From: Chromatiaceae bacterium | GTDB lineage: Bacteria > Pseudomonadota > Gammaproteobacteria > Chromatiales > Chromatiaceae | Reading direction: 5' to 3' | DNA: 64,000 nt | NCBI GenBank assembly: GCA_026984455.1 | Contig: JALSSC010000004.1 | Coordinates: 1-64,000 of the forward strand | Part shown: positions 1 to 64,000 of the stretch, piece after piece | Position numbering within the stretch: the stretch's first letter is position 1 | How the letters are laid out: the number at the start of each line of letters is the position of its first letter | Program-made: the position numbers and the translations under genes | Notes under the pieces: model-generated | The model's database searches: none | Told to the model about the DNA's origin: nothing | What the model saw: only the letters and a program-made list of their open reading frames with translations

Positions 1-21
1 CGGGCGAAGGTAACGACATGA
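1..21 (+). other. possible 3-prime end of an upstream coding frame
   Basis: Frame 1 reads six sense codons and then TGA at 19-21, which overlaps the ATG of the next gene at 18 (ATGA). Such four-base overlaps recur in this window between co-translated genes, so an upstream gene of the same operon may end here. Only 21 bases are visible, so this is inference from the overlap alone. Confidence 0.25.
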
Positions 22-839
22 TCCACGTCGCCCTGCGCCTCGACGGCCCCTCCGTCACCAGCATCCATTCGTTGGAACACGGGATACTGGCCGCGCTGGC
101 ATCCACCAGGACACCCGCGACCTTCGCCGTCATCCCCTTCAAGGCAAAGGCGGGCGAACCACACGCGCTGGAGTCCGCCGATGTGCCGCACTTGGTCGAG
201 GCGCACGCCCGGGGACGCATCGAGATCGCCCAGCACGGGTACAGCCATCAACCCCGGCAACCGCCGGAGGCCCTCCGTCCCAGCGAATTCGAAGGCGTCC
301 CCGGGGAGGAGCAGGAACGCTCCATCCGCGCCGGCCGCGACCAGCTCGAGAGGGTCTTCGGGATCACCGTCACGGGCTTCGTCCCGCCCTGGAACACCTT
401 CGACACCCACACCGAGGCCGTGCTGGAACGCCTCGGATTCCGCTATCTCTCCGCCGGACCGCGACTGCCGCAAGGCCACCGCTTGAAGGCCCTGCCGCGC
501 ACCTGCCACATCTCCGAGCTGCCCAACGCCGTGGCCGAGGCCCGCACCCGGACCTGGGGCGATGCCTGCATCGTCGCCCTGATGCACCATTACGACTTCC
601 GCGAATCGGGCGAGGGCGAGGCCTGTATCGACGTCCCCTGGCTGGAGGCGACCCTGCGCCGCTACGCCGGAGACGCGGCGATCCGTTTCGTCACCCTGGA
701 GACCCTGGCGGCCACGCTCCCGCCCTCCGTCTCGACCCTCCAACGCCACCGCCGCCGCCTGCCCTGGCCCATCCAGCGCCGCCTGCCCCGGTTGTGCCTG
801 GCCTGGCCCCACCCCCGCGTCTTCATGCGAAAGGCATAA
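18..839 (+). CDS. polysaccharide deacetylase family protein (DUF2334-like)
   Basis: This 273-residue protein looks like a NodB-fold carbohydrate deacetylase of the DUF2334 type. It opens with RLDGPS near residue 7, the position of the conserved acidic metal-binding segment. It has HGYSH near residue 73, which fits the HxxxH zinc-binding motif, and FVPPWNTF near residue 121, a typical substrate-groove motif. A late MHHYDF segment fits the second catalytic motif. There is no signal peptide, so a cytoplasmic role is likely. An AAGG sequence sits seven bases before the ATG. The ATG overlaps a TGA in frame 1, suggesting an upstream partner outside the window. The basic, proline-rich last 40 residues are not part of the domain. 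The substrate is unknown; proteins of this kind often sit in polysaccharide or glycoconjugate clusters. Confidence 0.75.
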   Translation: MIHVALRLDGPSVTSIHSLEHGILAALASTRTPATFAVIPFKAKAGEPHALESADVPHLVEAHARGRIEIAQHGYSHQPRQPPEALRPSEFEGVPGEEQERSIRAGRDQLERVFGITVTGFVPPWNTFDTHTEAVLERLGFRYLSAGPRLPQGHRLKALPRTCHISELPNAVAEARTRTWGDACIVALMHHYDFRESGEGEACIDVPWLEATLRRYAGDAAIRFVTLETLAATLPPSVSTLQRHRRRLPWPIQRRLPRLCLAWPHPRVFMRKA

Positions 840-861
840 AAAATCCCCGCCGGGCGGGGAT
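838..861 (-). terminator. rho-independent terminator between convergent genes
   Basis: An eight-base-pair stem (ATCCCCGC with GCGGGGAT, 843-861) has a three-base loop. It is followed, in the minus direction, by a run of six T (A run at 838-843 on plus). It would end the DsrC/TusE-like transcript and perhaps also the convergent deacetylase transcript. A second hairpin, GCTCCC-gac-GGGAGC at 869-883, lies between it and the stop codon at 888. Confidence 0.8.
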
Positions 862-887
862 CTTCATGGCTCCCGACGGGAGCGGAC

Positions 888-1181
888 TCAGACGCAACCC
901 GTGGGCTTGGGCAGGCCACCGTACTTGGTGATGGGCTTCATGGGCCCGGTCTTCCATTGCTTGAACATCTCCTTCTGATTCTCACCGATGTACTTGGCGA
1001 ACTTGCGGATGGGCGGCACCACCGCCTCCTCCTCGTAGTATTCGCGGGCCTTGAGGATCTGGTTCCACTTGGCATCGTCCAGCTCATAGCCGTCGGCCTC
1101 GGCCATGGCCCGGCCGATCTCGGGCGTCCACTGGGACATGTCCACCAGGTATCCATCGCCGTCGCGTTCGGGTAACTGCAT
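888..1181 (-). CDS. TusE/DsrC/DsvC-family sulfur carrier, single-cysteine type
   Basis: This 97-residue cytoplasmic protein ends in GLPKPTGCV, the hallmark swinging arm of DsrC/TusE proteins. The penultimate cysteine (C96) carries persulfide. True DsrC, the partner of dissimilatory sulfite reductase, has a second cysteine ten residues earlier; here that position (86) is lysine. The protein is therefore more like TusE or a related one-cysteine sulfur-relay paralogue than a Dsr-pathway DsrC. The conserved WTPEIGRAMAEADG and REYYEEEAVVPPIRK segments match the family core. The ATG at 1181 is preceded by a GAGAGA-type ribosome site. It stands alone as a single-gene transcript with a strong terminator. 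In a sulfur oxidiser it may feed tRNA thiolation or move sulfane sulfur between rhodaneses and oxidation enzymes. Confidence 0.88.
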   Translation of the reverse strand: MQLPERDGDGYLVDMSQWTPEIGRAMAEADGYELDDAKWNQILKAREYYEEEAVVPPIRKFAKYIGENQKEMFKQWKTGPMKPITKYGGLPKPTGCV

Positions 1182-1255
1182 CGCTCATCTCTCTCTTCGG
1201 TTTGAATGGGTTGGCGGCACCGGACCCGCCGGGCCACCTTGAAACGGATTGGACA

Positions 1256-1280
1256 ATATCCTAGTGAATTAGTCAAGTTT
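1256..1280 (-). promoter_or_regulatory. candidate IscR (type 1) binding site upstream of the TusE/DsrC-like gene
   Basis: Read on the minus strand, this 25-base stretch starts AAACTTGACTAATT and ends CACTAGGATAT. By eye it matches 21 of 25 positions of the type 1 IscR consensus (ATASYYGACTRWWWYAGTCRRSTAT), with one half-site almost perfect. It lies about 75-100 bases before the start codon at 1181, where a TTGACT could serve as a -35 box. Iron-sulfur-cluster-responsive control of this sulfur carrier is an inference; the match could be chance in an AT-rich promoter. Confidence 0.35.
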
Positions 1281-1317
1281 TGTGTCCGGGCGGGATGCGC
1301 GGAGATCTGCTACATTT

Positions 1318-1728
1318 ATGGGTATGAGACCCATGCTGAAAACCGCCTTTCTCCTGACCGCCTTGTTGACCTGGGGCGGCGCACCGGCCAGCTGGTATCT
1401 GGCCGAAGGGCCGCAGGCAGCGGAGGGCGCCCATGCGGCCCCGGCCGATGTCCTTCCGCACGCCTACGCGCCCGCCCTGGCCGCGCCCCGGAAGCCGGTG
1501 AGTGCCCCGTCCGCCTTTCCGGTGGTGGAGGTGGTGAACGCCATGATCGGCGTCGCCGATCGCCACGGCAGCCTCCTGACCGCTATCGACCCGGCCAAGG
1601 CCCGTGCCATCGCGCAGGCCGCCAAGACAGGCCCCAAGGCCCCCTTGCCGATCCCGGCCCCGCCGGTCTGGTGGCTGCTGCTCTCGGGCATCGCCTTGTG
1701 GCGGGCGATGGTCCGTCGGTCCGTCTGA
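1318..1728 (+). CDS. small exported protein with PEP-CTERM-like C-terminal sorting tail
   Basis: This protein of about 136 residues starts MGMRPMLKTAFLLTALLTWG, a Sec signal peptide. It has a low-complexity Ala/Pro middle and ends PIPAPPVWWLLLSGIALWRA followed by MVRRSV. That ending has the three parts of a PEP-CTERM signal: a proline-rich motif (a VPLPAPVW-type variant), a hydrophobic segment with an SG pair, and a terminal Arg cluster. Such tails are processed by exosortase. The next gene is a PrsT-like TPR protein of the same system, convergent on the other strand, which supports the reading. ATGs at 1318, 1324 and 1333 are possible starts; 1318 was chosen as the first with a GGAG upstream, though its spacing is long. 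No conserved mature domain is recognised. Confidence 0.6.
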   Translation: MGMRPMLKTAFLLTALLTWGGAPASWYLAEGPQAAEGAHAAPADVLPHAYAPALAAPRKPVSAPSAFPVVEVVNAMIGVADRHGSLLTAIDPAKARAIAQAAKTGPKAPLPIPAPPVWWLLLSGIALWRAMVRRSV

Positions 1729-1848
1729 AAATCAGGATCGGGCGGTGTCCATCCGCCCCAAGATCCCCGGGATCGCCGACTTGCAAGGACCGGGTCGATC
1801 TCCGCCTTGCGGGTGCTGCCGGGGCGGAAGCGGGGTGTAGCCCAGGTC

Positions 1849-4668
1849 CTATCCCGCCCCATCCGTCCCCAGACGCCGTCTCAGCTCCCGTACCCGGCGC
1901 CTCAGATCCCCGGGCAGGGCCGCTTTGCCCAGGGCCTCGATCTCCCGCCGGGCGTCGGCGCGCCGCCCCAGGCGCTCCAGGGCGACGGCGATGTGATAGC
2001 GAATCTCGGCATCCGCGGCCCGGCGCGACTGGGCCTCACGCAGGTAGCCGAGGCCCTTGCGTACCCGTCCCTGAGATACCAGCACCCAGCCCAGGGTATC
2101 GGCCACCTGAGGTGTCTCGGGGGCCAGGCCATAGGCCTTGCGGGCATATTCCAAGGCGCGCCGCTCGTCCCCTGTCTGCAAGGCGATCAGGGCCAGATTG
2201 TTGAAGATCCCCGCATCGTCGCTCTGCCCCTGTTGCAGTATCTGCCTATACACCCGCCCCGCCTCCGCGGCACGACCGGCGCGGATCAGGGCGGCGGCCA
2301 GGCGGCGCTGCGTCCCCAGGTCCTCGGGATGGGCCGCGACCCATTGCCGCAACTGCCGTAGTCCGGCGGCGACCTCACCGATCCGCGCCTGAGTCCGATA
2401 CAGGCGCCAGGCGAGATCCCCATCGGGCGCGGTCGCAAAGGCCCGGGTATAGGCGGCCACGGCCGCCTGGAGGTCCTTCCGGGCCAGGGCCAGGTCCCCG
2501 CGCAGGCGGAGGACCCGGGCATCGTCGGGATGATCGACGCTCAGGCGGGTCAGGCGCGCCCCGAGATCGTCCAGTTTGCCCAGGGCGAGTTCCAGCCGGC
2601 CCAGGCGGATCTGCGCGTCGAGGTCCTTCGGATCGCCCTGGGCGGCCTTGAACAGGGACCAATAGGCGTCTTCGGTGGCCCCCAGGCGTTCCTGGCGGGT
2701 GGCGATCCGCTTCAACCAGCTCGTGTTGTAGGAGGCCAGGGTGGTCATGTGGCGATAGGTGATGCGCGCCAGCTCCGGTTTGCCCTGGGCCTCCTCGACC
2801 CGCCCTTCCATGAGTTGCACGGAGAGATCGTCGGGCCACCGTGACTTGAGCCGTTGCACCAGGGCGGCGGCATCCGCGACCCGACCGGCCCGCAACTGGA
2901 GATCGGCCAGGGCGGTCTGGGGGGGCAGGCGATCCGGGGCCGCCGCGGCCTGGCGTTCCCGCCAGTGGATCGCCTGGTCCAGATGGCCTTCGGCCTCGGC
3001 CAGTTGCCCCAGGGCATCCAGGATCCGCGGGTCTTCGGGATGCTGCTTCAACATCGCCTCCAGGTATCCGCGCGCACCCACAACGTCTCCCCGGCGATAG
3101 CGCACCCAGGCCAGATTGATGCGCGCCGGCAGGTAGTCGGGGGCCTTGTCCAGGATCTGCTCCAGGGCGGTGAAGGCCACATCGGGCTGCCCCAGGGCCA
3201 GCTCGGCGGCGGCCATCAGATTGAGTGCCTCGCGGGAATCGGGATGCCGCGCCAGGAGCGCCCGCGCCACCTCCAGGGCATCTTGCGCATGCCCCTGGCG
3301 CAGCGCCAGGTTACCCAGACGCACGCCCACCCCCAGGTCGTCGGGGCGGTTGGCATGGATACGCTTCAGTTCGGCCAGGGCCTTGCCCGGTTGGCGCGAG
3401 GCCAGATAGGCCTGCGCCAGGGCCAGCCCCAGTTCGATCCGGGGCCCGGCCCGCACCGCCCGCTCCAGGTAATCCAGGGCCTGAAGGGTGTCACCCCGGG
3501 CCAGGTAGGCGCGCCCCAGGAGGCCCAGCACCTCGGCATCGCCCTCGCCCAGGGAGGCCCCGAGCAGGGACAGCACCTCATCGGCCCGGCCCTGTTCCAA
3601 CAGCACCTGTGCCAGACGCTTGCGTGCCACCCGGTCGCTGGGCATCCGGCGCACATAGGTATCCAACCAGGTCCGGGCCTGTTTCAGGTCACCGCGTGCT
3701 TCTGCCACCGCGGCCGCCAACAACAGGCTGGAGGGGTGATCCGAGACGTGTTCGGGATCCAGGCCCTGAAGCAGATGTTGGGCCCGCTCCAAGGCCTTTC
3801 CGGCCGCCTCGGTGTCGCCGAGACGCCGCGCCGCGGCGGCCTCCAGCCAGGGCACCAGCGGTTCGTCCGGCATCGCCTTCGCGAGCCGGGCGAGGTCCTG
3901 GCGGGCCGCCGGGAGCCGTCCCAGTTCCACCTCCAGGGCCGCGCGCCCAAGGCGCGCCGTGAGATGCTCTGGGTCCAGGTCCAGGGCCTGATCGAAGTCG
4001 CGCAAGGCCTCTTCCGCCCGCTTCCGGGCCAAGGCGCAACGGGCGGCGAGGAACCATACCCCGGCCTCCTCCGAATGGGCCGAGGTCAGGGAATCCAGCG
4101 AGGCACAGGCCTTGTCCACCCGCCCCTTGAGCAGTTGCACGTTAAGCCGGCCGAGCCTGGGCGGGAGGGCCTCCGCATCGATCTTGGCGGCCTCCTGGTA
4201 CATCCAGTCCGCCTTTTCCAACTCCCCCATCTGGAGAAAGGCCTGGGCCCTGAGGAGAAAGGCCTCATAGGCCCCCTGACCGCTCAGGCCCCAGGGATCG
4301 AGCCGTTCCAGGACCCGCCGTGGACGGTGCTCACGCAGCCAGGCCCGGGCCAGCAGCGGGCGTATCAGAGCGGGATCGCCCCCCGCCTCCAGGGCCGCCT
4401 CGAACTCCACCTCGGCCTGGGCGGGATCGCCGGAACGCAACAGGGCGCGCCCCAGGAGGATGCGTGCGGGCAGGTGTGTGGGCGCCTGCTGCAAGGCGTT
4501 ACGCGCCTGGATCGCGGCCTCGCGATAGGCCCTCTGGGCAAAGCGGGCGAGGGCGTCTTCGTAGAAGTCCTCCGCTCCGCCGCCGCCCGCTGGAACGGCT
4601 GCCGAAGCGCTCAGCAAACGGCCGAGGAGAAGCAGCGCGAGGAAGGGAATCGCTGGATGAACACGCAC
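1849..4668 (-). CDS. prsT: PrsT-like TPR-repeat protein of the PEP-CTERM/exosortase system
   Basis: This 939-residue protein has an N-terminal signal sequence and then tetratricopeptide repeats almost end to end. Examples are DFYEDALARFAQRAYREAAI near residue 35 and ARILLGRALLRSGDPAQAEV near residue 70. The opening block, including NALQQAPTHLPARILLG, is characteristic of the PrsT family (PEP-CTERM system TPR-repeat protein, usually about 900 residues), and length and repeat layout agree. PrsT proteins are exported and are thought to help assemble an extracellular polysaccharide/PEP-CTERM matrix. There is no clear lipobox cysteine, so it may be soluble rather than a lipoprotein. The start used is GTG at 4668; the ribosome site is weak. 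No exosortase (XrtA/EpsH) or prsK/prsR gene is in the window. A generic TPR adaptor is the alternative. Confidence 0.72.
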   Translation of the reverse strand: MRVHPAIPFLALLLLGRLLSASAAVPAGGGGAEDFYEDALARFAQRAYREAAIQARNALQQAPTHLPARILLGRALLRSGDPAQAEVEFEAALEAGGDPALIRPLLARAWLREHRPRRVLERLDPWGLSGQGAYEAFLLRAQAFLQMGELEKADWMYQEAAKIDAEALPPRLGRLNVQLLKGRVDKACASLDSLTSAHSEEAGVWFLAARCALARKRAEEALRDFDQALDLDPEHLTARLGRAALEVELGRLPAARQDLARLAKAMPDEPLVPWLEAAAARRLGDTEAAGKALERAQHLLQGLDPEHVSDHPSSLLLAAAVAEARGDLKQARTWLDTYVRRMPSDRVARKRLAQVLLEQGRADEVLSLLGASLGEGDAEVLGLLGRAYLARGDTLQALDYLERAVRAGPRIELGLALAQAYLASRQPGKALAELKRIHANRPDDLGVGVRLGNLALRQGHAQDALEVARALLARHPDSREALNLMAAAELALGQPDVAFTALEQILDKAPDYLPARINLAWVRYRRGDVVGARGYLEAMLKQHPEDPRILDALGQLAEAEGHLDQAIHWRERQAAAAPDRLPPQTALADLQLRAGRVADAAALVQRLKSRWPDDLSVQLMEGRVEEAQGKPELARITYRHMTTLASYNTSWLKRIATRQERLGATEDAYWSLFKAAQGDPKDLDAQIRLGRLELALGKLDDLGARLTRLSVDHPDDARVLRLRGDLALARKDLQAAVAAYTRAFATAPDGDLAWRLYRTQARIGEVAAGLRQLRQWVAAHPEDLGTQRRLAAALIRAGRAAEAGRVYRQILQQGQSDDAGIFNNLALIALQTGDERRALEYARKAYGLAPETPQVADTLGWVLVSQGRVRKGLGYLREAQSRRAADAEIRYHIAVALERLGRRADARREIEALGKAALPGDLRRRVRELRRRLGTDGAG

Positions 4669-4885
4669 GGAATGAAGTCTCTTCGGTTACAGGGTTCGTG
4701 ATATCTATAGGGATGGCCGGCCACCGCGGCCGCGTCCGGCCCGGGATCGCGGGAAACGGCCGCGAAAGACCGGCACGTGGCACAGGGAAGAATCCAGGTG
4801 CGGCGGGTATGCGCATTGTGAGCCTTCTCCCGGCGGGATTCGAGTATCATTCCGGCCATTCGTTCCCCGCCAAGGTCAATTCGTC

Positions 4886-7800
4886 ATGCTCAGTCTGCGT
4901 GGGGCCCCGGCCCTTTCGGATTTTCAGCGCACCAAACTGGAACAGCGGCTTGCGGCGGCCCTGAACCGGCCCGTCGGAGTCTACGCCGAGCAGATCCATT
5001 TCGCCGACCTGGAGCAGGCCCTGGACGAACGCGAACAGGCCCTCCTGGAGCGTCTGCTCACTTACGGCCCGCGCCGCCCCGCGCGCAACCCCGGAGACAC
5101 CCTGGCCCTGGTGATCCCGCGTCCGGGGACCCGTTCCCCCTGGTCGTCCAAGGCCACCGACATCGCCCTCACCTGTGGTCTGGACAAGATCCGCCGCCTG
5201 GAACGCGGCCTCGCCTGCTATCTCTATCCCGCAGGGGCGCCCCTGGACGACCGGGAACTGACCCTGGCGGTGGACTGCCTGCACGACCGCATGACCGAGG
5301 TGGTGGTGTTCGATCTGGAAGACGCCGCGGCCCTGTTCAGCCGGGCCGAGCCCCGGCCCCTGACGCAGGTGGACGTCCTCGGCGGCGGACGCGCCGCCCT
5401 CGAGCGCGCCAATCGCGACCTCGGCCTGGCCTTGTCGGCGGACGAGATCGACTATCTGGTGGACAGCTTCCAGGCCCTGGGACGCAATCCCACGGACGTG
5501 GAGCTGATGATGTTCGCCCAGGCCAACTCCGAGCACTGCCGGCACAAGATCTTCAACGCCGACTGGATCATCGACGGCCGGCGCCGATCCCATTCCCTGT
5601 TCGGCATGATCCGCCATACCCACGAGCACGCCCCGGAGGGCATCCTCTCGGCCTATGCCGACAACGCCGCGGTGATCGCGGGCCGGCCCGGGCGCCGGTT
5701 CTTCGCCGACCCCCTGGACGGCACCTACGGCGAGCACGACGAGCCCATTCCCATCCTGATGAAGGTGGAGACCCACAACCACCCCACCGCCATCTCCCCC
5801 CACCCGGGGGCGGCCACCGGCTCCGGCGGCGAGATCCGCGACGAGGGGGCCACCGGACGCGGCGGCAAGCCCAAGGCCGGCCTCACCGGGTTCGCGGTCT
5901 CCAATCTGCGCATCCCGGGCCTGGAACGCCCCTGGGAGGCCGACCACGGCCGTCCCGGGCGCATCGTCTCCGCCCTGGAGATCATGCTCGAGGGACCCAT
6001 CGGCGCCGCCGCCTTCAACAACGAGTTCGGCCGCCCCAATCTGTGCGGCTATTTCCGCACCTACGAGCAGCGCGTGCCGGGTCCCGGCGGCGATGAGCTA
6101 CGCGGCTACCACAAGCCCATCATGCTCGCCGGCGGCCTGGGCAACATCCGCGAGGAGCTGGTGGCCAAACGCCACTTCCCGCCGGGTACGCCCCTGGTGG
6201 TCCTGGGGGGGCCGGCCATGCTCATCGGCCTGGGCGGCGGCGCCGCCTCCAGCATGGCCTCGGGCCGTTCCGACGCCGACCTGGACTTCGCCTCGGTGCA
6301 ACGCGCCAACCCGGAGATGGAGCGCCGCTGTCAGGAGGTCATCGACCGCTGCCAGGGCCTGGGCGAGGCCAATCCCATCCTCTTCATCCACGACGTGGGC
6401 GCCGGCGGGCTCTCCAACGCCCTCCCCGAGCTGGTCCACGACGCCGGCCGCGGCGGGCGCTTCGAACTGCGCGCCATCCCCAACGACGACCCGGGCATGT
6501 CGCCCATGGAGATCTGGTGCAACGAGGCCCAGGAACGCTATGTCCTGGCCATCGACGGCGACCGCCTGGAGGCCTTCAAGGCCCTGTGCGAGCGGGAACG
6601 CTGCCCCTATGCGGTGGTGGGCGAGGCCACCGCGGACGAACGCCTGGTGCTCGGCGACGGCCTGTTCGACACCACCCCCATCGACATGCCCATGCCCCTG
6701 TTGTTCGGCAAGCCGCCGCGCCTGTTGCGCGAGGCCCGCCACCTCCCCTTCCACAAACCCCCGCTGAATCTGGAGGGCATCGACCCCGACGCCGCCGCCA
6801 TGAGGGTCCTGCGCCTGCCCACCGTGGCCGACAAGACCTTTTTGATCACCATCGGCGACCGCAGCATCACCGGCCTGGTGGCGCGCGATCAGATGGTGGG
6901 GCCCTGGCAGGTGCCGGTGGCCGACTGCGCGGTGACCCTGGCCGACTTCGACGGCCATCGGGGCGAGGCCATGGCCCTGGGCGAACGCACCCCCCTGGCC
7001 CTGATCGACGCCCCCGCCTCCGGGCGCATGGCCATCGGCGAGGCCGTCACCAACCTCGCCGCCGCCGACGTGGAGCGCCTGAGCGACATCCGCCTCTCGG
7101 CCAACTGGATGGCCGCCGCCGGCCACCCCGGCGAGGATGCCCTGCTCTACGACACGGTCCGGGCCGTCGCCATGGAACTCTGTCCACGCCTGGGGATCGC
7201 CATCCCCGTGGGCAAGGATTCCCTGTCCATGCAGACCGTCTGGGAACAGGACGGCGAGACCCGGCGCATGACCGCGCCCCTGTCCCTGATCGTCTCCGCC
7301 TTCGCCCCGGTGGGCGACGTGCGCCGCAGCCTCACCCCCTGGCTGCGCACCGGCGGCGGCGACACCGACCTGATCCTCATCGACCTGGGCAAGGGGCGCC
7401 ACCGCCTGGGCGGCTCCTGTCTGGCCCAGGTCTACGCCCAGGTCGGCGACCGGGGCCCCGACCTGGACGACCCCGAGGCCCTCGCCCGCTTCTTCGCCAC
7501 CCTGGGCGAGCTGCGGCGCGAGGGCCTGATCCTGGCCTATCACGACCGCTCCGACGGCGGCCTCCTGGTGACCCTTTGCGAGCTGGCCTTCGCCGGCCGC
7601 TGCGGCCTCGACATCCACCTCGACGACCTCGACGGAGACCCCCTGGCGCTGCTCTTCGCGGAGGAGCTGGGGGCGGTGATCCAGGTCCGCCACGACGACA
7701 CCGACACGGTGTTGGAGGCCCTGCGTCACGCCGGCCTCGGTCGCCACAGCCACCTCATCGGCCGCCCGGCCGAGGACGCGCGCATCCGCATCGGCCGCGG

Positions 7801-8773
7801 CCGCGAGACCTGGATCGACCGTCCGCGCGCCGAACTGCAGCGCGCCTGGTCCGAGACCAGCCACGCCATGCAACGCCTGCGCGACCACCCCGAATGCGCC
7901 GACGAAGAATACGCCCGTATCGACAGCGACGACCCCGGGCTCTCGGCCCGCCTGACCTTCGATCCCGGCGAGGACCTCGCCGCCCCCTACATCGCCCGCG
8001 GCGTCCGCCCCCCCCTGGCGATCCTGCGCGAGCAGGGCGTCAACGGCCAGGTGGAGATGGCCGCCGCCTTCCATCGCGCCGGCTTCCATTGCGTGGACGT
8101 GCACATGTCCGACCTGCACGCGGGCCGGCGCACCCTGGACGGGTTCAAGGGCCTGGTGGCCTGCGGCGGATTCTCCTTCGGCGACGTCCTCGGTGCGGGC
8201 GAGGGCTGGGCCAAGTCGATCCTCTTCAACCCCCGCCTGCGCGACGCCTTTGAGGCCTTCTTCGCGCGCCGCGACACCTTCGCCCTGGGCGTGTGCAACG
8301 GCTGTCAGATGCTCTCCAACCTGCACGAGATCGTCCCCGGGGCCGGCCATTGGCCGCGCTTCGTGCGCAACCGCTCGGAACAGTTCGAGGCCCGCCTGGT
8401 GCGGGTGGAGATCCGCGAGACCCCCTCGATCCTGCTCCGCGGCATGGCCGGTTCCTGCCTGCCCATCGCCGTCGCCCATGGCGAGGGCCGGGCGGAATTC
8501 CGCGATCGGGGGCAACTCGCCGAGGCCCGTCCCTACGCCGCCCTCAGCTATGTCGACCACCACGGCCACGGCACCGTCCGTTACCCCTTCAACCCCAACG
8601 GCTCGCCCGAAGGGATCACCGGCCTGTGCAACAGCGACGGTCGTGTGACCCTGATGATGCCCCATCCCGAGCGGGTCTTCCGCCGTGTCCAGCACAGTTG
8701 GCACCCGCCGGGCTGGGGCGAGGACGGGCCCTGGATGCGGTTGTTCCGCAACGCCCGGGTGTGGGTGGACTGA
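4886..8773 (+). CDS. purL: phosphoribosylformylglycinamidine synthase (fused PurL)
   Basis: This 1295-residue enzyme converts FGAR, glutamine and ATP to FGAM in purine synthesis. Its length equals that of the large gammaproteobacterial PurL. It has an N-terminal PurS-like domain, a linker containing [14 protein letters not shown], two AIRS-type ATP-binding domains ([20 protein letters not shown] near residue 295; GKDSLSMQT near 775) and a C-terminal class I glutaminase. The glutaminase shows the nucleophile motif GVCNGCQML near residue 1138 and the HGEGRAEF and MPHPERVF histidine segments. An AAGG lies eight bases before the ATG at 4886. It is transcribed away from the PrsT-like gene. The next gene begins 142 bases later. 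Nothing is missing; this is an intact housekeeping gene. Confidence 0.98.
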
Positions 8774-8915
8774 CCCGAATAGAGGCCCCGCGCGCCGCCG
8801 GGATCACCGGGTTGCACCCGGCCGCGCGCGAGCGGCGCCCTTTGTGGCCAGGTCCCGGCCGCCCGCACCCGCGGTTTCCGCCATAATCGGCGGGCCGCAA
8901 CGGGAGAACCACACC

Positions 8916-9626
8916 ATGCCCCACACCCCCGAGGACATCAACCGCCGTATCTGGAACTACTACCAGAATCAGGCGGAGACGACATTCGCCGGCGCCGTAC
9001 CGCGCCTGGAGGCCCTGGTGCGGCGGGCCCGACGGCTCGGCCCCGGTGACCGCCCACGGGTGCTCGGCATCGGCGCCGGCAACGGGCACCTGGAGCGGAC
9101 CGCCCTGGCCGCAGGCCTCGATATCCGCAGTCTGGATCCGGATGCAACCACCGTGGAGCGCCTGCGCGGCGAGGGCATCGACGCCCGCCAAGGCCACATG
9201 GAGGCCCTGCCCTTTGCCGATGCCCACTTCGACTGCGTCATCGCCTCGGAGGTCCTGGAACACCTGGCCGACGACGCGCGCCGCCTGGGCATCGCCGAGG
9301 TGGCCCGGGTGCTGCGTCCCGGGGGCCATTTCATCGGTACCGTGCCTTTCAGGGAAGACCTCTCACAGAACATCGTCCTCTGTCCCCATTGCGGCGAGGT
9401 CTTCCATCGCTGGGGTCACCAGGCCAGCTTCGACCGGTCGCGCCTGGAACGTGAATTGGGTGCGTCCTTTGCCCGGGTACGCACCCGGGTGACCGGCTTC
9501 CCGGACCTCCAGCACGGCCCGCGTGCGGCCCTCCAGGGTCTCGCCCGCCTGGGTCTCGCCTGGCTGCGGGTACCCATCTCCAGCACCTCCCTCTATTTCC
9601 AGGCAGGCCGGCCACGACGCCCATGA
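8916..9626 (+). CDS. class I SAM-dependent methyltransferase with CxxC insertion
   Basis: This 236-residue cytoplasmic protein has a Rossmann methyltransferase fold. VLGIGAGNGHLE near residue 47 is the SAM-binding glycine loop, SLDPD the acidic end of strand 2, and FDCVIASEVLEHL plus RVLRPGGHFIGTVPF are motifs of the UbiE/Methyltransf_11 family. A CPHCGEVFHRWGHQ segment near residue 155 could bind zinc; it is seen in some methyltransferases acting on glycans or lipids. The start at 8916 follows CGGGAGAACC; earlier in-frame codons lack a ribosome site. Its stop overlaps the ATG of the small membrane protein (ATGA at 9623-9626), so it is the first gene of a coupled trio with the CbrA-like kinase. 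The substrate cannot be told. Confidence 0.85.
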   Translation: MPHTPEDINRRIWNYYQNQAETTFAGAVPRLEALVRRARRLGPGDRPRVLGIGAGNGHLERTALAAGLDIRSLDPDATTVERLRGEGIDARQGHMEALPFADAHFDCVIASEVLEHLADDARRLGIAEVARVLRPGGHFIGTVPFREDLSQNIVLCPHCGEVFHRWGHQASFDRSRLERELGASFARVRTRVTGFPDLQHGPRAALQGLARLGLAWLRVPISSTSLYFQAGRPRRP

Positions 9627-9808
9627 GCAAGGACCGGCAGCCCGCGATCCGCCATCCCCTGCTGCCGGCCGTGCTCCTGGCCCTGGCCTTCCTCTCGCCG
9701 TTGACCGGGGTCTGGTCCCTGCCGGGGATGCCCTGGTATCTGCCCTACGGGCTCTGGGCCCTGGTGCTGCTGGCGGCGGCCCTCCTCTGCCAACGCCATG
9801 AGCCATGA
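9623..9808 (+). CDS. small two-helix membrane protein, CbrX-like
   Basis: This 61-residue protein has two predicted membrane helices (LLPAVLLALAFLSPL and YGLWALVLLAAALLC) and a short cytoplasmic tail. Its ATG overlaps the stop of the methyltransferase by four bases, and its own end overlaps the next start (9798) by eleven. It therefore looks translationally coupled to the transporter-type kinase. In Pseudomonas a small membrane protein, CbrX, overlaps cbrA in the same way. By position, size and topology this is a likely counterpart, though sequence similarity could not be tested. It could also resemble the DUF3311 subunits that accompany solute:sodium symporters. Confidence 0.65.
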   Translation: MSKDRQPAIRHPLLPAVLLALAFLSPLTGVWSLPGMPWYLPYGLWALVLLAAALLCQRHEP

Positions 9809-12698
9809 ACTGACCGCCCTGTTCGCCGCCGGGGTGGCCTACCTGGCCCTGCTGTTCCTGATCGCCTATGCCACCGAGAGCGGCCTGGTGCCGGCGCGCT
9901 GGGTGCGCCATCCCTGGGTCTACGTGCTCTCGCTCGGGGTCTACGCCACCTCCTGGAGCTTCTATGGCAGCGTCGGCTTCGCCGCCCGTCAGGGCTATCT
10001 GTTCCTCACCATCTACCTGGGGGTGACCGCCGCCTTCCTGCTCGCCCCCCTGCTCCTGCGCCCGTTGCAGCGCCTGGTGCACGACTATCAGCTCATCTCC
10101 CTGGCCGATCTGTTCGCCTTCCGCTACCGCAGCCAGCTCGCCGGGGCCCTGGTGACCCTGTTCATGCTGCTGGGCGCCCTGCCCTACATCGCCTTGCAGA
10201 TCCGCGCCGTCACCGAGTCCCTGCGGGTGCTCACCGACGAGGCCGCGCCCCAGATCCTGGCCCTGGTGTTCTGCGCCACCCTGACCCTGTTCGCCATCCT
10301 CTTCGGGGCACGGCACATCTCGCCGCGGGAGAAACACCAGGGCCTGGTGGTGGCCATCGCCTTCGAGTCCCTGGTGAAACTGGTGGCCCTGCTGGCAGTG
10401 GGGGGCTTCGCCCTGTTCGGGGTGATGGACGGCCCGGGGGGGCTCGGGCGCTGGCTCAACGCCCACCCCGAGGCCCTGGAGCGCCTCTACGCCCCGGTGC
10501 GCGAGGGGCCCTGGGGCACCCTGATGCTGCTCTCCTTCGCCGCCGCCTTCCTGCTGCCGCGGCAGTTTCACATGATCTTCACCGAAGGCATGGACGACCG
10601 CCATCTGCAGACGGCCGCCTGGGGCCTGCCCCTGTACCTGCTGCTCCTCAACCTGGCGATCCCGCCGGTGCTCTGGGCCGGTCAGGCCCTGGGCCTGACC
10701 CTGGACCCCGACTACTTCGTCCTCGGGGTGACCCTGGGACACGCCCCGGACGGTCTTGCCCTGCTGGCCTTCATCGGCGGCGTCTCCGCCGCCAGCGCCA
10801 TGGTCATCGTCTCCACCCTGGCCCTCTCGGCCATGTGCCTCAATCACCTGTTGCTGCCCGCCAGCTACCCCGACCCCGCCCTGGACCTGTACCGCTGGCT
10901 GTTGTGGGGGCGGCGGATGCTCATCGCCCTGATCATCTTCGCCGGCTTCGGCTTCTACGCCCTGCTCCGCCACCGCCAGGGGCTGGTGCAGCTGGGCCTG
11001 ATCTCCTTCGTGGCCGTGGCCCAGTTCCTGCCGGGGATCGTCGGCGTGCTCTGGTGGCGGCGCGCCACCCGGACAGGCTTCCTCGGCGGCCTGGCGGGGG
11101 GGATCGGGGTCTGGGCGGTGACCCTGCTGTGGCCCCTCCTGGCCACCTCGGGACTGGCCCGGCACGCCCCGGACGTGGCCGCCTGGGAGGCCGCCCTGGG
11201 CTGGGACCACTGGACCTTCGCCACCTTCTGGAGCCTGTGCCTGAATGGCCTCCTGTTCGTCGGCCTGTCCCTGGCCACCCGCCCGGACCCCGGCGAACGC
11301 CAGGCCGCCCTGGCCTGTTGCAGCGATCCCTGGCCGCCCCTGGCGGGGACCGTGAGCGCGCGTTCGCCGCGGGAGTTCCAACAGGACCTGGGCGCGGTGC
11401 TCGGCGAGGCCACCGCCGGGCGCGAGGTGGACCTGGCCCTGAGAGATCTGGGCCTGACCCCGGACGAGACCCGCCCGGCGCAATTGCGGCGTCTGCGCGA
11501 ACGCATCGAGCGCAACCTCTCGGGCCTCATCGGTCCCCAGCTCGCGCATGTGATCGTCAGCCGCCGGCTGCGCCTGGAGCCCGGCCAGGAGGGGGCCCTG
11601 GCGGACTCCATGCGTTTCCTGGAGGAGCGCCTGGAACGCTCCCGCGACCGCCTGCGTGGCCTCTCGGCCGACCTGGACCGCCTGCGCCGCTACCACCGCC
11701 GCATCCTCCAGGAGTTGCCCCTGGGGGTCTGCGCCCTGGACGACGAGGGCCGGGTGCTGATCTGGAACGGGGTGTTGGCGAGGCTCTCCGGGATCTCCCC
11801 GGCGGACGCCGGCGGACGCGCCCTGGAGGACCTGGCCGCCCCCTGGGGCGGACTCCTGGGGGGCTTCCTGCGCTCCGGCCAGCACCACGCCCATCACCTG
11901 CGGGTGGAGGTGGATGCCCGCCCGCGCTGGTTCAACCTCCACCAGGCACGGGTGGCGGATCCGGACGCCGCCCTCGGCGGCCAGGTGATCCTCGCCGAGG
12001 ACATCACCGATCTGGAGAACCTGGAGGCCGAGATCGCCCACAGCGACCGCCTGGCCTCCATCGGCCGCCTCGCCGCCGGGGTCGCCCACGAGATCGGCAA
12101 CCCAGTGACCGCCATCGCCTCCCTGGCCCAGAACCTGCGCGAGGAGACCACGGAGGAGGCCGCGGTCCGGGCCAGCGAGGCCATCCTCCATCAGACCCGG
12201 CGCATCACCGCCATCGTGCGCGCCCTCACGGGCTTCAGCCGCGGCGGTGAGAGCCGTCCCCGGCGCGTGCCGCTGCAACAGGTGGTCGCGGAGGCCCTGG
12301 ACCTGGTGCGGCTCACCCCCCGGGGCAAGCGCCTGGAGATCCTCCAGCATGTCCCCCCGGGCCTGACCGTCACCGCCGACCGCCAGGCCCTGGCGCAGAT
12401 GCTGGTGAACCTGCTCACCAACGCCTGCGACGCCTCACCCGCAGATGGCCGCGTCGAGATCATGGCCTGGGAGGAGGCGGGACAGGTGCAGATCGAGGTC
12501 CTGGACCAGGGGCCCGGCATCGCGCCCGAACGCCAGTCCCTGGTGTTCGAGCCCTTCTACACCACCAAGCCGGCCGGCGAGGGCACCGGCCTCGGTCTGG
12601 CCATGGTCTACCGTATCGTGGAGGCCCATGGCGGGGACATCCGCATCGACTCGGAGGTGGGCACCGGGACCCGCTTTCTGGTGCGGCTGCCGGTCTGA
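9798..12698 (+). CDS. solute:sodium symporter-fused sensor histidine kinase (CbrA-like)
   Basis: This 966-residue protein has an N-terminal SSS-family transporter module of roughly 13 helices (residues about 5-490). A soluble linker and PAS domain follow (near 640-750, LPLGVCALDDEGRVLIWNG). Next come a HisKA domain with GVAHEIGNPVTAI (phosphoryl His764) and an HATPase domain with NLLTNACDA, DQGPGI and GEGTGLGLAM motifs. This is the CbrA architecture, in which a nutrient transporter (histidine in Pseudomonas) is fused to a kinase. There is no STAC response regulator such as CbrB after it: the next gene is convergent and unrelated, so its partner must be encoded elsewhere. The start at 9798 overlaps the upstream small membrane protein. 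The ligand is unknown. Confidence 0.9.
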   Translation: MSHELTALFAAGVAYLALLFLIAYATESGLVPARWVRHPWVYVLSLGVYATSWSFYGSVGFAARQGYLFLTIYLGVTAAFLLAPLLLRPLQRLVHDYQLISLADLFAFRYRSQLAGALVTLFMLLGALPYIALQIRAVTESLRVLTDEAAPQILALVFCATLTLFAILFGARHISPREKHQGLVVAIAFESLVKLVALLAVGGFALFGVMDGPGGLGRWLNAHPEALERLYAPVREGPWGTLMLLSFAAAFLLPRQFHMIFTEGMDDRHLQTAAWGLPLYLLLLNLAIPPVLWAGQALGLTLDPDYFVLGVTLGHAPDGLALLAFIGGVSAASAMVIVSTLALSAMCLNHLLLPASYPDPALDLYRWLLWGRRMLIALIIFAGFGFYALLRHRQGLVQLGLISFVAVAQFLPGIVGVLWWRRATRTGFLGGLAGGIGVWAVTLLWPLLATSGLARHAPDVAAWEAALGWDHWTFATFWSLCLNGLLFVGLSLATRPDPGERQAALACCSDPWPPLAGTVSARSPREFQQDLGAVLGEATAGREVDLALRDLGLTPDETRPAQLRRLRERIERNLSGLIGPQLAHVIVSRRLRLEPGQEGALADSMRFLEERLERSRDRLRGLSADLDRLRRYHRRILQELPLGVCALDDEGRVLIWNGVLARLSGISPADAGGRALEDLAAPWGGLLGGFLRSGQHHAHHLRVEVDARPRWFNLHQARVADPDAALGGQVILAEDITDLENLEAEIAHSDRLASIGRLAAGVAHEIGNPVTAIASLAQNLREETTEEAAVRASEAILHQTRRITAIVRALTGFSRGGESRPRRVPLQQVVAEALDLVRLTPRGKRLEILQHVPPGLTVTADRQALAQMLVNLLTNACDASPADGRVEIMAWEEAGQVQIEVLDQGPGIAPERQSLVFEPFYTTKPAGEGTGLGLAMVYRIVEAHGGDIRIDSEVGTGTRFLVRLPV

Positions 12699-12699
12699 G

Positions 12700-13077
12700 T
12701 CAACGTCCGGCGATGAAGGCGTCGATGGCCGCCACGATCCGTCCACAGAGGGCCTGGGCCGCCGCCGGATCGCCGAGGTCGGCGTCGGCCATGGTCTGCA
12801 CCCGGACCCCCCGGGCCTCGGCCACCGCCCGGTCCAGGCCGGCGCCGGCCCCGCCCGCGGCGACCAGCAATTCCAGGCGCGGCATGGCGGCCAGTTCCGG
12901 CGCGCCGATGGCGGTATCCAGGACCACCAGGACGTTGGCGCGCCAGCAACGCTCCCTCAGGGCCTCCCCTTCCAGGGAGAGGTACTGCTCCCAGCCGTAG
13001 CGGGCCGCCTCCAGGGGGGGGAACTCGACCCCCGCGGGCAGGCGGGCGGCGTCCACGACGACGATGTTGATGGCCAT
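12700..13077 (-). CDS. stand-alone catalytic domain of a D-2-hydroxyacid dehydrogenase, lacking the NAD domain
   Basis: This 125-residue protein matches the substrate-binding domain of D-isomer-specific 2-hydroxyacid dehydrogenases. MAINIVVVDA begins the first strand. ELAAMPRLELLVAAGGAGAG (residues 62-81) with RGVRVQTMADAD just after is the family block usually followed by the NAD-binding domain. Here the sequence jumps to AQALCGRIVAAIDAFIAGR, which resembles the C-terminal helix that packs back on the catalytic domain in the complete enzymes. The roughly 190-residue Rossmann domain, with its GxGxxG and catalytic Arg/Glu/His, is absent. It cannot be a dehydrogenase by itself. The frame is clean with a normal start, so it may have a binding or regulatory role, or be a recent deletion product. 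The stop is two bases from that of the convergent kinase. Confidence 0.7.
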   Translation of the reverse strand: MAINIVVVDAARLPAGVEFPPLEAARYGWEQYLSLEGEALRERCWRANVLVVLDTAIGAPELAAMPRLELLVAAGGAGAGLDRAVAEARGVRVQTMADADLGDPAAAQALCGRIVAAIDAFIAGR

Positions 13078-13135
13078 AGGCTGTCTCTCTCTTGTCGATC
13101 CGGTGAAAGTCGCGCCCGCAGGGATCCGACCGCCA

Positions 13136-14026
13136 TCACCGGGGGGCCGGGTCCGGGCCCAGCACCGTCGAAACCTGCGCCAGGGCGGTCACCACGCCGT
13201 CCGGCTCCACCCCCCGGCAGCGGGGGTCGTCGCGGCGCCAACGCAGGGAACGCCGGTCGCCCGCGAACAACAGGGCGTGCATCCCCTCGGCCTGCGCCGG
13301 CCATACGTCCTTGAGCCGGTCGTTACCCACATAGAGCACCTCCCGGGGGGCGATCCCCTCCCCGCGCAGGCCCGAGAGGGCCTCGCCATAGAGCCGCCGG
13401 GAGGGCTTGGCCTCGCGCAGGCGATAGGACCAGACACAGCGGTCCGGAACGAATCCCAGGGCCGCGAGGCCCTGTCCGGTGAGGGCCTCCAGCATCAGCG
13501 GGGTGTAGAACTGGGCGTTGGAGACGATGCCGAGCAGCACCCCCCGCGCCCTCAGCGCGGCCAGCAGGTCCACCAGACCCGGCATCGGCCAGACCGGGTT
13601 GACGCGGCATTCGTAGTCTATGGCCAGGCGTTCGAGGCTGGCCTCCACCGGGACGATGCCGTCCTGGGCGAGGAGTTCCCCCCAGACCTCGCGGATATCC
13701 ACCTCGGGATACTCGATCCCCTCGGCCCGGCGGCGGGCATGGTGGGCCCTGATCACCGCCTTGAGTCGCGCCGGCCCATCCTCCATGGAGGGCAGGCCCT
13801 GCCCGGCCAGGGCCGCGGCGAAGGCCTCCTCCTCGTGCTCTTCACCGCCCAGGCCGATGTCTCCGGAGGCGGAGACCACCAGGGTGCCGTAGACGTCGAA
13901 CAGGACGGCGCGAATGCCGGGGATCCGCGACAGCCGCGGGTGCTCGCCGGTGGCCTGGGGCGCCAGCGGGGACGACAGGGCGCGAATATGGGCCACCCAG
14001 TCCGGGGGCATGAGGTCTCGAGTCAT
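13136..14026 (-). CDS. HAD-superfamily hydrolase (haloacid dehalogenase-like phosphatase)
   Basis: This 296-residue protein carries all four HAD motifs. VLFDVYGTLV near residue 42 has the nucleophile Asp (Tyr sits where many phosphatases have a second Asp, as in dehalogenase-type members). LGIVSNAQF near residue 166 is motif II, KPSRRLYGEA motif III and VLYVGNDRLKDV motif IV. A helical cap lies between motifs I and II. The start is three bases after the stop of the glycosyltransferase, so the two are co-translated. In this context it could remove phosphate from a sugar-phosphate product of the glycosyltransferase, as in two-step compatible-solute synthesis (synthase plus phosphatase). That assignment is inference from context. 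Confidence 0.82.
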   Translation of the reverse strand: MTRDLMPPDWVAHIRALSSPLAPQATGEHPRLSRIPGIRAVLFDVYGTLVVSASGDIGLGGEEHEEEAFAAALAGQGLPSMEDGPARLKAVIRAHHARRRAEGIEYPEVDIREVWGELLAQDGIVPVEASLERLAIDYECRVNPVWPMPGLVDLLAALRARGVLLGIVSNAQFYTPLMLEALTGQGLAALGFVPDRCVWSYRLREAKPSRRLYGEALSGLRGEGIAPREVLYVGNDRLKDVWPAQAEGMHALLFAGDRRSLRWRRDDPRCRGVEPDGVVTALAQVSTVLGPDPAPR

Positions 14027-14029
14027 GGG

Positions 14030-15481
14030 TCAGGCCTTCAGTAGAAACAGACGTTCGGGGGCCAGGCAGGCATCCAGCAGGGCCTCGCCCGAGGCGGCCC
14101 CCAGGGGCTCCTGGCCGCTTCCGGCGACATCCCCGTAGAGGTGCCGCAGGCGTTCGGCGTAACGCTCCAGGCCCAGTTCGGCGAGGATCCGCGCGCGGTT
14201 GTGGGCGATCCGGGCGGGGCCGCCGTCCACCCGCAGGGGGGCCACGGGGCGCTCGCCCGGCGGGGTGGCCAGCAGACGGCGCAGGGCCCGCTCCTGGAGG
14301 GGTTCGTCGAGGCGGCCCAGGTCCACGCGCCGGTCCTGCACCCAGGCCGCCCAGGCGCGTTCCTCCAGTTCCGGGGCGCTGCGCCGGCCGTAGGCGGCCA
14401 GGCTGCGTTCCAGGGCGGTGCGCAGGCGCCGCCCCAGGTCATCCGCGCCCACCCAGTCCAAGGGCACCGGCAGACGCCCATAGAGGCCCCCGAGGTCGAT
14501 GCCCATATCCAGGAAATCGCGGGTGATCTCGGGCAGATCGCGGCCCGCCAGGGGCCGGCCCAGCAGCCAGGGCTCCAGGAAGGCCAGGCCGAAGCCCTCG
14601 GTGATACTGGTGGTCACCAGGGCATGGGCGGACGCCAGGAGATGCACGAAATCGCCGGCGTAACGCGCCCCCAGCTCGAAGGTCACGGGCAGGCGCAAGG
14701 CCTCGGCGACCGCCTTCCAACGCTGGTAGACGGGTTGTTCGGCGGGATTGGCGGGGGCCTGGGTGGCGGCGAAGCGGTCGCCCTCCCCGGCCAGGGCCGA
14801 CCAGAACAGGAACTCCCCGATATTCTTGCGCCGGATGGCGCGGGTGGGATAGAGCCACAGGCGCTCCGCCTCCAGGGGCAGGGGGGCGGGCGGCCCACCC
14901 CCGGGCGACGGCAGCCAGACCGCGTTGGGCAGCAGGTGCAGGCGCCCGGCGGGGACCCCGGCGGCCGCCAGCCAGCCGCGGTCGCGGCCGTTGAGCACCG
15001 CGTAGTGCACCCGCCCCCCCAGCGGGTAGAGCAGGGCCGAAGGATCGCCGCCCTCCGCCGCCAGGGACTCGCGCAGGCGCCGGTAGAGGTGCGGCCGCCC
15101 GTCCTCGGCCAGATCGTGCAGTTGCAGCAGCAGGGCCTCGCCGGCCCGCGCCAGGTCCTGCACCGCCCCGGGCATGGCCAGGTTCTTGCCCAGGCTGTGG
15201 TTGTGGATATGCCACAGATCCGGCCCCCCGCCGAGGGCCTCACGGGCGGCGCGGCGCAGACGCCGGGCCAGCTCGCGGCCGTCCCAGCGGGCACGCTGCT
15301 CCTCGTAGCCCAGGCCCTCCAGGACCACCACCGGCGTCCCGTGGGGCAGCGGCTCGGCCGGCGCCTCCCCGCTCAGGACGACGATCCGCAGGCCGCTGCC
15401 GGCGAGGGCCTCCAGGGCGTGCTCGATCACCCGGGTGACCCCGCCGGTGCGGAGATGATAGTGGACGATGGCGATCTGCAA
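14030..15481 (-). CDS. GT4-type glycosyltransferase
   Basis: This protein of about 483 residues has a GT-B fold. The N-terminus [20 protein letters not shown] is the typical acceptor-domain start. [11 protein letters not shown] near residue 100 and the C-terminal EGFGLAFLE (an E-x7-E motif) with [11 protein letters not shown] bind the donor nucleotide sugar. The frame is open to 15586, but the best start is TTG at 15481, nine bases after AAGGA; an ATG at 15523 has no ribosome site. It is the first gene of a leftward operon with the HAD phosphatase and is divergent from a second glycosyltransferase. This suggests a shared regulatory region and a joint pathway. Donor and acceptor are not deducible. 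Confidence 0.82.
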
Positions 15482-15597
15482 CGGAGCGGATCCTTGATAT
15501 GGATGGAAGACAGGGCCTATCATCCAGGCGTCACGCGATGGGCGCAGCCTGGAACCGGCAGGACGTCGGAAACGGCGGACACCCATGCGCCGCCCAG

Positions 15598-15630
15598 CGC
15601 CCGGCGAAAGGCCAGGCCTTTCGCCGGGCG
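15598..15630. repeat. 33-nt perfect palindrome in the divergent glycosyltransferase promoter region
   Basis: CGCCCGGCGAAAGGC (15598-15612) is followed by a CAG loop and its exact reverse complement to 15630. This 15-bp perfect stem lies between the divergent starts at 15481 and 15691, just before an AT-rich GATTATATACC segment that may be a -10 region. It may act as an operator, a cruciform, or a terminator for read-through in either direction. No T run follows on either strand. Confidence 0.7.
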
Positions 15631-15690
15631 GCCAGAGTTCGATTATATACCTCTCCCCGCCGGACCGCCTCCGGCCAAGGATCTGACGCC

Positions 15691-16953
15691 ATGCCGCACA
15701 ACGTGGGTTTCGTCTCCACCCGTTTCGCGGGCACCGACGGGGTCTCCCTGGAATCGGCCAAATGGGCCGAGGTCCTGTGGGAGGACCGCCACATCTCCTT
15801 TTGGTACGCGGGCAGCCTGGACCGCGCGCCCGACATCAGCATGTGCATCCCCGAGGCCCACTTCGGGCACCCGGAGAACGTCTGGATCAATCATCAGTTG
15901 TGGGGCCGGACCCGCCGCTGTCCCGAGGTGAGCCGGCGCATCCACGACCTCTCCGAGTACCTCAAGACCACCCTCTACGAATACCGCAAGCGCTTCGATC
16001 TGGACCTGCTCATCGTCCAGAACGCCCTCACCATCCCCATGCACATCCCCCTGGGGATCGCCCTGACCGAGTTTCTGCTGGAGACGCGGATGCCGGCCAT
16101 CGCCCATCACCACGACTTCTACTGGGAGCGTGACCGTTTCCAGATCTCGGCGGTGGACGACTACCTGGAGATGGCCTTCCCCCCGCGCATCCCCCACCTC
16201 CAGCACGTGGTCATCAACCAGACCGGACGCGAGCGCCTGGCCTGGCGCAAGGGCCTGCCCTGCCTGCTGATCCCCAACGTCTTCGACTTCGACATCCCCC
16301 CCGAGCCGGTGGACGACTACGCCGCCGACCTGCGCCGGGAGATCGGTCTCACCGACGAGGACCGGATGATCCTCCAACCCACCCGGGTGGTGCCGCGCAA
16401 GGGCATCGAGCACGCCATCTCCCTGTTGCGCCGCCTGCGCGACCCGCGTTGCAAGCTGGTGATCTCCCACGACTCGGGGGACGAGGGCCAGGACTACCTG
16501 GAACAACTGGTGGAACTGGCCCAGGACGAGGGCGTCGAACTGCGGCTCATCGCCGACCGCATCGCCGACCGCCGCCAGCTCGATGCCCGAGGACGCAAGA
16601 TGTACGTCCTCGAGGACCTCTATCCCCACGCCGACATCGTCACCTTTCCCAGTCTCTACGAGGGCTTCGGCAACGCCCTGTTGGAGGCCATCTATTTCCG
16701 CCGTCCGGTGATCGTCAACCGCTACTCGGTGTTCATCCGCGACATCGAACCCAAGGGCTTCCGCCTGCCCACCATGGACGGCTTCGTCTCCCGCCGTCTG
16801 ATCGAGGAGACGCGGCGCATCCTGCAGGACGAGGCCTACCGTGAGGAACTGGTGGATCACAACTACCAGGTGGCCCGCCGCTATTACGGTTACCCGGTGT
16901 TGCGCCACGGCCTGCGCAACCTGTTCGACAACATCCGACATCAGACGGAGTAG
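15691..16953 (+). CDS. GT4-type glycosyltransferase, possibly sugar-glycerate or sucrose-type synthase
   Basis: This 420-residue protein begins [20 protein letters not shown], the GT-B N-terminal start with the acceptor-side FxGTDGVS loop. [13 protein letters not shown] near residue 135 is a conserved acceptor-site block. The C-terminal half has [16 protein letters not shown] (donor phosphate-binding KG region) and [20 protein letters not shown] (E-x7-E). AAGGA lies nine bases before the ATG. It is followed within five bases by a GH13_18 phosphorylase and a cupin, forming one operon. That pairing of GT4 synthase and GH13_18 phosphorylase suggests a glucosyl-solute such as glucosylglycerate, mannosylglucosylglycerate or sucrose. 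The exact product is inferred, not shown. Confidence 0.82.
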
Positions 16954-16957
16954 GCCC

Positions 16958-18727
16958 ATGATCCACATCCTCCCCGCCGAGATCATGCAGCGCATCGGCG
17001 AACGCCTGGCCTACCTCTACGGCGAGGACCTGAAGCCGCGTCTGCTCGAACGCATCGCCCTGTTCGCCGGGCGTTACGGCCTCGACACTTGCCCCGAGGG
17101 CGCCTGCGAGGGGCCGCTCTGGGATCAGACCGACGCCATCCTCATCACCTACGGCGACATGGTCCGGCGCGAGGGCGAGGCGCCCCTGGCGGTGCTGCAC
17201 CGATTTCTGGACGCCCACCTCCAGGACGCCATCTCCGGGGTGCACGTCCTGCCCTTCTTCCCCTACAGCTCCGACGACGGCTTCTCGGTGATCGACTTCC
17301 GCCAGGTGGACCCCGCCCTGGGCGACTGGGATCAAATCCGCGCCCTGGGCAAACGCTACCGCCTGATGGTGGACCTGGTGCTCAATCACTGCTCGCGCGA
17401 GAGCGCCTGGTTCCGCAACTACACCAACGGCATCGCCCCGGAGCGGGACTACTTCATCGAGGTGGACCCGGACGAGGCCAGCGGCCTCGACCAGGTGGTG
17501 CGTCCGCGCAGTCTGCCGTTGCTCACCCCCACCCAGACCGCCTACGGCGAGCGTCACCTCTGGACCACCTTCAGCAGCGACCAGATCGACCTCAACTACG
17601 CCAACCAGGACGTCCTGTTCGAGATCCTGGACATCCTTCTGCTGTACATCTACAAGGGTGCGCGCATCGTCCGCCTGGACGCCATCGCCTACCTCTGGAA
17701 GGAACTGGGCACCCCCTGCATCCACCTGCCCCAGACCCACCAGGTGGTCAAGCTCATGCGCGACCTCCTGGAGATGCTCGCCCCCGGGGTGATCCTCCTC
17801 ACCGAGACCAATGTCCCCCACGCCGAGAACATCGCCTACTTCGGCGACGGCGACGAGGCGCGCATGGTCTACCAGTTCAGCCTGCCCCCCCTGCTGCTGC
17901 ACGCCCTCCACACCGGCAATGCGCGTTACCTGCACCAGTGGGCGGCGGAACTGGCGCCGCCGCCGCCCGGCTGCACCTGGTTCAACTTCACCGCCTCCCA
18001 CGACGGCATCGGGGTGCGTCCCCTCGAGGGCCTGATCCCACCCGAGGAACTCGATGCGCTGGTGACGGCGGTGGAGAGACGCGGCGGTCGGGTCTCCACC
18101 CGTACCGACGCCTCCGGCCGGGAGGTCCCCTACGAACTCAACATCACCTACTTCGACGCCCTCTCCGACCCCGGCCAGGCCGAGAGTGAACGCCACATCG
18201 CCCGTTTCCTCTGCTCCCAGGCCATCATGCTGGGCCTCCAGGGCATCCCCGGCATCTACTTCAACAGCCTGGTGGGGGGGCGCAACAACCAGGTCGGCTT
18301 CCGCCACACCGGCCGCCCCCGCACCCTCAACCGCCAGAAATGGGACGAGGCCCAACTCACCCAGCGCCTGGCGGACACCACCGGCGCCGGCGGCCGGGTG
18401 TTCAAGCAATACCGCCATCTGCTGCAACTACGCCGGGCCCATAGCGCCTTCCACCCGGACGCTCCCCAGCAGGTCCTGGACCTGGACGAGGCCCTGTTCG
18501 GCTTCGTACGCACCGCCCCGGACGGCGGCGAACGCCTGATCGCCCTGCACAACCTCAGCGACCGGCCCCAGGACCTGGATCTGGCCTCCCGCTATCCCGA
18601 CTTCGCCGGCCCGGTCTGGTGCGAACTCATCCAGGGCCAACGCCTCCAGGGCGAGGCCGGCGCCCGCCTGCACCTGGCCCCCTACCAGACCCTCTGGCTC
18701 ACCACCGCCACCGAACCCGATGCCTGA
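16958..18727 (+). CDS. GH13 subfamily 18 sucrose/glucosylglycerate phosphorylase-like enzyme
   Basis: This 589-residue TIM-barrel protein matches the sucrose phosphorylase subfamily. GVHVLPFFPYSSDDGFSVID (residues 93-112) is the diagnostic GH13_18 block. VDLVLNHCSRES is region I, RIVRLDAIAYLWKELG near 239 holds the catalytic nucleophile Asp, LTETNVPHAEN near 285 the acid/base Glu, and FTASHDGIGVRP near 345 the transition-state Asp. The family reversibly phosphorolyses sucrose, sucrose-6-phosphate, glucosylglycerol or glucosylglycerate, giving glucose-1-phosphate. The neighbouring glycosyltransferase suggests it recycles the product made by that gene. The ATG at 16958 is five bases after the previous stop. 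Substrate choice depends on loop residues that cannot be settled here. Confidence 0.88.
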   Translation: MIHILPAEIMQRIGERLAYLYGEDLKPRLLERIALFAGRYGLDTCPEGACEGPLWDQTDAILITYGDMVRREGEAPLAVLHRFLDAHLQDAISGVHVLPFFPYSSDDGFSVIDFRQVDPALGDWDQIRALGKRYRLMVDLVLNHCSRESAWFRNYTNGIAPERDYFIEVDPDEASGLDQVVRPRSLPLLTPTQTAYGERHLWTTFSSDQIDLNYANQDVLFEILDILLLYIYKGARIVRLDAIAYLWKELGTPCIHLPQTHQVVKLMRDLLEMLAPGVILLTETNVPHAENIAYFGDGDEARMVYQFSLPPLLLHALHTGNARYLHQWAAELAPPPPGCTWFNFTASHDGIGVRPLEGLIPPEELDALVTAVERRGGRVSTRTDASGREVPYELNITYFDALSDPGQAESERHIARFLCSQAIMLGLQGIPGIYFNSLVGGRNNQVGFRHTGRPRTLNRQKWDEAQLTQRLADTTGAGGRVFKQYRHLLQLRRAHSAFHPDAPQQVLDLDEALFGFVRTAPDGGERLIALHNLSDRPQDLDLASRYPDFAGPVWCELIQGQRLQGEAGARLHLAPYQTLWLTTATEPDA

Positions 18728-18743
18728 CCACGGAGGCACTGCC

Positions 18744-19091
18744 ATGCGTGACCCCGAATCCCAACGCCCCTGGGGCTACTACGAGATCCTCGCCGACGCC
18801 CCCGACCACAAGGTCAAACGCATCACCGTCAACCCCCACAGCCGACTCTCCCTGCAACGCCATCAACGCCGCCTGGAGCACTGGTACGCCATCTCGGGCG
18901 AGGCCGTCGCCACCCTCGGCGACCACAAGGTCAGCCTCACCCCGGGCACCGCCGTGGACATCCCCATGCGCACCGTGCATCGCATAGAGAACACCGGCGA
19001 CACGCCTTTCGTGTTCATCGAGATCCAACGTGGAGAGTATTTCGGCGAGGACGACATCGAACGCCTGGAGGATGACTACGGACGCGGCTAG
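18744..19091 (+). CDS. cupin, phosphomannose isomerase type II-like
   Basis: This protein of about 115 residues consists of a single cupin barrel like the C-terminal isomerase domain of mannose-1-phosphate guanylyltransferase/phosphomannose isomerase (AlgA/ManC). PWGYYEIL opens it. KRITVNPHSRLSLQRHQRRLEHWY carries the metal-binding His/Gln/His/Glu set (quoted only in part), and the later GTAVDIPMRTVHRIEN gives the last His. GGAGG seven bases before the ATG at 18744 favours that start over the ATG at 18720, which overlaps the phosphorylase stop. It lacks the nucleotidyltransferase half. As the last gene of the sugar operon it may interconvert mannose-6-phosphate and fructose-6-phosphate, or be a sugar-binding regulator. 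Confidence 0.8.
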   Translation: MRDPESQRPWGYYEILADAPDHKVKRITVNPHSRLSLQRHQRRLEHWYAISGEAVATLGDHKVSLTPGTAVDIPMRTVHRIENTGDTPFVFIEIQRGEYFGEDDIERLEDDYGRG

Positions 19092-19105
19092 TTCTCCGTC
19101 GCCCG

Positions 19106-19129
19106 TTGCGGAGCGGAACCCCTCCGCAA
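19106..19129. terminator. hairpin after the sugar operon
   Basis: TTGCGGAG (19106-19113) and CTCCGCAA (19122-19129) form an eight-base-pair stem with an eight-base loop, fifteen bases after the cupin stop. No T run follows, so it may be a weak or factor-assisted terminator. The rest of the 237-base convergent gap to 19329 holds no other recognised element. Confidence 0.45.
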
Positions 19130-19328
19130 GGCGCCGCCTCTTCCCCGGACGGCGCGCCCTTCCTCATCTTGTTGACGGTCATATGGGAGCGGCCGCGCCT
19201 CCTGGAGCGGCACAGCGGGGCCCCACGCCGGAAGTGGCTGCGGGAGGATGGGGCCTGCGAGCGGTTTGATGAGGATCGGTGAATCGGCGCGTTCGCCGCG
19301 CCCGCGGGGATGAGCCGGAACGGGACAG

Positions 19329-19844
19329 CTAGGGAAAGCCCCCCTCGCCGATCCCGGCGATCTCGAAGTACGGATAGGGGATATCCCCCGGCCCGGAGAG
19401 CATGATGGTGATATAGAATTGCCCCATTTCATAGTGAATGACCTTGTTCACCGGCCCTCCACGCCCGCGATGGCGGCTGTGGTCGCACTCCCGCGCCCGC
19501 TGGCCACGGAACACACGGCTACGGCAATGCACCGCGGAGACTGCCCGCCAGGCCGCGCCGGGGCTGCCCCGATCGACGATGAGGACGTTGGCGGTCCAGT
19601 GAGTACGCCCATCCGCCGCCATGTGGTACAGGGTCTGACCGAAGTAGCCCTCCTGCACCCTGGGCTGGGAACGATAGGGCTGATCGCCCTCCCCCGGATT
19701 GGTGACCAGGACATCCGTCCAGCCCCGGGGCGGCCAGGGCTGGACAAGGTTCTCCATCACCTCCGCAGGTAACCGGAAGCCGGCCGCCTGAACCGTGGCG
19801 CTCAGCAACAGACCGACGATCAAAGGATAGGCGTGTCTCTTCAT
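19329..19844 (-). CDS. small exported protein of unknown function
   Basis: This 171-residue protein has a clear signal peptide (MKRHAYPLIVGLLLSATVQA) and no domain that can be recognised. The mature part is rich in Gly, Pro and aromatic residues, with two cysteines (HCRSR and ECDH) that could form a disulfide, and ends YPYFEIAGIGEGGFP. Its ATG (19844-19842) overlaps the TGA of the ParA gene by four bases, so the two are translated together. That coupling of a cytoplasmic ATPase with a periplasmic or secreted protein is unusual. A longer frame reaches 19886, but the signal peptide and the coupling fix the start at 19844. Confidence 0.65.
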   Translation of the reverse strand: MKRHAYPLIVGLLLSATVQAAGFRLPAEVMENLVQPWPPRGWTDVLVTNPGEGDQPYRSQPRVQEGYFGQTLYHMAADGRTHWTANVLIVDRGSPGAAWRAVSAVHCRSRVFRGQRARECDHSRHRGRGGPVNKVIHYEMGQFYITIMLSGPGDIPYPYFEIAGIGEGGFP

Positions 19845-20629
19845 ACCGTGTCCGCTTCCAGCGTGACACCGTTCAGCTCGTCCCACAGGGCCTCGAACTG
19901 GGCGGTGATCTTGTGGTTGGGAAAGAGGTGGATCATGGGGGTCGCCTGATCGTGGGACTCGCGAATCCGCACCGACGAAGACAGGCGGGTCTTGAGCAGG
20001 GGCAGCCCCTCCGCGGTGAGTTCATCCACCAGGCGTTGGGGCAGGCGGGCGCGGGGCTGGAACTGGTTGACCACCACCCCTTCCACACGCAGATGGGGAT
20101 TGTGGTCCTCGCGGATCTCGCCGACGTCCTGGATCAGCTGATACAGGGCCTGGCGGGAGAAATCATCGCAATCGAAGGGGATCAGCACGGCACTCGCCGC
20201 GATCAACGCCGAACGGGTATAGAAATTCATCGCCGGCGGGGTGTCGATGAAGATCTCGTCGAAATCCATCAGCGAATCCAGGGCGTCGCGTAGTTTGAAT
20301 ATCTTGTACTTGGCGCCGAGTTTGTCCTGAAGGAATTCCATCTCCCGATTGGCCGGCAGGACGTACAACCCCGGCAACGGGGTCTCATGCACGAACTCAC
20401 CCACCGGACGGCGGTTGAACTTGAAGGAGAGCATCTCGTTGAAGAACTCCCCCAGGCCTGGACCGGTCTTCTCCACCTCCGGGCCCAACAGATAACGGCT
20501 GCTGTTCATCTGCGGATCCAGATCCACCACCAGGGTCCGCCGGCCCCGATGGGCGGCAATGGCCGCCAGATTGCAACTGATGGTGGACTTGCCCACTCCA
20601 CCCTTCTGGTTGAACACGACTCGGCGCAT
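19841..20629 (-). CDS. orphan ParA-family ATPase
   Basis: This 262-residue protein begins MRRVVFNQKGGVGKSTISCN, a deviant Walker A motif of the ParA/MinD family. VVDLDPQMNSSRYLLG is the A-prime region and DEIFIDTPPAMNF (residues near 130) Walker B. The N-terminus lacks the DNA-binding extension of plasmid ParA types. GAGGGGG precedes the ATG at 20629. No parB, parS-like cluster, minC or cellulose (bcs) gene lies beside it; the only partner is the coupled exported protein. Such orphan ParAs position chemotaxis arrays, carboxysomes, pili or other cargo, and the cargo here is unknown. Confidence 0.88.
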   Translation of the reverse strand: MRRVVFNQKGGVGKSTISCNLAAIAAHRGRRTLVVDLDPQMNSSRYLLGPEVEKTGPGLGEFFNEMLSFKFNRRPVGEFVHETPLPGLYVLPANREMEFLQDKLGAKYKIFKLRDALDSLMDFDEIFIDTPPAMNFYTRSALIAASAVLIPFDCDDFSRQALYQLIQDVGEIREDHNPHLRVEGVVVNQFQPRARLPQRLVDELTAEGLPLLKTRLSSSVRIRESHDQATPMIHLFPNHKITAQFEALWDELNGVTLEADTV

Positions 20630-20767
20630 GGCCCCCTCCAAGAACCCCTGTCAAGGCCCGGAGTTTATCCCAAACCCCGGGGTCACGGGTATGACCCTGA
20701 CAGGCATGTTTCGCTGGCCAGGGCCGGACGGGCCTCAGCCATCCCTGCCTGCAGGAAAGGCCAGCGC

Positions 20768-20801
20768 AAAAAAATGGCGCCCCAACCGAACAGGACGCCA
20801 T
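20768..20801 (-). terminator. rho-independent terminator of soxB
   Basis: On the minus strand ATGGCG-TCC and GG-GCGCCAT form a nine-base-pair stem (one G-T pair), followed directly by a run of T (A run at 20768-20774 on plus). It lies about 30 bases past the soxB stop, so soxB is the last gene of its transcript and is separated from parA. Confidence 0.85.
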
Positions 20802-20829
20802 GGAGGAGGACTGGATGAAAAGAGTAGAG

Positions 20830-22611
20830 TCAGCGCAATGCCGGATAGTCGGCGATGCCGGGGTTGCCCCTGACGTTCTTCAGCTTCGGGGTGTTGACCT
20901 TGGCCAGCTTCACCGTACCCAGATCCTTGAGATAGTCGGAGACCAGCTCCCAAACGGGACGCCCCGGCGACCTGGAACCCACGGTGGCCCAGCCGGCCAC
21001 CACGTATTTCCTGCCGGCCTCCACCCGGGTGCCGTCGTCCAGGGTCATGTCGGAGATGCGCTTGCCGAAGGCGGCGGTGGGATCGCAGACATAGTCCAGG
21101 CCACCCACCCGCACCATGTCCCCGCCCTGCTGGTAATAGGGGTCGGGGTTGAACAGGTTGTCGGCCACGTCTTCCAGGATGGCCTTGATCCCGGCCCCGG
21201 TCATTTCCCGGCGGTAGGTCTCGGGATAGGTGATGGCCGTCTGATCCATGACGTTGTCCAGGGTGATGGCCTGACCGGGCAACACCGTGGTGCCCCAGCG
21301 GAAGCCGGGGGAGAGACTGATCTGGGCATCCCCCACCTTGCGCAGGGCGTCGCAGATCACCTGGTCGAAGGTGCCATTGAAGTTGCCCCGACGGTAGAGG
21401 GTCTCGCCGGCCACCGCGAGTTTCTTTTCCAGGCGGGCCGCATAGGGGGCGCGGAAACGCTCGATGAGGGCCTGCATGGCCTTGTCGGCGGGCAACAGGT
21501 TGGCGAACACGGGCAGCAGGCGGTAACGGTAACCGCGCAGTCTGCCGCCGCGCACGTCCAGATCCATGACCCCGAGAAACTTGCCGTTGGAGCCGGCGTT
21601 GGTGACCAGGGTGCGGCCGCCGGCATTGCTCACCACGCTGGGGGCGGGCATCCCGTCATGGGTGTGGCCGCCGAAGATCACGTCGATACCCCGTACCCGC
21701 GAGGCCATCTTGAGGTCCACGTCCATGCCGTTGTGGGAGAGCACCACCACCAGGCCGGGACGGTGTTTGGCACGCACCTCGTCCACCATGGCCTGCATGT
21801 GCTCGTCCTGGATGCCGAAGGTCCAGTCGGGGATGAAACGCTGGGGATTGGCGATGGGGGTGTAGGGGAAGGCCTGGCCGATGACGGCCACGCGCACGCC
21901 ATTCAACTCGCGCAGGGTATAGGGCTTGAAGGCCTGGCCGCTGTCCTCGTCGAAACCGGGGTAGTCGGCATAGGCATAGTCGAACAGGGCATCCTCCCTG
22001 ACCCGCACGTTCTGGGCCACAAATTCGCCCTTGGAGGCCTGGATGTTGGCGATGACCTCCTTCTCCAGATAGGTGAACTCCCAGTGACCGGTCATCACGT
22101 CCACCCCGAGGAGGTTGCTGGCCTCCACCATGTCGCGTCCGCGCGTCCAGTAGGCGGTGCCCGAACCCTGCCAGGTGTCGCCGCCGTCCATGAGCAGGGT
22201 CCGCCCGGGGCCGCGTTCCGCGCGCAGACGGTCCACCAGGGTCTTGAGATGGGCGTAACCGCCGACCTTGCCGTAGCGCCGCGCCGCCTCCTCGAAGCCG
22301 AGGTAGGTGAAGGCATGGGCCTCGATGCCGCCCGCAGGAATGGCGAAACGATCCAGCAGGGCCTTGCCCACCAGATGCGGGGGTCGCCCCCGGGCCGCCC
22401 CCACGCCCAGGTTGACGTTGGGCTCACGGAAATAGATGGGATTGAGCTGGGCGTGGGAATCGGTGATGTGCATCAGCGTGAGGTTGCCGAAGCGGGGCAC
22501 CTCGTAGAGGTCGGCCGGGCGCCTGGCGGCGGCGAATACCGATCCGGGCAACAGCCCGGCGGCACCCGCGAGGCCCATCAGATGGAGGAATTCCCGTCGT
22601 GAGAGGGTCAT
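20830..22611 (-). CDS. soxB: SoxB, thiosulfate-oxidation thiosulfohydrolase
   Basis: This protein of about 593 residues is the dimanganese hydrolase that releases sulfate from SoxYZ-bound thiosulfonate. It starts MTLSRREFLHLMGLAGAAGL, a twin-arginine export signal. HITDSHAQLNPIYFREP carries the first metal ligands and DGGDTWQGSG the next. GHWEFTYLEKE is the SoxB variant of the GNHE motif, and VVLSHNGMD and FGGHTHDGMP the remaining histidine ligands. These features separate SoxB from ordinary 5-prime nucleotidases. A GTG at 22623 is an alternative start four codons earlier. It is divergent from the sensor kinase and has its own terminator. The SoxYZ carrier and SoxCD are not in the window. Confidence 0.97.
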   Translation of the reverse strand: MTLSRREFLHLMGLAGAAGLLPGSVFAAARRPADLYEVPRFGNLTLMHITDSHAQLNPIYFREPNVNLGVGAARGRPPHLVGKALLDRFAIPAGGIEAHAFTYLGFEEAARRYGKVGGYAHLKTLVDRLRAERGPGRTLLMDGGDTWQGSGTAYWTRGRDMVEASNLLGVDVMTGHWEFTYLEKEVIANIQASKGEFVAQNVRVREDALFDYAYADYPGFDEDSGQAFKPYTLRELNGVRVAVIGQAFPYTPIANPQRFIPDWTFGIQDEHMQAMVDEVRAKHRPGLVVVLSHNGMDVDLKMASRVRGIDVIFGGHTHDGMPAPSVVSNAGGRTLVTNAGSNGKFLGVMDLDVRGGRLRGYRYRLLPVFANLLPADKAMQALIERFRAPYAARLEKKLAVAGETLYRRGNFNGTFDQVICDALRKVGDAQISLSPGFRWGTTVLPGQAITLDNVMDQTAITYPETYRREMTGAGIKAILEDVADNLFNPDPYYQQGGDMVRVGGLDYVCDPTAAFGKRISDMTLDDGTRVEAGRKYVVAGWATVGSRSPGRPVWELVSDYLKDLGTVKLAKVNTPKLKNVRGNPGIADYPALR

Positions 22612-22690
22612 TTCGGCGCTCACTCTGAATGAAGTAGGGCCGGATTCTGCGGCAATGCCAGGCGTGCGAAAATCCCTGCATTCGGGGGCG

Positions 22691-22723
22691 CCCCTAGGGG
22701 TTTTCCCCGGACCGTCGGCCGAC
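22691..22723. promoter_or_regulatory. palindromes in the soxB / sensor-kinase divergent promoter
   Basis: Two perfect ten-base palindromes, CCCCTAGGGG (22691-22700) and GTCGGCCGAC (22714-22723), lie in the 124-base gap between the divergent starts. The second is 12 bases before the kinase ATG. They are candidate operators for a regulator that controls both directions, perhaps the FixJ-type regulator encoded next door. This is inference from position only. Confidence 0.35.
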
Positions 22724-22735
22724 TAAGCTGCACCC

Positions 22736-24883
22736 ATGCCACGCCTGTCCCTGCTCCTGTTCATCCTCCTCGCCAGCGCCCCGGCCTGGGCGGCGCAGAC
22801 GGTCCGCATCGGCATCCTCAGCCACCGCGGCACCGCGGCGACCCTGGCCCGCTGGCAGCCCACCGCCCGCTATCTGGAAGAGACCCTGGCGGACACGGCC
22901 TTCCAGATCGTCCCCCTGGATTTCTCCGAGGTGCCCCTGGCGGTGGCCCGCTCCAGGGTGGACTTCATCCTGGTGAATTCGGGGATCTACGTCGATCTGG
23001 AGGTGCGCTACCGGGTCTCGCGCATCGCCACCCTGAACAACCGCCGGGGCGACCGTGCCCTCAACCGCTTCGGCGGGGTCATCTTCGTGCGCCGCGGACG
23101 GCAGGACCTCAGAGACCTGGACGACCTGCGCGGGCGCACCTTCCTGGCCGTGGACCAGGCCTCTCTGGGCGGTTTCCAGATGGCCTGGCGGGTGTTCCAC
23201 GAGCAAGGCATCGACCCCTACCGCGATTTCCGCCGCCTGGACTTCGCCGGCACCCACGACGCGGTGGTGCTCGGGGTCCTGCACGGCAAGGCCGACGCCG
23301 GCACCGTGCGCTCCGACATCCTCGAACGCATGGCCGCCGCGGGGCGCATCCGCCTGCGCGATTTCCGCGTCCTCCACCTCCGGAGCGATCCGGATTTCCC
23401 CTTCCTGCACAGCACCCGCCTCTACCCCGAGTGGCCGTTCAGCAAGTTACGCCACACCCCCAACGCCCTCGCCCAACGGGTGGCCGTGGCCCTCTTGAGC
23501 ATGCCCCCCGACCACCCGGCCGCGGTGGCCGGCCAATACGCCGGATGGACCATCCCCCTGGACTATCAACCCGTGCACGATCTGTTCCGCGCCCTGCACC
23601 TGCCCCCTTACGACCAGGAACCCGAATTCACCCTCCAGGACGCCCTGGCGCGCTATTGGCCCGTGCTCCTCCTGGGCCTGAGCGCCTTCCTCGTAGTGAG
23701 CGCCCTGAGCGCCTGGGCGATCCGCCTCAACCGCCATCTGGCGCGGGCCAAGCGCCGCCTGGAGCAACGCCACGAACTCATCCTCAACTCCGTTGCGGAC
23801 GGGATCTACGGGGTGGACCTGGAGGGGAACTCCACCTTCGTCAATCGCGCCATGGAACGCATCACCGGCTGGAGCGCGCAGGAACTCATCGGCCGCAATC
23901 AACACGAAGTCCTCCACCACACCCGTGCCAACGGCCGGCCTCACCCACCCGAACAGTGCCCCGTGTACGCGGCCTATCGCGACAACCGCCCCCGCTTCGT
24001 CGAAGACGACCTGTTCTGGCGCAGCGACGGCAGTGCCTTCCCGGTGGAATATTCCGCCACCCCCCTGCAGGACGAGCACGGCCGCACCCTGGGCAGCGTG
24101 GTGGTGTTCCGGGACATCACCGAACGCAAACGCGCCCGGGAACAGGCCCGCCTGCGGCAACAGGAACTCACCCGGGTCGCGCGCCTCAGCACCCTGGGGG
24201 AGATGGCCTCCGGCATCGCCCATGAACTCAACCAACCGCTCACCGCCATCACCACCAACGCGCGCGCCTGCGTGCGCCTGATGGAGGCGGGCCGGGCCGC
24301 GCACCTGGGTCAGTGCGGCGATATCCTCGACAAGATCGCGGGACAGGCGGAGCGGGCCGGCGAGGTCATCCGCCAGATCCGCCGCCTGGCCCGTAAGGAA
24401 GCCCCGGAACGCAAGCCCCTCTCCCTCTCCGGCCTGATCCGCGGCATACTGGTGTTCATCGAACCGGACGCCGCACGTGCCGAAGTCGATCTCAAGGTCA
24501 CCTTCGCGGTAGAGCGGGACCAGGTCCTGGTCCAGGGCCTGCTCATCGAACAGGTGATCCTCAACCTCACCCGCAACGCCATCGAGGCCCTTTCCACCCT
24601 GTCGGGCCGCGGGCGCCGCCTGACCCTGGGGACCCGCCCCTGCGACCACACCTGTATCGAATGCTTCGTGGAGGACAACGGCCCGGGCCTGCCGCCGGAG
24701 GTGCGCGATCGCCTGTTCGAGCCCTTCGTCACCACCAAGGCCGAAGGCATGGGCCTGGGCCTTTCCATCAGCAGTGGTATCCTCTCGGCCCACGGCAGCC
24801 GGCTGGAGATGGACACCCCGGCCGAGGGTGGCACCCGTTTCCATTTCCGGCTGCCCCTGGCCGACGTGCGGAGCGAATCATGA
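22736..24883 (+). CDS. TtrS/ThsS-like sensor histidine kinase with periplasmic PhnD-type domain
   Basis: This 715-residue protein has a signal peptide and then a phosphonate-binding-like periplasmic domain (residues about 20-290, from VRIGILSHRG through DFILVNSGIYVDLE). One membrane helix follows (VLLLGLSAFLVVSALSAWAI), then a PAS domain (LNSVADGIYGVDLEGNSTFV). The HisKA domain has GIAHELNQPLTAITTNA (His496) and the HATPase domain has LTRNAIEAL, EDNGPGLP and GMGLGLSIS. This is the TtrS layout. TtrS senses tetrathionate, and the related ThsS of Shewanella senses thiosulfate. Standing between soxB and soxXA, this kinase probably senses thiosulfate or tetrathionate to control Sox genes. Its stop overlaps the regulator start (ATGA). 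Confidence 0.9.
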   Translation: MPRLSLLLFILLASAPAWAAQTVRIGILSHRGTAATLARWQPTARYLEETLADTAFQIVPLDFSEVPLAVARSRVDFILVNSGIYVDLEVRYRVSRIATLNNRRGDRALNRFGGVIFVRRGRQDLRDLDDLRGRTFLAVDQASLGGFQMAWRVFHEQGIDPYRDFRRLDFAGTHDAVVLGVLHGKADAGTVRSDILERMAAAGRIRLRDFRVLHLRSDPDFPFLHSTRLYPEWPFSKLRHTPNALAQRVAVALLSMPPDHPAAVAGQYAGWTIPLDYQPVHDLFRALHLPPYDQEPEFTLQDALARYWPVLLLGLSAFLVVSALSAWAIRLNRHLARAKRRLEQRHELILNSVADGIYGVDLEGNSTFVNRAMERITGWSAQELIGRNQHEVLHHTRANGRPHPPEQCPVYAAYRDNRPRFVEDDLFWRSDGSAFPVEYSATPLQDEHGRTLGSVVVFRDITERKRAREQARLRQQELTRVARLSTLGEMASGIAHELNQPLTAITTNARACVRLMEAGRAAHLGQCGDILDKIAGQAERAGEVIRQIRRLARKEAPERKPLSLSGLIRGILVFIEPDAARAEVDLKVTFAVERDQVLVQGLLIEQVILNLTRNAIEALSTLSGRGRRLTLGTRPCDHTCIECFVEDNGPGLPPEVRDRLFEPFVTTKAEGMGLGLSISSGILSAHGSRLEMDTPAEGGTRFHFRLPLADVRSES

Positions 24884-25491
24884 CCCCTGAACCCACCATA
24901 TTCATCGTCGACGACGACCAGGAGGTGCGCGAGGCCCTGCAATTGCTCATGGACTCGGTGGGCCTGCAGGCGCGCACCTTCGCCTCGGCCCGCGAGTACC
25001 TCGACGCCTTCGATCCGGACCTCCCCGGGTGTCTGGTCCTGGACATCCGCATGAAGGGCATGAGCGGCCTCGAACTCCAGGAGCAATTGAACCGGGAGTC
25101 CCTGCACCCGCCGATCATCATGATCACTGGCCACGGCGACGTGCCCATGGCGGTACGCGCGGTCCAGGCCGGGGCGGTGGACTTCATCGAAAAGCCCTTC
25201 AACGACCAGATACTCCTCGACAGCGTCCATCGCGCCCTGGAACAGGATGCGGAACAGCGCGGGCGCGAGTCCCGCCTGGCCGAGATTCGCGAACACCTCG
25301 CCCGCCTCACCCCGCGCGAGCGCGAGGTCCTCGACCTGGTGGTGACCGGACGGCGCAACAAGGTGATCGCCGCCGACCTGGGCATCAGCCAGTCCACGGT
25401 GGAGGCCCATCGCGCCAAGGTGATGGACAAGATGGAGGCACGTTCACTCTCGGACCTGATGCGCATGATGCTGGCGGTCCAGCCCAATTGA
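24880..25491 (+). CDS. FixJ/TtrR-type response regulator
   Basis: This 203-residue protein has a receiver domain (IFIVDDDQEVREAL; phospho-acceptor Asp in LVLDIRMKGMSG near residue 54; Lys in IEKPF near 103) and a LuxR-type HTH (LTPREREVLDLVVTGRRNKV near residue 143, then IAADLGISQSTVEAHRAKVM). This is the FixJ/TtrR class, without an AAA+ domain, so it is sigma54-independent. It is coupled to the kinase by ATGA and lies 217 bases before soxX. The likely targets are the soxXAK-rhodanese operon and divergent soxB. Confidence 0.93.
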   Translation: MTPEPTIFIVDDDQEVREALQLLMDSVGLQARTFASAREYLDAFDPDLPGCLVLDIRMKGMSGLELQEQLNRESLHPPIIMITGHGDVPMAVRAVQAGAVDFIEKPFNDQILLDSVHRALEQDAEQRGRESRLAEIREHLARLTPREREVLDLVVTGRRNKVIAADLGISQSTVEAHRAKVMDKMEARSLSDLMRMMLAVQPN

Positions 25492-25708
25492 GGAAAACCC
25501 GGACCCGGCTGGTCGAATCCGTGGGTTGCCGTGCGCCCCCGGCGCTCCCGATAATGCCGTAGAGAAGAAGCCCGAGAGCGGTCAGTGGACAAGGGCCGCG
25601 ATGACAACGAACCCCGCCTCCGCGACCATGCGGCGCGCCCCGCACACCCCCCGGCGCGAACGGCGGTATCGCCTGCATTCCACCAGCAAAAACAGAGAGG
25701 AACCGTCC

Positions 25709-26089
25709 ATGAGGACAGCACCCTTCCCGCCCCTATCCGGCATGGCCCTGGCCTCCGCCATGGCACTGACCGCCGGCCTCGCGGCCCCGCTCCAGGCCAC
25801 CGCCGGCCCCTCCGCCCAGGCCCTGGAGCAGGGCCGCAAGATCGCCTTCACCCGCAAGCTGGGCAACTGCCTGGCCTGCCATCACATCGCCGGAGGCACC
25901 GCCGCCGGCAATATCGGCCCGCCCCTGGTGGCCATGAAACAACGCTATCCCAACAAGGCCAAGCTCCACGCCCAGATCTGGGACGCCACCGTGGCCAACC
26001 CCGAGACCCCGATGCCCCCCTTCGGGCGCCATCAGATCCTTACGGAAAGACAGATCGACCTGTTGACCGACTACATCTGGTCGCTGTGA
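25709..26089 (+). CDS. soxX: SoxX, monohaem cytochrome c subunit of SoxXA
   Basis: This 126-residue periplasmic cytochrome has a signal peptide (MALASAMALTAGLAAPLQA part) and one haem site CLACH (residues 54-58). The conserved GNIGPPL and MPPFGRHQILTERQIDLLTDYIWSL segments give the methionine ligand and the class I tail. SoxXA joins thiosulfate to the SoxY cysteine and passes electrons on. GAGGAA precedes the ATG at 25709; the frame is open further upstream but without a ribosome site. soxA follows after 22 bases. Confidence 0.95.
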   Translation: MRTAPFPPLSGMALASAMALTAGLAAPLQATAGPSAQALEQGRKIAFTRKLGNCLACHHIAGGTAAGNIGPPLVAMKQRYPNKAKLHAQIWDATVANPETPMPPFGRHQILTERQIDLLTDYIWSL

Positions 26090-26111
26090 GCACGCCCCAC
26101 CGGAGAACATC

Positions 26112-26948
26112 ATGCTGAAAAGAATCATCACCCTCGCCGGCACCCTGGGCCTGTGCCTCAGCCTGGCCACCCCGGCCCAGGCCGGTCCCAAAGAGGATCT
26201 GGCCCGCTTCCAACACTTCTATCTCAAGCGCTTCCCCGGCGTCCCTCTGAAGGAATTCGCCAACGGCGTCTACGCCATCGACAAGGTGAGCCGCGAGAAC
26301 TGGGAGGCCATCGAGGAATTTCCGCCCTATGAACCCTATGTGGAAGAGGGCAAGGAGATGTGGAACACCCCCTTCAAGGACGGCAAGGGCTACAAGGACT
26401 GTTTCCCCGACGGCCCCGCCATCAAGGCCGACTACCCGCGCTGGGACGCCGCCAGCAAGCGGGTCCTGACCCTGGAGCTGGCGATCAACGAATGCCGCCA
26501 GGCGCATGGCGAAAAGCCCCTGAAATACAAGAAAGGCCCCATCGCCATCCTCACCGCCTACATCGCCTGGGAATCCCGGGGCAAGCCCACCCACGTGGTG
26601 ATCCCCGACGACCCGGACGCCCGGGCCGCCTACGAGCGCGGCAAGCGCTTCTGGCTCGCCCGCCGTGGGCAATTGAATTTCTCCTGCGCCACCTGCCACG
26701 CCCAGAATGCCGGCAAGCACATACGCGCCGACATCCTCAGCCCCGCCCTGGGCCACACCACCCACTTCCCCGTGTATCGCTCCAAGTGGGGTGAACTGGG
26801 CACCCTCCACCGCCGCTTCACGGGCTGCAACAAGCAGGTCCGGGCCAAGCCCTTCAAGCCCCAGAGCGAGCAGTACCGAGATCTCGAATACTTCCTCACC
26901 TACATGAGCAACGGCATCCCCCTCAACGGTCCGGGGGCGCGCAAATGA
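26112..26948 (+). CDS. soxA: SoxA, catalytic cytochrome c subunit of SoxXA (single-haem type)
   Basis: This 278-residue periplasmic protein has a signal peptide (MLKRIITLAGTLGLCLSLAT start). It has one haem-binding CATCH near residue 196, and the family GCNKQVRAKPFKPQSEQYRD block, where the Cys supplies the persulfide-type axial ligand of the catalytic haem. The N-terminal domain, which holds a second haem in dihaem SoxA, has no CxxCH here, so this is the monohaem form. DCFPDGPAIKADYPRW and NECRQAHGE, with their paired cysteines, are also conserved. It sits between soxX and soxK, whose upstream ATG overlaps its stop. Confidence 0.95.
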   Translation: MLKRIITLAGTLGLCLSLATPAQAGPKEDLARFQHFYLKRFPGVPLKEFANGVYAIDKVSRENWEAIEEFPPYEPYVEEGKEMWNTPFKDGKGYKDCFPDGPAIKADYPRWDAASKRVLTLELAINECRQAHGEKPLKYKKGPIAILTAYIAWESRGKPTHVVIPDDPDARAAYERGKRFWLARRGQLNFSCATCHAQNAGKHIRADILSPALGHTTHFPVYRSKWGELGTLHRRFTGCNKQVRAKPFKPQSEQYRDLEYFLTYMSNGIPLNGPGARK

Positions 26949-26965
26949 ATCAGGAGAGCCCCAAG

Positions 26966-27292
26966 ATGAAGACCCTATCCCTGTTCCGTGCCGCCGGCCT
27001 CGCCCTCGTCCTCACCGGTCTCGCCAATGGACCGGCCCTGGCCGGTGACAGCGCCCAGGCCCAATACGAGGATATGTACCAACAGGCCAAGGCCGCCCAG
27101 AAGCGGGCGGCCAGCGTGGAGGGCGAATGGCGCGACATCGGTAAATTCCTGAAGAAGGCGCAGGCCCTGGCCAAGAAGGGCGACTACGAGGCCGCCTTCA
27201 AGCTGGCGCGCAAGGCCTACATCCAGGGCAAGCTGGGCTACACCCAGGCCCTGAGCCAACAGAAGGTAGACTGGCCGTCCTACTTCAAGTGA
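26966..27292 (+). CDS. soxK: SoxK, SoxXA-binding protein
   Basis: This 108-residue exported protein has signal peptide MKTLSLFRAAGLALVLTGLA and a helical mature part (AQYEDMYQQAKAAQKRA, GEWRDIGKFLKKAQALAKKG, YEAAFKLARKAYIQGKLGYT). It matches the small SoxK/SAXB proteins that form a complex with SoxXA and raise its activity. AGGAGA ten bases before the ATG at 26966 favours this start; an ATG at 26945 overlaps the soxA stop (ATGA) and would add seven residues. Order soxX-soxA-soxK is typical of gammaproteobacterial sulfur oxidisers. Confidence 0.88.
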   Translation: MKTLSLFRAAGLALVLTGLANGPALAGDSAQAQYEDMYQQAKAAQKRAASVEGEWRDIGKFLKKAQALAKKGDYEAAFKLARKAYIQGKLGYTQALSQQKVDWPSYFK

Positions 27293-27368
27293 GGTGGAGA
27301 CCGCCCATCACCTGGAAGCCCTGTCGGGGCCGCCGCGCGGCCCGAAAACGCCATTTCGAGGAAACACC

Positions 27369-28037
27369 ATGAAGCTCAAACACATCGCCGCCATCGCGGC
27401 CTTCGGCCTGACCGGCCTCGCCACCGCCGGTACGGGTAACAAGATCACCCCCAGCCTGACCTCGGTGGACGTCCTCCACGACGGTCGCATCGTCACCATC
27501 CAACGCAAGGCCGGAAAGAACGACAAGATCCCACCGTACTATCAGAAGGCCGGCCGCCATTGCCCGCCCTTCTGCGTCCAGCCCATGCACGTATTGCCGG
27601 GGGTCGAGACCATCGGTGAGCTGGAGGTCCTGGGTTACCTCAAGCGCATCGCCAACGGCGACAAGTCGGTGATGGTGGTGGATTCCCGCACCCCCGACTG
27701 GGTCATGCGCGGCACCATCCCCGGTTCGGTCAACGTCCCCTGGAACCGCATCAACCTGGACGTGGACGGCACCTTTGCCATCGACGCCGAAGCCAAGACC
27801 CTGGAGCACATCATGCACGACGAGTTCGGGGCCACCAAGACCGACGATCACTGGGACTTCAGCCAGGCCAAGACCCTGGTGCTCTTCTGCAACGGCATCT
27901 GGTGCCCGCAGTCGTCCACCAACATCCGCACCCTGGCGCGCATGGGCTATCCCACGAGCAAGCTCAAGTGGTATCGCGGGGGGATGCAGGACTGGGTCAC
28001 CGTGGGCCTGACCACGGTTCCGCCCACTCACGAATGA
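27369..28037 (+). CDS. periplasmic rhodanese-domain protein, SoxL-like
   Basis: This 222-residue protein has a signal peptide (MKLKHIAAIAAFGLTGLATA) and one rhodanese domain. VMVVDSRTPDWVMRGTIPGS (residues 100-119) followed by VNVPW is the CH2A region. LVLFCNGIWCPQSS near residue 171 is the active-site loop with Cys174 and a second Cys179, and GGMQDW ends the domain. Such proteins accompany soxXAK operons (often called SoxL) and are thought to take up or hand on sulfane sulfur. The extra CPPFC pair near residue 60 could form a disulfide. It is 76 bases after soxK, with a good GAGGAAA ribosome site; a hairpin ends the operon. Confidence 0.88.
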   Translation: MKLKHIAAIAAFGLTGLATAGTGNKITPSLTSVDVLHDGRIVTIQRKAGKNDKIPPYYQKAGRHCPPFCVQPMHVLPGVETIGELEVLGYLKRIANGDKSVMVVDSRTPDWVMRGTIPGSVNVPWNRINLDVDGTFAIDAEAKTLEHIMHDEFGATKTDDHWDFSQAKTLVLFCNGIWCPQSSTNIRTLARMGYPTSKLKWYRGGMQDWVTVGLTTVPPTHE

Positions 28038-28044
28038 GGGTCTC

Positions 28045-28068
28045 CGCCGGGGTCTCGGTGCCCCGGCG
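28045..28068 (+). terminator. hairpin ending the sox operon
   Basis: CGCCGGGG (28045-28052) and CCCCGGCG (28061-28068) form a very stable eight-base-pair stem, starting seven bases after the rhodanese stop. There is no U run, so it may need a factor or simply protect the 3-prime end. It separates the sox operon from the tRNA promoter. Confidence 0.55.
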
Positions 28069-28109
28069 CGGGATTGCCGAGTTGCACTCAGCGATCCCGG
28101 AGCGAGGGT

Positions 28110-28138
28110 TTGACCTGCCCCCCGAGACTACGTATCAT
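28110..28138 (+). promoter_or_regulatory. sigma70 promoter of the tRNA operon
   Basis: TTGACC (28110-28115) and TATCAT (28133-28138) are separated by exactly 17 bases. Transcription would begin around 28145, about ten bases before the first tRNA. All four tRNAs lie downstream with short spacers, consistent with one transcript. Confidence 0.75.
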
Positions 28139-28155
28139 TGCCGGTCTCGCTTCAG

Positions 28156-28232
<77 letters not shown>

Positions 28233-28243
28233 AATCAGGCGAT

Positions 28244-28320
<77 letters not shown>

Positions 28321-28345
28321 ACGGGCCGGACAGGCGCAGTTTATG

Positions 28346-28421
28346 GTGGACGTAGCTCAGCTGGTAGAGCGCAGGATTGTGGTTCCTGTGGTCGTGGGTT
28401 CGATCCCCATCGTCCACCCCA
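28346..28421 (+). tRNA. tRNA-His (anticodon GTG)
   Basis: The acceptor stem is GTGGACG with CGTCCAC. The anticodon arm CAGGA-TTGTGGT-TCCTG gives GTG. The discriminator is C, and the base before the stem (28345) is G, the extra G-1 needed by histidyl-tRNA synthetase, here encoded in the DNA. CCA is encoded. Confidence 0.97.
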
Positions 28422-28460
28422 TCATGTTATGATTCGCGGTGTCGCAAGGAGAAAATCGCA

Positions 28461-28536
28461 GGGCCGTTAGCTCAGCTGGTAGAGCAGTGGACTCTTAATC
28501 CATTGGTCGAAGGTTCGAATCCTTCACGGCCCACCA
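28461..28536 (+). tRNA. tRNA-Lys (anticodon CTT)
   Basis: The acceptor stem is GGGCCGT with ACGGCCC. The anticodon arm GTGGA-CTCTTAA-TCCAT gives CTT. The T-arm is GGTTCGAATCC, and discriminator A and CCA are encoded. It is the last tRNA of the array; no integrase gene follows its 3-prime end. Confidence 0.97.
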
Positions 28537-29085
28537 ATTGCAACAGGGGGGTTATACCCGCATGCGGCAGGTCGCAGTATTCTCAGGGGCGACCCCCAGT
28601 CCGGTTTTCAGCCCCCGGAGTACGAAACCGCCCCTCCTGTCGCCCCCGCCCTGGATGGGCTCGTCGGCTTCCTCTGGTTGCCTGAAAATGTAGCGGCGCG
28701 GGCTGCAGGGCTGAGCCTCCTTGCGCAAAGGGGGCGCCTTGAGCCTCCAGTCCATCCGCCAGGGCCTCCACCTGCAAACCCATGCCTTGGCGGGGCCTTC
28801 TTGGGCCTCTCCAGATCCGAGACGGCCGATTTCGGGATGGCCAGGGCGCGCACCGGGCGGCGGCACCCAACCGGCCCCTCGACCGTCTGTCGGCACACCC
28901 GATGACGCCAACCTCACCGACAATGCTCGTCGGCATGGCCTCGGAAACAGGCACCGTCTGGCGCGAAGGCCTTGTCCGGGACACCTTCCGCTCGCCATGA
29001 GGGCAGCTTACGGATGGCGCGCGGCCATCGGCGCCACCTGAGACGCCATGCCCCCTTGACCACCCAATCCTGCGCTTGCCCTCCG
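28537..29085. other. 549-base stretch without a recognised gene
   Basis: This lies between the tRNA-Lys 3-prime end and the end of the EF-G-like gene. Open frames exist on both strands but none has a ribosome site, a domain or a sensible composition; they are rich in Arg, Gly and Pro, as expected of GC-rich non-coding DNA. No integrase, att repeat of the tRNA end, or terminator with a T run was found. It may be the eroded remains of inserted DNA next to a tRNA, but nothing proves it. Confidence 0.5.
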
Positions 29086-31131
29086 CTACCGCACCCGGTC
29101 GAAACGATTCAGTTGCATACTGAACTGCCCCCGCCCCTGGGTCAGCCCGCGTAACTCTGTGGCGTAGCCCAGGAGCCGGTCGAGGGGCGCCTCGGCGCGG
29201 ATGCGGGCGCTCTCGGCACCGGTGATGGTATCGAGAACCAGGCCATGGCGGGCCTGCAGATCGCCGAGCACCGCCCCCAGATATTCGCTCGGGATCTCCA
29301 CCTCCAGGTCCATGATGGGGCCCAGGAGCCGGGTACCGGCCTGCTCCAGGGCCTGGTGCAAGGCCCGGGAGGCCGCGGCACGCAGGGCCGCGGGGGTGGA
29401 GGCGGTCCCGAACAGTTCCACCGCCTCCAGTGCCACCTCCAGATCCTCCACCGGGGCGCCCTCGGCGGGTCCGCCGCTGAGGGCGAACCTCAGGCCCTGC
29501 TCCAGGGCGACGCGCTGTTCCTCATTCAGACGGGCCCCGGCGGGGCGCACCTCGGGATCGAGGCGCAGGCGCACCCCCGCGCCGCGCGGCAACGGGCGCA
29601 CGGCGAGCGAGACGCCGGCCTTCAGGGCCGGGCCGCCACCCGCCGCCGGCGGCTCGAAAAGATAGTCCAGGCGTCCCTGCGCGGCCGGGGTCTCCCGCCG
29701 TGCCACCCGTGGCTCGCCAGTGCGCGGACGCACGCAATAATCGTGTTCCAGACGCTCGAAGGCGATGGCCAGGTGGAGTTCGCCCATGCCGGCGAGGAGG
29801 CGCTGGCCGCTGTCCGGATCCTCGGAAAGACGCAGGCTGGGATCCTCCTGGAGCAGTTTGTCCAGGGCCTCCAGGAGGCGCTGCCCCTCGGCTTCGGAGG
29901 CGGGCTCCAGGGCCAGGGCCAAGACCGGCTCTCGGATCTCGATGGGTTCCAGGTTGAGCAGGTGGTCCGGGTCGCACAGGGTGTCGCCGGTGGCGATGCG
30001 GCGCAGTCCGGCGAGGAGCACGATCTCGCCCGCCCGCGCCACGTCGATGCGCCGCCGGCGCTGGGCGTCCACATCGAACAGGCGCGCCACGTGCTCACGC
30101 AGGACCTCGCCCCCCGGCCGGGGGGCGGCCACCCTGTCGCCGGGCCTCAGGGTGCCGCGGTAGATGCGCGCGAACACGTGCCGGCGCCCGTCCCACATCT
30201 TCACCTTGAAGGCGAGGGCGGCGAGGGGGCCCTTGGGATCCAGGGCGACGGCCTCCTCGCTCCCGCCGGGGCGTTGGGCGATGGGCGGCGGACGCTCTCC
30301 CGGCGCGGGCAGGAGATCGACGATGGCGTCCATGAGCGGCTGCACGCCCCAGTTGCGCAACGCCGACCCGGCGAAACAGGGGAGCAATTCGCCGGCGAGG
30401 ACGCCACGACGCAGGGCCGTGAGCGCCGCCTCCGGCGGCAGGTCCTCGCCGGCCAGGACGAGGTCTTCGAGGGCCGCATCGTATTCCGCCGCGGCCAGGC
30501 CCAGGGATTCACGCCAGGGCGCCGCCTGCGCCCAGAGATCCGGTGGGCAGGGTTCGCGGACCGGGTCCTCGCCCGCATCACCCGCGAAACGGACGAGTTG
30601 GCCACGCAACAGGTCGATCACCGCCGCCTGTCCGTCCACGGGCAGGGTCAGGGCCACCGGGTCGGCATGGAGGCGCCGACGCAAGGACTCCAGGGCGGCG
30701 GTGAAGTCCGCCCCCACGCGATCCAGCTTGTTGACGAAACAGAGGCCCGGCAGACGAAAGCGCTCACGTTGGCGCCATACGGTCTCGGTCTGGGGCTCGA
30801 CCCCATGCACCCCGTCCAAGACCAGGACGCAACCGTCGAGCACCCGCAGGGTGCGCTCCACCTCCAGGGTGAAATCCACGTGCCCGGGGGTGTCTACGAT
30901 CTGGATGCGATGATCGCGCCAGGGGGCGCGGGTGACGGCGGCGGTGATGGTGATGCCGTGGGCCTGCTCCTCGGCCATGTAGTCCATGTGCGCGGCGCCG
31001 TCGTGGACCTCGCCCAGGCGGTGAGAGACGCCGGCGTAGAACAGGATGCGTTCACTGAGGGTGGTCTTGCCCGCATCCACGTGCGCGGCGATGCCGATCA
31101 CGCGGTCGCGGGCGAGGGGGGGCTTGGGCAT
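29086..31131 (-). CDS. elongation factor G paralogue (EF-G-like translational GTPase)
   Basis: This protein of about 681 residues has the EF-G domain order. The G domain shows GIAAHVDAGKTTLSE (P-loop), EEQAHGITI (G2), DTPGHVDFTLEVERTL (G3) and FVNKLDRVGADF (G4). The beta-barrel domain II spans about 290-390, and domains III to V end GRGQFSMQLNRFDRV. It is divergent enough from FusA (arginine-rich insertions, irregular domain IV) to be a paralogue rather than the main EF-G, which normally lies in the str operon with rpsL, rpsG and tufA. Related proteins include EF-G2 and ribosomal-protection-type factors. The start used is ATG 31131; GTG at 31158 is also possible, and neither has a strong ribosome site. 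It is monocistronic. Confidence 0.85.
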   Translation of the reverse strand: MPKPPLARDRVIGIAAHVDAGKTTLSERILFYAGVSHRLGEVHDGAAHMDYMAEEQAHGITITAAVTRAPWRDHRIQIVDTPGHVDFTLEVERTLRVLDGCVLVLDGVHGVEPQTETVWRQRERFRLPGLCFVNKLDRVGADFTAALESLRRRLHADPVALTLPVDGQAAVIDLLRGQLVRFAGDAGEDPVREPCPPDLWAQAAPWRESLGLAAAEYDAALEDLVLAGEDLPPEAALTALRRGVLAGELLPCFAGSALRNWGVQPLMDAIVDLLPAPGERPPPIAQRPGGSEEAVALDPKGPLAALAFKVKMWDGRRHVFARIYRGTLRPGDRVAAPRPGGEVLREHVARLFDVDAQRRRRIDVARAGEIVLLAGLRRIATGDTLCDPDHLLNLEPIEIREPVLALALEPASEAEGQRLLEALDKLLQEDPSLRLSEDPDSGQRLLAGMGELHLAIAFERLEHDYCVRPRTGEPRVARRETPAAQGRLDYLFEPPAAGGGPALKAGVSLAVRPLPRGAGVRLRLDPEVRPAGARLNEEQRVALEQGLRFALSGGPAEGAPVEDLEVALEAVELFGTASTPAALRAAASRALHQALEQAGTRLLGPIMDLEVEIPSEYLGAVLGDLQARHGLVLDTITGAESARIRAEAPLDRLLGYATELRGLTQGRGQFSMQLNRFDRVR

Positions 31132-31172
31132 GGGCGCGAGGGGGCGGCCCACGGCCACCCCCGGTCTCTATC

Positions 31173-31445
31173 TCATTTCATCATCGCCTTGCGGAACATG
31201 CGGTCGATCTTCTCGGAATTGGCCTCGCAGCAGGAGCGGGCCTCGTTGGCGGCCTCCATGGCGGCATCGGCGCGGGCCTGGGCGGCGTCGGCCGTGCGCT
31301 GGGCCTTGGCAGCGGCGCTGCTCGCCTGTTCGGCCTGGGCGCGCACCTCGGCCAGTTCCTGCTTCAACTGGTCCGTGGCACAGCCCGAGACCAGGCCGGT
31401 GGCGGCCAGGACGACAGCGAGGGTGAGGGTTCGGGTCTTGGTCAT
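31173..31445 (-). CDS. Lpp/OprI-like alanine-zipper outer-membrane lipoprotein
   Basis: This 90-residue lipoprotein has lipobox LVSGC (Cys22) after a signal peptide. A continuous Ala-rich coiled coil follows (QAEQASSAAAKAQRTADAAQ, then ARADAAMEAANEA). The C-terminus DRMFRKAMMK ends in Lys, the residue that Lpp links to peptidoglycan. An unusual Cys-Cys pair (RSCCEAN) near residue 71 could cross-link the trimer. It would tether the outer membrane to the wall. It lies 42 bases from the EF-G start and 22 bases after the zinc-ribbon gene, all on the minus strand. Confidence 0.88.
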   Translation of the reverse strand: MTKTRTLTLAVVLAATGLVSGCATDQLKQELAEVRAQAEQASSAAAKAQRTADAAQARADAAMEAANEARSCCEANSEKIDRMFRKAMMK

Positions 31446-31466
31446 GTCGGATCTCCTAGGGCTCGT

Positions 31467-31994
31467 TCAAGATCTCGAGGCCGTGGCCGGCCTCCGAAAC
31501 TCAGTGCCATGGCACTGAGGACAGGGGGGAATGCGTCCCGGCCGGTCGAAATGCAGGGACTTGCCGCAGCGGACACATTCCAGGGTCCCGGGACCGGCCA
31601 CCTCGCCGGTGTGCAGATTCTGCGCCTGTTGGGCACGGTCGGCCAGGGCCTTGAGTTGCAGGCTGGTCTGGTCGGCCACCTGGGCGAACAAGTCCAGGGC
31701 CCCGTGCTCGATGCGCTCCAGGTCCAGGCGCAGCCAGTCCCGTAACTGCTGGCCGGTGTCGGCGATGAAACCGGCGGCATCCTTCAGGTCGCGTTCCAGG
31801 TAGCCGGCCACCCGTTCCGCCTCCTCGCGGGTCAGCTCGCCCAGCTCCACCGCCTTCTCCCGCGCCTGCTCCAGTTGCTGACGCAGGTTGCGGCCCTCGC
31901 GCTCGCGTGCATCGAGGCTGGCATGGACCCGCTGGAGCATACGCTCATAGGCCCCGGCGAGGCGGTCCAGGGCACCTTTGTCGGTCGAATTCAT
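31467..31994 (-). CDS. zinc-ribbon-containing coiled-coil protein (DUF1451)
   Basis: This 175-residue protein has a helical N-terminal part (YERMLQRVHASLDAREREGR, then LTREEAERVAGYLERDLKDA) and a C-terminal zinc ribbon with two CxxC pairs (LECVRCGKSL and PPCPQCHGTEFRR). This is the DUF1451 arrangement of unknown function, common in gammaproteobacteria. The ATG at 31994 follows a GGGGGG-rich ribosome site; the frame stays open upstream for another 450 bases but without a credible start. The lipoprotein follows 22 bases after its stop. Confidence 0.83.
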   Translation of the reverse strand: MNSTDKGALDRLAGAYERMLQRVHASLDAREREGRNLRQQLEQAREKAVELGELTREEAERVAGYLERDLKDAAGFIADTGQQLRDWLRLDLERIEHGALDLFAQVADQTSLQLKALADRAQQAQNLHTGEVAGPGTLECVRCGKSLHFDRPGRIPPCPQCHGTEFRRPATASRS

Positions 31995-32298
31995 GGCAGG
32001 ACCCCCCAGGGCGGACGACGATGCCCCAAGCATGGGGGCTTTGACCCTGGCTGACAAGGGGTAAGCGTTCAAATCCCCCCTACGAAACGGGAGACCTGCA
32101 TACGCCGCGCCAGCGGCAGGCAGGGGGCCGGGGTGTGAGGAAAGAGGCGGGGGGGCTGAACGGTTACGGCAAGGGAAATGAGCCTGCCGAAATGGCATTG
32201 GATTATGCGCATCTTGTGATAGCCTAGGCACCGCTTTCCGCGCGTGGCCGGTCGTCCCATCGGCCGCAACACTTGGATGAAACGAGAGGACTCGCCTG
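31995..32298. other. 304-base divergent intergenic region
   Basis: This lies between the divergent starts of the zinc-ribbon gene and the cytochrome c gene. It holds a small hairpin (GCCCC/GGGGC, 32023-32039). A TGGCATTGGATTATGC segment at 32193-32208 looks like sigma54 but has an 11-base GG-GC gap, one too many. Otherwise nothing is recognised; it presumably holds both promoters. Confidence 0.4.
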
Positions 32299-32616
32299 AT
32301 GAAGATGATGAAGACCTTCGCCGTGGCCGCCGCTTCCGCCGGCCTGATGCTCGCTGCCGCCACTGCCTCCGCCGACGGTGCCGCCCTGTACACCGCCAAG
32401 CTGTGCAACACCTGCCATGGCGCCGACGCCAAGACCCCGGTGATGCCCACCTATCCCAAGCTCGCCGGGCAGAACGCCGACTACCTGCTCCAGCAGATCA
32501 AGGACATCCGCGACGGCAAGCGCACCAACGGCATGACCGCGGCCATGAAGGCCATGGTGGCCAACCTGTCCGACGCCGACGCCAAGACCCTCGCCGACTG
32601 GATCTCCAAGCAGTGA
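32299..32616 (+). CDS. small periplasmic class I cytochrome c (c553/c5 type)
   Basis: This 105-residue protein has a signal peptide (MKMMKTFAVAAASAGLMLAA start) and one haem site CNTCH (residues 38-42). The conserved YPKLAGQNADYLLQQIKDIR and GMTAAMKAMVANLSDADAKT blocks follow, and the latter supplies the methionine ligand. Such soluble cytochromes carry electrons from Sox or bc1 to terminal oxidases. GAGAGGA lies before the ATG. It is monocistronic, followed by two hairpins including a strong terminator. Confidence 0.94.
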   Translation: MKMMKTFAVAAASAGLMLAAATASADGAALYTAKLCNTCHGADAKTPVMPTYPKLAGQNADYLLQQIKDIRDGKRTNGMTAAMKAMVANLSDADAKTLADWISKQ

Positions 32617-32623
32617 GTCCGGT

Positions 32624-32643
32624 CGTCACCCCCTGAGGTGACG
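32624..32643 (+). other. hairpin just after the cytochrome c gene
   Basis: CGTCACC (32624-32630) and GGTGACG (32637-32643) form a seven-base-pair stem with loop CCCTGA, seven bases after the stop codon. No U run follows. It may guard the 3-prime end of the message. Confidence 0.5.
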
Positions 32644-32653
32644 GAGATGATCG

Positions 32654-32683
32654 CAAGGCCCCGCGACCCGGGGCCTTGTTTCG
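32654..32683 (+). terminator. rho-independent terminator of the cytochrome c gene
   Basis: CAAGGCCCCG and CGGGGCCTTG form a ten-base-pair stem (32654-32678) with a five-base loop, followed by TTTCG. It is the main transcription end for the cytochrome gene. Confidence 0.85.
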
Positions 32684-32806
32684 TTGTGGGGGCGGCTTCA
32701 GCCGCGACGACGCCTGCATGGCAGGGCCACGCCGGGCCGCGGCCGAGGCCGCTCCTACGCAGCGGCTGGCGTGCCCATCGACTTCCCTGTACCCGCAGGT
32801 GTGCCT

Positions 32807-33247
32807 TCAGCCCCCCATGAAGGCATCGTCCATCGAAAAGGGATTGCGGAAACGAACCCCGCCCAGGGTGCGTCCGTCCTGGAAGTCTTCAGTCAACAAA
32901 ATGGTGATGCCCGCTGCATTGACCGTCGCCCAGAGCATGGCGTCCCAAAACGAAAGGTTGTGCTCCGTCACCGCGCGGATGGCACACGCCAGGGTATCGA
33001 CCTGGGGGACGACGACCGGAAACAACAGTTGCCAGTCGGAGACCTGAGCGGCGGCTTGATCCAGCGGCATCTTGCCCTTGCGGGTCACGGTATGAAAGAA
33101 CTCACCCAACACCTGCAAGGCCAACACGCAATCCCGGTCCACCGCCGCGTCAAGGATCCCCGCCGCCTTTTGGTGGCGGGTACCCGCATCACGATCAACA
33201 GCGTAGACGAGTAGATTGGTGTCCAGACTGAAGCGATCAACGGGCAT
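32807..33247 (-). CDS. PIN-domain toxin (VapC-like ribonuclease)
   Basis: This 146-residue protein has the PIN acidic residues in order: SLDTNLLVY (Asp9), VLGEFFH (Glu49), FWDAMLWA (Asp102) and TEDFQDG (Asp121). VapC-type PIN toxins cut tRNA or rRNA in a magnesium-dependent way. Its start overlaps the antitoxin stop: the ATG at 33247 lies 11 bases upstream of that stop, and an ATG at 33256 is also possible. The gene order, antitoxin first and overlapping, is that of a type II toxin-antitoxin pair. All catalytic residues are present, so it looks active. Confidence 0.9.
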   Translation of the reverse strand: MPVDRFSLDTNLLVYAVDRDAGTRHQKAAGILDAAVDRDCVLALQVLGEFFHTVTRKGKMPLDQAAAQVSDWQLLFPVVVPQVDTLACAIRAVTEHNLSFWDAMLWATVNAAGITILLTEDFQDGRTLGGVRFRNPFSMDDAFMGG

Positions 33248-33485
33248 GGGCCGCATCCCGGTCGAAGACGTCTCCACCCAGGGAAAAGCCCTCCGCCATG
33301 CGTGCCCGCGCCCTTTCCCGGGCCAGGAGCTGTTCAACAGACAGGGACTTCTCCCGTGCCACGGGCACCAGCCGCGCCACGGGTACGCCACGTCGGGTGA
33401 TCAGCACCTCGCCTCCGGACTCAACCGCCTTTATGTAGCGTGACAGATGCTGGTTCGCTTCTCGCAAGGTGATCTGTTTTCGCAT
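33237..33485 (-). CDS. Phd/YefM-family antitoxin
   Basis: This 82-residue protein has the Phd/YefM DNA-binding N-terminus (ITLREANQHLSRYIKAVESG then EVLITRRGVPVARLVP) and a flexible acidic/basic C-terminal tail (EQLLARERARARMAEGF) that would wrap the PIN toxin. It is the first gene of the pair and overlaps the toxin start. Antitoxins of this type repress their own promoter, and a perfect palindrome lies 33 bases upstream of its ATG. Confidence 0.9.
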   Translation of the reverse strand: MRKQITLREANQHLSRYIKAVESGGEVLITRRGVPVARLVPVAREKSLSVEQLLARERARARMAEGFSLGGDVFDRDAAHAR

Positions 33486-33517
33486 GGGCCCGGACTCCGA
33501 TATACGCAACAAATCGT

Positions 33518-33535
33518 TTGTAGGACATCCTACAA
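33518..33535. promoter_or_regulatory. palindromic operator of the toxin-antitoxin operon
   Basis: TTGTAGGA-CA-TCCTACAA is a perfect inverted repeat with eight-base arms and a two-base spacer, in the local AT-rich promoter region upstream of the antitoxin. Its position and symmetry suit autorepression by the Phd/YefM antitoxin, alone or with toxin. No second copy was seen nearby. Confidence 0.65.
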
Positions 33536-33651
33536 TCGTCAAGCAGGAGGGGCAAGGGGATCGCCCGCCGGAGAGGGAAGACGGCCACCGGCAGACCCGT
33601 CTCCCCGGGTCATGGACGTTTCGGGGCGGCCCCTTCGCCCATCCCCATGCC

Positions 33652-33665
33652 TTGATCCAGGTCAA
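33652..33665 (+). promoter_or_regulatory. FNR/Anr-type box upstream of the hydrogenase operon
   Basis: TTGATCCAGGTCAA matches the FNR/Anr consensus TTGAT-N4-ATCAA with one change, a common active variant in gammaproteobacteria. Its centre lies about 74 bases before the hydB ATG. It suggests oxygen-limited induction of the hydrogenase. No clear -10 box was found at the ideal distance. Confidence 0.6.
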
Positions 33666-33732
33666 ATCGGCGCCCTGGGATTCGGGGTGGCGAAGGCGTA
33701 ACCTCCCCCTGTCACCCCACGGGCCGGAACCC

Positions 33733-34812
33733 ATGGACGCATTTCTCGCCAGCAAACGGCAGTTCCTGGACTGGCTGCGCCACACCGCCGCCGACACCGA
33801 GACCTTCTTCCCCCAACCCCTGGGCGAGGCCAGCTTCCAGTTCGCCCGGGTGCGGCCGGATTCGCCCCTGCGCCTGGAGGACTGGGACAGCGGCACGCCC
33901 CGCGAGGCCTTCCGCGCCAGCGCCAACCCGGTCCCCCCGGGCAAGCTGCTGAGCCCGCCCGGGGAGACCCTGTTCCGTTTCCGCCGCGACCCCGACGGGC
34001 GCCTGGAGTTCTTCCCGGTGCTCGACGACGCCCCGCGTATCATCGCCGGGATCCGCCCCTGCGACCTCCACGCCATCCATCTGCTCGACGGGATCCAGTC
34101 CGCCGGGGTGCCCGACCCCCACTATCTCTCCCGTCGCGGGCACACCACCCTGATCGCCCACGACTGCCTCCAACCCTGCGATGAACACTGCTTCTGCGAC
34201 GCGGTGGGCGCCCTCCGCCAGCGCCAGGGGGCGGACCTCTTCCTCACCCCCATGGAGGACGGCCTCCTGGTGGAGGTCCTGAGCGAAAAGGGCGCGGCCC
34301 TGGTGGAAGGCGCCGGATTCAGCCCCTGCGGTGACCGGGAGGCGCGTCTGGCCTGGGCCGAGGGCCAGCGCGCGCGGCCCTTCGGGCGCCCACTCCCCGC
34401 GTCGCCCGAGGCCATCGCCGGGATCCTGGCCGGGAGCGGCGCCTCCCCCGTATGGCGGGAACACAGCGAACGCTGCTTCTCCTGCGGCACCTGCAACCTG
34501 GTCTGTCCCACCTGTTACTGCTTCGATGTCAGCGATGACATCGACCTGGCGGCCCCCGCCGAGGGACGCCGCTGCCGCACCTGGGACGGCTGCATGCTGC
34601 CCGACTTCGCCCAGGTGGCGGGCGGGCACGACTTCCGCCCGGGGACGGCCGCCCGTCAACATCACCGGGTGGCGCGCAAGTTCCAGTACCTCCCCCGGCA
34701 GATGGCCACCGGCAGCCATTGCGTGGGCTGCGGCCGCTGCGGCCACCAGTGCACCGTGGACATCGACATCTACGACATCGTCAAGGACCTGGTGGAGAGG
34801 GCCGGGCCATGA
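33733..34812 (+). CDS. hydB: [NiFe] hydrogenase/sulfhydrogenase beta subunit, iron-sulfur protein
   Basis: This 359-residue protein belongs to the beta subunit of group 3b NAD(P)-linked hydrogenases. The N-terminal part has GIRPCDLHAIHLLD and HDCLQPCDEHCFCDAVG. The C-terminal part has two [4Fe-4S] ferredoxin motifs, CFSCGTCNLVCPTC and CVGCGRCGHQC. It relays electrons between the flavin subunit and the hydrogenase small subunit. The ATG at 33733 was chosen because conserved sequence starts there; the frame is open further upstream across the FNR box. Gene order hydB-hydG-hydD-hydA is the same as in the Pyrococcus sulfhydrogenase I operon. Its stop overlaps the next start (ATGA). Confidence 0.92.
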   Translation: MDAFLASKRQFLDWLRHTAADTETFFPQPLGEASFQFARVRPDSPLRLEDWDSGTPREAFRASANPVPPGKLLSPPGETLFRFRRDPDGRLEFFPVLDDAPRIIAGIRPCDLHAIHLLDGIQSAGVPDPHYLSRRGHTTLIAHDCLQPCDEHCFCDAVGALRQRQGADLFLTPMEDGLLVEVLSEKGAALVEGAGFSPCGDREARLAWAEGQRARPFGRPLPASPEAIAGILAGSGASPVWREHSERCFSCGTCNLVCPTCYCFDVSDDIDLAAPAEGRRCRTWDGCMLPDFAQVAGGHDFRPGTAARQHHRVARKFQYLPRQMATGSHCVGCGRCGHQCTVDIDIYDIVKDLVERAGP

Positions 34813-35627
34813 GCGCGTCACCCCTGGTCCCCTTCCCCGCCCGCCTGGAGGCGAGCGAACCCCTGAGCGAACGGGAGCGCCTGTTCCGTCTGGCCCTGCC
34901 GGCGCCCATGAGCCACCGGCCCGGCCAGTTCGTCATGGTCTCCTTCCCCGGGGTGGGCGAGGCCCCCATCTCCATCGCCTGCGCACCGCGTGACGACGCC
35001 CGCCTGGAACTCACCATCCGCCGGGTGGGCAGCGTCACCCAGGCCCTGCACGCCCTGGAGCCGGGGCGGGACCTGGGCCTCCGGGGCCCCTACGGAAACG
35101 GCATCGACACGGCCCTCCTGGCCGGCCAGGACCTGGTCCTGGTGGCGGGCGGCCTCGGCCTGGCCCCCATGCGCTCCCTGATCCAGGCCCTGTTGGCGCG
35201 GCGCGAGGCCTTTGGCCGTCTGATCCTGCTGGCCGGCTTCCGCACCCCGGCCGAGGCCCTGTTCCGCACGGAATACCCCGACTGGACCGCCGCCGGCATG
35301 GAGGTCCACGCCCTCGTGAACCGCACCGAACACCAGCCCTGGGAAGGGCAGGAAGGCCTGGTGACCGAGCCCATCCCCCACCTCGGCCTGGACCCCGGGC
35401 GCACCCTGGCGGTGCTGGTGGGGCCGCCGGTGATGTACAAGTTCGTGGTCCTGGAGCTGGCCGCCTGCGGCCTGTCCAGCGAGCACATCTTCGTGGACCT
35501 GGAGCGGCGAATGAAGTGCGGCATCGGCAAGTGCGGCCACTGTCAGATCGAAGACCTCTACTGCTGCCGCCAGGGCCCCGTGTTCCGTCTCTCCGACCTG
35601 GAGACCCGCCGGGAGGCCCTGGCATGA
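34809..35627 (+). CDS. hydG: hydrogenase gamma subunit, FAD/NAD(P)-binding oxidoreductase
   Basis: This 272-residue protein is of the ferredoxin-NADP reductase type. RPGQFVMVSFPGVGEAPISI near residue 38 binds flavin, VAGGLGLAPMRSLIQ near residue 115 binds pyridine nucleotide, and CGIGKCGHCQIEDLYCC near residue 237 holds a [2Fe-2S] cluster. It would pass electrons to or from NAD(P)H. The start overlaps hydB by four bases and its end overlaps hydD by four, so stoichiometric translation is likely. The name hydG here means the group 3b gamma subunit, not the [FeFe] maturase of the same name. Confidence 0.92.
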   Translation: MSASPLVPFPARLEASEPLSERERLFRLALPAPMSHRPGQFVMVSFPGVGEAPISIACAPRDDARLELTIRRVGSVTQALHALEPGRDLGLRGPYGNGIDTALLAGQDLVLVAGGLGLAPMRSLIQALLARREAFGRLILLAGFRTPAEALFRTEYPDWTAAGMEVHALVNRTEHQPWEGQEGLVTEPIPHLGLDPGRTLAVLVGPPVMYKFVVLELAACGLSSEHIFVDLERRMKCGIGKCGHCQIEDLYCCRQGPVFRLSDLETRREALA

Positions 35628-36400
35628 AACCCCGCATCGCCTTCTTCGACATGGCCAGTTGCGAGGGCTGTCAGCTCGCCCTCCTGGACTGCGAGGACAT
35701 CTTCCTCGATCTGCTCGAACTGGTGGACATCGTCGAGTTCCGCGAGGCCCTGAGCGAGACCTCGCCACGCATCGACATCGCCTTCATAGAGGGCAGCATC
35801 CACCGCGAGATGGACGCCGACCGCCTGCGCGGCATCCGCGCCCGCAGCCGCCTGTTGGTGGCCCTGGGGGCCTGCGCCTGCAACGGCAACGTCCAGGCCC
35901 GCTCCAACCTCTACTCGCCGGCCGGAAACCTGGGCGCGGTCTACGGCCCCGGGGACCGCGACCGGGTACAGACCGACCCCGAGTGGTGGCCCCTGTGGGC
36001 CCACACCCGGGTGCGGCCGCTGCGCGAACTGGTGAGGGTGGACTACGAACTGCGCGGCTGCCCCATGGTCAAGGAGGAATTCCTGCACCTGCTCAAACGC
36101 CTGCTCCTGGGCTCCCTGCCCCATACCGCCGCGCATGCGGTGTGCGTGGAGTGCAAGCAACAGGGCAACGAATGCGTGTTCGAGCGCGGCGAGACCTGCA
36201 TGGGTCAGATCACCTGGGCCGGCTGTCACGCGATCTGCATCTCCCACGGCTACCGTTGCGACGGCTGCCGTGGCCTGCTCCCGGACGCGAACCTGGCGGC
36301 CCATCGCGCCCTGATGCGCGCCCGGGGCCTCTCCGAAGAGACCATCGAGGACCGTTACCGGCTGTTTTGCAGCCATGAGATCGACAGGGGCCGGCCATGA
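35624..36400 (+). CDS. hydD: hydrogenase delta (small) subunit
   Basis: This 258-residue protein is the small subunit that wires electrons out of the Ni-Fe site. The proximal cluster motif is ASCEGCQLALLDCE (residues near 12), with GACACNGNVQ and ELRGCPM completing it. The C-terminal CVECKQQGNECVFE and CMGQITWAGCHAIC with YRCDGCRG give the remaining clusters. No twin-arginine signal is present, so this is a cytoplasmic hydrogenase as expected for group 3. Overlaps of four bases on both sides bind it into hydBGDA. Confidence 0.92.
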   Translation: MKPRIAFFDMASCEGCQLALLDCEDIFLDLLELVDIVEFREALSETSPRIDIAFIEGSIHREMDADRLRGIRARSRLLVALGACACNGNVQARSNLYSPAGNLGAVYGPGDRDRVQTDPEWWPLWAHTRVRPLRELVRVDYELRGCPMVKEEFLHLLKRLLLGSLPHTAAHAVCVECKQQGNECVFERGETCMGQITWAGCHAICISHGYRCDGCRGLLPDANLAAHRALMRARGLSEETIEDRYRLFCSHEIDRGRP

Positions 36401-37698
36401 GTGAGCGCACCCTCACCATCCAGGTGGATCACGTCACCCGCATCGAGGGTCACGGTTCCATCCGCGTGCATACCCGCGACGGCCGGGTGGAGGACCTCAA
36501 GCTCTCCATCACCGAGGCCGGGCGCTTCTTCGAGCACTTCACCCAGGGGATGCTCCCGCACGAGGTACCCTGGATCACCGGACGCATCTGCGGCATCTGC
36601 TGCGTCGGCCACCAACTCGCCGCCACCAAGGCGGTGGAGGACGCCCTGGGCCTGACGGTGAGCGCCCAGACCCTGCGCCTGCGCAAGGCCCTCAACGAGT
36701 CCCAGTTCCTGCAGAGCCACATCCTGCACGTCTTCTTCCTGGCCGTGCCCGACTACGTGGGGGTGCCCAGCGTCCTGCCCCTGATCCAGACCCACCCCGA
36801 TCTGGTGAAACGCGCCCTCGCCCTCAAGCGTCTGGCCAACGACTACACCGCGGTCCTCGGCGGGCGCGCCCTGCACCCCATGGCCAACACCCTGCGCGGC
36901 TGGCGCAGGCTGCCCGAGGCCGCGGCCGTCGAGGCCATCCGCGAGCGCCTGGTGGCGGCCCTGCCGGACCTGGAAGAGACCCTGCGGGCGGTCGCCGCCC
37001 TGCCCCTGCCCGACTACGAACGCGAGACCGAATACGTCTCCCTCCGGCACCCCGACGAATACGCCCTCTACGACGGCGCCATCTACAGCTCGGACACCGG
37101 TACCACCGTGCCGGTGCGGGACTACCGCCAGGTCACCAACGAGTTCACCGTGCCCCACTCCACCGCCAAGTGGGCGCGTTGGCACCGGGAGTCCTACGCC
37201 GTGGGCGCCCTGGCACGGGTCAACAACAACTTCGACCAGTTGCACCCCGAGGCCCAGGAGGCGGCCGAGGCCCTGGGCCTGCGGGTGCCCTGCCACAACC
37301 CCTACCTGAACAATCTCGCCCAGGTGGTGGAGATCGTCCACTGCGCCCGGCACAGCATCGAACTCCTGGAGGAGATCCTGGAGGCCGGGCTGGAACCCGA
37401 GGACATCGCCTACACCCCGGGGCCCGGCCATGGTTATGGCGCCACCGAGGTGCCCCGGGGCACCCTCTTCCACGAGTACCGCTTCGACGACGAAGGCCGC
37501 TGCCGGGCCGCCAACGCGGTGATCCCCACCAGCCAGAACATCAACAACATCGAGCGCGACATGGCCGCCTTCGTGCCCCACATGTTGCAGCACATGTCGC
37601 GCGAGGAACTGACCCTGCACCTGGAGATGCTGTTGCGCGCCTACGACCCCTGCATCTCCTGTTCGGTCCACATGCTGGACGTGGAGTTCTGCGACTGA
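36397..37698 (+). CDS. hydA: hydrogenase alpha (large) subunit with Ni-Fe site
   Basis: This 433-residue catalytic subunit has the L1 motif RICGICCVGHQ near residue 63 and the L2 motif DPCISCSVH at about 417-425, giving the four cysteine ligands of nickel. An eight-residue tail (MLDVEFCD) follows the final His, which the protease would remove after Ni insertion. GPGHGYGATEVPRG is also conserved. Group 3b enzymes couple H2 with NAD(P) and can reduce sulfur or polysulfide to sulfide in vitro; which direction operates here is unknown. Its stop shares one base with the protease start (TGATG). Confidence 0.94.
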   Translation: MSERTLTIQVDHVTRIEGHGSIRVHTRDGRVEDLKLSITEAGRFFEHFTQGMLPHEVPWITGRICGICCVGHQLAATKAVEDALGLTVSAQTLRLRKALNESQFLQSHILHVFFLAVPDYVGVPSVLPLIQTHPDLVKRALALKRLANDYTAVLGGRALHPMANTLRGWRRLPEAAAVEAIRERLVAALPDLEETLRAVAALPLPDYERETEYVSLRHPDEYALYDGAIYSSDTGTTVPVRDYRQVTNEFTVPHSTAKWARWHRESYAVGALARVNNNFDQLHPEAQEAAEALGLRVPCHNPYLNNLAQVVEIVHCARHSIELLEEILEAGLEPEDIAYTPGPGHGYGATEVPRGTLFHEYRFDDEGRCRAANAVIPTSQNINNIERDMAAFVPHMLQHMSREELTLHLEMLLRAYDPCISCSVHMLDVEFCD

Positions 37699-38159
37699 TG
37701 CTGCTGGCGGGCGTGGGCAGCCGCCTGTCCACCGACGACGCCATCGGTCTCGAACTGGTGGCGCGCCTCGCACCGCTGCCGCCTGGCGTCGAGGCGCGTC
37801 TGTGGGAGGACGCCGACGCCCTCACCCTGGCCGCCGGGCTGCTCGACCTGGACCGCCCGGCCCTGATCGTGGACTGTGCCGACATGGGGCTCGCGCCCGG
37901 CGGCGCGCGCCTGTTCCGGGACAGCGACGCGCGCCTGGGCCGACGCCTGCGGGCCCTCTCCACCCACGGCCTGGGCCTGGCCGAGGCCCTGGACATCGCC
38001 CGCCGCCTGGGCCTGGCCTGGCCGGTCCACCTGTTCGGCGTGCAGCCCTTCCACCTGGGGCCGGGGGCCCGGCTCAGCCCCCCCATGCAGACCCGCCTGC
38101 CCGCTTTGCTGGACGAACTCGGGGCGGCCCTGCGGGGCCTGACCGGGACCCCCGCATGA
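37698..38159 (+). CDS. hydrogenase maturation protease (HycI/HoxW-like)
   Basis: This 153-residue protein starts MLLAGVGSRLSTDDAIGLEL, the family nickel-sensing GxGN/S-DD-G block. It also has LIVDCADMGLAPG near residue 54 and VHLFGVQPFHLG near 111. It would cleave the C-terminal tail of HydA once nickel is in place. It overlaps hydA by one base and the kinase by four. No hypA-F genes lie in the window, so the pleiotropic Hyp proteins come from elsewhere. Confidence 0.9.
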   Translation: MLLAGVGSRLSTDDAIGLELVARLAPLPPGVEARLWEDADALTLAAGLLDLDRPALIVDCADMGLAPGGARLFRDSDARLGRRLRALSTHGLGLAEALDIARRLGLAWPVHLFGVQPFHLGPGARLSPPMQTRLPALLDELGAALRGLTGTPA

Positions 38160-39544
38160 AGACCTGGAGACAACGTTTCAGCCTGAACCCGGGGACCTAT
38201 CACCCCTACGACGATGCCCGGCGCCAACGCGAGCTGACCACCCGGATGCGCTGGTTCCTGATGCTACGCTGGCTCTGGGTGGGGGCGGCCCTGGCCGCCG
38301 CCGGCCTCGCCACCACCCCCTGGGCGCCGCCCGGCCTCGACGCCCACCCGCTCCTGGGCATCGGCCTGTGGCTGGCCCTCGCCAACGCCCTGTTCACCCG
38401 CCTCGCCCGTCCGCCCCTGGCCCCCGCGCGGGCACGCCTGCTGGTGGTGGCCCAGACCCTCACCGACTACGCCGCCCTGGCGGTGGCCACCCATGTCCTC
38501 GGTGGTATCGAGACCCCGGTCCTGATCCTCTATCTCACCGAGATCGCCCTCGCCACCCTGCTCTGTCACCGTGCCACCAGCCTGGCCCTGGCCCTGCTGG
38601 GGACGGCCTTCGCGCTGCTGCCCACGGTCCTGGAATACCTCGGCCTGCTCGCGCCGGTGTCCATCTATGGCGCCCCGTTCAACCCCGGTTTCGTCCACGA
38701 TCCGCGCTTTCTCGCCTTCTACCTGGCCGGCGTGTCCCTGGGCTTCCTGTACTTCTGGTACGTCATCGGCGAGATCACCGCCAGCCTCAGGCGTCACGAG
38801 GACCACCTGGCCCAGGCCTGCGATCAACTCAAGACCCTGGACCGGGAGAAGACCCGGGCGATGCTCCACAGCGCCCATGAGCTGAAGTCCCCCCTGGCGG
38901 CCATCATGACCCAGGTCTACACCCTCCAGGGGGGATACTGCGGCGACCTGCCACCCAAGGCCCGGGAGGTGATCGGGCGCATCGGAGCGCGCGCCGAGGC
39001 CCTCATGGCCAAGGTCCTGGACATCATCCATCTGAGCAACCTGCGCACCCTGGTCCAGCCCGAGGCCGACATGGCCCCCCTGGACCTCGCCGCCCTGCTC
39101 AGGCAGGAGGTGGCGGCAGCGCGGGAACTCGCCGGCCACCGTGGCATCCGCCTCGTTTTCGAGGCCGGGGGACAGGGCCCCACCCTCGTCTGCGCCTCCA
39201 AACGCCACCTCCACACCCTGTTCGCCAACCTGCTGCGCAACGCCGTGAACTATTCCCGTGACGGCGGCCGGGTCGAGGTGACCCTGGAGGTCCATCACGA
39301 TCGCGCCACCGTGAAGGTGCGCGATCAGGGCATAGGCATCGCCCCCGAGCACCTGGAGAGCATCTTCGAGGAACACTTCCGCGCCCCCGAGGCCGTGCTC
39401 CAGGACCCCCAAGGCACCGGCCTCGGCCTGCCCATGGTGAAGGAGATCGCCCGCATGCACCATGCCGTGCTACGGGTGCAGAGCCGCCCCGGGGAGGGCA
39501 CCACCTTCAGCGTCACCCTGCATCGCGCCCCCGCCTCGTCCTGA
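38156..39544 (+). CDS. membrane sensor histidine kinase of the hydrogenase operon
   Basis: This 462-residue protein has about six membrane helices in residues 30-210, with almost no periplasmic domain. A short coiled coil leads to a HisKA domain with SAHELKSPLAAIM (His241) and an HATPase domain with LLRNAVNYSRDG, RDQGIGIAPEHL and GTGLGLPMVKE. The sensing part is membrane-embedded, so it may sense redox or quinone state, or a small molecule in the membrane. It is coupled by ATGA to the protease gene and followed after 23 bases by a receiver protein. This makes a kinase-regulator pair transcribed with the hydrogenase. Confidence 0.88.
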   Translation: MKTWRQRFSLNPGTYHPYDDARRQRELTTRMRWFLMLRWLWVGAALAAAGLATTPWAPPGLDAHPLLGIGLWLALANALFTRLARPPLAPARARLLVVAQTLTDYAALAVATHVLGGIETPVLILYLTEIALATLLCHRATSLALALLGTAFALLPTVLEYLGLLAPVSIYGAPFNPGFVHDPRFLAFYLAGVSLGFLYFWYVIGEITASLRRHEDHLAQACDQLKTLDREKTRAMLHSAHELKSPLAAIMTQVYTLQGGYCGDLPPKAREVIGRIGARAEALMAKVLDIIHLSNLRTLVQPEADMAPLDLAALLRQEVAAARELAGHRGIRLVFEAGGQGPTLVCASKRHLHTLFANLLRNAVNYSRDGGRVEVTLEVHHDRATVKVRDQGIGIAPEHLESIFEEHFRAPEAVLQDPQGTGLGLPMVKEIARMHHAVLRVQSRPGEGTTFSVTLHRAPASS

Positions 39545-39567
39545 TCCATCCCCAAGGAGTCACAGCC

Positions 39568-39972
39568 ATGGCCAGAATCCTCATCATCGACGACGACCCC
39601 GACATCGTGGACGGGCTGCGCCTGATCCTGGAGTCGGCGCACCATGAGGTGGTCACCAAGGGAGACACCGCGAACCTCCTCCAGGAGGTGGCGCGGATTG
39701 ACCCCGACCTCGTCATCCTGGACGTGATCTTCCCCGGCGACCCGCAGGCCGGCTTCAAGGCCGCGCGCGCCCTCGCCCGCGACCCGGCTCTGAGGCACAT
39801 CCCGGTGCTCATGCTGTCCGCGGTGAACACCCAGAGCGACCTCGCCTTCGGTTTCTCCGAGCGCGACATCAGCGAAGACTTCATGCCGGTGGCCGCCTTT
39901 CTCGACAAGCCGGTGACGCCCCAGGCCCTGCTCGCCCAGGTGGAGCGGCTCCTGCGCCCGGCCGCCCGATGA
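39568..39972 (+). CDS. stand-alone receiver-domain response regulator
   Basis: This 134-residue protein is a CheY-like receiver: ILIIDDDPDIVDGL (acidic pocket), LVILDVIFPGD (phospho-Asp near residue 52), LMLSAV and FLDKPVTP (Lys). There is no DNA-binding or enzymatic output, so it must act by protein contact or as a phosphate relay or sink. An insertion (QAGFKAARAL and a longer loop with SERDISEDF) resembles receivers seen with hydrogenase or nitrate-sensing kinases. AAGGAG precedes the ATG. It is the last gene of the hydrogenase operon. Confidence 0.88.
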   Translation: MARILIIDDDPDIVDGLRLILESAHHEVVTKGDTANLLQEVARIDPDLVILDVIFPGDPQAGFKAARALARDPALRHIPVLMLSAVNTQSDLAFGFSERDISEDFMPVAAFLDKPVTPQALLAQVERLLRPAAR

Positions 39973-39988
39973 GGCCGACCGGACCCTG

Positions 39989-40060
39989 TATACCCGTTGC
40001 GTATCGGCAGGGGTGTTCCCACGCCCCCGTGGGAACCACGAAACGACACCCGCGGGCGCC
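39989..40060. repeat. diverged copy of the intergenic repeat family
   Basis: It starts TATACCCGTTGCG (39989) and holds GTTCCCACG-cccc-CGTGGGAAC, a nine-base-pair hairpin, then ACGAAACGACACCC. The order of segments matches the copy at 41231 (TATACCCGTCGCACG, GTTCCTCACGCCCC, CACGGAAACGAGTCCC), so it is a third, more diverged member in the same orientation. It begins 17 bases after the receiver gene stop. Confidence 0.55.
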
Positions 40061-40068
40061 CCCCTATG

Positions 40069-40271
40069 TACCCGTCGCACGCGAATATTTCCGTCCTTCG
40101 GTCCGTAGACGGCACCTCCCTGTGCCACTCCTCGCTACTGCGGCTGCCCCTCGCACCCCTGGGCTGTGTGGCGATTGCTCGCCATAGTCCCCCGCTATGA
40201 CTCGCTTCCGCGCCTTGCCCAGGGGCACGAGGAACACCCTCGAAACACGACATATTCACGTGCGACGGGTA
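40069..40271. repeat. 203-bp MITE-like element with 20-bp terminal inverted repeats
   Basis: The left end TACCCGTCGCACGCGAATAT (40069-40088) and the right end on the minus strand, TACCCGTCGCACGTGAATAT (40271-40252), are inverted copies with one mismatch. The interior has no protein-coding character. The right end overlaps the 3-prime end of the acyltransferase gene, giving it its last six codons (DSTRRT) and its stop. Inner sequence next to the right end resembles the copy at 41233 for about 100 bases. No target-site duplication could be defined. Confidence 0.6.
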
Positions 40272-41218
40272 GAATCGGCGTCGTCTGCGTTGCGGGCCCC
40301 CGGCGAACAGGCATAGAAGGAAGGGTCACCCTTACCGGGCCGGTCCTTGAACCGCCGGTGCCCCCACAGATACTGTTCGGGCGCGCGCCGGATCCAGCCC
40401 TCGAAGAGGGCGTTCATACGGTCGGCATCGGCCTGGGGATCGCCCGAAGGAAAGCCCTCCAGGGCGGGCTCGATATAGAGGTCATAGCCCTTACCGCCCG
40501 CCCGGCGCAGGGCCACGAAAGGCACCACCGGGGCCCCGGAGAGGGCGGCGAAGCGGGAGGTGGCGGTGTTGGTGGCGGCGGGAATGCCGAAGAAGGGTGA
40601 GAAGCGGCTGCCCTTGTGGCCATAGTTCTGATCCGGCGCGAACCAGACCCCGTGCCCGCGACGCAGGGCGCGCAGCATGGCGCGCACCTGCTCGCGTGGG
40701 ATCACCCCGCCCTGCACCCGCCGCGCCCGATAGCGGCTGACGAGGTGTTCCACCAGGGGGTTGCGCTGCGGCCGGTAGAGGGCATACATGGGGCCGATCC
40801 AATCCAACAGGCGGCCACTCATCTCCATGGAGGTGAAATGGGCGGTGAGGAAGATCACCCCCTTGCCGCGGGCGAAGGCCTCGCGTGCGTGTCCCGCCCC
40901 GTGGATGCGGGCCATGGCGGCGAGGCGGGTGTCCTCCGCCCACCAGGCCAGGGCCACGTCCGCCAGGCCCATCCCCATGGACTCGAAATGGGCACGCCTG
41001 AGACGGCGGCGCTCACGGGCGGAGAGATCGGGGAAACACAGCCGCAGATTGGTGTCCACGATGCACACCCGACGCGGCGCCAGACGCATCCCCAGCCGCC
41101 CCAGGGCGCGCCCCAGCCCCATCGCCAAGGAGAGGGGCAGAACGGAGAAGCCGCGCAACAGGAAGAAGCCCAGATGGATGGGCCAGTTTCGCGGATGACG
41201 TGGATCGTGCCTGTCCAT
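40256..41218 (-). CDS. LpxL/HtrB-family lipid A lysophospholipid-type acyltransferase
   Basis: This 320-residue inner-membrane protein has an N-terminal hydrophobic anchor (IHLGFFLLRGFSVLPLSLAM). The acyltransferase motif is TAHFTSMEM near residue 125 (His-x4-Glu), with YRPQRNPLVEHLVSRYRARR near 148, WFAPDQNYGHKGSRFSPFFG near 192 and QYLWGHRRFKDRP near 282. This is the LpxL/LpxM signature, adding a secondary acyl chain to lipid A precursor. The C-terminal extension beyond FKDRP is irregular, and its last residues come from a repeat element. The gene stands alone between two inverted copies of that repeat (40271 leftward and 41233 rightward). Confidence 0.9.
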   Translation of the reverse strand: MDRHDPRHPRNWPIHLGFFLLRGFSVLPLSLAMGLGRALGRLGMRLAPRRVCIVDTNLRLCFPDLSARERRRLRRAHFESMGMGLADVALAWWAEDTRLAAMARIHGAGHAREAFARGKGVIFLTAHFTSMEMSGRLLDWIGPMYALYRPQRNPLVEHLVSRYRARRVQGGVIPREQVRAMLRALRRGHGVWFAPDQNYGHKGSRFSPFFGIPAATNTATSRFAALSGAPVVPFVALRRAGGKGYDLYIEPALEGFPSGDPQADADRMNALFEGWIRRAPEQYLWGHRRFKDRPGKGDPSFYACSPGARNADDADSTRRT

Positions 41219-41230
41219 GATGCGCCTTTG

Positions 41231-41340
41231 TATACCCGTCGCACGTGAATGGGTGGGGCTTCGAGGCGTTCCTCACGCCCCTGGACGAGGCACGGAAACG
41301 AGTCCCAGAGCGGGGACAGCCGGGGATGCGTGTGGCGACC
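41231..41340. repeat. copy of the intergenic repeat upstream of the acyltransferase
   Basis: It starts TATACCCGTCGCACGTGAAT (41231). It shares with the minus-strand copy ending at 40271 the ordered segments TTCGAGG, GTTCCTC, GCCCCTGG, AGGC, CGGAA, CGAGTC, AGCGGGG and the TGTGGCGA/TCGCCACAC region. It is inverted relative to that copy, and the two bracket the acyltransferase gene exactly. Confidence 0.6.
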
Positions 41341-41426
41341 ACGTTTGCCGGGAATCATCTGATATACCCTTGTGGGTGACCGCCAACGCCTCCATACTAC
41401 AGGGTTTCTCCGGCCTGCCGCATCCC

Positions 41427-44711
<3,285 letters not shown>

Positions 44712-44781
44712 CACCCTCTCTCTCCAGTTGGCGGGACGGCGCGCCCCACCACCATCCCTCCATCACCCAGGAAGACCCGCC

Positions 44782-45216
44782 ATGACGCCCTTCTTCATCT
44801 TTCTCCTGCTCATCCTCGGCCTGCCCACCCTCGAACTCTACCTGCTCATCCAGGTGGGTTCTGGCATCGGCGCCCTGCCCACCGTGGGCCTGGTGCTGTT
44901 CACCGCCGGCCTCGGCGCCTGGCTGGTCCGCCATCAGGGGCTCTCCACCCTGATGCGGGTGCAGGCCGCCATCCAGCGCGGCGAGGTGCCGGCCCTGGAC
45001 ATGCTCCAGGGCGCCCTGTTGCTGCTCGCCGGGCTGCTGCTCCTGATCCCCGGGTTCCTCACCGACGCCGTCGGCTTCCTCCTGTTGGTGCCGCCGCTGC
45101 GCCTGTGGCTGGTCGCCCGCTACCTGAAGCTCAGGGGGCTGCGGCCGGCCCGGCGGGACCTGGAGGGCGAGTATTGGCGGGAGTCACCGCAGCGACTGGA
45201 CCGCTGGCGGGAGTGA
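44782..45216 (+). CDS. fxsA: FxsA-family membrane protein
   Basis: This 144-residue protein has three to four membrane helices (FFIFLLLILGLPTLELYLLI; GALPTVGLVLFTAGLGAWLV; QGALLLLAGLLLLIPGFLTD) and a basic tail. The LLIPGFLTDAVGFLLLVPPLR block and the ELYLLIQVGSGIGALPT start identify FxsA, known in E. coli for relieving F-plasmid exclusion of phage T7; its normal role is unclear. The ATG at 44782 follows CAGGAAG. It is 70 bases past the helicase gene and may share its transcript. Confidence 0.93.
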   Translation: MTPFFIFLLLILGLPTLELYLLIQVGSGIGALPTVGLVLFTAGLGAWLVRHQGLSTLMRVQAAIQRGEVPALDMLQGALLLLAGLLLLIPGFLTDAVGFLLLVPPLRLWLVARYLKLRGLRPARRDLEGEYWRESPQRLDRWRE

Positions 45217-45290
45217 GGAAGGGTTCACCCGGTGGGCGCGGCCTTCACCCCAGGCCGGAAAACGGATCGCGGGTCTGGCGTTCCCGATGC

Positions 45291-45689
45291 CTACCAACAA
45301 GGCGCCAGGGCACTCCCCAGAAAACCAGCCAGGTCCCCCGGGGTCGGGGTGGGCATTCCCCCCCAGGGCCCGCCGCTCTTGACCCGTAGACCGTACTCGG
45401 CCCACTGCAAGGGGCGCGGCAGATAGCCGTACCTGGCCGCCAGGGCGCGGAGTTCATGGACGAAGACGTAATCGCAACGGTCATCGCCCAGCGGGCCGCT
45501 GCCCGAGGTGCACAGATCGTGACGCATACAGGCGGCATCGAACGCGTCCACCGGGGGCGGGAAGGTGCCCGCCGGCGGATAGCCGACCCCGCACCAGTTG
45601 CCGTACAGGGGCATGCACTTGAAGGCCGGGGCGGTGGAGGCCGCGAGCGACAGGGACAGGGCCAGGAGGAGACGGCGGGCGGTGGGCAT
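45291..45689 (-). CDS. secreted phospholipase A2-like protein
   Basis: This 132-residue protein has a signal peptide (MPTARRLLLALSLSLAASTA start). The core reads YGNWCGVGYPPAG and VDAFDAACMRHDLCTSG. The Cys-x2-His-Asp-x-Cys catalytic motif (His-Asp dyad) and the glycine-rich calcium loop before it match the small prokaryotic/fungal phospholipase A2 family. At least four cysteines could form disulfides. The product would hydrolyse phospholipids outside the inner membrane, perhaps for membrane turnover or defence. It stands alone, 35 bases from the flgA stop on the same strand. Confidence 0.78.
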   Translation of the reverse strand: MPTARRLLLALSLSLAASTAPAFKCMPLYGNWCGVGYPPAGTFPPPVDAFDAACMRHDLCTSGSGPLGDDRCDYVFVHELRALAARYGYLPRPLQWAEYGLRVKSGGPWGGMPTPTPGDLAGFLGSALAPCW

Positions 45690-45724
45690 GGCTTCGACTC
45701 ACTATAAAGATTGGAAGGCGGCGA

Positions 45725-46435
45725 TTATAACGGCACCTCCACCGTCCCCGCGGAGACCACCCGGGCATCCAGCCTGCGCCCGGAACTGAGATTGACCACC
45801 TGGATAGTCTCGCCGATGTGTCCGGGGCCCAGGGCCTTGCCCTTCATCCGCACCTGGACCCGGCCGATCCGCGCGAGGATGTCGATGCGCGCCCCCCGCC
45901 GCACCGCCGGGGGGCGGCGCAGATCGCCGGGGCGGATCACCCGGCCGCGGGCGATGCGGTGGCGCGCGCTCTGTCCCAGGGGGGAGTCCGACGCCAACAG
46001 ATAGCCGCCGTGGAGGGTCCCCAGATCACGCCGTTGCAGGACCAGGTCGGCCCTGACGATACGCCCGCCCCGCCGCAGTTCGCGGCGCGCCACCCAGACC
46101 CGGGCGAACAGGGAGACACGGGCCGGCACGTAGAGGACCCAGGGCCGGGCACCGTTGCAGCGCACGCCCACGGTGACCCGCCCGGCCTCGGGGGCGTGGG
46201 ACGGCAGGAAGGCCTCCAGGGGGCGGTCGCAGGCATCCAGGCGCAGGCGCCGGTCGGGGGGCTGTACCTGGACCTGCAGGGCCTCGCCGCGCCCCTCCAG
46301 GCGTTCGCGCAGAAAGGCCTCTACCCGTGCGGAGATGGCCTCGCGGTCCTGGATGCCGGCCGCCTCCATGGACGGGGAAGCCCCCAGCAGGGGCAGGCAA
46401 AGGCCAAACGCGAAGAGACGGATCGGCAGACGCAT
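45725..46435 (-). CDS. flgA: FlgA, flagellar basal-body P-ring chaperone
   Basis: This 236-residue periplasmic protein has a signal peptide (MRLPIRLFAFGLCLPLLGAS). An N-terminal domain contains VQPPDRRLRLDACDRPLEAF, and the C-terminal SAF domain has ARRELRRGGRIVRADLVLQR, DSPLGQSARHRIARGRVI and VRMKGKALGPGHIGETIQVV. FlgA helps FlgI assemble the P ring. The start is ATG 46435; the frame stays open upstream but without a ribosome site. It is divergent from flgB, as in Vibrio and Pseudomonas. flgM and flgN, often its partners, are not beside it. Confidence 0.94.
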   Translation of the reverse strand: MRLPIRLFAFGLCLPLLGASPSMEAAGIQDREAISARVEAFLRERLEGRGEALQVQVQPPDRRLRLDACDRPLEAFLPSHAPEAGRVTVGVRCNGARPWVLYVPARVSLFARVWVARRELRRGGRIVRADLVLQRRDLGTLHGGYLLASDSPLGQSARHRIARGRVIRPGDLRRPPAVRRGARIDILARIGRVQVRMKGKALGPGHIGETIQVVNLSSGRRLDARVVSAGTVEVPL

Positions 46436-46500
46436 AGCAGGCTCCGGGGTACAGGCTGATCGACATCCTGCCCACACCCTAGCAAGGGCCGTACCTAAAG

Positions 46501-46530
46501 GCCTGTCGGCAAACCGATGGCCCGACAGGC
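46501..46530. repeat. inverted repeat in the flgA-flgB gap
   Basis: GCCTGTCGG (46501-46509) and CCGACAGGC (46522-46530) form a perfect nine-base-pair stem with a twelve-base loop, 66 bases upstream of flgA. It could be a regulator site or an attenuator; it does not fit the consensus of known c-di-GMP riboswitches. Confidence 0.45.
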
Positions 46531-46560
46531 TGGCGAAAACCGCCTTCCCTGCCCCTTTTC

Positions 46561-46740
46561 CGCTGCGAGACCGGCAACAGCGACAAACCAAGGAGACGTT
46601 TTTTTGACGAAGACGGCGGCTGTATCCGGGCCAAGCCGGAGATCCGCCGCCGGATACGCCTCCGCCACGACGGCCCCGATCATCCCGGCGACGCTGCCAG
46701 ACGCTTCGATGTGATCTTCTGCCGCGACACCCTCTTCATA
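46561..46740 (+). pseudogene. cheR: decayed fragment of chemotaxis methyltransferase cheR
   Basis: One frame reads KPRRRFFDEDGG, then KPEIRRRIRLR, then RRFDVIFCRDTLFI. These are the ordered landmarks of CheR between its SAM site and active centre (family form: RYF-DGG, KPEIRR-VRFR, GRFDVIFCRNVLIYF). The N-terminal domain, the ETxFFR motif, the SAM glycine loop and the C-terminus are all missing, and the frame has no start and ends in a stop about 40 bases later. In many gammaproteobacteria cheV-cheR sits exactly here, between flgA and flgB. This is therefore read as a relic of a lost cheR. Similarity was judged by eye. Confidence 0.65.
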
Positions 46741-46914
46741 TCTCCTGCGGCCTGCGCGAGGCGCCGATCCCGTATCGCCTGATCGCCAGCCGCTACCCAC
46801 AGGGTCAGCCGCTTGCCGCCCGGCAATGGAACCGGCAAGGGCCTACCCCTCCCGCCCCGCCATCGCCCCTCGGGATACGACCACAAACGCCGGACCCAGT
46901 GCCATACCCACCAC

Positions 46915-46932
46915 TTGGCATGGTATCTGCAT
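46915..46932 (+). promoter_or_regulatory. sigma54 promoter of flgBCDEF
   Basis: TTGGCATGGTATCTGCAT has GG at 46917-46918 and GC at 46929-46930 with exactly ten bases between, the -24/-12 pattern of RpoN promoters. Transcription would start about 46942, 26 bases before the flgB ATG, which has a strong GGAGGA site. Flagellar rod/hook operons of polar-flagellated gammaproteobacteria are typically sigma54-dependent through FleQ and FleR. Confidence 0.75.
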
Positions 46933-46967
46933 ATTTCCCTCTGAGATCCCCTGCCGGAGGAAACGAG

Positions 46968-47357
46968 ATGAACCGACTGGACCAGGCCCTGGGCATCCAT
47001 CCCCAGGCCCTGCAATTGCGGGCGAGACGCGCCGAGATCCTGGCCGCCAACCTGGCCAACGCCGACACCCCCGCCTACAAGGCGCGCGATTTCGATTTCC
47101 AGGCCGTCCTCCGCCGCGAGGCGCCCGGGGTGCGCCTGGCCACCACCCGCCCCGGACACATCCAGCCCGGTACCGGCCCGCTGTCCAGCGCGCAGGTGGC
47201 CTACCGAGTGCCCACCCAGCCCGCCAGCGACGGAAACACCGTCGATCCGGATCTGGAATACAACCAATACGCCAGCAATCTCTTGGAGTATCAGGCCTCG
47301 TTGCGTTTCCTCAATGACCGCATCAAGACCCTGAAACTCGCCATCAGAGGACAATGA
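46968..47357 (+). CDS. flgB: FlgB, flagellar proximal rod protein
   Basis: This 129-residue secreted rod subunit has the N-terminal ALGIHPQALQLRARRAEIL and the family signature LAANLANADTPAYKARDFDF, plus a C-terminal amphipathic helix (YNQYASNLLEYQASLRFLND). It is exported by the flagellar type III apparatus. CCGGAGGAAACGAG precedes the ATG. It is the first gene of flgBCDEF, downstream of a sigma54 promoter; flgC begins one base after its stop. Confidence 0.96.
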   Translation: MNRLDQALGIHPQALQLRARRAEILAANLANADTPAYKARDFDFQAVLRREAPGVRLATTRPGHIQPGTGPLSSAQVAYRVPTQPASDGNTVDPDLEYNQYASNLLEYQASLRFLNDRIKTLKLAIRGQ

Positions 47358-47358
47358 G

Positions 47359-47772
47359 ATGTCCATGTTCAAGATCTTCGACACCGCCGGCAGCGGCATG
47401 AGTGCCCAGTCGTTGCGCCTCAACCTGGTGGCCAGCAACCTCGCCAACGTGGACTCCGTCAGCAGCAGCATCGACCAGACCTACCGCGCCCGCGAGCCGG
47501 TGTTCCGCGCCCTCGTCGACCGATTCCATCCCGACGCCGCTACGGGCGGGGTACGGGTCGCCGGCGTGGTGGAGAGCCAGGAGCCGCTGCGCAAGGAATA
47601 CGCCCCCGACCATCCCCTGGCCGACGAGAACGGCTACATCTACCGCCCCAACGTCTCCCTGCCCGAGGAGATGGCCAACATGATCTCCGCCTCCCGCTCC
47701 TACCAGAGCAACGTGGAGGTGGTCAACTCCGCCCGCCAGATGCTGCTCGCCACCCTGCGCATGGGCGAATGA
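47359..47772 (+). CDS. flgC: FlgC, flagellar proximal rod protein
   Basis: This 137-residue rod subunit opens MSMFKIFDTAGSGMSAQSLR and has the rod signature NLVASNLANVDSVSSSIDQT. Its C-terminal helix NMISASRSYQSNVEVVNSAR is typical of axial proteins. Its start is one base after the flgB stop, with AGAGGA as ribosome site. It assembles on FlgB and FliE. Confidence 0.96.
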   Translation: MSMFKIFDTAGSGMSAQSLRLNLVASNLANVDSVSSSIDQTYRAREPVFRALVDRFHPDAATGGVRVAGVVESQEPLRKEYAPDHPLADENGYIYRPNVSLPEEMANMISASRSYQSNVEVVNSARQMLLATLRMGE

Positions 47773-47785
47773 AAGAGGACCGGCC

Positions 47786-48472
47786 ATGAACACCCCCACC
47801 GTACAAGACCCCACGGCCCTGTTCGACAGCCTCGGCCTCAGCCGCAAGCCGCCCGCCCAGACGGGCCCGGGCAATCAACTGCAACAGCAGGACTTCATCA
47901 AGCTCATGGTGACCGAACTCAATCACCAGGACCCCTTCAAGCCCATGGACAACGCCGAGATGGCCGCCCAGTTCGCCAACTTCGCCACCGTCAACGGCAT
48001 CCAGGGCCTCAACGACACCCTCGGCGGCATGCAAGACGCCTTCACCTCCAGCCAGGCCCTCCAGGCCGCCACCCTGGTGGGCAAGCGGGTGGTGGTGCCG
48101 GGCGACACCGGGGTCCTGCCCGCGGGCGGCGCCCTGGAGGGCAAGGCGACACTGGAGCAGTCCTCGGGACAGGTGCAGGTACGGATCAGCGACCCATCGG
48201 GGGCCCTGGTGCGGGTCCTCGACCTGGGGGCCCAGAGCGCGGGCGACGTGAGCTTCCAGTGGGACGGGCTGACCGACGACGGCCAAACCGCCCCTCCCGG
48301 ACCCTATCGCGTCCAGGTCGTCGCCCAATACGACGGCCGGAGCCAGGGCCTGCCGGTGCAGATCGCCGCCCCGGTGGAGAGCGTGGAACTGGCCGGCCCC
48401 GGCCACCCCCTCAAGGTCAACGTCGAGGGCCTCGGCCCCATCGACTTCAGCGACATCTCGGCCATCGCCTGA
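47786..48472 (+). CDS. flgD: FlgD, flagellar hook capping/scaffold protein
   Basis: This 228-residue protein has the N-terminal QQDFIKLMVTELNHQDPFKP block and TMQ-region diagnostic of FlgD. A FlgD Ig-like and Tudor-like C-terminal part follows (PSGALVRVLDLGAQSAGDVS, FQWDGLTDDGQTAPPGPYRV). It caps the growing hook so that FlgE can polymerise, then leaves. It lies 13 bases after flgC and 25 before flgE. Confidence 0.95.
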   Translation: MNTPTVQDPTALFDSLGLSRKPPAQTGPGNQLQQQDFIKLMVTELNHQDPFKPMDNAEMAAQFANFATVNGIQGLNDTLGGMQDAFTSSQALQAATLVGKRVVVPGDTGVLPAGGALEGKATLEQSSGQVQVRISDPSGALVRVLDLGAQSAGDVSFQWDGLTDDGQTAPPGPYRVQVVAQYDGRSQGLPVQIAAPVESVELAGPGHPLKVNVEGLGPIDFSDISAIA

Positions 48473-48497
48473 GGCCGACCAACCTCGGAGACCTCCC

Positions 48498-49793
48498 ATG
48501 TCATCTTTCAACACCGCCCTCTCCGGCCTCAACGCCGCCCAGACCGATCTGGACGTCACGGGCCACAACATCGCCAACGCCAGCACCGTGGGCTTCAAGC
48601 AGTCCCGCGCCGAATTCGCCGACATCTATGCCAACTCCCTCTACGACGTGAGTTCCACCGCCCCCGGCCGCGGCGTGCGCGTCTCTCGCGTCGCCCAACA
48701 GTTCAGCCAGGGCACCGTGGACTTCACCGGCAACAACATGGACCTGGCCCTCAACGGCAACGGTTTCTTCATCGTCCAGGACGGCAGCGGCCGCGAGGCC
48801 TACACCCGCGCCGGCCAGTTCGGCCTCGACCGTGAAGGGTACATGGTCACCGCCGACGGGGAGTATCTCCAGGCCTTCAAGGTCCAGGGCGACGGCACCA
48901 ACAACACCAACCCGGTATTCAACACCGGTGCCACCGACAAGGTCCAGGTGCCTCTCACCTCCGGCTCTCCCAAGGCCAGCAGCAAGCTGTTGATGGATCT
49001 CAACCTCGACGCCAACGCCGAGGCCGTGGTGGCCGGGACCGATCCCGACTTCGACCCCACCAACGCCGACTCCTATACCAGCGTGACCTCTTCCACCCTG
49101 TACGACTCGGTGGGGGCGTCCTATTCCCTCACCAGCTATTTCCGCAAGGAGGACGACGGCACGGGCAACATCACCTGGAAGCTCTACAACGTGCTGAGTG
49201 ACGCCAACGGCAACCAATTGGACCCCACCGGCAGCCCCCCCACCTACACGGCGCAGGACCTCGGCTTCAAGGCGGATGGCACCTGGGATACCTCCGTGAC
49301 CCTCTCCGATCTGGACTATTCGAGCCTGACGCTGCCCAGCGGCGGCACCCTCGGCAAGATCAAGCTGGACCTCAGCAACAGCACCCAGTATGGCCAGCCC
49401 TTCTCCGTCAACGAACTCACCCAGGACGGTTACACCGCCGGCCAGCTCTCCGGGGTGGACTTCGACCAGAGCGGGGTGATATTCGCCCGCTTCACCAACG
49501 GCTCCACCAAGGTCCTGGGTCAGGTCGCCCTGGCCGATTTCCGCAATCCCCAGGGCCTGCGCCAACTGGGTGACACCCAGTGGGGGGCCACCTACGCCGC
49601 AGGCGACGTGAAGAAGGCCTCGCCCGGCACCTCCGGCCTCGGCGTCATTCAGGCCGGCGCCAATGAACAGTCCAACGTCGACCTCGCCAAGCAACTGGTG
49701 CAGCTCATCATCGCCCAGCGCAACTATCAGGCCAACGCCAAGACCATCGAGACTGCAAACCAGATCACCCAGACCATGGTCAACATCCGCTGA
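48498..49793 (+). CDS. flgE: FlgE, flagellar hook protein
   Basis: This 431-residue hook subunit starts MSSFNTALSGLNAAQTDLDV and carries the signature HNIANASTVGFKQSRAEFAD. The middle D1/D2 domains include FTGNNMDLALNGNGFFIVQD. The C-terminal ANEQSNVDLAKQLVQLIIAQ followed by RNYQANAKTIETANQ is the axial helix. Length is normal. CTCGGAGAC precedes the ATG. It lies 11 bases before flgF. Confidence 0.97.
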   Translation: MSSFNTALSGLNAAQTDLDVTGHNIANASTVGFKQSRAEFADIYANSLYDVSSTAPGRGVRVSRVAQQFSQGTVDFTGNNMDLALNGNGFFIVQDGSGREAYTRAGQFGLDREGYMVTADGEYLQAFKVQGDGTNNTNPVFNTGATDKVQVPLTSGSPKASSKLLMDLNLDANAEAVVAGTDPDFDPTNADSYTSVTSSTLYDSVGASYSLTSYFRKEDDGTGNITWKLYNVLSDANGNQLDPTGSPPTYTAQDLGFKADGTWDTSVTLSDLDYSSLTLPSGGTLGKIKLDLSNSTQYGQPFSVNELTQDGYTAGQLSGVDFDQSGVIFARFTNGSTKVLGQVALADFRNPQGLRQLGDTQWGATYAAGDVKKASPGTSGLGVIQAGANEQSNVDLAKQLVQLIIAQRNYQANAKTIETANQITQTMVNIR

Positions 49794-49804
49794 CGGAGGG
49801 CCTC

Positions 49805-50545
49805 ATGGACCGCATGCTCTACGTGGCCATGAGCGGGGCGCGCGAGACCGCCCTCGCCCAGGCCGCCAACGCCAACAATCTGGCCAACGTGGATACCGCA
49901 GGCTTCCGCAGCGACCTGCAACAGGCCCGCGCCATGCCCCTGTTCGGCCCCGGTTATCCCAGCCGGGTCTATGCCCTCAGCGAGCGTCACCAGATAGACT
50001 TCAGCCCCGGGCCCATGCAGGCCACCGGCAACGACCTGGACGTGGCCCTGCGCGGCGACGGCTTCATCGCCGTGCAGGCCCCGGATGGCAAGGAGGCCTA
50101 CAGCCGCCGCGGCGACCTCCGCATCGACGCCAACGGCCTGCTCACCAACGGCGCCGGCCTGCCGGTGCTGGGCGACAACGGCCCCATCGCCATCCCCCCC
50201 CACGCCAAGGTCGAGATCGGCGCCGACGGCACCATCGGCATCAAGCCCGAAGGCGCCCAGGCCGACGCCCTCGCCACCCTCGACCGCATCAAGCTCGTCA
50301 AGCCCCCCCTGGCACAACTGGTCAAGGGTGAAGACGGCCTCCTGCGCACCAGGGACGGCAAGCCCCAGCCCGCGGATGCCACGGTCACCCTGGTCAAGGG
50401 CATGGTGGAGGGCAGCAACGTGGACGCGGTGGGCGCCCTGGTCACCATGATCGATCTCTCGCGCCGCTTCGAACTGCAAGTGAAAATGATGGAGACCGCA
50501 AAGAAGGACGACGAGAGCGCGGCGAGCCTGCTCAAGGCAGTGTAA
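49805..50545 (+). CDS. flgF: FlgF, flagellar distal-type rod protein
   Basis: This 246-residue protein starts MDRMLYVAMSGARETALAQA. It has NANNLANVDTAGFRSDLQQA and FSPGPMQATGNDLDVALRGD, all FlgF features, with the axial C-terminal helix VGALVTMIDLSRRFELQVKM. flgF is normally followed directly by flgG, flgH, flgI and flgJ. Here it is followed by a hairpin and an unrelated regulator, so the rest of the rod/ring operon must lie elsewhere or be lost. Confidence 0.95.
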   Translation: MDRMLYVAMSGARETALAQAANANNLANVDTAGFRSDLQQARAMPLFGPGYPSRVYALSERHQIDFSPGPMQATGNDLDVALRGDGFIAVQAPDGKEAYSRRGDLRIDANGLLTNGAGLPVLGDNGPIAIPPHAKVEIGADGTIGIKPEGAQADALATLDRIKLVKPPLAQLVKGEDGLLRTRDGKPQPADATVTLVKGMVEGSNVDAVGALVTMIDLSRRFELQVKMMETAKKDDESAASLLKAV

Positions 50546-50549
50546 TGTG

Positions 50550-50575
50550 GCGGGAATGGTCAGCACCATCCCCGC
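50550..50575 (+). terminator. hairpin at the end of the flgBCDEF operon
   Basis: GCGGGAATGGT and ACCATCCCCGC form an eleven-base-pair stem with one mismatch and loop CAGC, starting four bases after the flgF stop. There is no U run. It marks the 3-prime end of the operon as it now stands. Confidence 0.55.
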
Positions 50576-50965
50576 GCACCCCGCGACCCTTGACCGACCG
50601 GATCCCGGCCCTCCCTCCACGGATCAGGCGGATCCTTCAGGATCCTTGAACCACCTCGCACAACCCCGACCGCGGCGCCCCCACGCGAAATCCCGGCCCC
50701 CTGGCGTGGTCCATCCCAACGGGGCCGCCGATCGCAAACGGATGTGACCGCTCGTCACGAGGGAACCCAGACGATGCGGTGGCGTGTGCCGGAAGAATCC
50801 ACGGGCAGGATGTCGCCGCCCCCCTCACAGTCCTCGCAATCGCGCCCAAGCCAATGGAAATCTGCCCCTCTATCCGGCACGACCGTCACTTTTCACCCGG
50901 AGCAGCCGACCCTGCCTGGCCCTAGGAGACATTCAGAAAATCCTGAAGTATTCATGCGCCGGACC

Positions 50966-50986
50966 GCTAAAATCGCTAAAATCGCT
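50966..50986. repeat. tandem nine-base repeat upstream of the signalling operon
   Basis: GCTAAAATC occurs twice in a row (50966-50974, 50975-50983) and a third copy starts with GCT. It lies 35-55 bases before the start of the HTH-receiver gene. It could be paired binding sites on one face of the helix or an AT-rich promoter element. Confidence 0.5.
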
Positions 50987-51020
50987 CTCGACACATTGAA
51001 GGCCGTCGAGGTCCCAGGCC

Positions 51021-51602
51021 ATGCCCGAAACCACCTATCTCACCCCACGTGAGGTCGCCGAGATCCTGCACGTGGCACCGGTCACCGTACGCCACTGGGC
51101 GAGCAAGGGGTGGCTGCAGGCCGAGCGCACCCCCGGTGGACATCGGCGCTTTGCCCGCGGCGAGGTGGAACGCCTCGCACGGGAACACGGGTTCCTCCCG
51201 GTACCGGGGGAGTCGGGGGGCCTGCACGTCCTGATCGTGGATGACGACCACCAGTTCGTGCGCCTGCTGCGCGAAATGCTCGAAGGCGAACCAGAGGTGG
51301 CCCGGGTCACCCTGGCCCATGACGGCTTCGAGGCCGGGTGGCAGGTCTCTGCGGCCCGCCCCGACTTGGTGTTGCTGGACTTGCGCATGCCAGGGATCGA
51401 CGGTTTCGCCGTCTGTACGCGCCTCAAGGCCGATCCGCTCACTCGCGGGATCCGGGTGATGGCCATGAGCGGTTGTGCCGACGCAGGGGATCGCCGGCGG
51501 ATTCTCGAGGCGGGGGCCGAGGACTTTCTGGCCAAACCCTTCGATCAGGCGCGTCTGCGCCAGGCGCTGCGCCTCGCAGGGATGGAGGCCCGACGCCCAT
51601 GA
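51021..51602 (+). CDS. MerR-type HTH fused to a receiver domain
   Basis: In this 193-residue protein the DNA-binding part comes first. YLTPREVAEILHVAPVTVRH (residues 6-25), WASKGWLQ and RTPGGHRRFARGEVERL (37-53) form a MerR/BldC-like winged helix. A receiver follows from residue 69 (LHVLIVDDDHQFVRLL), with phospho-Asp in LVLLDLRMPGIDG near 119 and Lys in LAKPF near 173. Usual response regulators have the receiver first, so the order is reversed. The likely role is phosphorylation-controlled DNA binding, perhaps at the upstream GCTAAAATC repeats. Its stop overlaps the next start (ATGA), making it the first gene of a three-gene signalling operon. Confidence 0.88.
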   Translation: MPETTYLTPREVAEILHVAPVTVRHWASKGWLQAERTPGGHRRFARGEVERLAREHGFLPVPGESGGLHVLIVDDDHQFVRLLREMLEGEPEVARVTLAHDGFEAGWQVSAARPDLVLLDLRMPGIDGFAVCTRLKADPLTRGIRVMAMSGCADAGDRRRILEAGAEDFLAKPFDQARLRQALRLAGMEARRP

Positions 51603-54600
51603 ACGCCGCCACCCTGCCCCGGGACGACACGCCCTACCGCGTCCTGCTGGTGGACGACGAGAACAGCCAACGCCTGCTGCAACGGGAGATTCTCGCTGCG
51701 CCCCGCTTCGAGACCGCAGAGGCGGGCGATGGCGCCTCCGCCCTCGACGCCTTGCGCCGGGAACGGTTCGACGTGGTGCTGATGGACAAACGCATGCCCG
51801 GGCTCGACGGCGATACCGTCTGCCGGCGTATCCGCGAGGAACTGGACGACCCCCTGCTCCCGGTGATCATGGTCACCGCCCTGGGGGGCAGCGAGGACCT
51901 CACCGACAGCTTCGGTGCAGGGGCCAACGACTTCGTCCGCAAGCCCTACGCCCCCGCCGAATTGATGGCCCGGGTCGAGGCCGCCGCGGCTCACAGACGC
52001 CTGCTGGACCAGATGGAGCGGATCGAGTCGGTCTATTCCGCCATCGCCCAGGTGGTGGAGGCGCGCGATCCCGAGACCGCGGGACACTGTACCCGTCTGG
52101 CCAACAACGGGGTGTTGTTCGGCGAGTATCTGGGCCTGGATGCCGCCGCCCGGGAGACCCTCAGGCGCCTCGGCATCCTCCATGACATCGGCAAGCTGGG
52201 CATCCCCGATGCGGTGTTGCTCAAGCCCGGCCCCCTGGATGACGCGGAATGGCGCATCATGGTCAGGCACGCGGAGTTGGGTGAACGCCTCTGTGCCGGC
52301 GTGCGCAGCCTGGCCCCGCTGGCCCCCTTGATCCGCCACCATCACGAACACTGGGACGGCAGCGGCTATCCGGATGGTCTGGCCGGCCCGGCCATCCCCT
52401 ATCTGGTGCGCGTGTTCCAGGTCCTCGATGTCTACGATGCCCTGGCCTCCGCACGGATATACCGGAGCGGGACAGCGCCCACGGAGGCCCTGGCACAGCT
52501 CCGGCGTGAGGCGGATCGGGTGCTCGATCCCCATCTGGTCGGGCGTTTCATTCGTTTCCTCGAGACCGCGCCCCCGGGTTTTCTGCATCCGCCGGGCGGT
52601 GCGGGCAGCGGCGGCGATGCCCTGCCCCCCCCTGTCCCGGCGAAACCGTCCCGGCCGTCGCTCCCGGTCTTTGGCGAGCCCGCTCCGCACTACCTGCAAG
52701 CGATCCTTGACGCCACCACGGTGGGCCTGTTCGGGCTCGACGCCGAGTGTCGGGTCCAGTTCGTGAACCCCGCCGCCGGGCGTATCCTGGGCTACTCCGA
52801 GGAGGAACTCCTGGGCCATTCCCACCATGCCCGGGTGCACTACGTCCGTACCGACGGGCGGCCCTATCCCGAGCGGGCCTGCCCCATCTGTCAGGCCCTG
52901 CGTGCCGGCGAGGCCGCCGAAGGCGAAGAGGTCTTCATCCACAAGGACGGCCGTGGGATACCGGTGGCCTACAGCGTCTCGCCCCTGCCCAAGGGTGGCG
53001 GGGCGGTGGTGAGCTATCTGGACCTGAGCGAGCGCAAGGCGGCCGATCTGCACCAGCGCCTCGCGGCCACGGTCTTCGACCATACCCATGAGGGTATCCT
53101 GGTGACGGATGCCGCGGGCCGCATCCTCCAGGTCAATGCCGCCCTGTGCACCATCACAGGCTATCGGCGCGAAGAACTCCTGGACCGTAACCCGCGTCTG
53201 TTGCAGTCGGGTGAGCACCCGCCGGCCTTCTATCGCAGCCTCTGGGAGCACCTCCGCCGGCATGGCCATTGGCGCGGCGAGGTGGTGGACCGGCGCCGCG
53301 ACGGCACCCGCTTCCATGCCTGGTTGAGCATCAACACGGTCAAGGGCGATGACGGTCAGCCCACCCATTACGTGGGCCTCATCTCCGACATCACCCCGCT
53401 CAAGCGCAGCCACGAACACATCGCCTTCCTCGCCGAGCACGATCCTCTCACCGGCCTGCCCAACCGCAAGTTGCTTCAGGATCGTGTCAAGGTGGCCCTG
53501 CGCCGGGCGCATCGGGGCGATTACCCTCTGGCGTTGCTGTTCTTCGATCTCGACCGCTTCAAGGACATCAACGACAGCCTCGGTCATCAGGTGGGCGATC
53601 TCTTACTGGTAGAGGTGGCGCACCGGATCAAGGGCCTGCTGCGCGAGGAGGACACCCTGGCGCGCCTGGGGGGCGACGAGTTCGTGATCCTCCTGCACCA
53701 GATCGAGGACCGCGCGGCGGCGGAGACCGTGGCGGCCAAGGTGATCAGCTCCATGGAACGGCCCCTCAGCGTCGAGGGACACGACCTGTTCCTCGACCTG
53801 AGCCTGGGGATCGCCTTCTATCCCGAGGACGGCAGCGACTGCGACACCCTGCTCCGTCACGCCGACATCGCCCTGTATCGGGCCAAGGAACGCCCTGGCA
53901 GCGCCTTTTGTCTCCACGATCCCGCCAAGAGCACCGCACTGGAGCGCCGCCTGAGCCTGGCGACCGCCCTGCGCCGGGCCCTAGAGAGGCACGAGTTCGA
54001 GGTCCACTACCAACCCCAGGCGGCCCTCGCCGACGGTGCCCTGCGCGGGGTCGAGGCCTTACTGCGCTGGCGGCGGCCGGGGATCGGACTGGTTCCCCCG
54101 GCCGAGTTCATCTCGGTGGCCGAAGGCAGCGGTCTGATCGATCCCCTGGGCGAGTGGATCCTGCACGAGGCCTGCCGGCAGGCCGTCGCCTGGCGGGATC
54201 AAGGCCTGGAGGTCGGCCGGGTCGCGGTCAATGTCTCCGGCATGCAGATCCGCCGCGGCCGGCTGCTGGAGCAGGTACGCGAGGCCCTGGGAGAGAGCGG
54301 CCTGGCACCCGGGCGGCTGGAGCTGGAGATCACCGAGTCCATGATGATGGGAAAGGAAAAGGCCGAACTCGAACTCCTGCACGGCCTCAAGGCCCTGGGG
54401 GTGCAATTGGCGGTGGACGACTTCGGCACCGGCTATTCCTCCCTGGCCTATCTGCGCCACCTGCCCATCGACCGGCTCAAGCTGGATCTGGCCTTCGTTC
54501 GCGATCTCCCGGGCGATGCCAAGGCCGCCGCCATCGCCCGTACCGTGATCGGTCTCGGCCGCGGACTCGGTCTCGAGGTCCTCGCCGAAGGGGTGGAGGC

Positions 54601-54709
54601 CGCGGCCCAGCGCGACTTCCTCGCCGCCGCCGGTTGTCACGAGGCCCAGGGGTGGCTCTATGGCCATCCATCACCGGCCGACGTACTGGCCCGGGAGTGG
54701 GGGGCATGA
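51599..54709 (+). CDS. REC / HD-GYP / PAS / PAS / GGDEF / EAL c-di-GMP signalling protein
   Basis: This 1036-residue soluble protein has a receiver (RVLLVDDENSQRLL; Asp in VVLMDKRMPGLDG) and then an HD-GYP phosphodiesterase. The latter has HDIGKLGIP with His195-Asp196, HHHEHWDGSGYPDG with GYP at 256-258, and LDVYDALAS. Two PAS domains (about 365-480 and 490-610) lead to a GGDEF cyclase (RLGGDEFVILL, residues 691-695) and an EAL phosphodiesterase (GVEALLRWRR, Glu819; ELEITESMMM; DDFGTGYSSLAYL; AEGVEA). All signature residues are intact, so on paper one chain has one synthase and both types of c-di-GMP hydrolase. The receiver at the N-terminus would be driven by the coupled hybrid kinase. The start is fixed by the ATGA overlap. 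Confidence 0.93.
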   Translation: MNAATLPRDDTPYRVLLVDDENSQRLLQREILAAPRFETAEAGDGASALDALRRERFDVVLMDKRMPGLDGDTVCRRIREELDDPLLPVIMVTALGGSEDLTDSFGAGANDFVRKPYAPAELMARVEAAAAHRRLLDQMERIESVYSAIAQVVEARDPETAGHCTRLANNGVLFGEYLGLDAAARETLRRLGILHDIGKLGIPDAVLLKPGPLDDAEWRIMVRHAELGERLCAGVRSLAPLAPLIRHHHEHWDGSGYPDGLAGPAIPYLVRVFQVLDVYDALASARIYRSGTAPTEALAQLRREADRVLDPHLVGRFIRFLETAPPGFLHPPGGAGSGGDALPPPVPAKPSRPSLPVFGEPAPHYLQAILDATTVGLFGLDAECRVQFVNPAAGRILGYSEEELLGHSHHARVHYVRTDGRPYPERACPICQALRAGEAAEGEEVFIHKDGRGIPVAYSVSPLPKGGGAVVSYLDLSERKAADLHQRLAATVFDHTHEGILVTDAAGRILQVNAALCTITGYRREELLDRNPRLLQSGEHPPAFYRSLWEHLRRHGHWRGEVVDRRRDGTRFHAWLSINTVKGDDGQPTHYVGLISDITPLKRSHEHIAFLAEHDPLTGLPNRKLLQDRVKVALRRAHRGDYPLALLFFDLDRFKDINDSLGHQVGDLLLVEVAHRIKGLLREEDTLARLGGDEFVILLHQIEDRAAAETVAAKVISSMERPLSVEGHDLFLDLSLGIAFYPEDGSDCDTLLRHADIALYRAKERPGSAFCLHDPAKSTALERRLSLATALRRALERHEFEVHYQPQAALADGALRGVEALLRWRRPGIGLVPPAEFISVAEGSGLIDPLGEWILHEACRQAVAWRDQGLEVGRVAVNVSGMQIRRGRLLEQVREALGESGLAPGRLELEITESMMMGKEKAELELLHGLKALGVQLAVDDFGTGYSSLAYLRHLPIDRLKLDLAFVRDLPGDAKAAAIARTVIGLGRGLGLEVLAEGVEAAAQRDFLAAAGCHEAQGWLYGHPSPADVLAREWGA

Positions 54710-56658
54710 GCAGGGACGGCGAAGTCGCCCCCGAACACTGCTTCGGGCCCTTGCTCGACGCCCTGGACCAGGGGGCCTGGATCGTGAGCGGGGACGGGCG
54801 GCGCACGCTCTACGCCAACCGCGCCCTGGCCGCCATCTATGGACGGACGGTGGCGCAGATCCTCGAACATCCGGATCTATGGCTCGATGTGGTGCACCCC
54901 GAGGACCGCCCGCGGATCGCGGCCACCGCCCACACCCTCCGTGCGGAGGGCCGGGTGAGCAGCGAGTACCGGGTCCTGCGCCCGGACGGCGAGGTGCGTT
55001 GGGTCCTGGAGCAAAAGGTCCTGCTGCGCGATTCCAGCGGGACCCCGCGCTGCATGGGCGGCACCCTCCTCGACATCAGCGAGCGCAAGCAGACGGAGAT
55101 CGAACTGGAGCAGACCCGCCGTCGCGCCCAACAATATCTGGATGTGGCCGAGGTGATGCTCCTCGCCCTCGATACCGAAGGCCGGATCGAGATGCTCAAT
55201 CCCAAGGGCTACCAGGTCCTGGGCCATCCCCTCGGCAGTCTGCAAGGGGCCGACTGGTTCGCCACCTGTCTTCCCGAAGACATGCGCGAGACCGCCCGGA
55301 AACGCTTTGCGGCCCTGTTGGCGGGGGAGGTGGAAGTGCATGTCTACGCGGAGAACGAGGTCCTCACCGGTAGTGGGCGGCGGCGCCTGATCGCCTGGCA
55401 CAACGCCCTGATATATGACCGTCACGGCCACATCTGCGGCACTCTGAGTTCCGGCACCGATATCTCCGAACAGCGCGCGGCCGAGGCCGAGACGCACCAT
55501 CTCCAGCGACAGCTCGCCCAGGCACAGAAACTGGAGGCCCTGGGCCGCCTGAGCAGCGGCATCGCCCACGACTTCAACAATATCCTCGCCAGCGTCCTCG
55601 GTTTTGCCAGCCTGGCCCTGGACCGCTACGCCGGCCAATGTCCGCCCAAGGTGGTGGACTACCTGCGCGAGGTGCGGAGCGCGGGTGAGCGCGCCCGTGA
55701 CCTGGTGGCCCAACTGCTCCACTTCGGTCGTGGTCAAGGCGGCGAGGCGCAACCCCTGGCGCTGGCGCCCTTGATCAAGGAAGTGGTGAAGATGCTCCAT
55801 GCGTCTCTCACCCCCGCCATCCAGTTTCAGCTCGACCTGGATCCGGAGGTTCCGCCGGTGGAAATGGCCCCGGTGGAGGTGCACCAGATCCTGGTGAACC
55901 TGTGCATGAACGCCAGCGACGCCCTGGGCGGCCAGGGCACCATCGGTATCGGTCTCCGACGGTGGCAAGGCCCTGACGCGGAATGCGCCCTCTGCCACCA
56001 GAGGATGAGCGGTGCCTGGGTGGAACTGGTGGTGAGCGATTCGGGTTGCGGTATAGAGCCGGCGACCCTCGGACGGATCTTCGATCCCTTCTTCACCACC
56101 AAGGCCCCTGGCAAGGGCTCCGGCATGGGCCTCGCGGTGATCCGAAACATTCTCGAAGACCGTGGCGCCCATCTCCTGGTGGAGAGCCAACCCCGGATCG
56201 GCAGCCGGTTCCGCATCCTGTTCCCGCCCGCCCCTGGCGGGTCCCTCCGCCAGGACATGGGATCGCCGCTGCGCTTCCAGGCGGCCCTGAGGGGCCGCAT
56301 CCTGGTGGTGGACGACGAGGCCGCGGTGGGCTTCTGGCTCGGTGATCTGTTGCGTATGCACGGCTGCCAGGTGGAGGTGGAGCGGGATGCCCGCACCGCC
56401 CTGGAGCGCTTCGAGCGTGCCCCCAGGGCCTTCGATCTGGTGATCACCGACCTCACCATGCCCGGGCTCTCCGGCCTCGACCTGGCGGCACGTCTGCGGG
56501 CGCTGCGTCCCGATCTGGCGCTGATCCTCTGCTCCGGCCGCCATGACGCCCCGGACCCGGAGCGGGCACGGACCCTGGGGATCCGCCACCTGCTGCCCAA
56601 GCCGGTGGCCGCGGGCGATCTCCTGGGCGCCGTGGCCGAGGTCCTGGGTCGGGGCTGA
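54706..56658 (+). CDS. cytoplasmic hybrid histidine kinase (PAS-PAS-HisKA-HATPase-REC)
   Basis: This 650-residue protein has no membrane helix. It has two PAS domains (LLDALDQGAWIVSGDGRRTL near 15; VAEVMLLALDTEGRIEML near 148) and a HisKA domain with GRLSSGIAHDFNNILASVLG (His288). The HATPase has NLCMNASDALGG, VSDSGCGIEP and GKGSGMGLAV. A C-terminal receiver has ILVVDDEAAVGFWL and phospho-Asp in LVITDLTMPGLSG. A Cys-x2-Cys-His (CALCH) in the ATPase lid is a known variant loop, not a haem site. Coupled by ATGA to the giant c-di-GMP protein, it probably phosphorylates that receiver and the HTH-receiver protein. Confidence 0.93.
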   Translation: MSRDGEVAPEHCFGPLLDALDQGAWIVSGDGRRTLYANRALAAIYGRTVAQILEHPDLWLDVVHPEDRPRIAATAHTLRAEGRVSSEYRVLRPDGEVRWVLEQKVLLRDSSGTPRCMGGTLLDISERKQTEIELEQTRRRAQQYLDVAEVMLLALDTEGRIEMLNPKGYQVLGHPLGSLQGADWFATCLPEDMRETARKRFAALLAGEVEVHVYAENEVLTGSGRRRLIAWHNALIYDRHGHICGTLSSGTDISEQRAAEAETHHLQRQLAQAQKLEALGRLSSGIAHDFNNILASVLGFASLALDRYAGQCPPKVVDYLREVRSAGERARDLVAQLLHFGRGQGGEAQPLALAPLIKEVVKMLHASLTPAIQFQLDLDPEVPPVEMAPVEVHQILVNLCMNASDALGGQGTIGIGLRRWQGPDAECALCHQRMSGAWVELVVSDSGCGIEPATLGRIFDPFFTTKAPGKGSGMGLAVIRNILEDRGAHLLVESQPRIGSRFRILFPPAPGGSLRQDMGSPLRFQAALRGRILVVDDEAAVGFWLGDLLRMHGCQVEVERDARTALERFERAPRAFDLVITDLTMPGLSGLDLAARLRALRPDLALILCSGRHDAPDPERARTLGIRHLLPKPVAAGDLLGAVAEVLGRG

Positions 56659-56731
56659 CCCTGTCTCAGGTCGCCAATGGGCGCACCAGGCGCTTCCCGT
56701 CGAGCCCCCGAAACTCCGTACACATCGAGTG

Positions 56732-56757
56732 TATAATGGTTGATAGGGATCCCCTAT
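56732..56757 (+). promoter_or_regulatory. -10 box and overlapping palindrome before the PAS kinase
   Basis: A perfect TATAAT lies at 56732-56737. Six bases later comes ATAGGG-atc-CCCTAT (56743-56757), an inverted repeat centred about where transcription would start. No good -35 box is seen at 17 bases. A repressor bound here would block the start of the kinase-regulator pair that begins at 56762. Confidence 0.5.
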
Positions 56758-56761
56758 AGCG

Positions 56762-58354
56762 ATGGTCCAGGCCAGGGACGGTCGGCAGACCGGTCCAAGC
56801 ACACTCATGTCACCGAACCTGCCCAATCTTTCATCCGCCGCCGCAGCGCCGCGCCGCCAGAAGATCGAACCGGAACGCCAGAACCACCAATCTTGGCGCA
56901 CTGGCAGCGAGTTGCAGGCGAGCCGCGACCGCTATGCCCAACTCTTCGAGCGCGTCCCGGTGGGCTGCCTGGTCCTGGATCCGGAGGCCCGTATCCGCGA
57001 GTCGAATCTCCGGGCCGCGGCACTCCTCGGACAGGAACCCGCGCGTCTGCGCGGGCGCCCCCTGGCCGCCCTCCTGGCCGCGGACGAGGGGCCGCGCCTC
57101 GCCGCTCATCTGCAGCGGGCGCGGGCCGGCCTGCATGGGGCATCCGCCGAGATGGCCCTGGTCGGCGGCGCCCGGGTGTGCCTGGAGAGCACGCCGCTGG
57201 ACGGGGCCTGGGATCAGGGTTGCCTGATGAGCGTGCTCCGGAAAACGAACGGGCAGCAGGTCCTGTTCGAGGCCCTGGAGGCACAGGTGGCTGCACGCAC
57301 CCGGGAACTCACCGCCACCTGCGCCCGCCTGGAACTGGCCGAGGAGCTGGCGGAGCTGGGGCGTTGGGAATGGTGGCCGGGCGGCAACCGGATCGCCTGG
57401 TCGGCCCAGGTCCATCGCATCTTCGGGATTTCCCCGGAGGCCTTCGCCGGCACCCCCGAGGCCATGCTCTCCCGGGTACATCCCGACGACCGGGAGCGGG
57501 TGGAGGCGGCGGCACGGACCGCGGTCCGCAGGGGGCAGGCCCTGGATATCGAGTACCGTATCCAGCATCCGCGGAAGGGGGTGAGATACCTGCACAGCCG
57601 CGGCCGCCCGCTGTTCGACCACCACGACCGAGTCGTGGCCCTCCACGGGGCGGTGCAGGACGTCACCATGCACAAGCGAGCGGAACGACGTCTGGCCACT
57701 CTAAGCGAGGAGAACCGCCGCCTGGCGAGGCGCTGCATGCGCATTCAGGAGGAGGAACGCCGGGCCTTGGCGCGGGAACTGCACGACGAACTGGGCCAAT
57801 ACCTCACCGCCATCGGCCTCGAGGCCTCTGCCTTGCGCCACCGCCTGCACGACCCCGTGGCCTCCACGGCCCTGGAGGAGATCGGCGCCATCGCCCAACG
57901 GGCCCTGTACCAGGCCCGGCGCATCGGCCGGCGCCTGCACCCGCCCGCCTTGGCCGAACTCGGGCTCCGGGCGGCCATCGGTGAATTGGTGGACGAGTGG
58001 CGCCACCATCTTGGTGAGGTGCGCCTGGAGACCTTCATCGGAGAGGATCTTGAAGGACTCGGGCCGCTCGCAAAACTCGCCCTGTATCGGGTGGTCCAGG
58101 AGGGGCTCACCAACGTGGCCCGGCACGCCCGGGCACAGCGGGTGTGGCTCTGCCTGGAACGCCGCGGGAGTCGTGTGCTGCTGCGCCTGCGTGACGACGG
58201 ACAGGTGGATGGATCGCCCCGGGGCGAGGGGCTGGGCCTGGTCGGTCTGCGCGAACGTATCGAGGGCCTGGGTGGCCGCCTGCGAGCGGGTCCTCTGGGT
58301 ACAGGCGGATTCCTCCTGATCGCGCGTCTGCCCGTGACCGGTCCGCCCTCATGA
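56762..58354 (+). CDS. PAS-domain sensor kinase of the NarX/HisKA_3 family
   Basis: This 530-residue soluble protein has a PAS domain at about 60-155 (LFERVPVGCLVLDPEARIRE), a coiled coil, and a second PAS of PAS_3 type at 200-310 (WWPGGNRIAWSAQVHRIFGI; VHPDDRERVEAA). The HisKA_3 box is ARELHDELGQYLTAIGLEAS (His341) and the short HATPase has YRVVQEGLTNVARHA and GEGLGLVGLRERI. Such kinases pair with NarL-type regulators, and one follows with an ATGA overlap. ATG 56762 directly follows a palindrome; ATG 56807 is an alternative. The signal is presumably cytoplasmic. Confidence 0.92.
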   Translation: MVQARDGRQTGPSTLMSPNLPNLSSAAAAPRRQKIEPERQNHQSWRTGSELQASRDRYAQLFERVPVGCLVLDPEARIRESNLRAAALLGQEPARLRGRPLAALLAADEGPRLAAHLQRARAGLHGASAEMALVGGARVCLESTPLDGAWDQGCLMSVLRKTNGQQVLFEALEAQVAARTRELTATCARLELAEELAELGRWEWWPGGNRIAWSAQVHRIFGISPEAFAGTPEAMLSRVHPDDRERVEAAARTAVRRGQALDIEYRIQHPRKGVRYLHSRGRPLFDHHDRVVALHGAVQDVTMHKRAERRLATLSEENRRLARRCMRIQEEERRALARELHDELGQYLTAIGLEASALRHRLHDPVASTALEEIGAIAQRALYQARRIGRRLHPPALAELGLRAAIGELVDEWRHHLGEVRLETFIGEDLEGLGPLAKLALYRVVQEGLTNVARHARAQRVWLCLERRGSRVLLRLRDDGQVDGSPRGEGLGLVGLRERIEGLGGRLRAGPLGTGGFLLIARLPVTGPPS

Positions 58355-58998
58355 TCAGGCAGGTGGGCCTGTTGCTGGTGGACGACCATCCGGTGGTGCG
58401 CGCCGGCCTCTGTCATCTGTTCGAGGCCGACCCGGGGCTGTGCGTCCTTGGGCATGCCGCCAGCGGTGAGGAGGCCTGCCGGCTCTATCCTGAGCGGCGG
58501 CCCGAGGTGGTGCTGATGGACCTGTCCCTGCCCGGCATGAGCGGCCTGGAGGCGGCGCGGCGCCTGCTCCAGCACCACCCCGGGGCACGTCTGCTCATCT
58601 GTACCATCCACGAGAACCCGGTGCTCGCCGAGCGCGCCCTGGTCCTGGGCATCCTCGGCTACGTGACCAAGTCGAGCGCACCCGATATTTTGATCGAAGC
58701 GGTCAAGACGGTGGCCTCGGGGCGCCGCTTTCTTTCTCCCGACATGGCCCAGGCCCTGGCCCTGAGACGCCTGGAAGGGGACGGTTCGCCATTACAGGGA
58801 CTCTCGCCGCGCGAGTTCGAGGTCTTCCGGCTGGTGGTAGAGGGACGTGGGCGTGGCGAGATCGCCGCCCTCCTGCACCTGAGCCCGAAGACGGTCTCCA
58901 ATCTGCTCAGCCGTATCCGCGGCCATCTCGGGGTCGGCTCCGACCTGGAACTGCTCCATATCGCCCTGTCTCAGGGCCTGATCGACCACCGTTTCTGA
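58351..58998 (+). CDS. NarL/FixJ-family response regulator
   Basis: This 215-residue protein has a receiver (LLLVDDHPVVRAGL; phospho-Asp in VVLMDLSLPGMSG near 55; Lys in YVTKSSAPD near 106) and a LuxR-type HTH (LSPREFEVFRLVVEGRGRGE near 152, then IAALLHLSPKTVSNLLSRIR). It overlaps the kinase by four bases. It lies just before the membrane GGDEF-EAL gene and could control it or the whole island. Confidence 0.95.
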   Translation: MIRQVGLLLVDDHPVVRAGLCHLFEADPGLCVLGHAASGEEACRLYPERRPEVVLMDLSLPGMSGLEAARRLLQHHPGARLLICTIHENPVLAERALVLGILGYVTKSSAPDILIEAVKTVASGRRFLSPDMAQALALRRLEGDGSPLQGLSPREFEVFRLVVEGRGRGEIAALLHLSPKTVSNLLSRIRGHLGVGSDLELLHIALSQGLIDHRF

Positions 58999-59155
58999 AG
59001 CCGCACCCTGCTGCGAAAGGGGCTCGGGAACTCTTCCCTGCCCTGCCGGGGCGGTTCTCCCGGCCCTTCGGGGACCTGCCCCATTCAGAATCAGTGGGTG
59101 CTTGCCGATAATCCATGGCAATCACGCCTTTCCGGGGCGTCCAGCGAGCGATCCG

Positions 59156-62100
59156 ATGCCCATCGACGAGCCCCTTCCCCAACCCTTGATCCGCAACCCG
59201 TCCTGGGTGAGGCCCGGGCTTTTTCTCCTGGGCCTGGGGCTAGGTATGGTCGCCCTCCCGGCCGCGCTGGCCGCGCTCGCGGGACCGGCCTGGCTCGCCT
59301 GGCTGCCCGCCGGCAGCGCCCTCGGCCTGGGTTGCGCGGGTCTCGGTCTGACCGGCCTCGCCGGCGACCGGCCCTGGCTCTATCGCAGCGCCGGCGCCAT
59401 CCTGGTGTTTCTCGGTCTGGTGGCGGTCCTGAACCTGTTGAATGGATTGATCACCCCCGGCAACGGCCTGCTGCCTCACGCCAACCGGGTACAGGTCTGG
59501 TTGCCGGTGAACACCGGCCTGGCCCTGCTCGCCTGCGGTGTCTCTCTGGGCCTCGGGGGGCGCCTGCGGCTCGCCCCCCTGGTGGCCGCCTATCTCGGCC
59601 TAGAGACCCTCCTCGGCCATCTCCTCGGTGCCCCGCCGGCCTACGCCTGGTTCGGGCTCGGCGGCATGACCCTGGGTGGGGCTGTGGGCCTCTGCCTGGC
59701 GGCGGCCGGCGCTCTCCTCTGGGCCTTCACCCTCGGCGCGCGATCTGTGACCGACGAGGATCCACGACGGCAGCGGGGTCGCATCCTCGGCAGCATCGTC
59801 GGCATCATGGTCCTGGCCACCCTACTGGTGGGGTTCAGTGTGGGCCGGGTGCTCTATCAGGCGGAGGTGGCGGTCGAGGCAGACCACCTTGAGCGCCAGG
59901 CCGGGCTCCTGGCGGACGTGCCGTCGATGACCCGTGGGCAGGACCTCGCTGTGGGCACGGCACCATCGGGGCCTGCCTCCCTGGTGAGCCTGGTCGCGCG
60001 GATGGAGGACGGACGGGTGCGCTGGCTCGGTCCCGTGCCCATCGCCGCCAACCCCCATGGCTGGCCCTACGAGTCCATGAGGCGTGCCCTCTCCGGCCGC
60101 CAGGGCCGGCGCGTGGACCCGGACCTCAAGGGCCGCTACTGGTTGTCGGTCTATCGGCCGCTACCGGACAAGGCATTGGGGATGGTGCTCTCCCTGCCGC
60201 TGGACCGCATCCGGGTCCAGTTCCTGCAAACCCTGCTCCTCTCCGGGGGGCTTGCGGCCCTGGTGATCGTCCTGGCCGCGCTCTGGGTGCGGATGGGCAT
60301 CGCCCCCCTGGTGCAGCGCCTGGGGGAGATCTCGGCCCTGCGCGAAAGGGCCCGCTGCCTGGACATGGAGGTACGCGAACGCACCCGCCAGATCGGCGAA
60401 CGGGAGGCCCAGCAGAGGGTCGTCAACCGCATCCTCGCCATCGGCCTCGAAGAACGGCCCTTGGCGGAGCGCCTGCAGGCCTGTCTCGCCGTCCTGTTCT
60501 CCCTGGAGTGGTTGGGCTTCCATCGGCGCGCCGCCCTGTTCGTGCGCCCCGGAACGGCCGGAAAACTGCGCTTCGCCGCCGGTTTCGATCTGGCCCCGGG
60601 GTGGCATCCAGGTTGTGACCGGATCCAGCCGGGGGAGTGCCTGTGCGGCCTGGTGGTCAATTCCGGAGAACGCCTGTACGCCGAGGCCGACGATCCGCGC
60701 CACACCCGCCCCGGCGCGACGCACCAGCCCCATGCCCACCTGATCCTGCCCCTCAAGGTGGAGGGCCGGATCCTCGGGCTGCTCAACCTCTATCCCAAGG
60801 TGGGCCATCGTCCGACCCCGTCCCAGCAGACCCTGTTGGAGGCCCTGGCCAGCGCCTTGGCCGGGGTGGTGGCCAAGGCCGAAGCAGAGGAGGCCCTGAG
60901 GCGCAGCGAGGAACGCTTCGCCCTCGCCGTGGAGGGCGCCACCGACGGGATCTGGGACTGGGACCTGAAGGCGGACCGGGTCTGGCTCTCGGCCCGCTGC
61001 GCCGCCCTCCTGGGGATGGAGGGGCGTGAGGCGTGGGTGACTCCGGAGGACTGGACCGCACGCATCCATGCGGACGACCGCTATGAGTTCGAGCGCGCCC
61101 TGCGCCGCCACCTCGCTGGAGACATGGACTCCTTTCGCTGCGAATACCGCCTGCGCACGGTCGAAGACGGTTTCGCCTGGCGCCTGAGCCGGGGCATGGC
61201 CCTGCGTGATCCCGAGGGGCATCCCTATCGCCTGGCCGGCTCCACCAGCGACATCTCCGGACGCAAGGCCATGGAGCAGGATCTGATGCGCAACGCCCTC
61301 CACGACAGCCTCACCGGCCTGGCCAACCGGGTCCTCCTCGGCGACCGCCTGCAACACGTGCTCGACCTGGTACAACGCCAGTCGGACCATGGATCCGCGT
61401 TGTTGTTCCTGGACCTGGACCGCTTCAAACTCATCAACGACAGCCTCGGCCACCTCCAGGGTGACCGCCTGCTGGAAGAGACCGGGCGACGCCTGAGCCG
61501 CCTGGTCCGGGACGGGGATACGGTGGCCCGACTCGGCGGTGACGAGTTCGTGGTCCTGCTCGAAGGCATGGACGACACCCGGAGGGTGGAAGAGGTGGCG
61601 CAGCGCATCCTCGCCGAGGTGGCCGCGCCCCTGGTGATCGGAGGCAATACCCTGGTGACCTCGGCCAGCATCGGGGTGGTGCGTATCGACGCCGCCTACA
61701 CCCGCATGGAAGAGGTGTTGCGCGATGCCGATACCGCCATGTACGCGGCCAAGGCCGAGGGGGGCAACTGTCGGGTCTATTTCCGGCCCGAGATGCGGGT
61801 CGGGGTGGAACGGCGTTTCCACCTGGAACACGAGCTGCGCCTGGCCCTGGACGAGGGCCAGTTCGAACTCTTCCTGCAACCCATCGTAACCCTGGCGGAT
61901 GGCCGCGTGGCCGGTTTCGAGGCCCTGCTGCGTTGGCGCCACCGCGAGCGGGGCCTGGTCCCGCCGGTGGAGTTCATCCCCCTGGCCGAGGAGACCGGGC
62001 TCATCCTGCCCCTGGGGCGTTGGGTCCTGACGCGCTCCCTGGAGATCCTGAAGGGCCTGCGTGAGGAATGCATGGGCGGGCGGGCGCCCTACATCAGCCT

Positions 62101-62596
62101 CAACGTCTCGCCCCGGCAATTGGCCGATCCCGATCTCGGCGGTCTTCTGGCGCGGACCCTGGAGACCACCGGGGTCCCCCCGGAGGCGGTGCGCCTGGAG
62201 GTCACCGAGAGCGCCCTCATGGCCAACCCGACACATGCGGAAGAGGTCCTCGGTGCCCTCAAGGACCAGGGGGTGAAACTGAGCATGGACGACTTCGGCA
62301 CCGGTTATTCGTCGCTCAGCTATCTCCACCGCTTCCCCATGGACGTGCTCAAGATCGACCGCAGCTTCGTGGGTAGGATCCAGACCGACGCCCGCCAGCG
62401 TGCCCTGGTGGACACCATGTTGGGCATGGCCACCCATCTGGAGATGGACGTGGTGGCCGAAGGGATCGAGGAGGAATCCCAATGTGACCAGCTCAAGGCC
62501 ATGGGCTGCATCTATGGCCAGGGTTATCTGTTCTCCCGGCCGCTGCCGGTGGACGAGGCCCTGGCCTTTCTGCAGTCCCAGGCCGAGGCCGTGTAG
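59156..62596 (+). CDS. membrane GAF-PAS-GGDEF-EAL c-di-GMP turnover protein
   Basis: This protein of about 1146 residues begins with about eight membrane helices (residues 18-225, then 222-245 and 363-385) enclosing a periplasmic segment near 250-350. A GAF domain (about 425-575, with CLCGLVVNSGERLYAEADDP) and a PAS domain (RFALAVEGATDGIWDWDLKA near 588) follow. The GGDEF (RLGGDEFVVLL, residues 794-798) and EAL (GFEALLRWRHRERG, Glu922; VRLEVTESALM; DDFGTGYSSLSYL) domains are both intact. It may make or degrade c-di-GMP depending on input. The start is ATG 59156; the frame extends to a TTG at 59102 without better support. It stands 157 bases after the NarL-type regulator. Confidence 0.93.
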   Translation: MPIDEPLPQPLIRNPSWVRPGLFLLGLGLGMVALPAALAALAGPAWLAWLPAGSALGLGCAGLGLTGLAGDRPWLYRSAGAILVFLGLVAVLNLLNGLITPGNGLLPHANRVQVWLPVNTGLALLACGVSLGLGGRLRLAPLVAAYLGLETLLGHLLGAPPAYAWFGLGGMTLGGAVGLCLAAAGALLWAFTLGARSVTDEDPRRQRGRILGSIVGIMVLATLLVGFSVGRVLYQAEVAVEADHLERQAGLLADVPSMTRGQDLAVGTAPSGPASLVSLVARMEDGRVRWLGPVPIAANPHGWPYESMRRALSGRQGRRVDPDLKGRYWLSVYRPLPDKALGMVLSLPLDRIRVQFLQTLLLSGGLAALVIVLAALWVRMGIAPLVQRLGEISALRERARCLDMEVRERTRQIGEREAQQRVVNRILAIGLEERPLAERLQACLAVLFSLEWLGFHRRAALFVRPGTAGKLRFAAGFDLAPGWHPGCDRIQPGECLCGLVVNSGERLYAEADDPRHTRPGATHQPHAHLILPLKVEGRILGLLNLYPKVGHRPTPSQQTLLEALASALAGVVAKAEAEEALRRSEERFALAVEGATDGIWDWDLKADRVWLSARCAALLGMEGREAWVTPEDWTARIHADDRYEFERALRRHLAGDMDSFRCEYRLRTVEDGFAWRLSRGMALRDPEGHPYRLAGSTSDISGRKAMEQDLMRNALHDSLTGLANRVLLGDRLQHVLDLVQRQSDHGSALLFLDLDRFKLINDSLGHLQGDRLLEETGRRLSRLVRDGDTVARLGGDEFVVLLEGMDDTRRVEEVAQRILAEVAAPLVIGGNTLVTSASIGVVRIDAAYTRMEEVLRDADTAMYAAKAEGGNCRVYFRPEMRVGVERRFHLEHELRLALDEGQFELFLQPIVTLADGRVAGFEALLRWRHRERGLVPPVEFIPLAEETGLILPLGRWVLTRSLEILKGLREECMGGRAPYISLNVSPRQLADPDLGGLLARTLETTGVPPEAVRLEVTESALMANPTHAEEVLGALKDQGVKLSMDDFGTGYSSLSYLHRFPMDVLKIDRSFVGRIQTDARQRALVDTMLGMATHLEMDVVAEGIEEESQCDQLKAMGCIYGQGYLFSRPLPVDEALAFLQSQAEAV

Positions 62597-62665
62597 GCGG
62601 GCAGACCCGATGGACCAGGACTGGGCCGGCAGGATGGGCAAAGCGCAGCCTGTCCATCTGATGCA

Positions 62666-64000
62666 TTACGCCCACAGCCGTCCCAGGGCATTGCGAAACC
62701 GCTCCTCCAAGGCCGTCACGGCCTTACTTGGGGCGGCGCCGGCCAGATACCAACGGCGTTCCAGATCCAGGGCCTGGTCCTGGGGCGCGGCCTCGGCGCC
62801 CTGGCCGAGACGGTCGGCGAGGCGCTCCACCTGAAAGGCCAGGCGGTCCTCGCGACAGGCGGGAGGCGAGTCCACCCCGGCGAGGATCTCCAGGTGCAGG
62901 CAGAGCTGTTCCCGTGTCTTGCGCCCCCCTTCCAGGGACTGCAGCCAGGCGTCACGGGCCGGACCGGACCGGGCGGCCTCCAGGGCCGCACGGAAGCGCC
63001 CTGAGAGGGCTTGGGCGGCGGCCTCGTCGAGGCCAGCGAAGCGCTCTTCCCAAGGGGCTGGGTCGATGCCGGCGGCGGTCTCCACCCTAGCCTCCAGTTC
63101 GCTGCACAGGTCATGGGCCTCGCCGAGGGGGGCGAGTCGCCCGCGGCGCTCGCTCAGGAGGCGCTCTGCGATGCGTCCCTGTACCCGCCGGACACTATCG
63201 GCCCAGCATGTGCTCAACCTGGCCGCGGCCTGGCGGGGCAGGTGTCCGGCCCGGGTATCCCGCCAGCGTTCCTCCAGGTCGTGTAGTCGGCGTTCCAGAT
63301 CGGCGCTGGGCAGGTCCTTTTTCTTCAGGTCTTCGAGTTCCCCGCACAGGGCCTCCAGGGCCTGGATCTGCCGTTCGTCCGCCTCCCGGCGGGCCCTTTC
63401 GCGCTCTCCCCGGCGGGCGAAGACCTGGTCGCAGGCGGCGCGGAAGCGTTCCCAGAGGGCGTTCTCCTGCCTACGTTTACCGGCCACGGTGACCTGCCAG
63501 GCGCGTTGCAGGCGCTTGATCTCCTCGATCGCGGCTTCGAGGTCCGGCGCCTCCGCCAGGGCCTCGGCCCGGGTGATGAGACTGAGCCGGTACTCGCGGT
63601 TGCGGGCGCGTTCCGCGGCCAGGTGTTTGTCGAGCCCGCGCATGGCCTGGTGGAAACTGCGTTCCAGGCGGCGGTGCTCGCGCGGCGCCACCGGGCCGAT
63701 GCGGGCCCAGCGCTGACGGGTCTCACGTGCCGCCTGGTTCATCTTCTTCCAGCTCACCCGCTCCCAGTCCACCTGGTGGAGGAATTCGTCGAGTTCGTCC
63801 AGCAGGGCCTCGCGTTCCTCGAGGTTGGCCTGCCAGATGGCGGCCTGGCGTTCGAGGTAGGGGGCACAGCGGGTGCGGGCTCGGTCGGTGGCGACCTGGA
63901 AGCGCTCGCGCAGGGCGGGGTTGATGGGCGAGCCGGCGCGCCCCAGGGAGCGCCATTCCTGCTGGAGTTCCTGCATCCGGCCGTGGATGGCGGCCGGGGG
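62666..64000 (-). CDS. DUF349-domain protein (5-prime end outside the window)
   Basis: The visible 444 residues are made of charged helical repeats typical of DUF349: MQELQQEWRSLGRAGSPINP, RARTRCAPYLERQ, ARETRQRWARIGPVAPREHR and IKRLQRAWQVTVAGKRR. They are long coiled coils rich in Glu, Arg and Trp. The frame continues unbroken to the window end, where eight more codons precede the ATG at 63976, and full-length family members are much longer, so the true start lies beyond 64000. The function of the family is unknown. It is convergent with the GGDEF-EAL gene. Confidence 0.87.
   Translation of the reverse strand, partial: PPAAIHGRMQELQQEWRSLGRAGSPINPALRERFQVATDRARTRCAPYLERQAAIWQANLEEREALLDELDEFLHQVDWERVSWKKMNQAARETRQRWARIGPVAPREHRRLERSFHQAMRGLDKHLAAERARNREYRLSLITRAEALAEAPDLEAAIEEIKRLQRAWQVTVAGKRRQENALWERFRAACDQVFARRGERERARREADERQIQALEALCGELEDLKKKDLPSADLERRLHDLEERWRDTRAGHLPRQAAARLSTCWADSVRRVQGRIAERLLSERRGRLAPLGEAHDLCSELEARVETAAGIDPAPWEERFAGLDEAAAQALSGRFRAALEAARSGPARDAWLQSLEGGRKTREQLCLHLEILAGVDSPPACREDRLAFQVERLADRLGQGAEAAPQDQALDLERRWYLAGAAPSKAVTALEERFRNALGRLWA

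Follow-up and report, generated by a model that had tools for sequence, protein, structure and literature searches.

A 125-residue protein encoded in the window, the 64,000-nucleotide stretch of DNA analysed here, belongs to a family of short proteins that very probably arose when an HprA-like D-2-hydroxyacid dehydrogenase (2HADH) lost its NAD domain. When this origin is taken together with a present working mode, we give a somewhat better than even chance to the reading that the protein, here called X, is such a descendant by excision and now acts as a non-catalytic binding or regulatory protein. As the first-pass annotation had proposed, positions 12700-13077 hold an intact-frame protein of 125 residues; it is read on the minus strand (13077..12700) from an ATG at 13077 to a stop codon at 12700-12702. 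The GC content of its three codon positions (0.81/0.52/0.92) follows the pattern of coding DNA. The coordinates of X, of its parts and of its neighbours are collected in Table 1.

Table 1. Features of X and its surroundings in the window
Feature	Position	Strand	Basis
Sensor kinase, 966 aa, PAS + HisKA + HATPase	9798-12698	plus	domain matches
X CDS, single-domain 2HADH-like, 125 aa	12700..13077	minus	ORF call, 26 family members of same length, AlphaFold2 pLDDT 92.1
X residues 104-124, C-terminal helix, corresponding to last helix of full-length enzymes	12706..12768	minus	tail profile and predicted helix 104-124
Approximate excision junction, after about residue 98; 188 residues (NAD-binding domain) absent relative to L018	12781..12784	minus	unaided MAFFT alignment
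X residues 1-98, N-terminal piece of former catalytic domain, beta1 to beta5	12784..13077	minus	alignment to L018 residues 1-98 and secondary structure
HAD-type hydrolase, directly upstream of X, 58 nt gap	13136..14026	minus	PF00702 E 1.1e-12
GT4 glycosyltransferase	14030-15586	minus	
Glycosyltransferase closest to mannosylglucosylglycerate synthase	15685-16950	plus	well below cut-off, 214.7 of 640 bits
GH13 sucrose/glucosylglycerol phosphorylase-like enzyme	16955-18727	plus	

Taken alone, X was matched weakly by Pfam 2-Hacid_dh (E 0.077) and by NCBIfam PRK06932 with an E of 5.8e-5, and a phmmer search of the PDB returned nothing at E<=1. At the level of the family, PF00389 matched 13 of 14 members (best E 1.4e-16) and the family profile matched dehydrogenases of the PDB (best E 3.7e-7), while PF02826, the inserted NAD(P)-binding Rossmann domain, found no match at E<=1 in the same 14 members. 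In an unaided MAFFT alignment with L018, a full-length HprA-like relative of 317 aa, the part missing from X covers residues 99-286, so that the roughly 190-residue NAD-binding domain reported absent at first pass measures 188 residues against this enzyme. The GxGxxG motif at position 154 of L018 lies inside the absent stretch, as do the segments starting at 231, 258 and 283, which we take to be those holding the catalytic Arg, Glu and His. Since the nucleotide-binding motif and the catalytic residues went with the cofactor domain, X would be unable to act as a dehydrogenase of this kind. The two pieces that are left, the N-terminal piece and the C-terminal helix, align end to end with HprA-like 2HADHs (NCBIfam PRK06932 and PRK06487; L018), and V6, D9, W29, L68, L70, A74, D82, A86, G90 and I118 are common to these enzymes and the X family. 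The HprA-like enzymes possess the NAD-binding domain, GxGxxG, the catalytic Arg/Glu/His and the substrate loops NKV and ATGTNN, whereas the X family is without all of them. A profile of the X-family tail matched 47 of 49 full-length enzymes, and for 46 of the 47 the hit lay within the final 40 residues; with 539 reversed or shuffled sequences as controls, 23 of the 49 scored above the best control (best 24.4 bits vs a control maximum of 3.6).

The AlphaFold2 model of X (pLDDT 92.1, pTM 0.87) is predicted to adopt the fold of the dehydrogenase catalytic, or substrate, domain, with 122 of its 125 residues aligned to 5tx7_A at a Z of 17.2 and an rmsd of 2.0. 5tx7 is a D-isomer specific 2-hydroxyacid dehydrogenase from Desulfovibrio vulgaris, a two-domain enzyme with a 323-residue chain; its substrate domain has the same fold as X, and X is that domain alone. 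Because the alignment runs over the chain range 0..312 of 5tx7_A, the C-terminal helix of X would occupy the place of the enzyme's last helix. An orthologue modelled separately (pLDDT 93.8) aligned to a 2HADH structure with a Z of 19.6 over 129 of 133 residues. The tail profile and the structural alignment across both pieces agree with the earlier description of X as an N-terminal flavodoxin-like part joined to a C-terminal helix.

X is not alone. A whole-genome search yielded a same-length relative with 39% identity (G020), and a two-row profile then brought out the short family. Eleven of 369 genomes of the class, the source genome included, matched this profile at E<=2.5e-31, the next match (E 6.6e-17) being a full enzyme of 317 aa. 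Matches were obtained in 6 of 194 genomes of the taxonomic family and, at E<=1e-15, in 6 of 210 genomes of the order. Among 398 genomes of the phylum the window copy was the only short match; the seven further matches there came from full-length frames (317-363 aa). Named genomes were scanned as well and yielded 13 loci, including symbionts of the tubeworms Lamellibrachia and Escarpia and one Chromatiales MAG. The collected short copies number 26 distinct sequences of about 120-141 aa, with a patchy distribution in Gammaproteobacteria. Searches for X in plasmid and phage records (tblastn, E<=1e-5) came back empty, none of 68 pattern stretches in viral contigs was confirmed, and no predicted viral structure matched at E<=0.001; a phage or plasmid gene was therefore rejected as far as the searched collections show. 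Of the full-length enzymes, the 317-aa L018 (also L081, from G360) gave the best score against the short-family profile (90.9 bits), and it adjoins genes that by eye resemble NAD-linked hydrogenase subunits; this enzyme is a candidate for the nearest living relative of X's parent.

The short proteins keep the fold residues and differ from full-length enzymes in others. Among 48 full-length proteins, a set chosen by similarity to X that represents the nearest enzymes and not all 2HADHs, the residues of the parent substrate loops N53-K54-V55 and A75-T76-G77-T78-N79-N80 show 83-100% conservation, and each of them falls below 25% in the 26 short proteins. New in the short proteins are F19, P20 and R46 (100%), C111 (96%), W45 and Q31 (92% each), C44 (85%) and H80 (77%). 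Because the NKV and ATGTNN loops are lost and new invariant residues are present, a retained hydroxyacid-binding role for the family is doubtful, and the suggestion that X is a substrate-binding protein is not supported in the sense of keeping the old substrate; the first-pass alternative of a regulator is conceivable. One might instead suppose that X, once the NAD domain was lost, evolved a catalytic activity of its own by way of Cys111, Cys44, Arg46 and His80, and the conservation of these residues and of W45, each of which is present in less than 25% of the 48 full-length proteins, speaks for such an enzyme. However, at the positions of the two cysteines the parent enzymes mostly have hydrophobic residues (I, L, V), so that the cysteines may do no more than pack the core; moreover, 4 of the 26 copies have no C44 and 1 has no C111, and the window copy is without H80. 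We regard a new enzyme as unlikely. A partner subunit, which would bind a full-length 2HADH or another protein with an NAD domain and complete or inhibit it, is distinctly unlikely. X does share its fold with the partner's own domain, and one full-length SerA-like enzyme (G000:C20, PF00389 E 4.6e-20) is encoded by the host, but nothing else in the window genome passes the PF00389 cut-off, and the X family has lost the substrate loops. PF02826 gave 15 matches at E<=1 in this genome, three of them over the cut-off, the SerA-like one included.

Selection was measured in close pairs of short-family relatives. In 11 of 12 pairs dN/dS was 0.04-0.16, and in the twelfth dS was saturated; the pairs were relatives above 66% identity, and the window copy, whose nearest relatives stand at about 50%, is in none of them. 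For the window copy itself, constraint is read from the intact frame and the codon-position GC together with the predicted fold. It has lost family features, namely H80, P97 and the C-terminal N-x-V residues, and since no relative is close enough for a dN/dS of its own, relaxed constraint in its lineage is conceivable. Its divergence (29-50% identity to 13 relatives) and the missing N-x-V residues, which most relatives have, could be taken to mean that X is a decaying remnant or an assembly artefact. Against this, the frame is intact with a coding GC pattern, the same-length relatives are under purifying selection and the AlphaFold2 model is compact and of high confidence; for the family this reading is already contradicted, and for X we consider it very improbable. 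The first-pass proposal of a fixed gene is supported by the same-length copies in related genomes, 26 in all, and by the purifying selection in relatives. Neither outcome named at first pass as refuting it was observed: orthologues of this length do occur, with no signs of neutral decay in the family, and the model resembles the dehydrogenase catalytic domain.

When 66 proteins were placed in a tree with SerA-like enzymes as the root, the 26 short ones formed a single clade (support 88/74), which together with the HprA-like enzymes was supported at 99.4/97, and several full-length lineages branched earlier. This tree used 16 of the 49 full-length rows, L027 not among them, and the outgroups O_L139, L135, L134 and L142 were dropped from its alignment. 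With a set of 75 proteins, a 97/100 group comprised the 26 short proteins and one long-branch full-length enzyme, L027; without L027, which was dropped from the FastTree run and also from the residue comparison, short and full-length proteins were split with a support of 1.0. Alignment A2 took 14 and A4 23 of the 26 short copies. Support is moderate because the trees rest on about 130 columns only. Its branching among 2HADH sequences places the X family, by descent, in the 2HADH homologous superfamily. Since the short copies form one clade within the full-length enzymes, a single ancient excision in an HprA-like ancestor would be the simplest history, and the domain excision suggested at first pass is upheld by the alignment, by the dehydrogenase-domain model and by the nesting of the clade. 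The excision appears to be old and common to the short family rather than an event in the window genome. That X was derived recently from another gene of the window genome was rejected, given that only one SerA-like enzyme passes PF00389 and that the family is shared. That X is instead an ancestral single-domain protein into which the NAD domain was later inserted to give the enzymes, as inserted-domain architectures must once have come about and as its uninterrupted domain might recall, is most improbable, since X sits beside HprA-like enzymes with SerA-like and several full-length lineages branching earlier, and the short form was found in only a part of Gammaproteobacteria, a sample of 397 other genomes of the phylum yielding no further copy.

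For the excised descendant that we favour, the following course can be proposed. An ancestor of X very probably lost the whole inserted NAD(P)-binding domain in frame; alignment, model and tree show that both parts of the discontinuous flavodoxin-like domain are now joined directly in a compact protein. Under selection the fold was kept and new conserved residues arose, while the parent substrate loops were lost. The edge of the sheet that once faced the cofactor domain may now be exposed and bind either a partner protein or a small molecule other than the old one, by which X could modulate amino-acid or central metabolism.

The neighbourhood of X was compared across the 26 loci, and no gene neighbour common to all of them was found. 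In 8 loci (L070, L085-L089, L091 and L094) a divergent alanine-aminotransferase-like gene lies beside X at a spacing of about 70-110 bp; its best NCBIfam model is alanine aminotransferase, below the cut-off with 341 of 534 bits. A further aminotransferase hit in L075 is a distant gene with 24% identity and was left out of the 8. By eye, a TATAAT-like box stands shortly before X in most of the divergent intergenic stretches of L085-L089, L091 and L094. The order trpD-X-trpC was found in 3 loci of one genus (L076, L077 and L078, from tubeworm-symbiont genomes); there the trp cluster runs trpG (by eye), trpD, X, trpC, and the end of X overlaps the start of the listed trpC ORF by 11 bp. Three loci have DUF6763 upstream on the opposite strand and a TerB-DnaJ gene downstream, the latter overlapping X by a few bases in L072 and L073, and in three X precedes CvfB. 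The remaining 9 of the 26 loci fit none of these four recurrent patterns. The recurrent neighbours point X toward amino-acid metabolism, which is suggestive and not proof.

In the window itself, the HAD-type hydrolase gene may be co-transcribed with X, and comparison with the other 25 loci turned up no such hydrolase close to X. On the other strand, the sensor kinase, whose long N-terminal part looks multi-spanning by eye, ends one base short of the X stop codon. The genes at 14030-18727 possibly form a compatible-solute cluster. D-glycerate is the kind of molecule that X's parent would have handled; X was not seen beside compatible-solute genes elsewhere.

No description of the X family was found in the open-licence PMC papers searched, and it is apparently undescribed and new, within a known fold superfamily. 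We consider it an even call that this is a family in which a complete inserted domain was cleanly removed, the uninterrupted fold restored and a new conserved surface formed, giving a stand-alone sensor or adaptor linked to amino-acid genes in several lineages. Genes such as X are easily mis-annotated as truncated dehydrogenases. Its parent, its boundaries and its lost and gained residues can be named, and therefore the role of a lone 2HADH substrate domain is directly testable. Inserted domains are common, and to our knowledge clear removals in which the host domain survives as a selected protein are rarely documented. CtBP and its plant homologue AN presumably keep the cofactor domain; X, unlike them, has lost it entirely. 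According to PMC6303947, AN lacks the catalytic residues, and CtBP/AN and X are alike in being 2HADH descendants with non-enzymatic roles or without catalytic residues. The term 'domain atrophy', as used in PMC4432964, covers proteins that have lost large structural parts, with PurK compared to the 2HADH NAD domain as an example; in those cases part of a domain's core has disappeared, whereas X is missing an entire inserted domain and keeps its host domain whole.

Follow-up and report, generated by a model that had tools for sequence, protein, structure and literature searches.

A rare HD-GYP, GGDEF and EAL fusion protein within a conserved HTH-receiver and kinase module of a Chromatiaceae bacterium

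How a cell would govern a single protein equipped with domains both for making and for degrading c-di-GMP is the question raised by a locus of a Chromatiaceae bacterium (assembly GCA_026984455.1) on contig JALSSC010000004.1, of which positions 1 to 64,000 of the forward strand, 64,000 nucleotides in all, were analysed and are here called the window. Positions 51,021 to 56,658 hold three overlapping genes, all on the plus strand (Table 1), and homologous operons are found in other genomes. A preliminary description had read this segment as an ATGA-coupled operon in which a hybrid kinase and a pair of response regulators form one unit, one chain carrying three c-di-GMP domains that look intact. 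The open reading frames and both overlaps exist where it placed them, and Pfam confirms the domains of the unit, finding HD_5, GGDEF and EAL behind Response_reg in the second gene product, together with two PAS domains absent from that description. Because homologues elsewhere have identical gene order and ATGA overlaps, the reading frames of all three genes are real. None of five proteins scanned against NCBIfam exceeded an equivalog-type cut-off among the matches listed, and the five are therefore without an established name.

Table 1. Features of the operon and its upstream region (window positions; aa, residues of the encoded protein)
Feature	Positions	Strand	Evidence or remark
Perfect 9-bp tandem direct repeat CGCTAAAAT/CGCTAAAAT/CGCT, predicted HTH-REC operator	50965..50986		Repeat search
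Gene 1, HTH-receiver response regulator, 193 aa	51021..51602	+	Pfam, NCBIfam, BldC structure matches
ATGA stop/start overlap, genes 1/2	51599..51602	+	Also present in G110 and G105
Gene 2, REC-HD-GYP-PAS-PAS-GGDEF-EAL response regulator (fused protein), 1036 aa	51599..54709	+	Pfam, motifs, AlphaFold2
Response_reg of fused protein, aa 15-127, predicted phospho-acceptor D63	51641..51979	+	Pfam, motif alignment
HD-GYP (HD_5 aa 149-313), all PmGH metal-ligand positions present	52043..52537	+	Pfam, PmGH alignment
PAS 1 of fused protein, aa ~370-480	52706..53038	+	Pfam
PAS 2 of fused protein, aa ~492-599	53072..53395	+	Pfam
GGDEF, aa 612-765, GGDEF motif and RxxD inhibitory site	53432..53893	+	Pfam, motifs
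EAL, aa 790-1024, full motif set	53966..54670	+	Pfam, motifs
ATGA stop/start overlap, genes 2/3	54706..54709	+	Also present in G182
Gene 3, soluble hybrid histidine kinase PAS-PAS-HisKA-HATPase_c-REC, 650 aa	54706..56658	+	Pfam

The catalytic motifs of HD-GYP, GGDEF and EAL are all present in the fused protein. Aligned to PmGH, the HD-GYP domain has eight of eight ligands (E159, H163, H195, D196, H224, H248, H249 and D277), K199 as the equivalent of PmGH K225, and the HDxGK and HHExxDGxGYP motifs. We take the PmGH metal-ligand assignment to include the glutamate that completes a three-metal site, to which E159 corresponds. This position is Tyr in the orthologue of genome G110 and Ser in that of G105, and the glutamate is likewise missing in the stand-alone relatives aligned; judged by the alignment, the HD-GYP of the window is alone among its relatives in resembling PmGH here. 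HD-GYP domains without this glutamate can be two-metal enzymes. The GGDEF domain has FFDLDRFKDIND, RLGGDEF and the metal Asp, with an RxxD I-site (REED) five residues upstream, and the EAL domain has EALLRW, NVS, EITE, DDFGTGYSSL, the lysine, AEGVE and QG. The acidic pocket, Asp, Thr/Ser and Lys of response regulators are found in the products of both gene 1 and gene 2. In the AlphaFold2 model of the fused protein (pLDDT 88) the domains are confident and their arrangement is uncertain (pTM 0.51); residues 331-361, exactly at the junction between HD-GYP and PAS-PAS-GGDEF-EAL, form a disordered linker. As far as the sequence goes, the wording "apparently active" used earlier for the three domains applies to residues alone.

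The architecture is rare in the genomes searched. A query with the N-terminal half against 210 family genomes matched the fused protein solely in its own genome and in G110, G105 and G182, and the whole protein, queried against 195 family genomes, was again confined to these four. No HD-GYP, GGDEF and EAL fusion was found in class-wide and phylum-wide genome samples, nor among 80 named HD-GYP loci. Across 246 loci with 141 distinct HD-GYP frames, 30 of the frames carry GGDEF, and HD-GYP together with EAL is confined to the same four genomes; in one survey, five of the 27 HD-GYP frames with GGDEF belong to the fused family itself. These distribution searches scored the best two to eight candidates per genome, so that distant triples could escape, and the triple fusion is rare among relatives, as distinct from a census. 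The idea of a common architecture was rejected within the same scope, the fusion being found in four genomes of its own family only. Literature searches yielded no specific description of the triple architecture or of HTH-REC/HD-GYP modules. The preliminary description had conceded that its point would fall if architecture and operon proved common and already characterised; the architecture turned out to be uncommon, whereas the module around it, of HTH-REC, REC-HD-GYP and hybrid kinase, is widespread.

This module is what gives the fusion its context. Its parts would be a BldC-like HTH regulator with a C-terminal receiver, a REC-HD-GYP phosphodiesterase and a soluble PAS kinase, usually hybrid. 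The genes of the closest stand-alone REC-HD-GYP orthologues (44-53% identity) adjoin the same HTH-REC gene in 19 of 19 loci with a readable neighbourhood (nine of genus g4, eight of other families, namely G686, G878, G813, G704, G854, G802, G715 and G784, one of Methylobacter and one of a gammaproteobacterial MAG). As a control, the same HTH stood beside none of 18 less related HD-GYP loci (flanks of about 1.5 kb). A PAS hybrid kinase completes the module in at least seven cases (G878, G813, G704, G715, G784, Methylobacter and the gammaproteobacterial MAG). In the tree, the fused HD-GYPs form one clade (support 100/99) nested among stand-alone REC-HD-GYPs, which makes a single fusion event most likely; the GGDEF-EAL half from G105 is too diverged for placement. 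Trees and architecture show that in a few family members a PAS-PAS-GGDEF-EAL protein has become attached to the C-terminus of a REC-HD-GYP protein, and on sequence comparison the fused protein is a lineage-specific fusion inside a pre-existing module that is kept as separate genes in the same class. The conserved module itself, with the predicted repeat operator discussed below, is what the present analysis adds to the preliminary description. With unfused versions of the module at hand for comparison, the fused chain is well suited to a clean test of what governs opposing c-di-GMP domains.

Genus g4 has a split version of the locus (L150 6284-15335, L153, L155 and L156), with HTH-REC and REC-HD-GYP beside a divergent kinase of 1000-1600 aa and, in addition, a small receiver and a REC-PAS-GGDEF-EAL protein; in g4 genomes REC-HD-GYP and REC-PAS-GGDEF-EAL lie 6-8 kb apart, around the divergent large kinase. 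The receiver Asp of REC-HD-GYP is replaced by Asn or Glu in several g4 loci, which suggests a loss of phosphorylation control there. The split g4 locus was considered as direct ancestor of the fusion and dropped, because the tree groups the fused HD-GYPs with other class genomes and places g4 GGDEF-EAL elsewhere.

What the fused chain would do with its three domains can be weighed on its orthologues and nearest relatives. Fused-protein operons orthologous to that of the window occur in G110, G182 and G105, the G182 copy being cut by the contig end, with a PAS hybrid kinase adjoining the fused gene. The kinase gene of G110 is split over two reading frames (L116 6397-9068; frameshift or assembly error). 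No GGDEF or EAL motif is lacking in the window, G110 or G182, and those of HD-GYP and GGDEF are intact in G110 and G105. The G105 operon (L118 4333-9457) is decaying: its EAL is degenerate (ExLxR, the Asn and the DDFGTG loop are gone), no HTH is left in its first gene and its kinase is without a receiver, while HD-GYP and GGDEF are kept. All three lost elements are dispensable in G105, and conservation of the triple activity is not general, EAL being degenerate in one of the fused orthologues.

The NCBIfam profiles that score highest on the fused protein are the phosphodiesterases DibA, PdeR and DosP (DibA at 671 against a cut-off of 980), and the closest PDB structures to its GGDEF-EAL half are RmcA/PA0575 (5M3C, 48% identity), MorA and DosP. 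With closest structures and profiles mostly named phosphodiesterases, net c-di-GMP breakdown is the best guess, and by analogy the fused protein would most likely be a net phosphodiesterase; the retained GGDEF motif and RxxD site mean that it may act as a net diguanylate cyclase under some input. A truly trifunctional switch, in which GGDEF makes and HD-GYP and EAL degrade c-di-GMP while receiver phosphorylation against PAS ligand decides the direction, would fit the three intact motif sets of the window and those retained in G110, in G105 for HD-GYP and GGDEF, and in G182 for EAL. We nevertheless regard it as doubtful, given the names borne by the nearest GGDEF-EAL relatives, the degenerate EAL of G105 and the fact that residue retention alone does not prove activity. 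At the other extreme, the GGDEF-EAL half could be a c-di-GMP/GTP sensor or a partner-binding platform with HD-GYP as the sole working enzyme. The module had HD-GYP as its ancestral output, and in G105 this domain outlasts the EAL motifs, but the complete EAL motifs of the window, G110 and G182 make this reading unlikely.

The kinase would feed this protein and the gene 1 regulator. Three receivers and one kinase had been taken to suggest a phosphorelay, and this default reading was dropped since the operon has no HPt: Pfam detects no such domain in the three proteins. A His-Asp-His-Asp relay through the kinase receiver to both response regulators could draw on that receiver, whose acidic pocket, Asp and Lys are intact, and on the 13 HPt matches found in other parts of the genome, one of which falls in a frame of only 176 aa. 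None of these is linked to the operon, however, and with the receiver missing from the G105 kinase a multi-step relay appears very improbable. Direct phosphotransfer from the kinase histidine to both response regulators is preferred, for want of an HPt partner in the operon, and would be the simpler arrangement.

The gene 1 protein consists of a BldC/MerR-type HTH (aa 6-56; Pfam MerR/HTH_17) followed by a receiver (aa 70-184). Its HTH matches the BldC structures 6AMK and 6AMA (E 3e-9), and against the NCBIfam profile NF033787 (HTH_BldC) it scores 64.7 bits, below the cut-off of 77; by analogy it may work like BldC, though outside the family as filed. BldC binds 9-bp direct repeats head-to-tail, with the consensus AATTXXXX(C) (PMC5859096). 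The DNA-contacting Lys26 and Arg30 of BldC are Val and His in the gene 1 protein, and its base preference must therefore differ.

The repeat of Table 1 sits about 35-55 bp upstream of the gene 1 start codon, and similarity at period 9 recurs upstream of HTH-REC orthologues, as in G110 (AAAATCGAT AAAATCGAT ACTATCGAT TATAACGAT) and G715 (GATAAAATC GCTAAATCC GATAAATCC GCTATTATC), with comparable arrays in G704, G802 and G784. Combined over orthologues, with random windows drawn from the same loci as the control, period 9 gives a Fisher P of about 1e-5 (an approximate value, since the 17 loci include relatives and are not fully independent), whereas periods 6-8 and 10-13 are not significant in the same test (P 0.2-0.97). 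The window's own array by itself gives P 0.08, and the strength of the signal is in the orthologue set rather than in that array. No sigma-70 promoter was found beside the window array; in G704, G813 and G802 a TATAAT lies 15-22 bp downstream of the array, so that the array occupies the -35 position. Arrays are absent upstream of the Methylobacter gene and of most g4 HTH-REC genes. This patchiness, with the modest value for the window, would fit a chance or AT-rich low-complexity feature without operator role; we think such an origin rather unlikely in view of the enrichment of period 9 alone, of the unit TAAAATCG common to the window, G110 and G715, and of a scan of the window's own genome in which the operon repeat is the only perfect match. 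A regulon scan of that genome gave no second convincing site, and in G110 the operon alone stands out; these unique sites suggest local autoregulation. Because BldC binds 9-bp direct repeats and such repeats precede the operon, the HTH-REC protein likely autoregulates its module through the predicted operator. Upstream of more distant HTH-receiver genes (L163, L173, L175 and L181) period-9 arrays also tend to occur (P 0.07-0.15 each), and this operator type may be general for the regulator family.

The operon stands directly behind flgF, which makes motility a reasonable candidate for the target process. Genes flgE and flgF end just before it (48498-50545), but flgH is on a different contig (C31), which leaves the flg cluster divided; the neighbours examined around the fused operon of G105 are not flagellar. 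Immediately after the operon comes a second two-component pair, a UhpB/NarX-like kinase with PAS-PAS-HisKA_3 domains and a LuxR response regulator resembling GacA/UhpA (56762-58998), whose genes overlap by ATGA at 58351-58354. A GAF-PAS-GGDEF-EAL protein of 1164 aa is encoded further on (59102-62596), so that signalling genes run continuously for about 11.6 kb behind flgF. Elsewhere in the window (22736-24883) lies a PAS histidine kinase fused to a phosphonate-type periplasmic binding domain.

Taken together, the operon is probably a compact, fused version of a class-conserved module, fed by its kinase, serving mainly c-di-GMP breakdown and autoregulated at the 9-bp repeats. The enzyme activities, phosphotransfer and DNA binding that we infer for its proteins would combine in a single circuit. 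The PAS domains of the kinase would sense a cytoplasmic cue, leading to autophosphorylation on the HisKA histidine, and phosphate would pass directly to the receivers of the gene 1 and gene 2 proteins, with the kinase's own receiver tuning or draining the kinase. Phosphorylation of its receiver would control the HD-GYP of the fused protein, and the PAS pair would control the GGDEF-EAL half. In RmcA, the GGDEF domain reportedly activates EAL in a GTP-dependent manner; the GGDEF-EAL half is probably a unit of this RmcA/DosP type, in which GTP binding by GGDEF would activate EAL. The net output would be mainly c-di-GMP breakdown under two inputs, while the gene 1 protein would bind the upstream repeats head-to-tail in BldC fashion and set expression of the whole module. 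A more demanding version, in which the phospho-switched BldC-like protein assembles head-to-tail on the repeats to control its own module and HD-GYP, GGDEF and EAL all work, with receiver and PAS deciding which way and by what route c-di-GMP is turned over, seems unlikely to hold in full.

Among known systems, RpfG-type REC-HD-GYP regulators share the order of receiver and HD-GYP, the HDxGK and HHExxDGxGYP motifs and an adjacent kinase gene, but the protein described here continues into a C-terminal PAS-PAS-GGDEF-EAL and is partnered by a soluble PAS hybrid kinase and an HTH-receiver protein. RmcA (PA0575), MorA, DosP and DibA resemble its second half in their PAS-GGDEF-EAL order, with 48% identity to the RmcA structure, but are without the N-terminal REC and HD-GYP. 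The GGDEF-HD-GYP fusion proteins likewise combine HD-GYP with an opposing c-di-GMP domain in one chain, although they are without EAL, and are common. For the regulator, the receiver is similar to PDB 3CNB, annotated as a MerR-family DNA-binding response regulator (E 2e-21, with only the receiver aligned). Streptomyces BldC (PDB 6AMA/6AMK) shares its HTH, including the conserved GGHRR wing, with the gene 1 protein, and 9-bp direct repeats are the DNA site expected for the latter too; unlike BldC, the gene 1 protein carries a receiver behind the HTH. With receiver, BldC-like HTH and predicted 9-bp operator in one setting, both the switching of BldC-type filaments by phosphorylation and their tie to c-di-GMP breakdown become directly testable.
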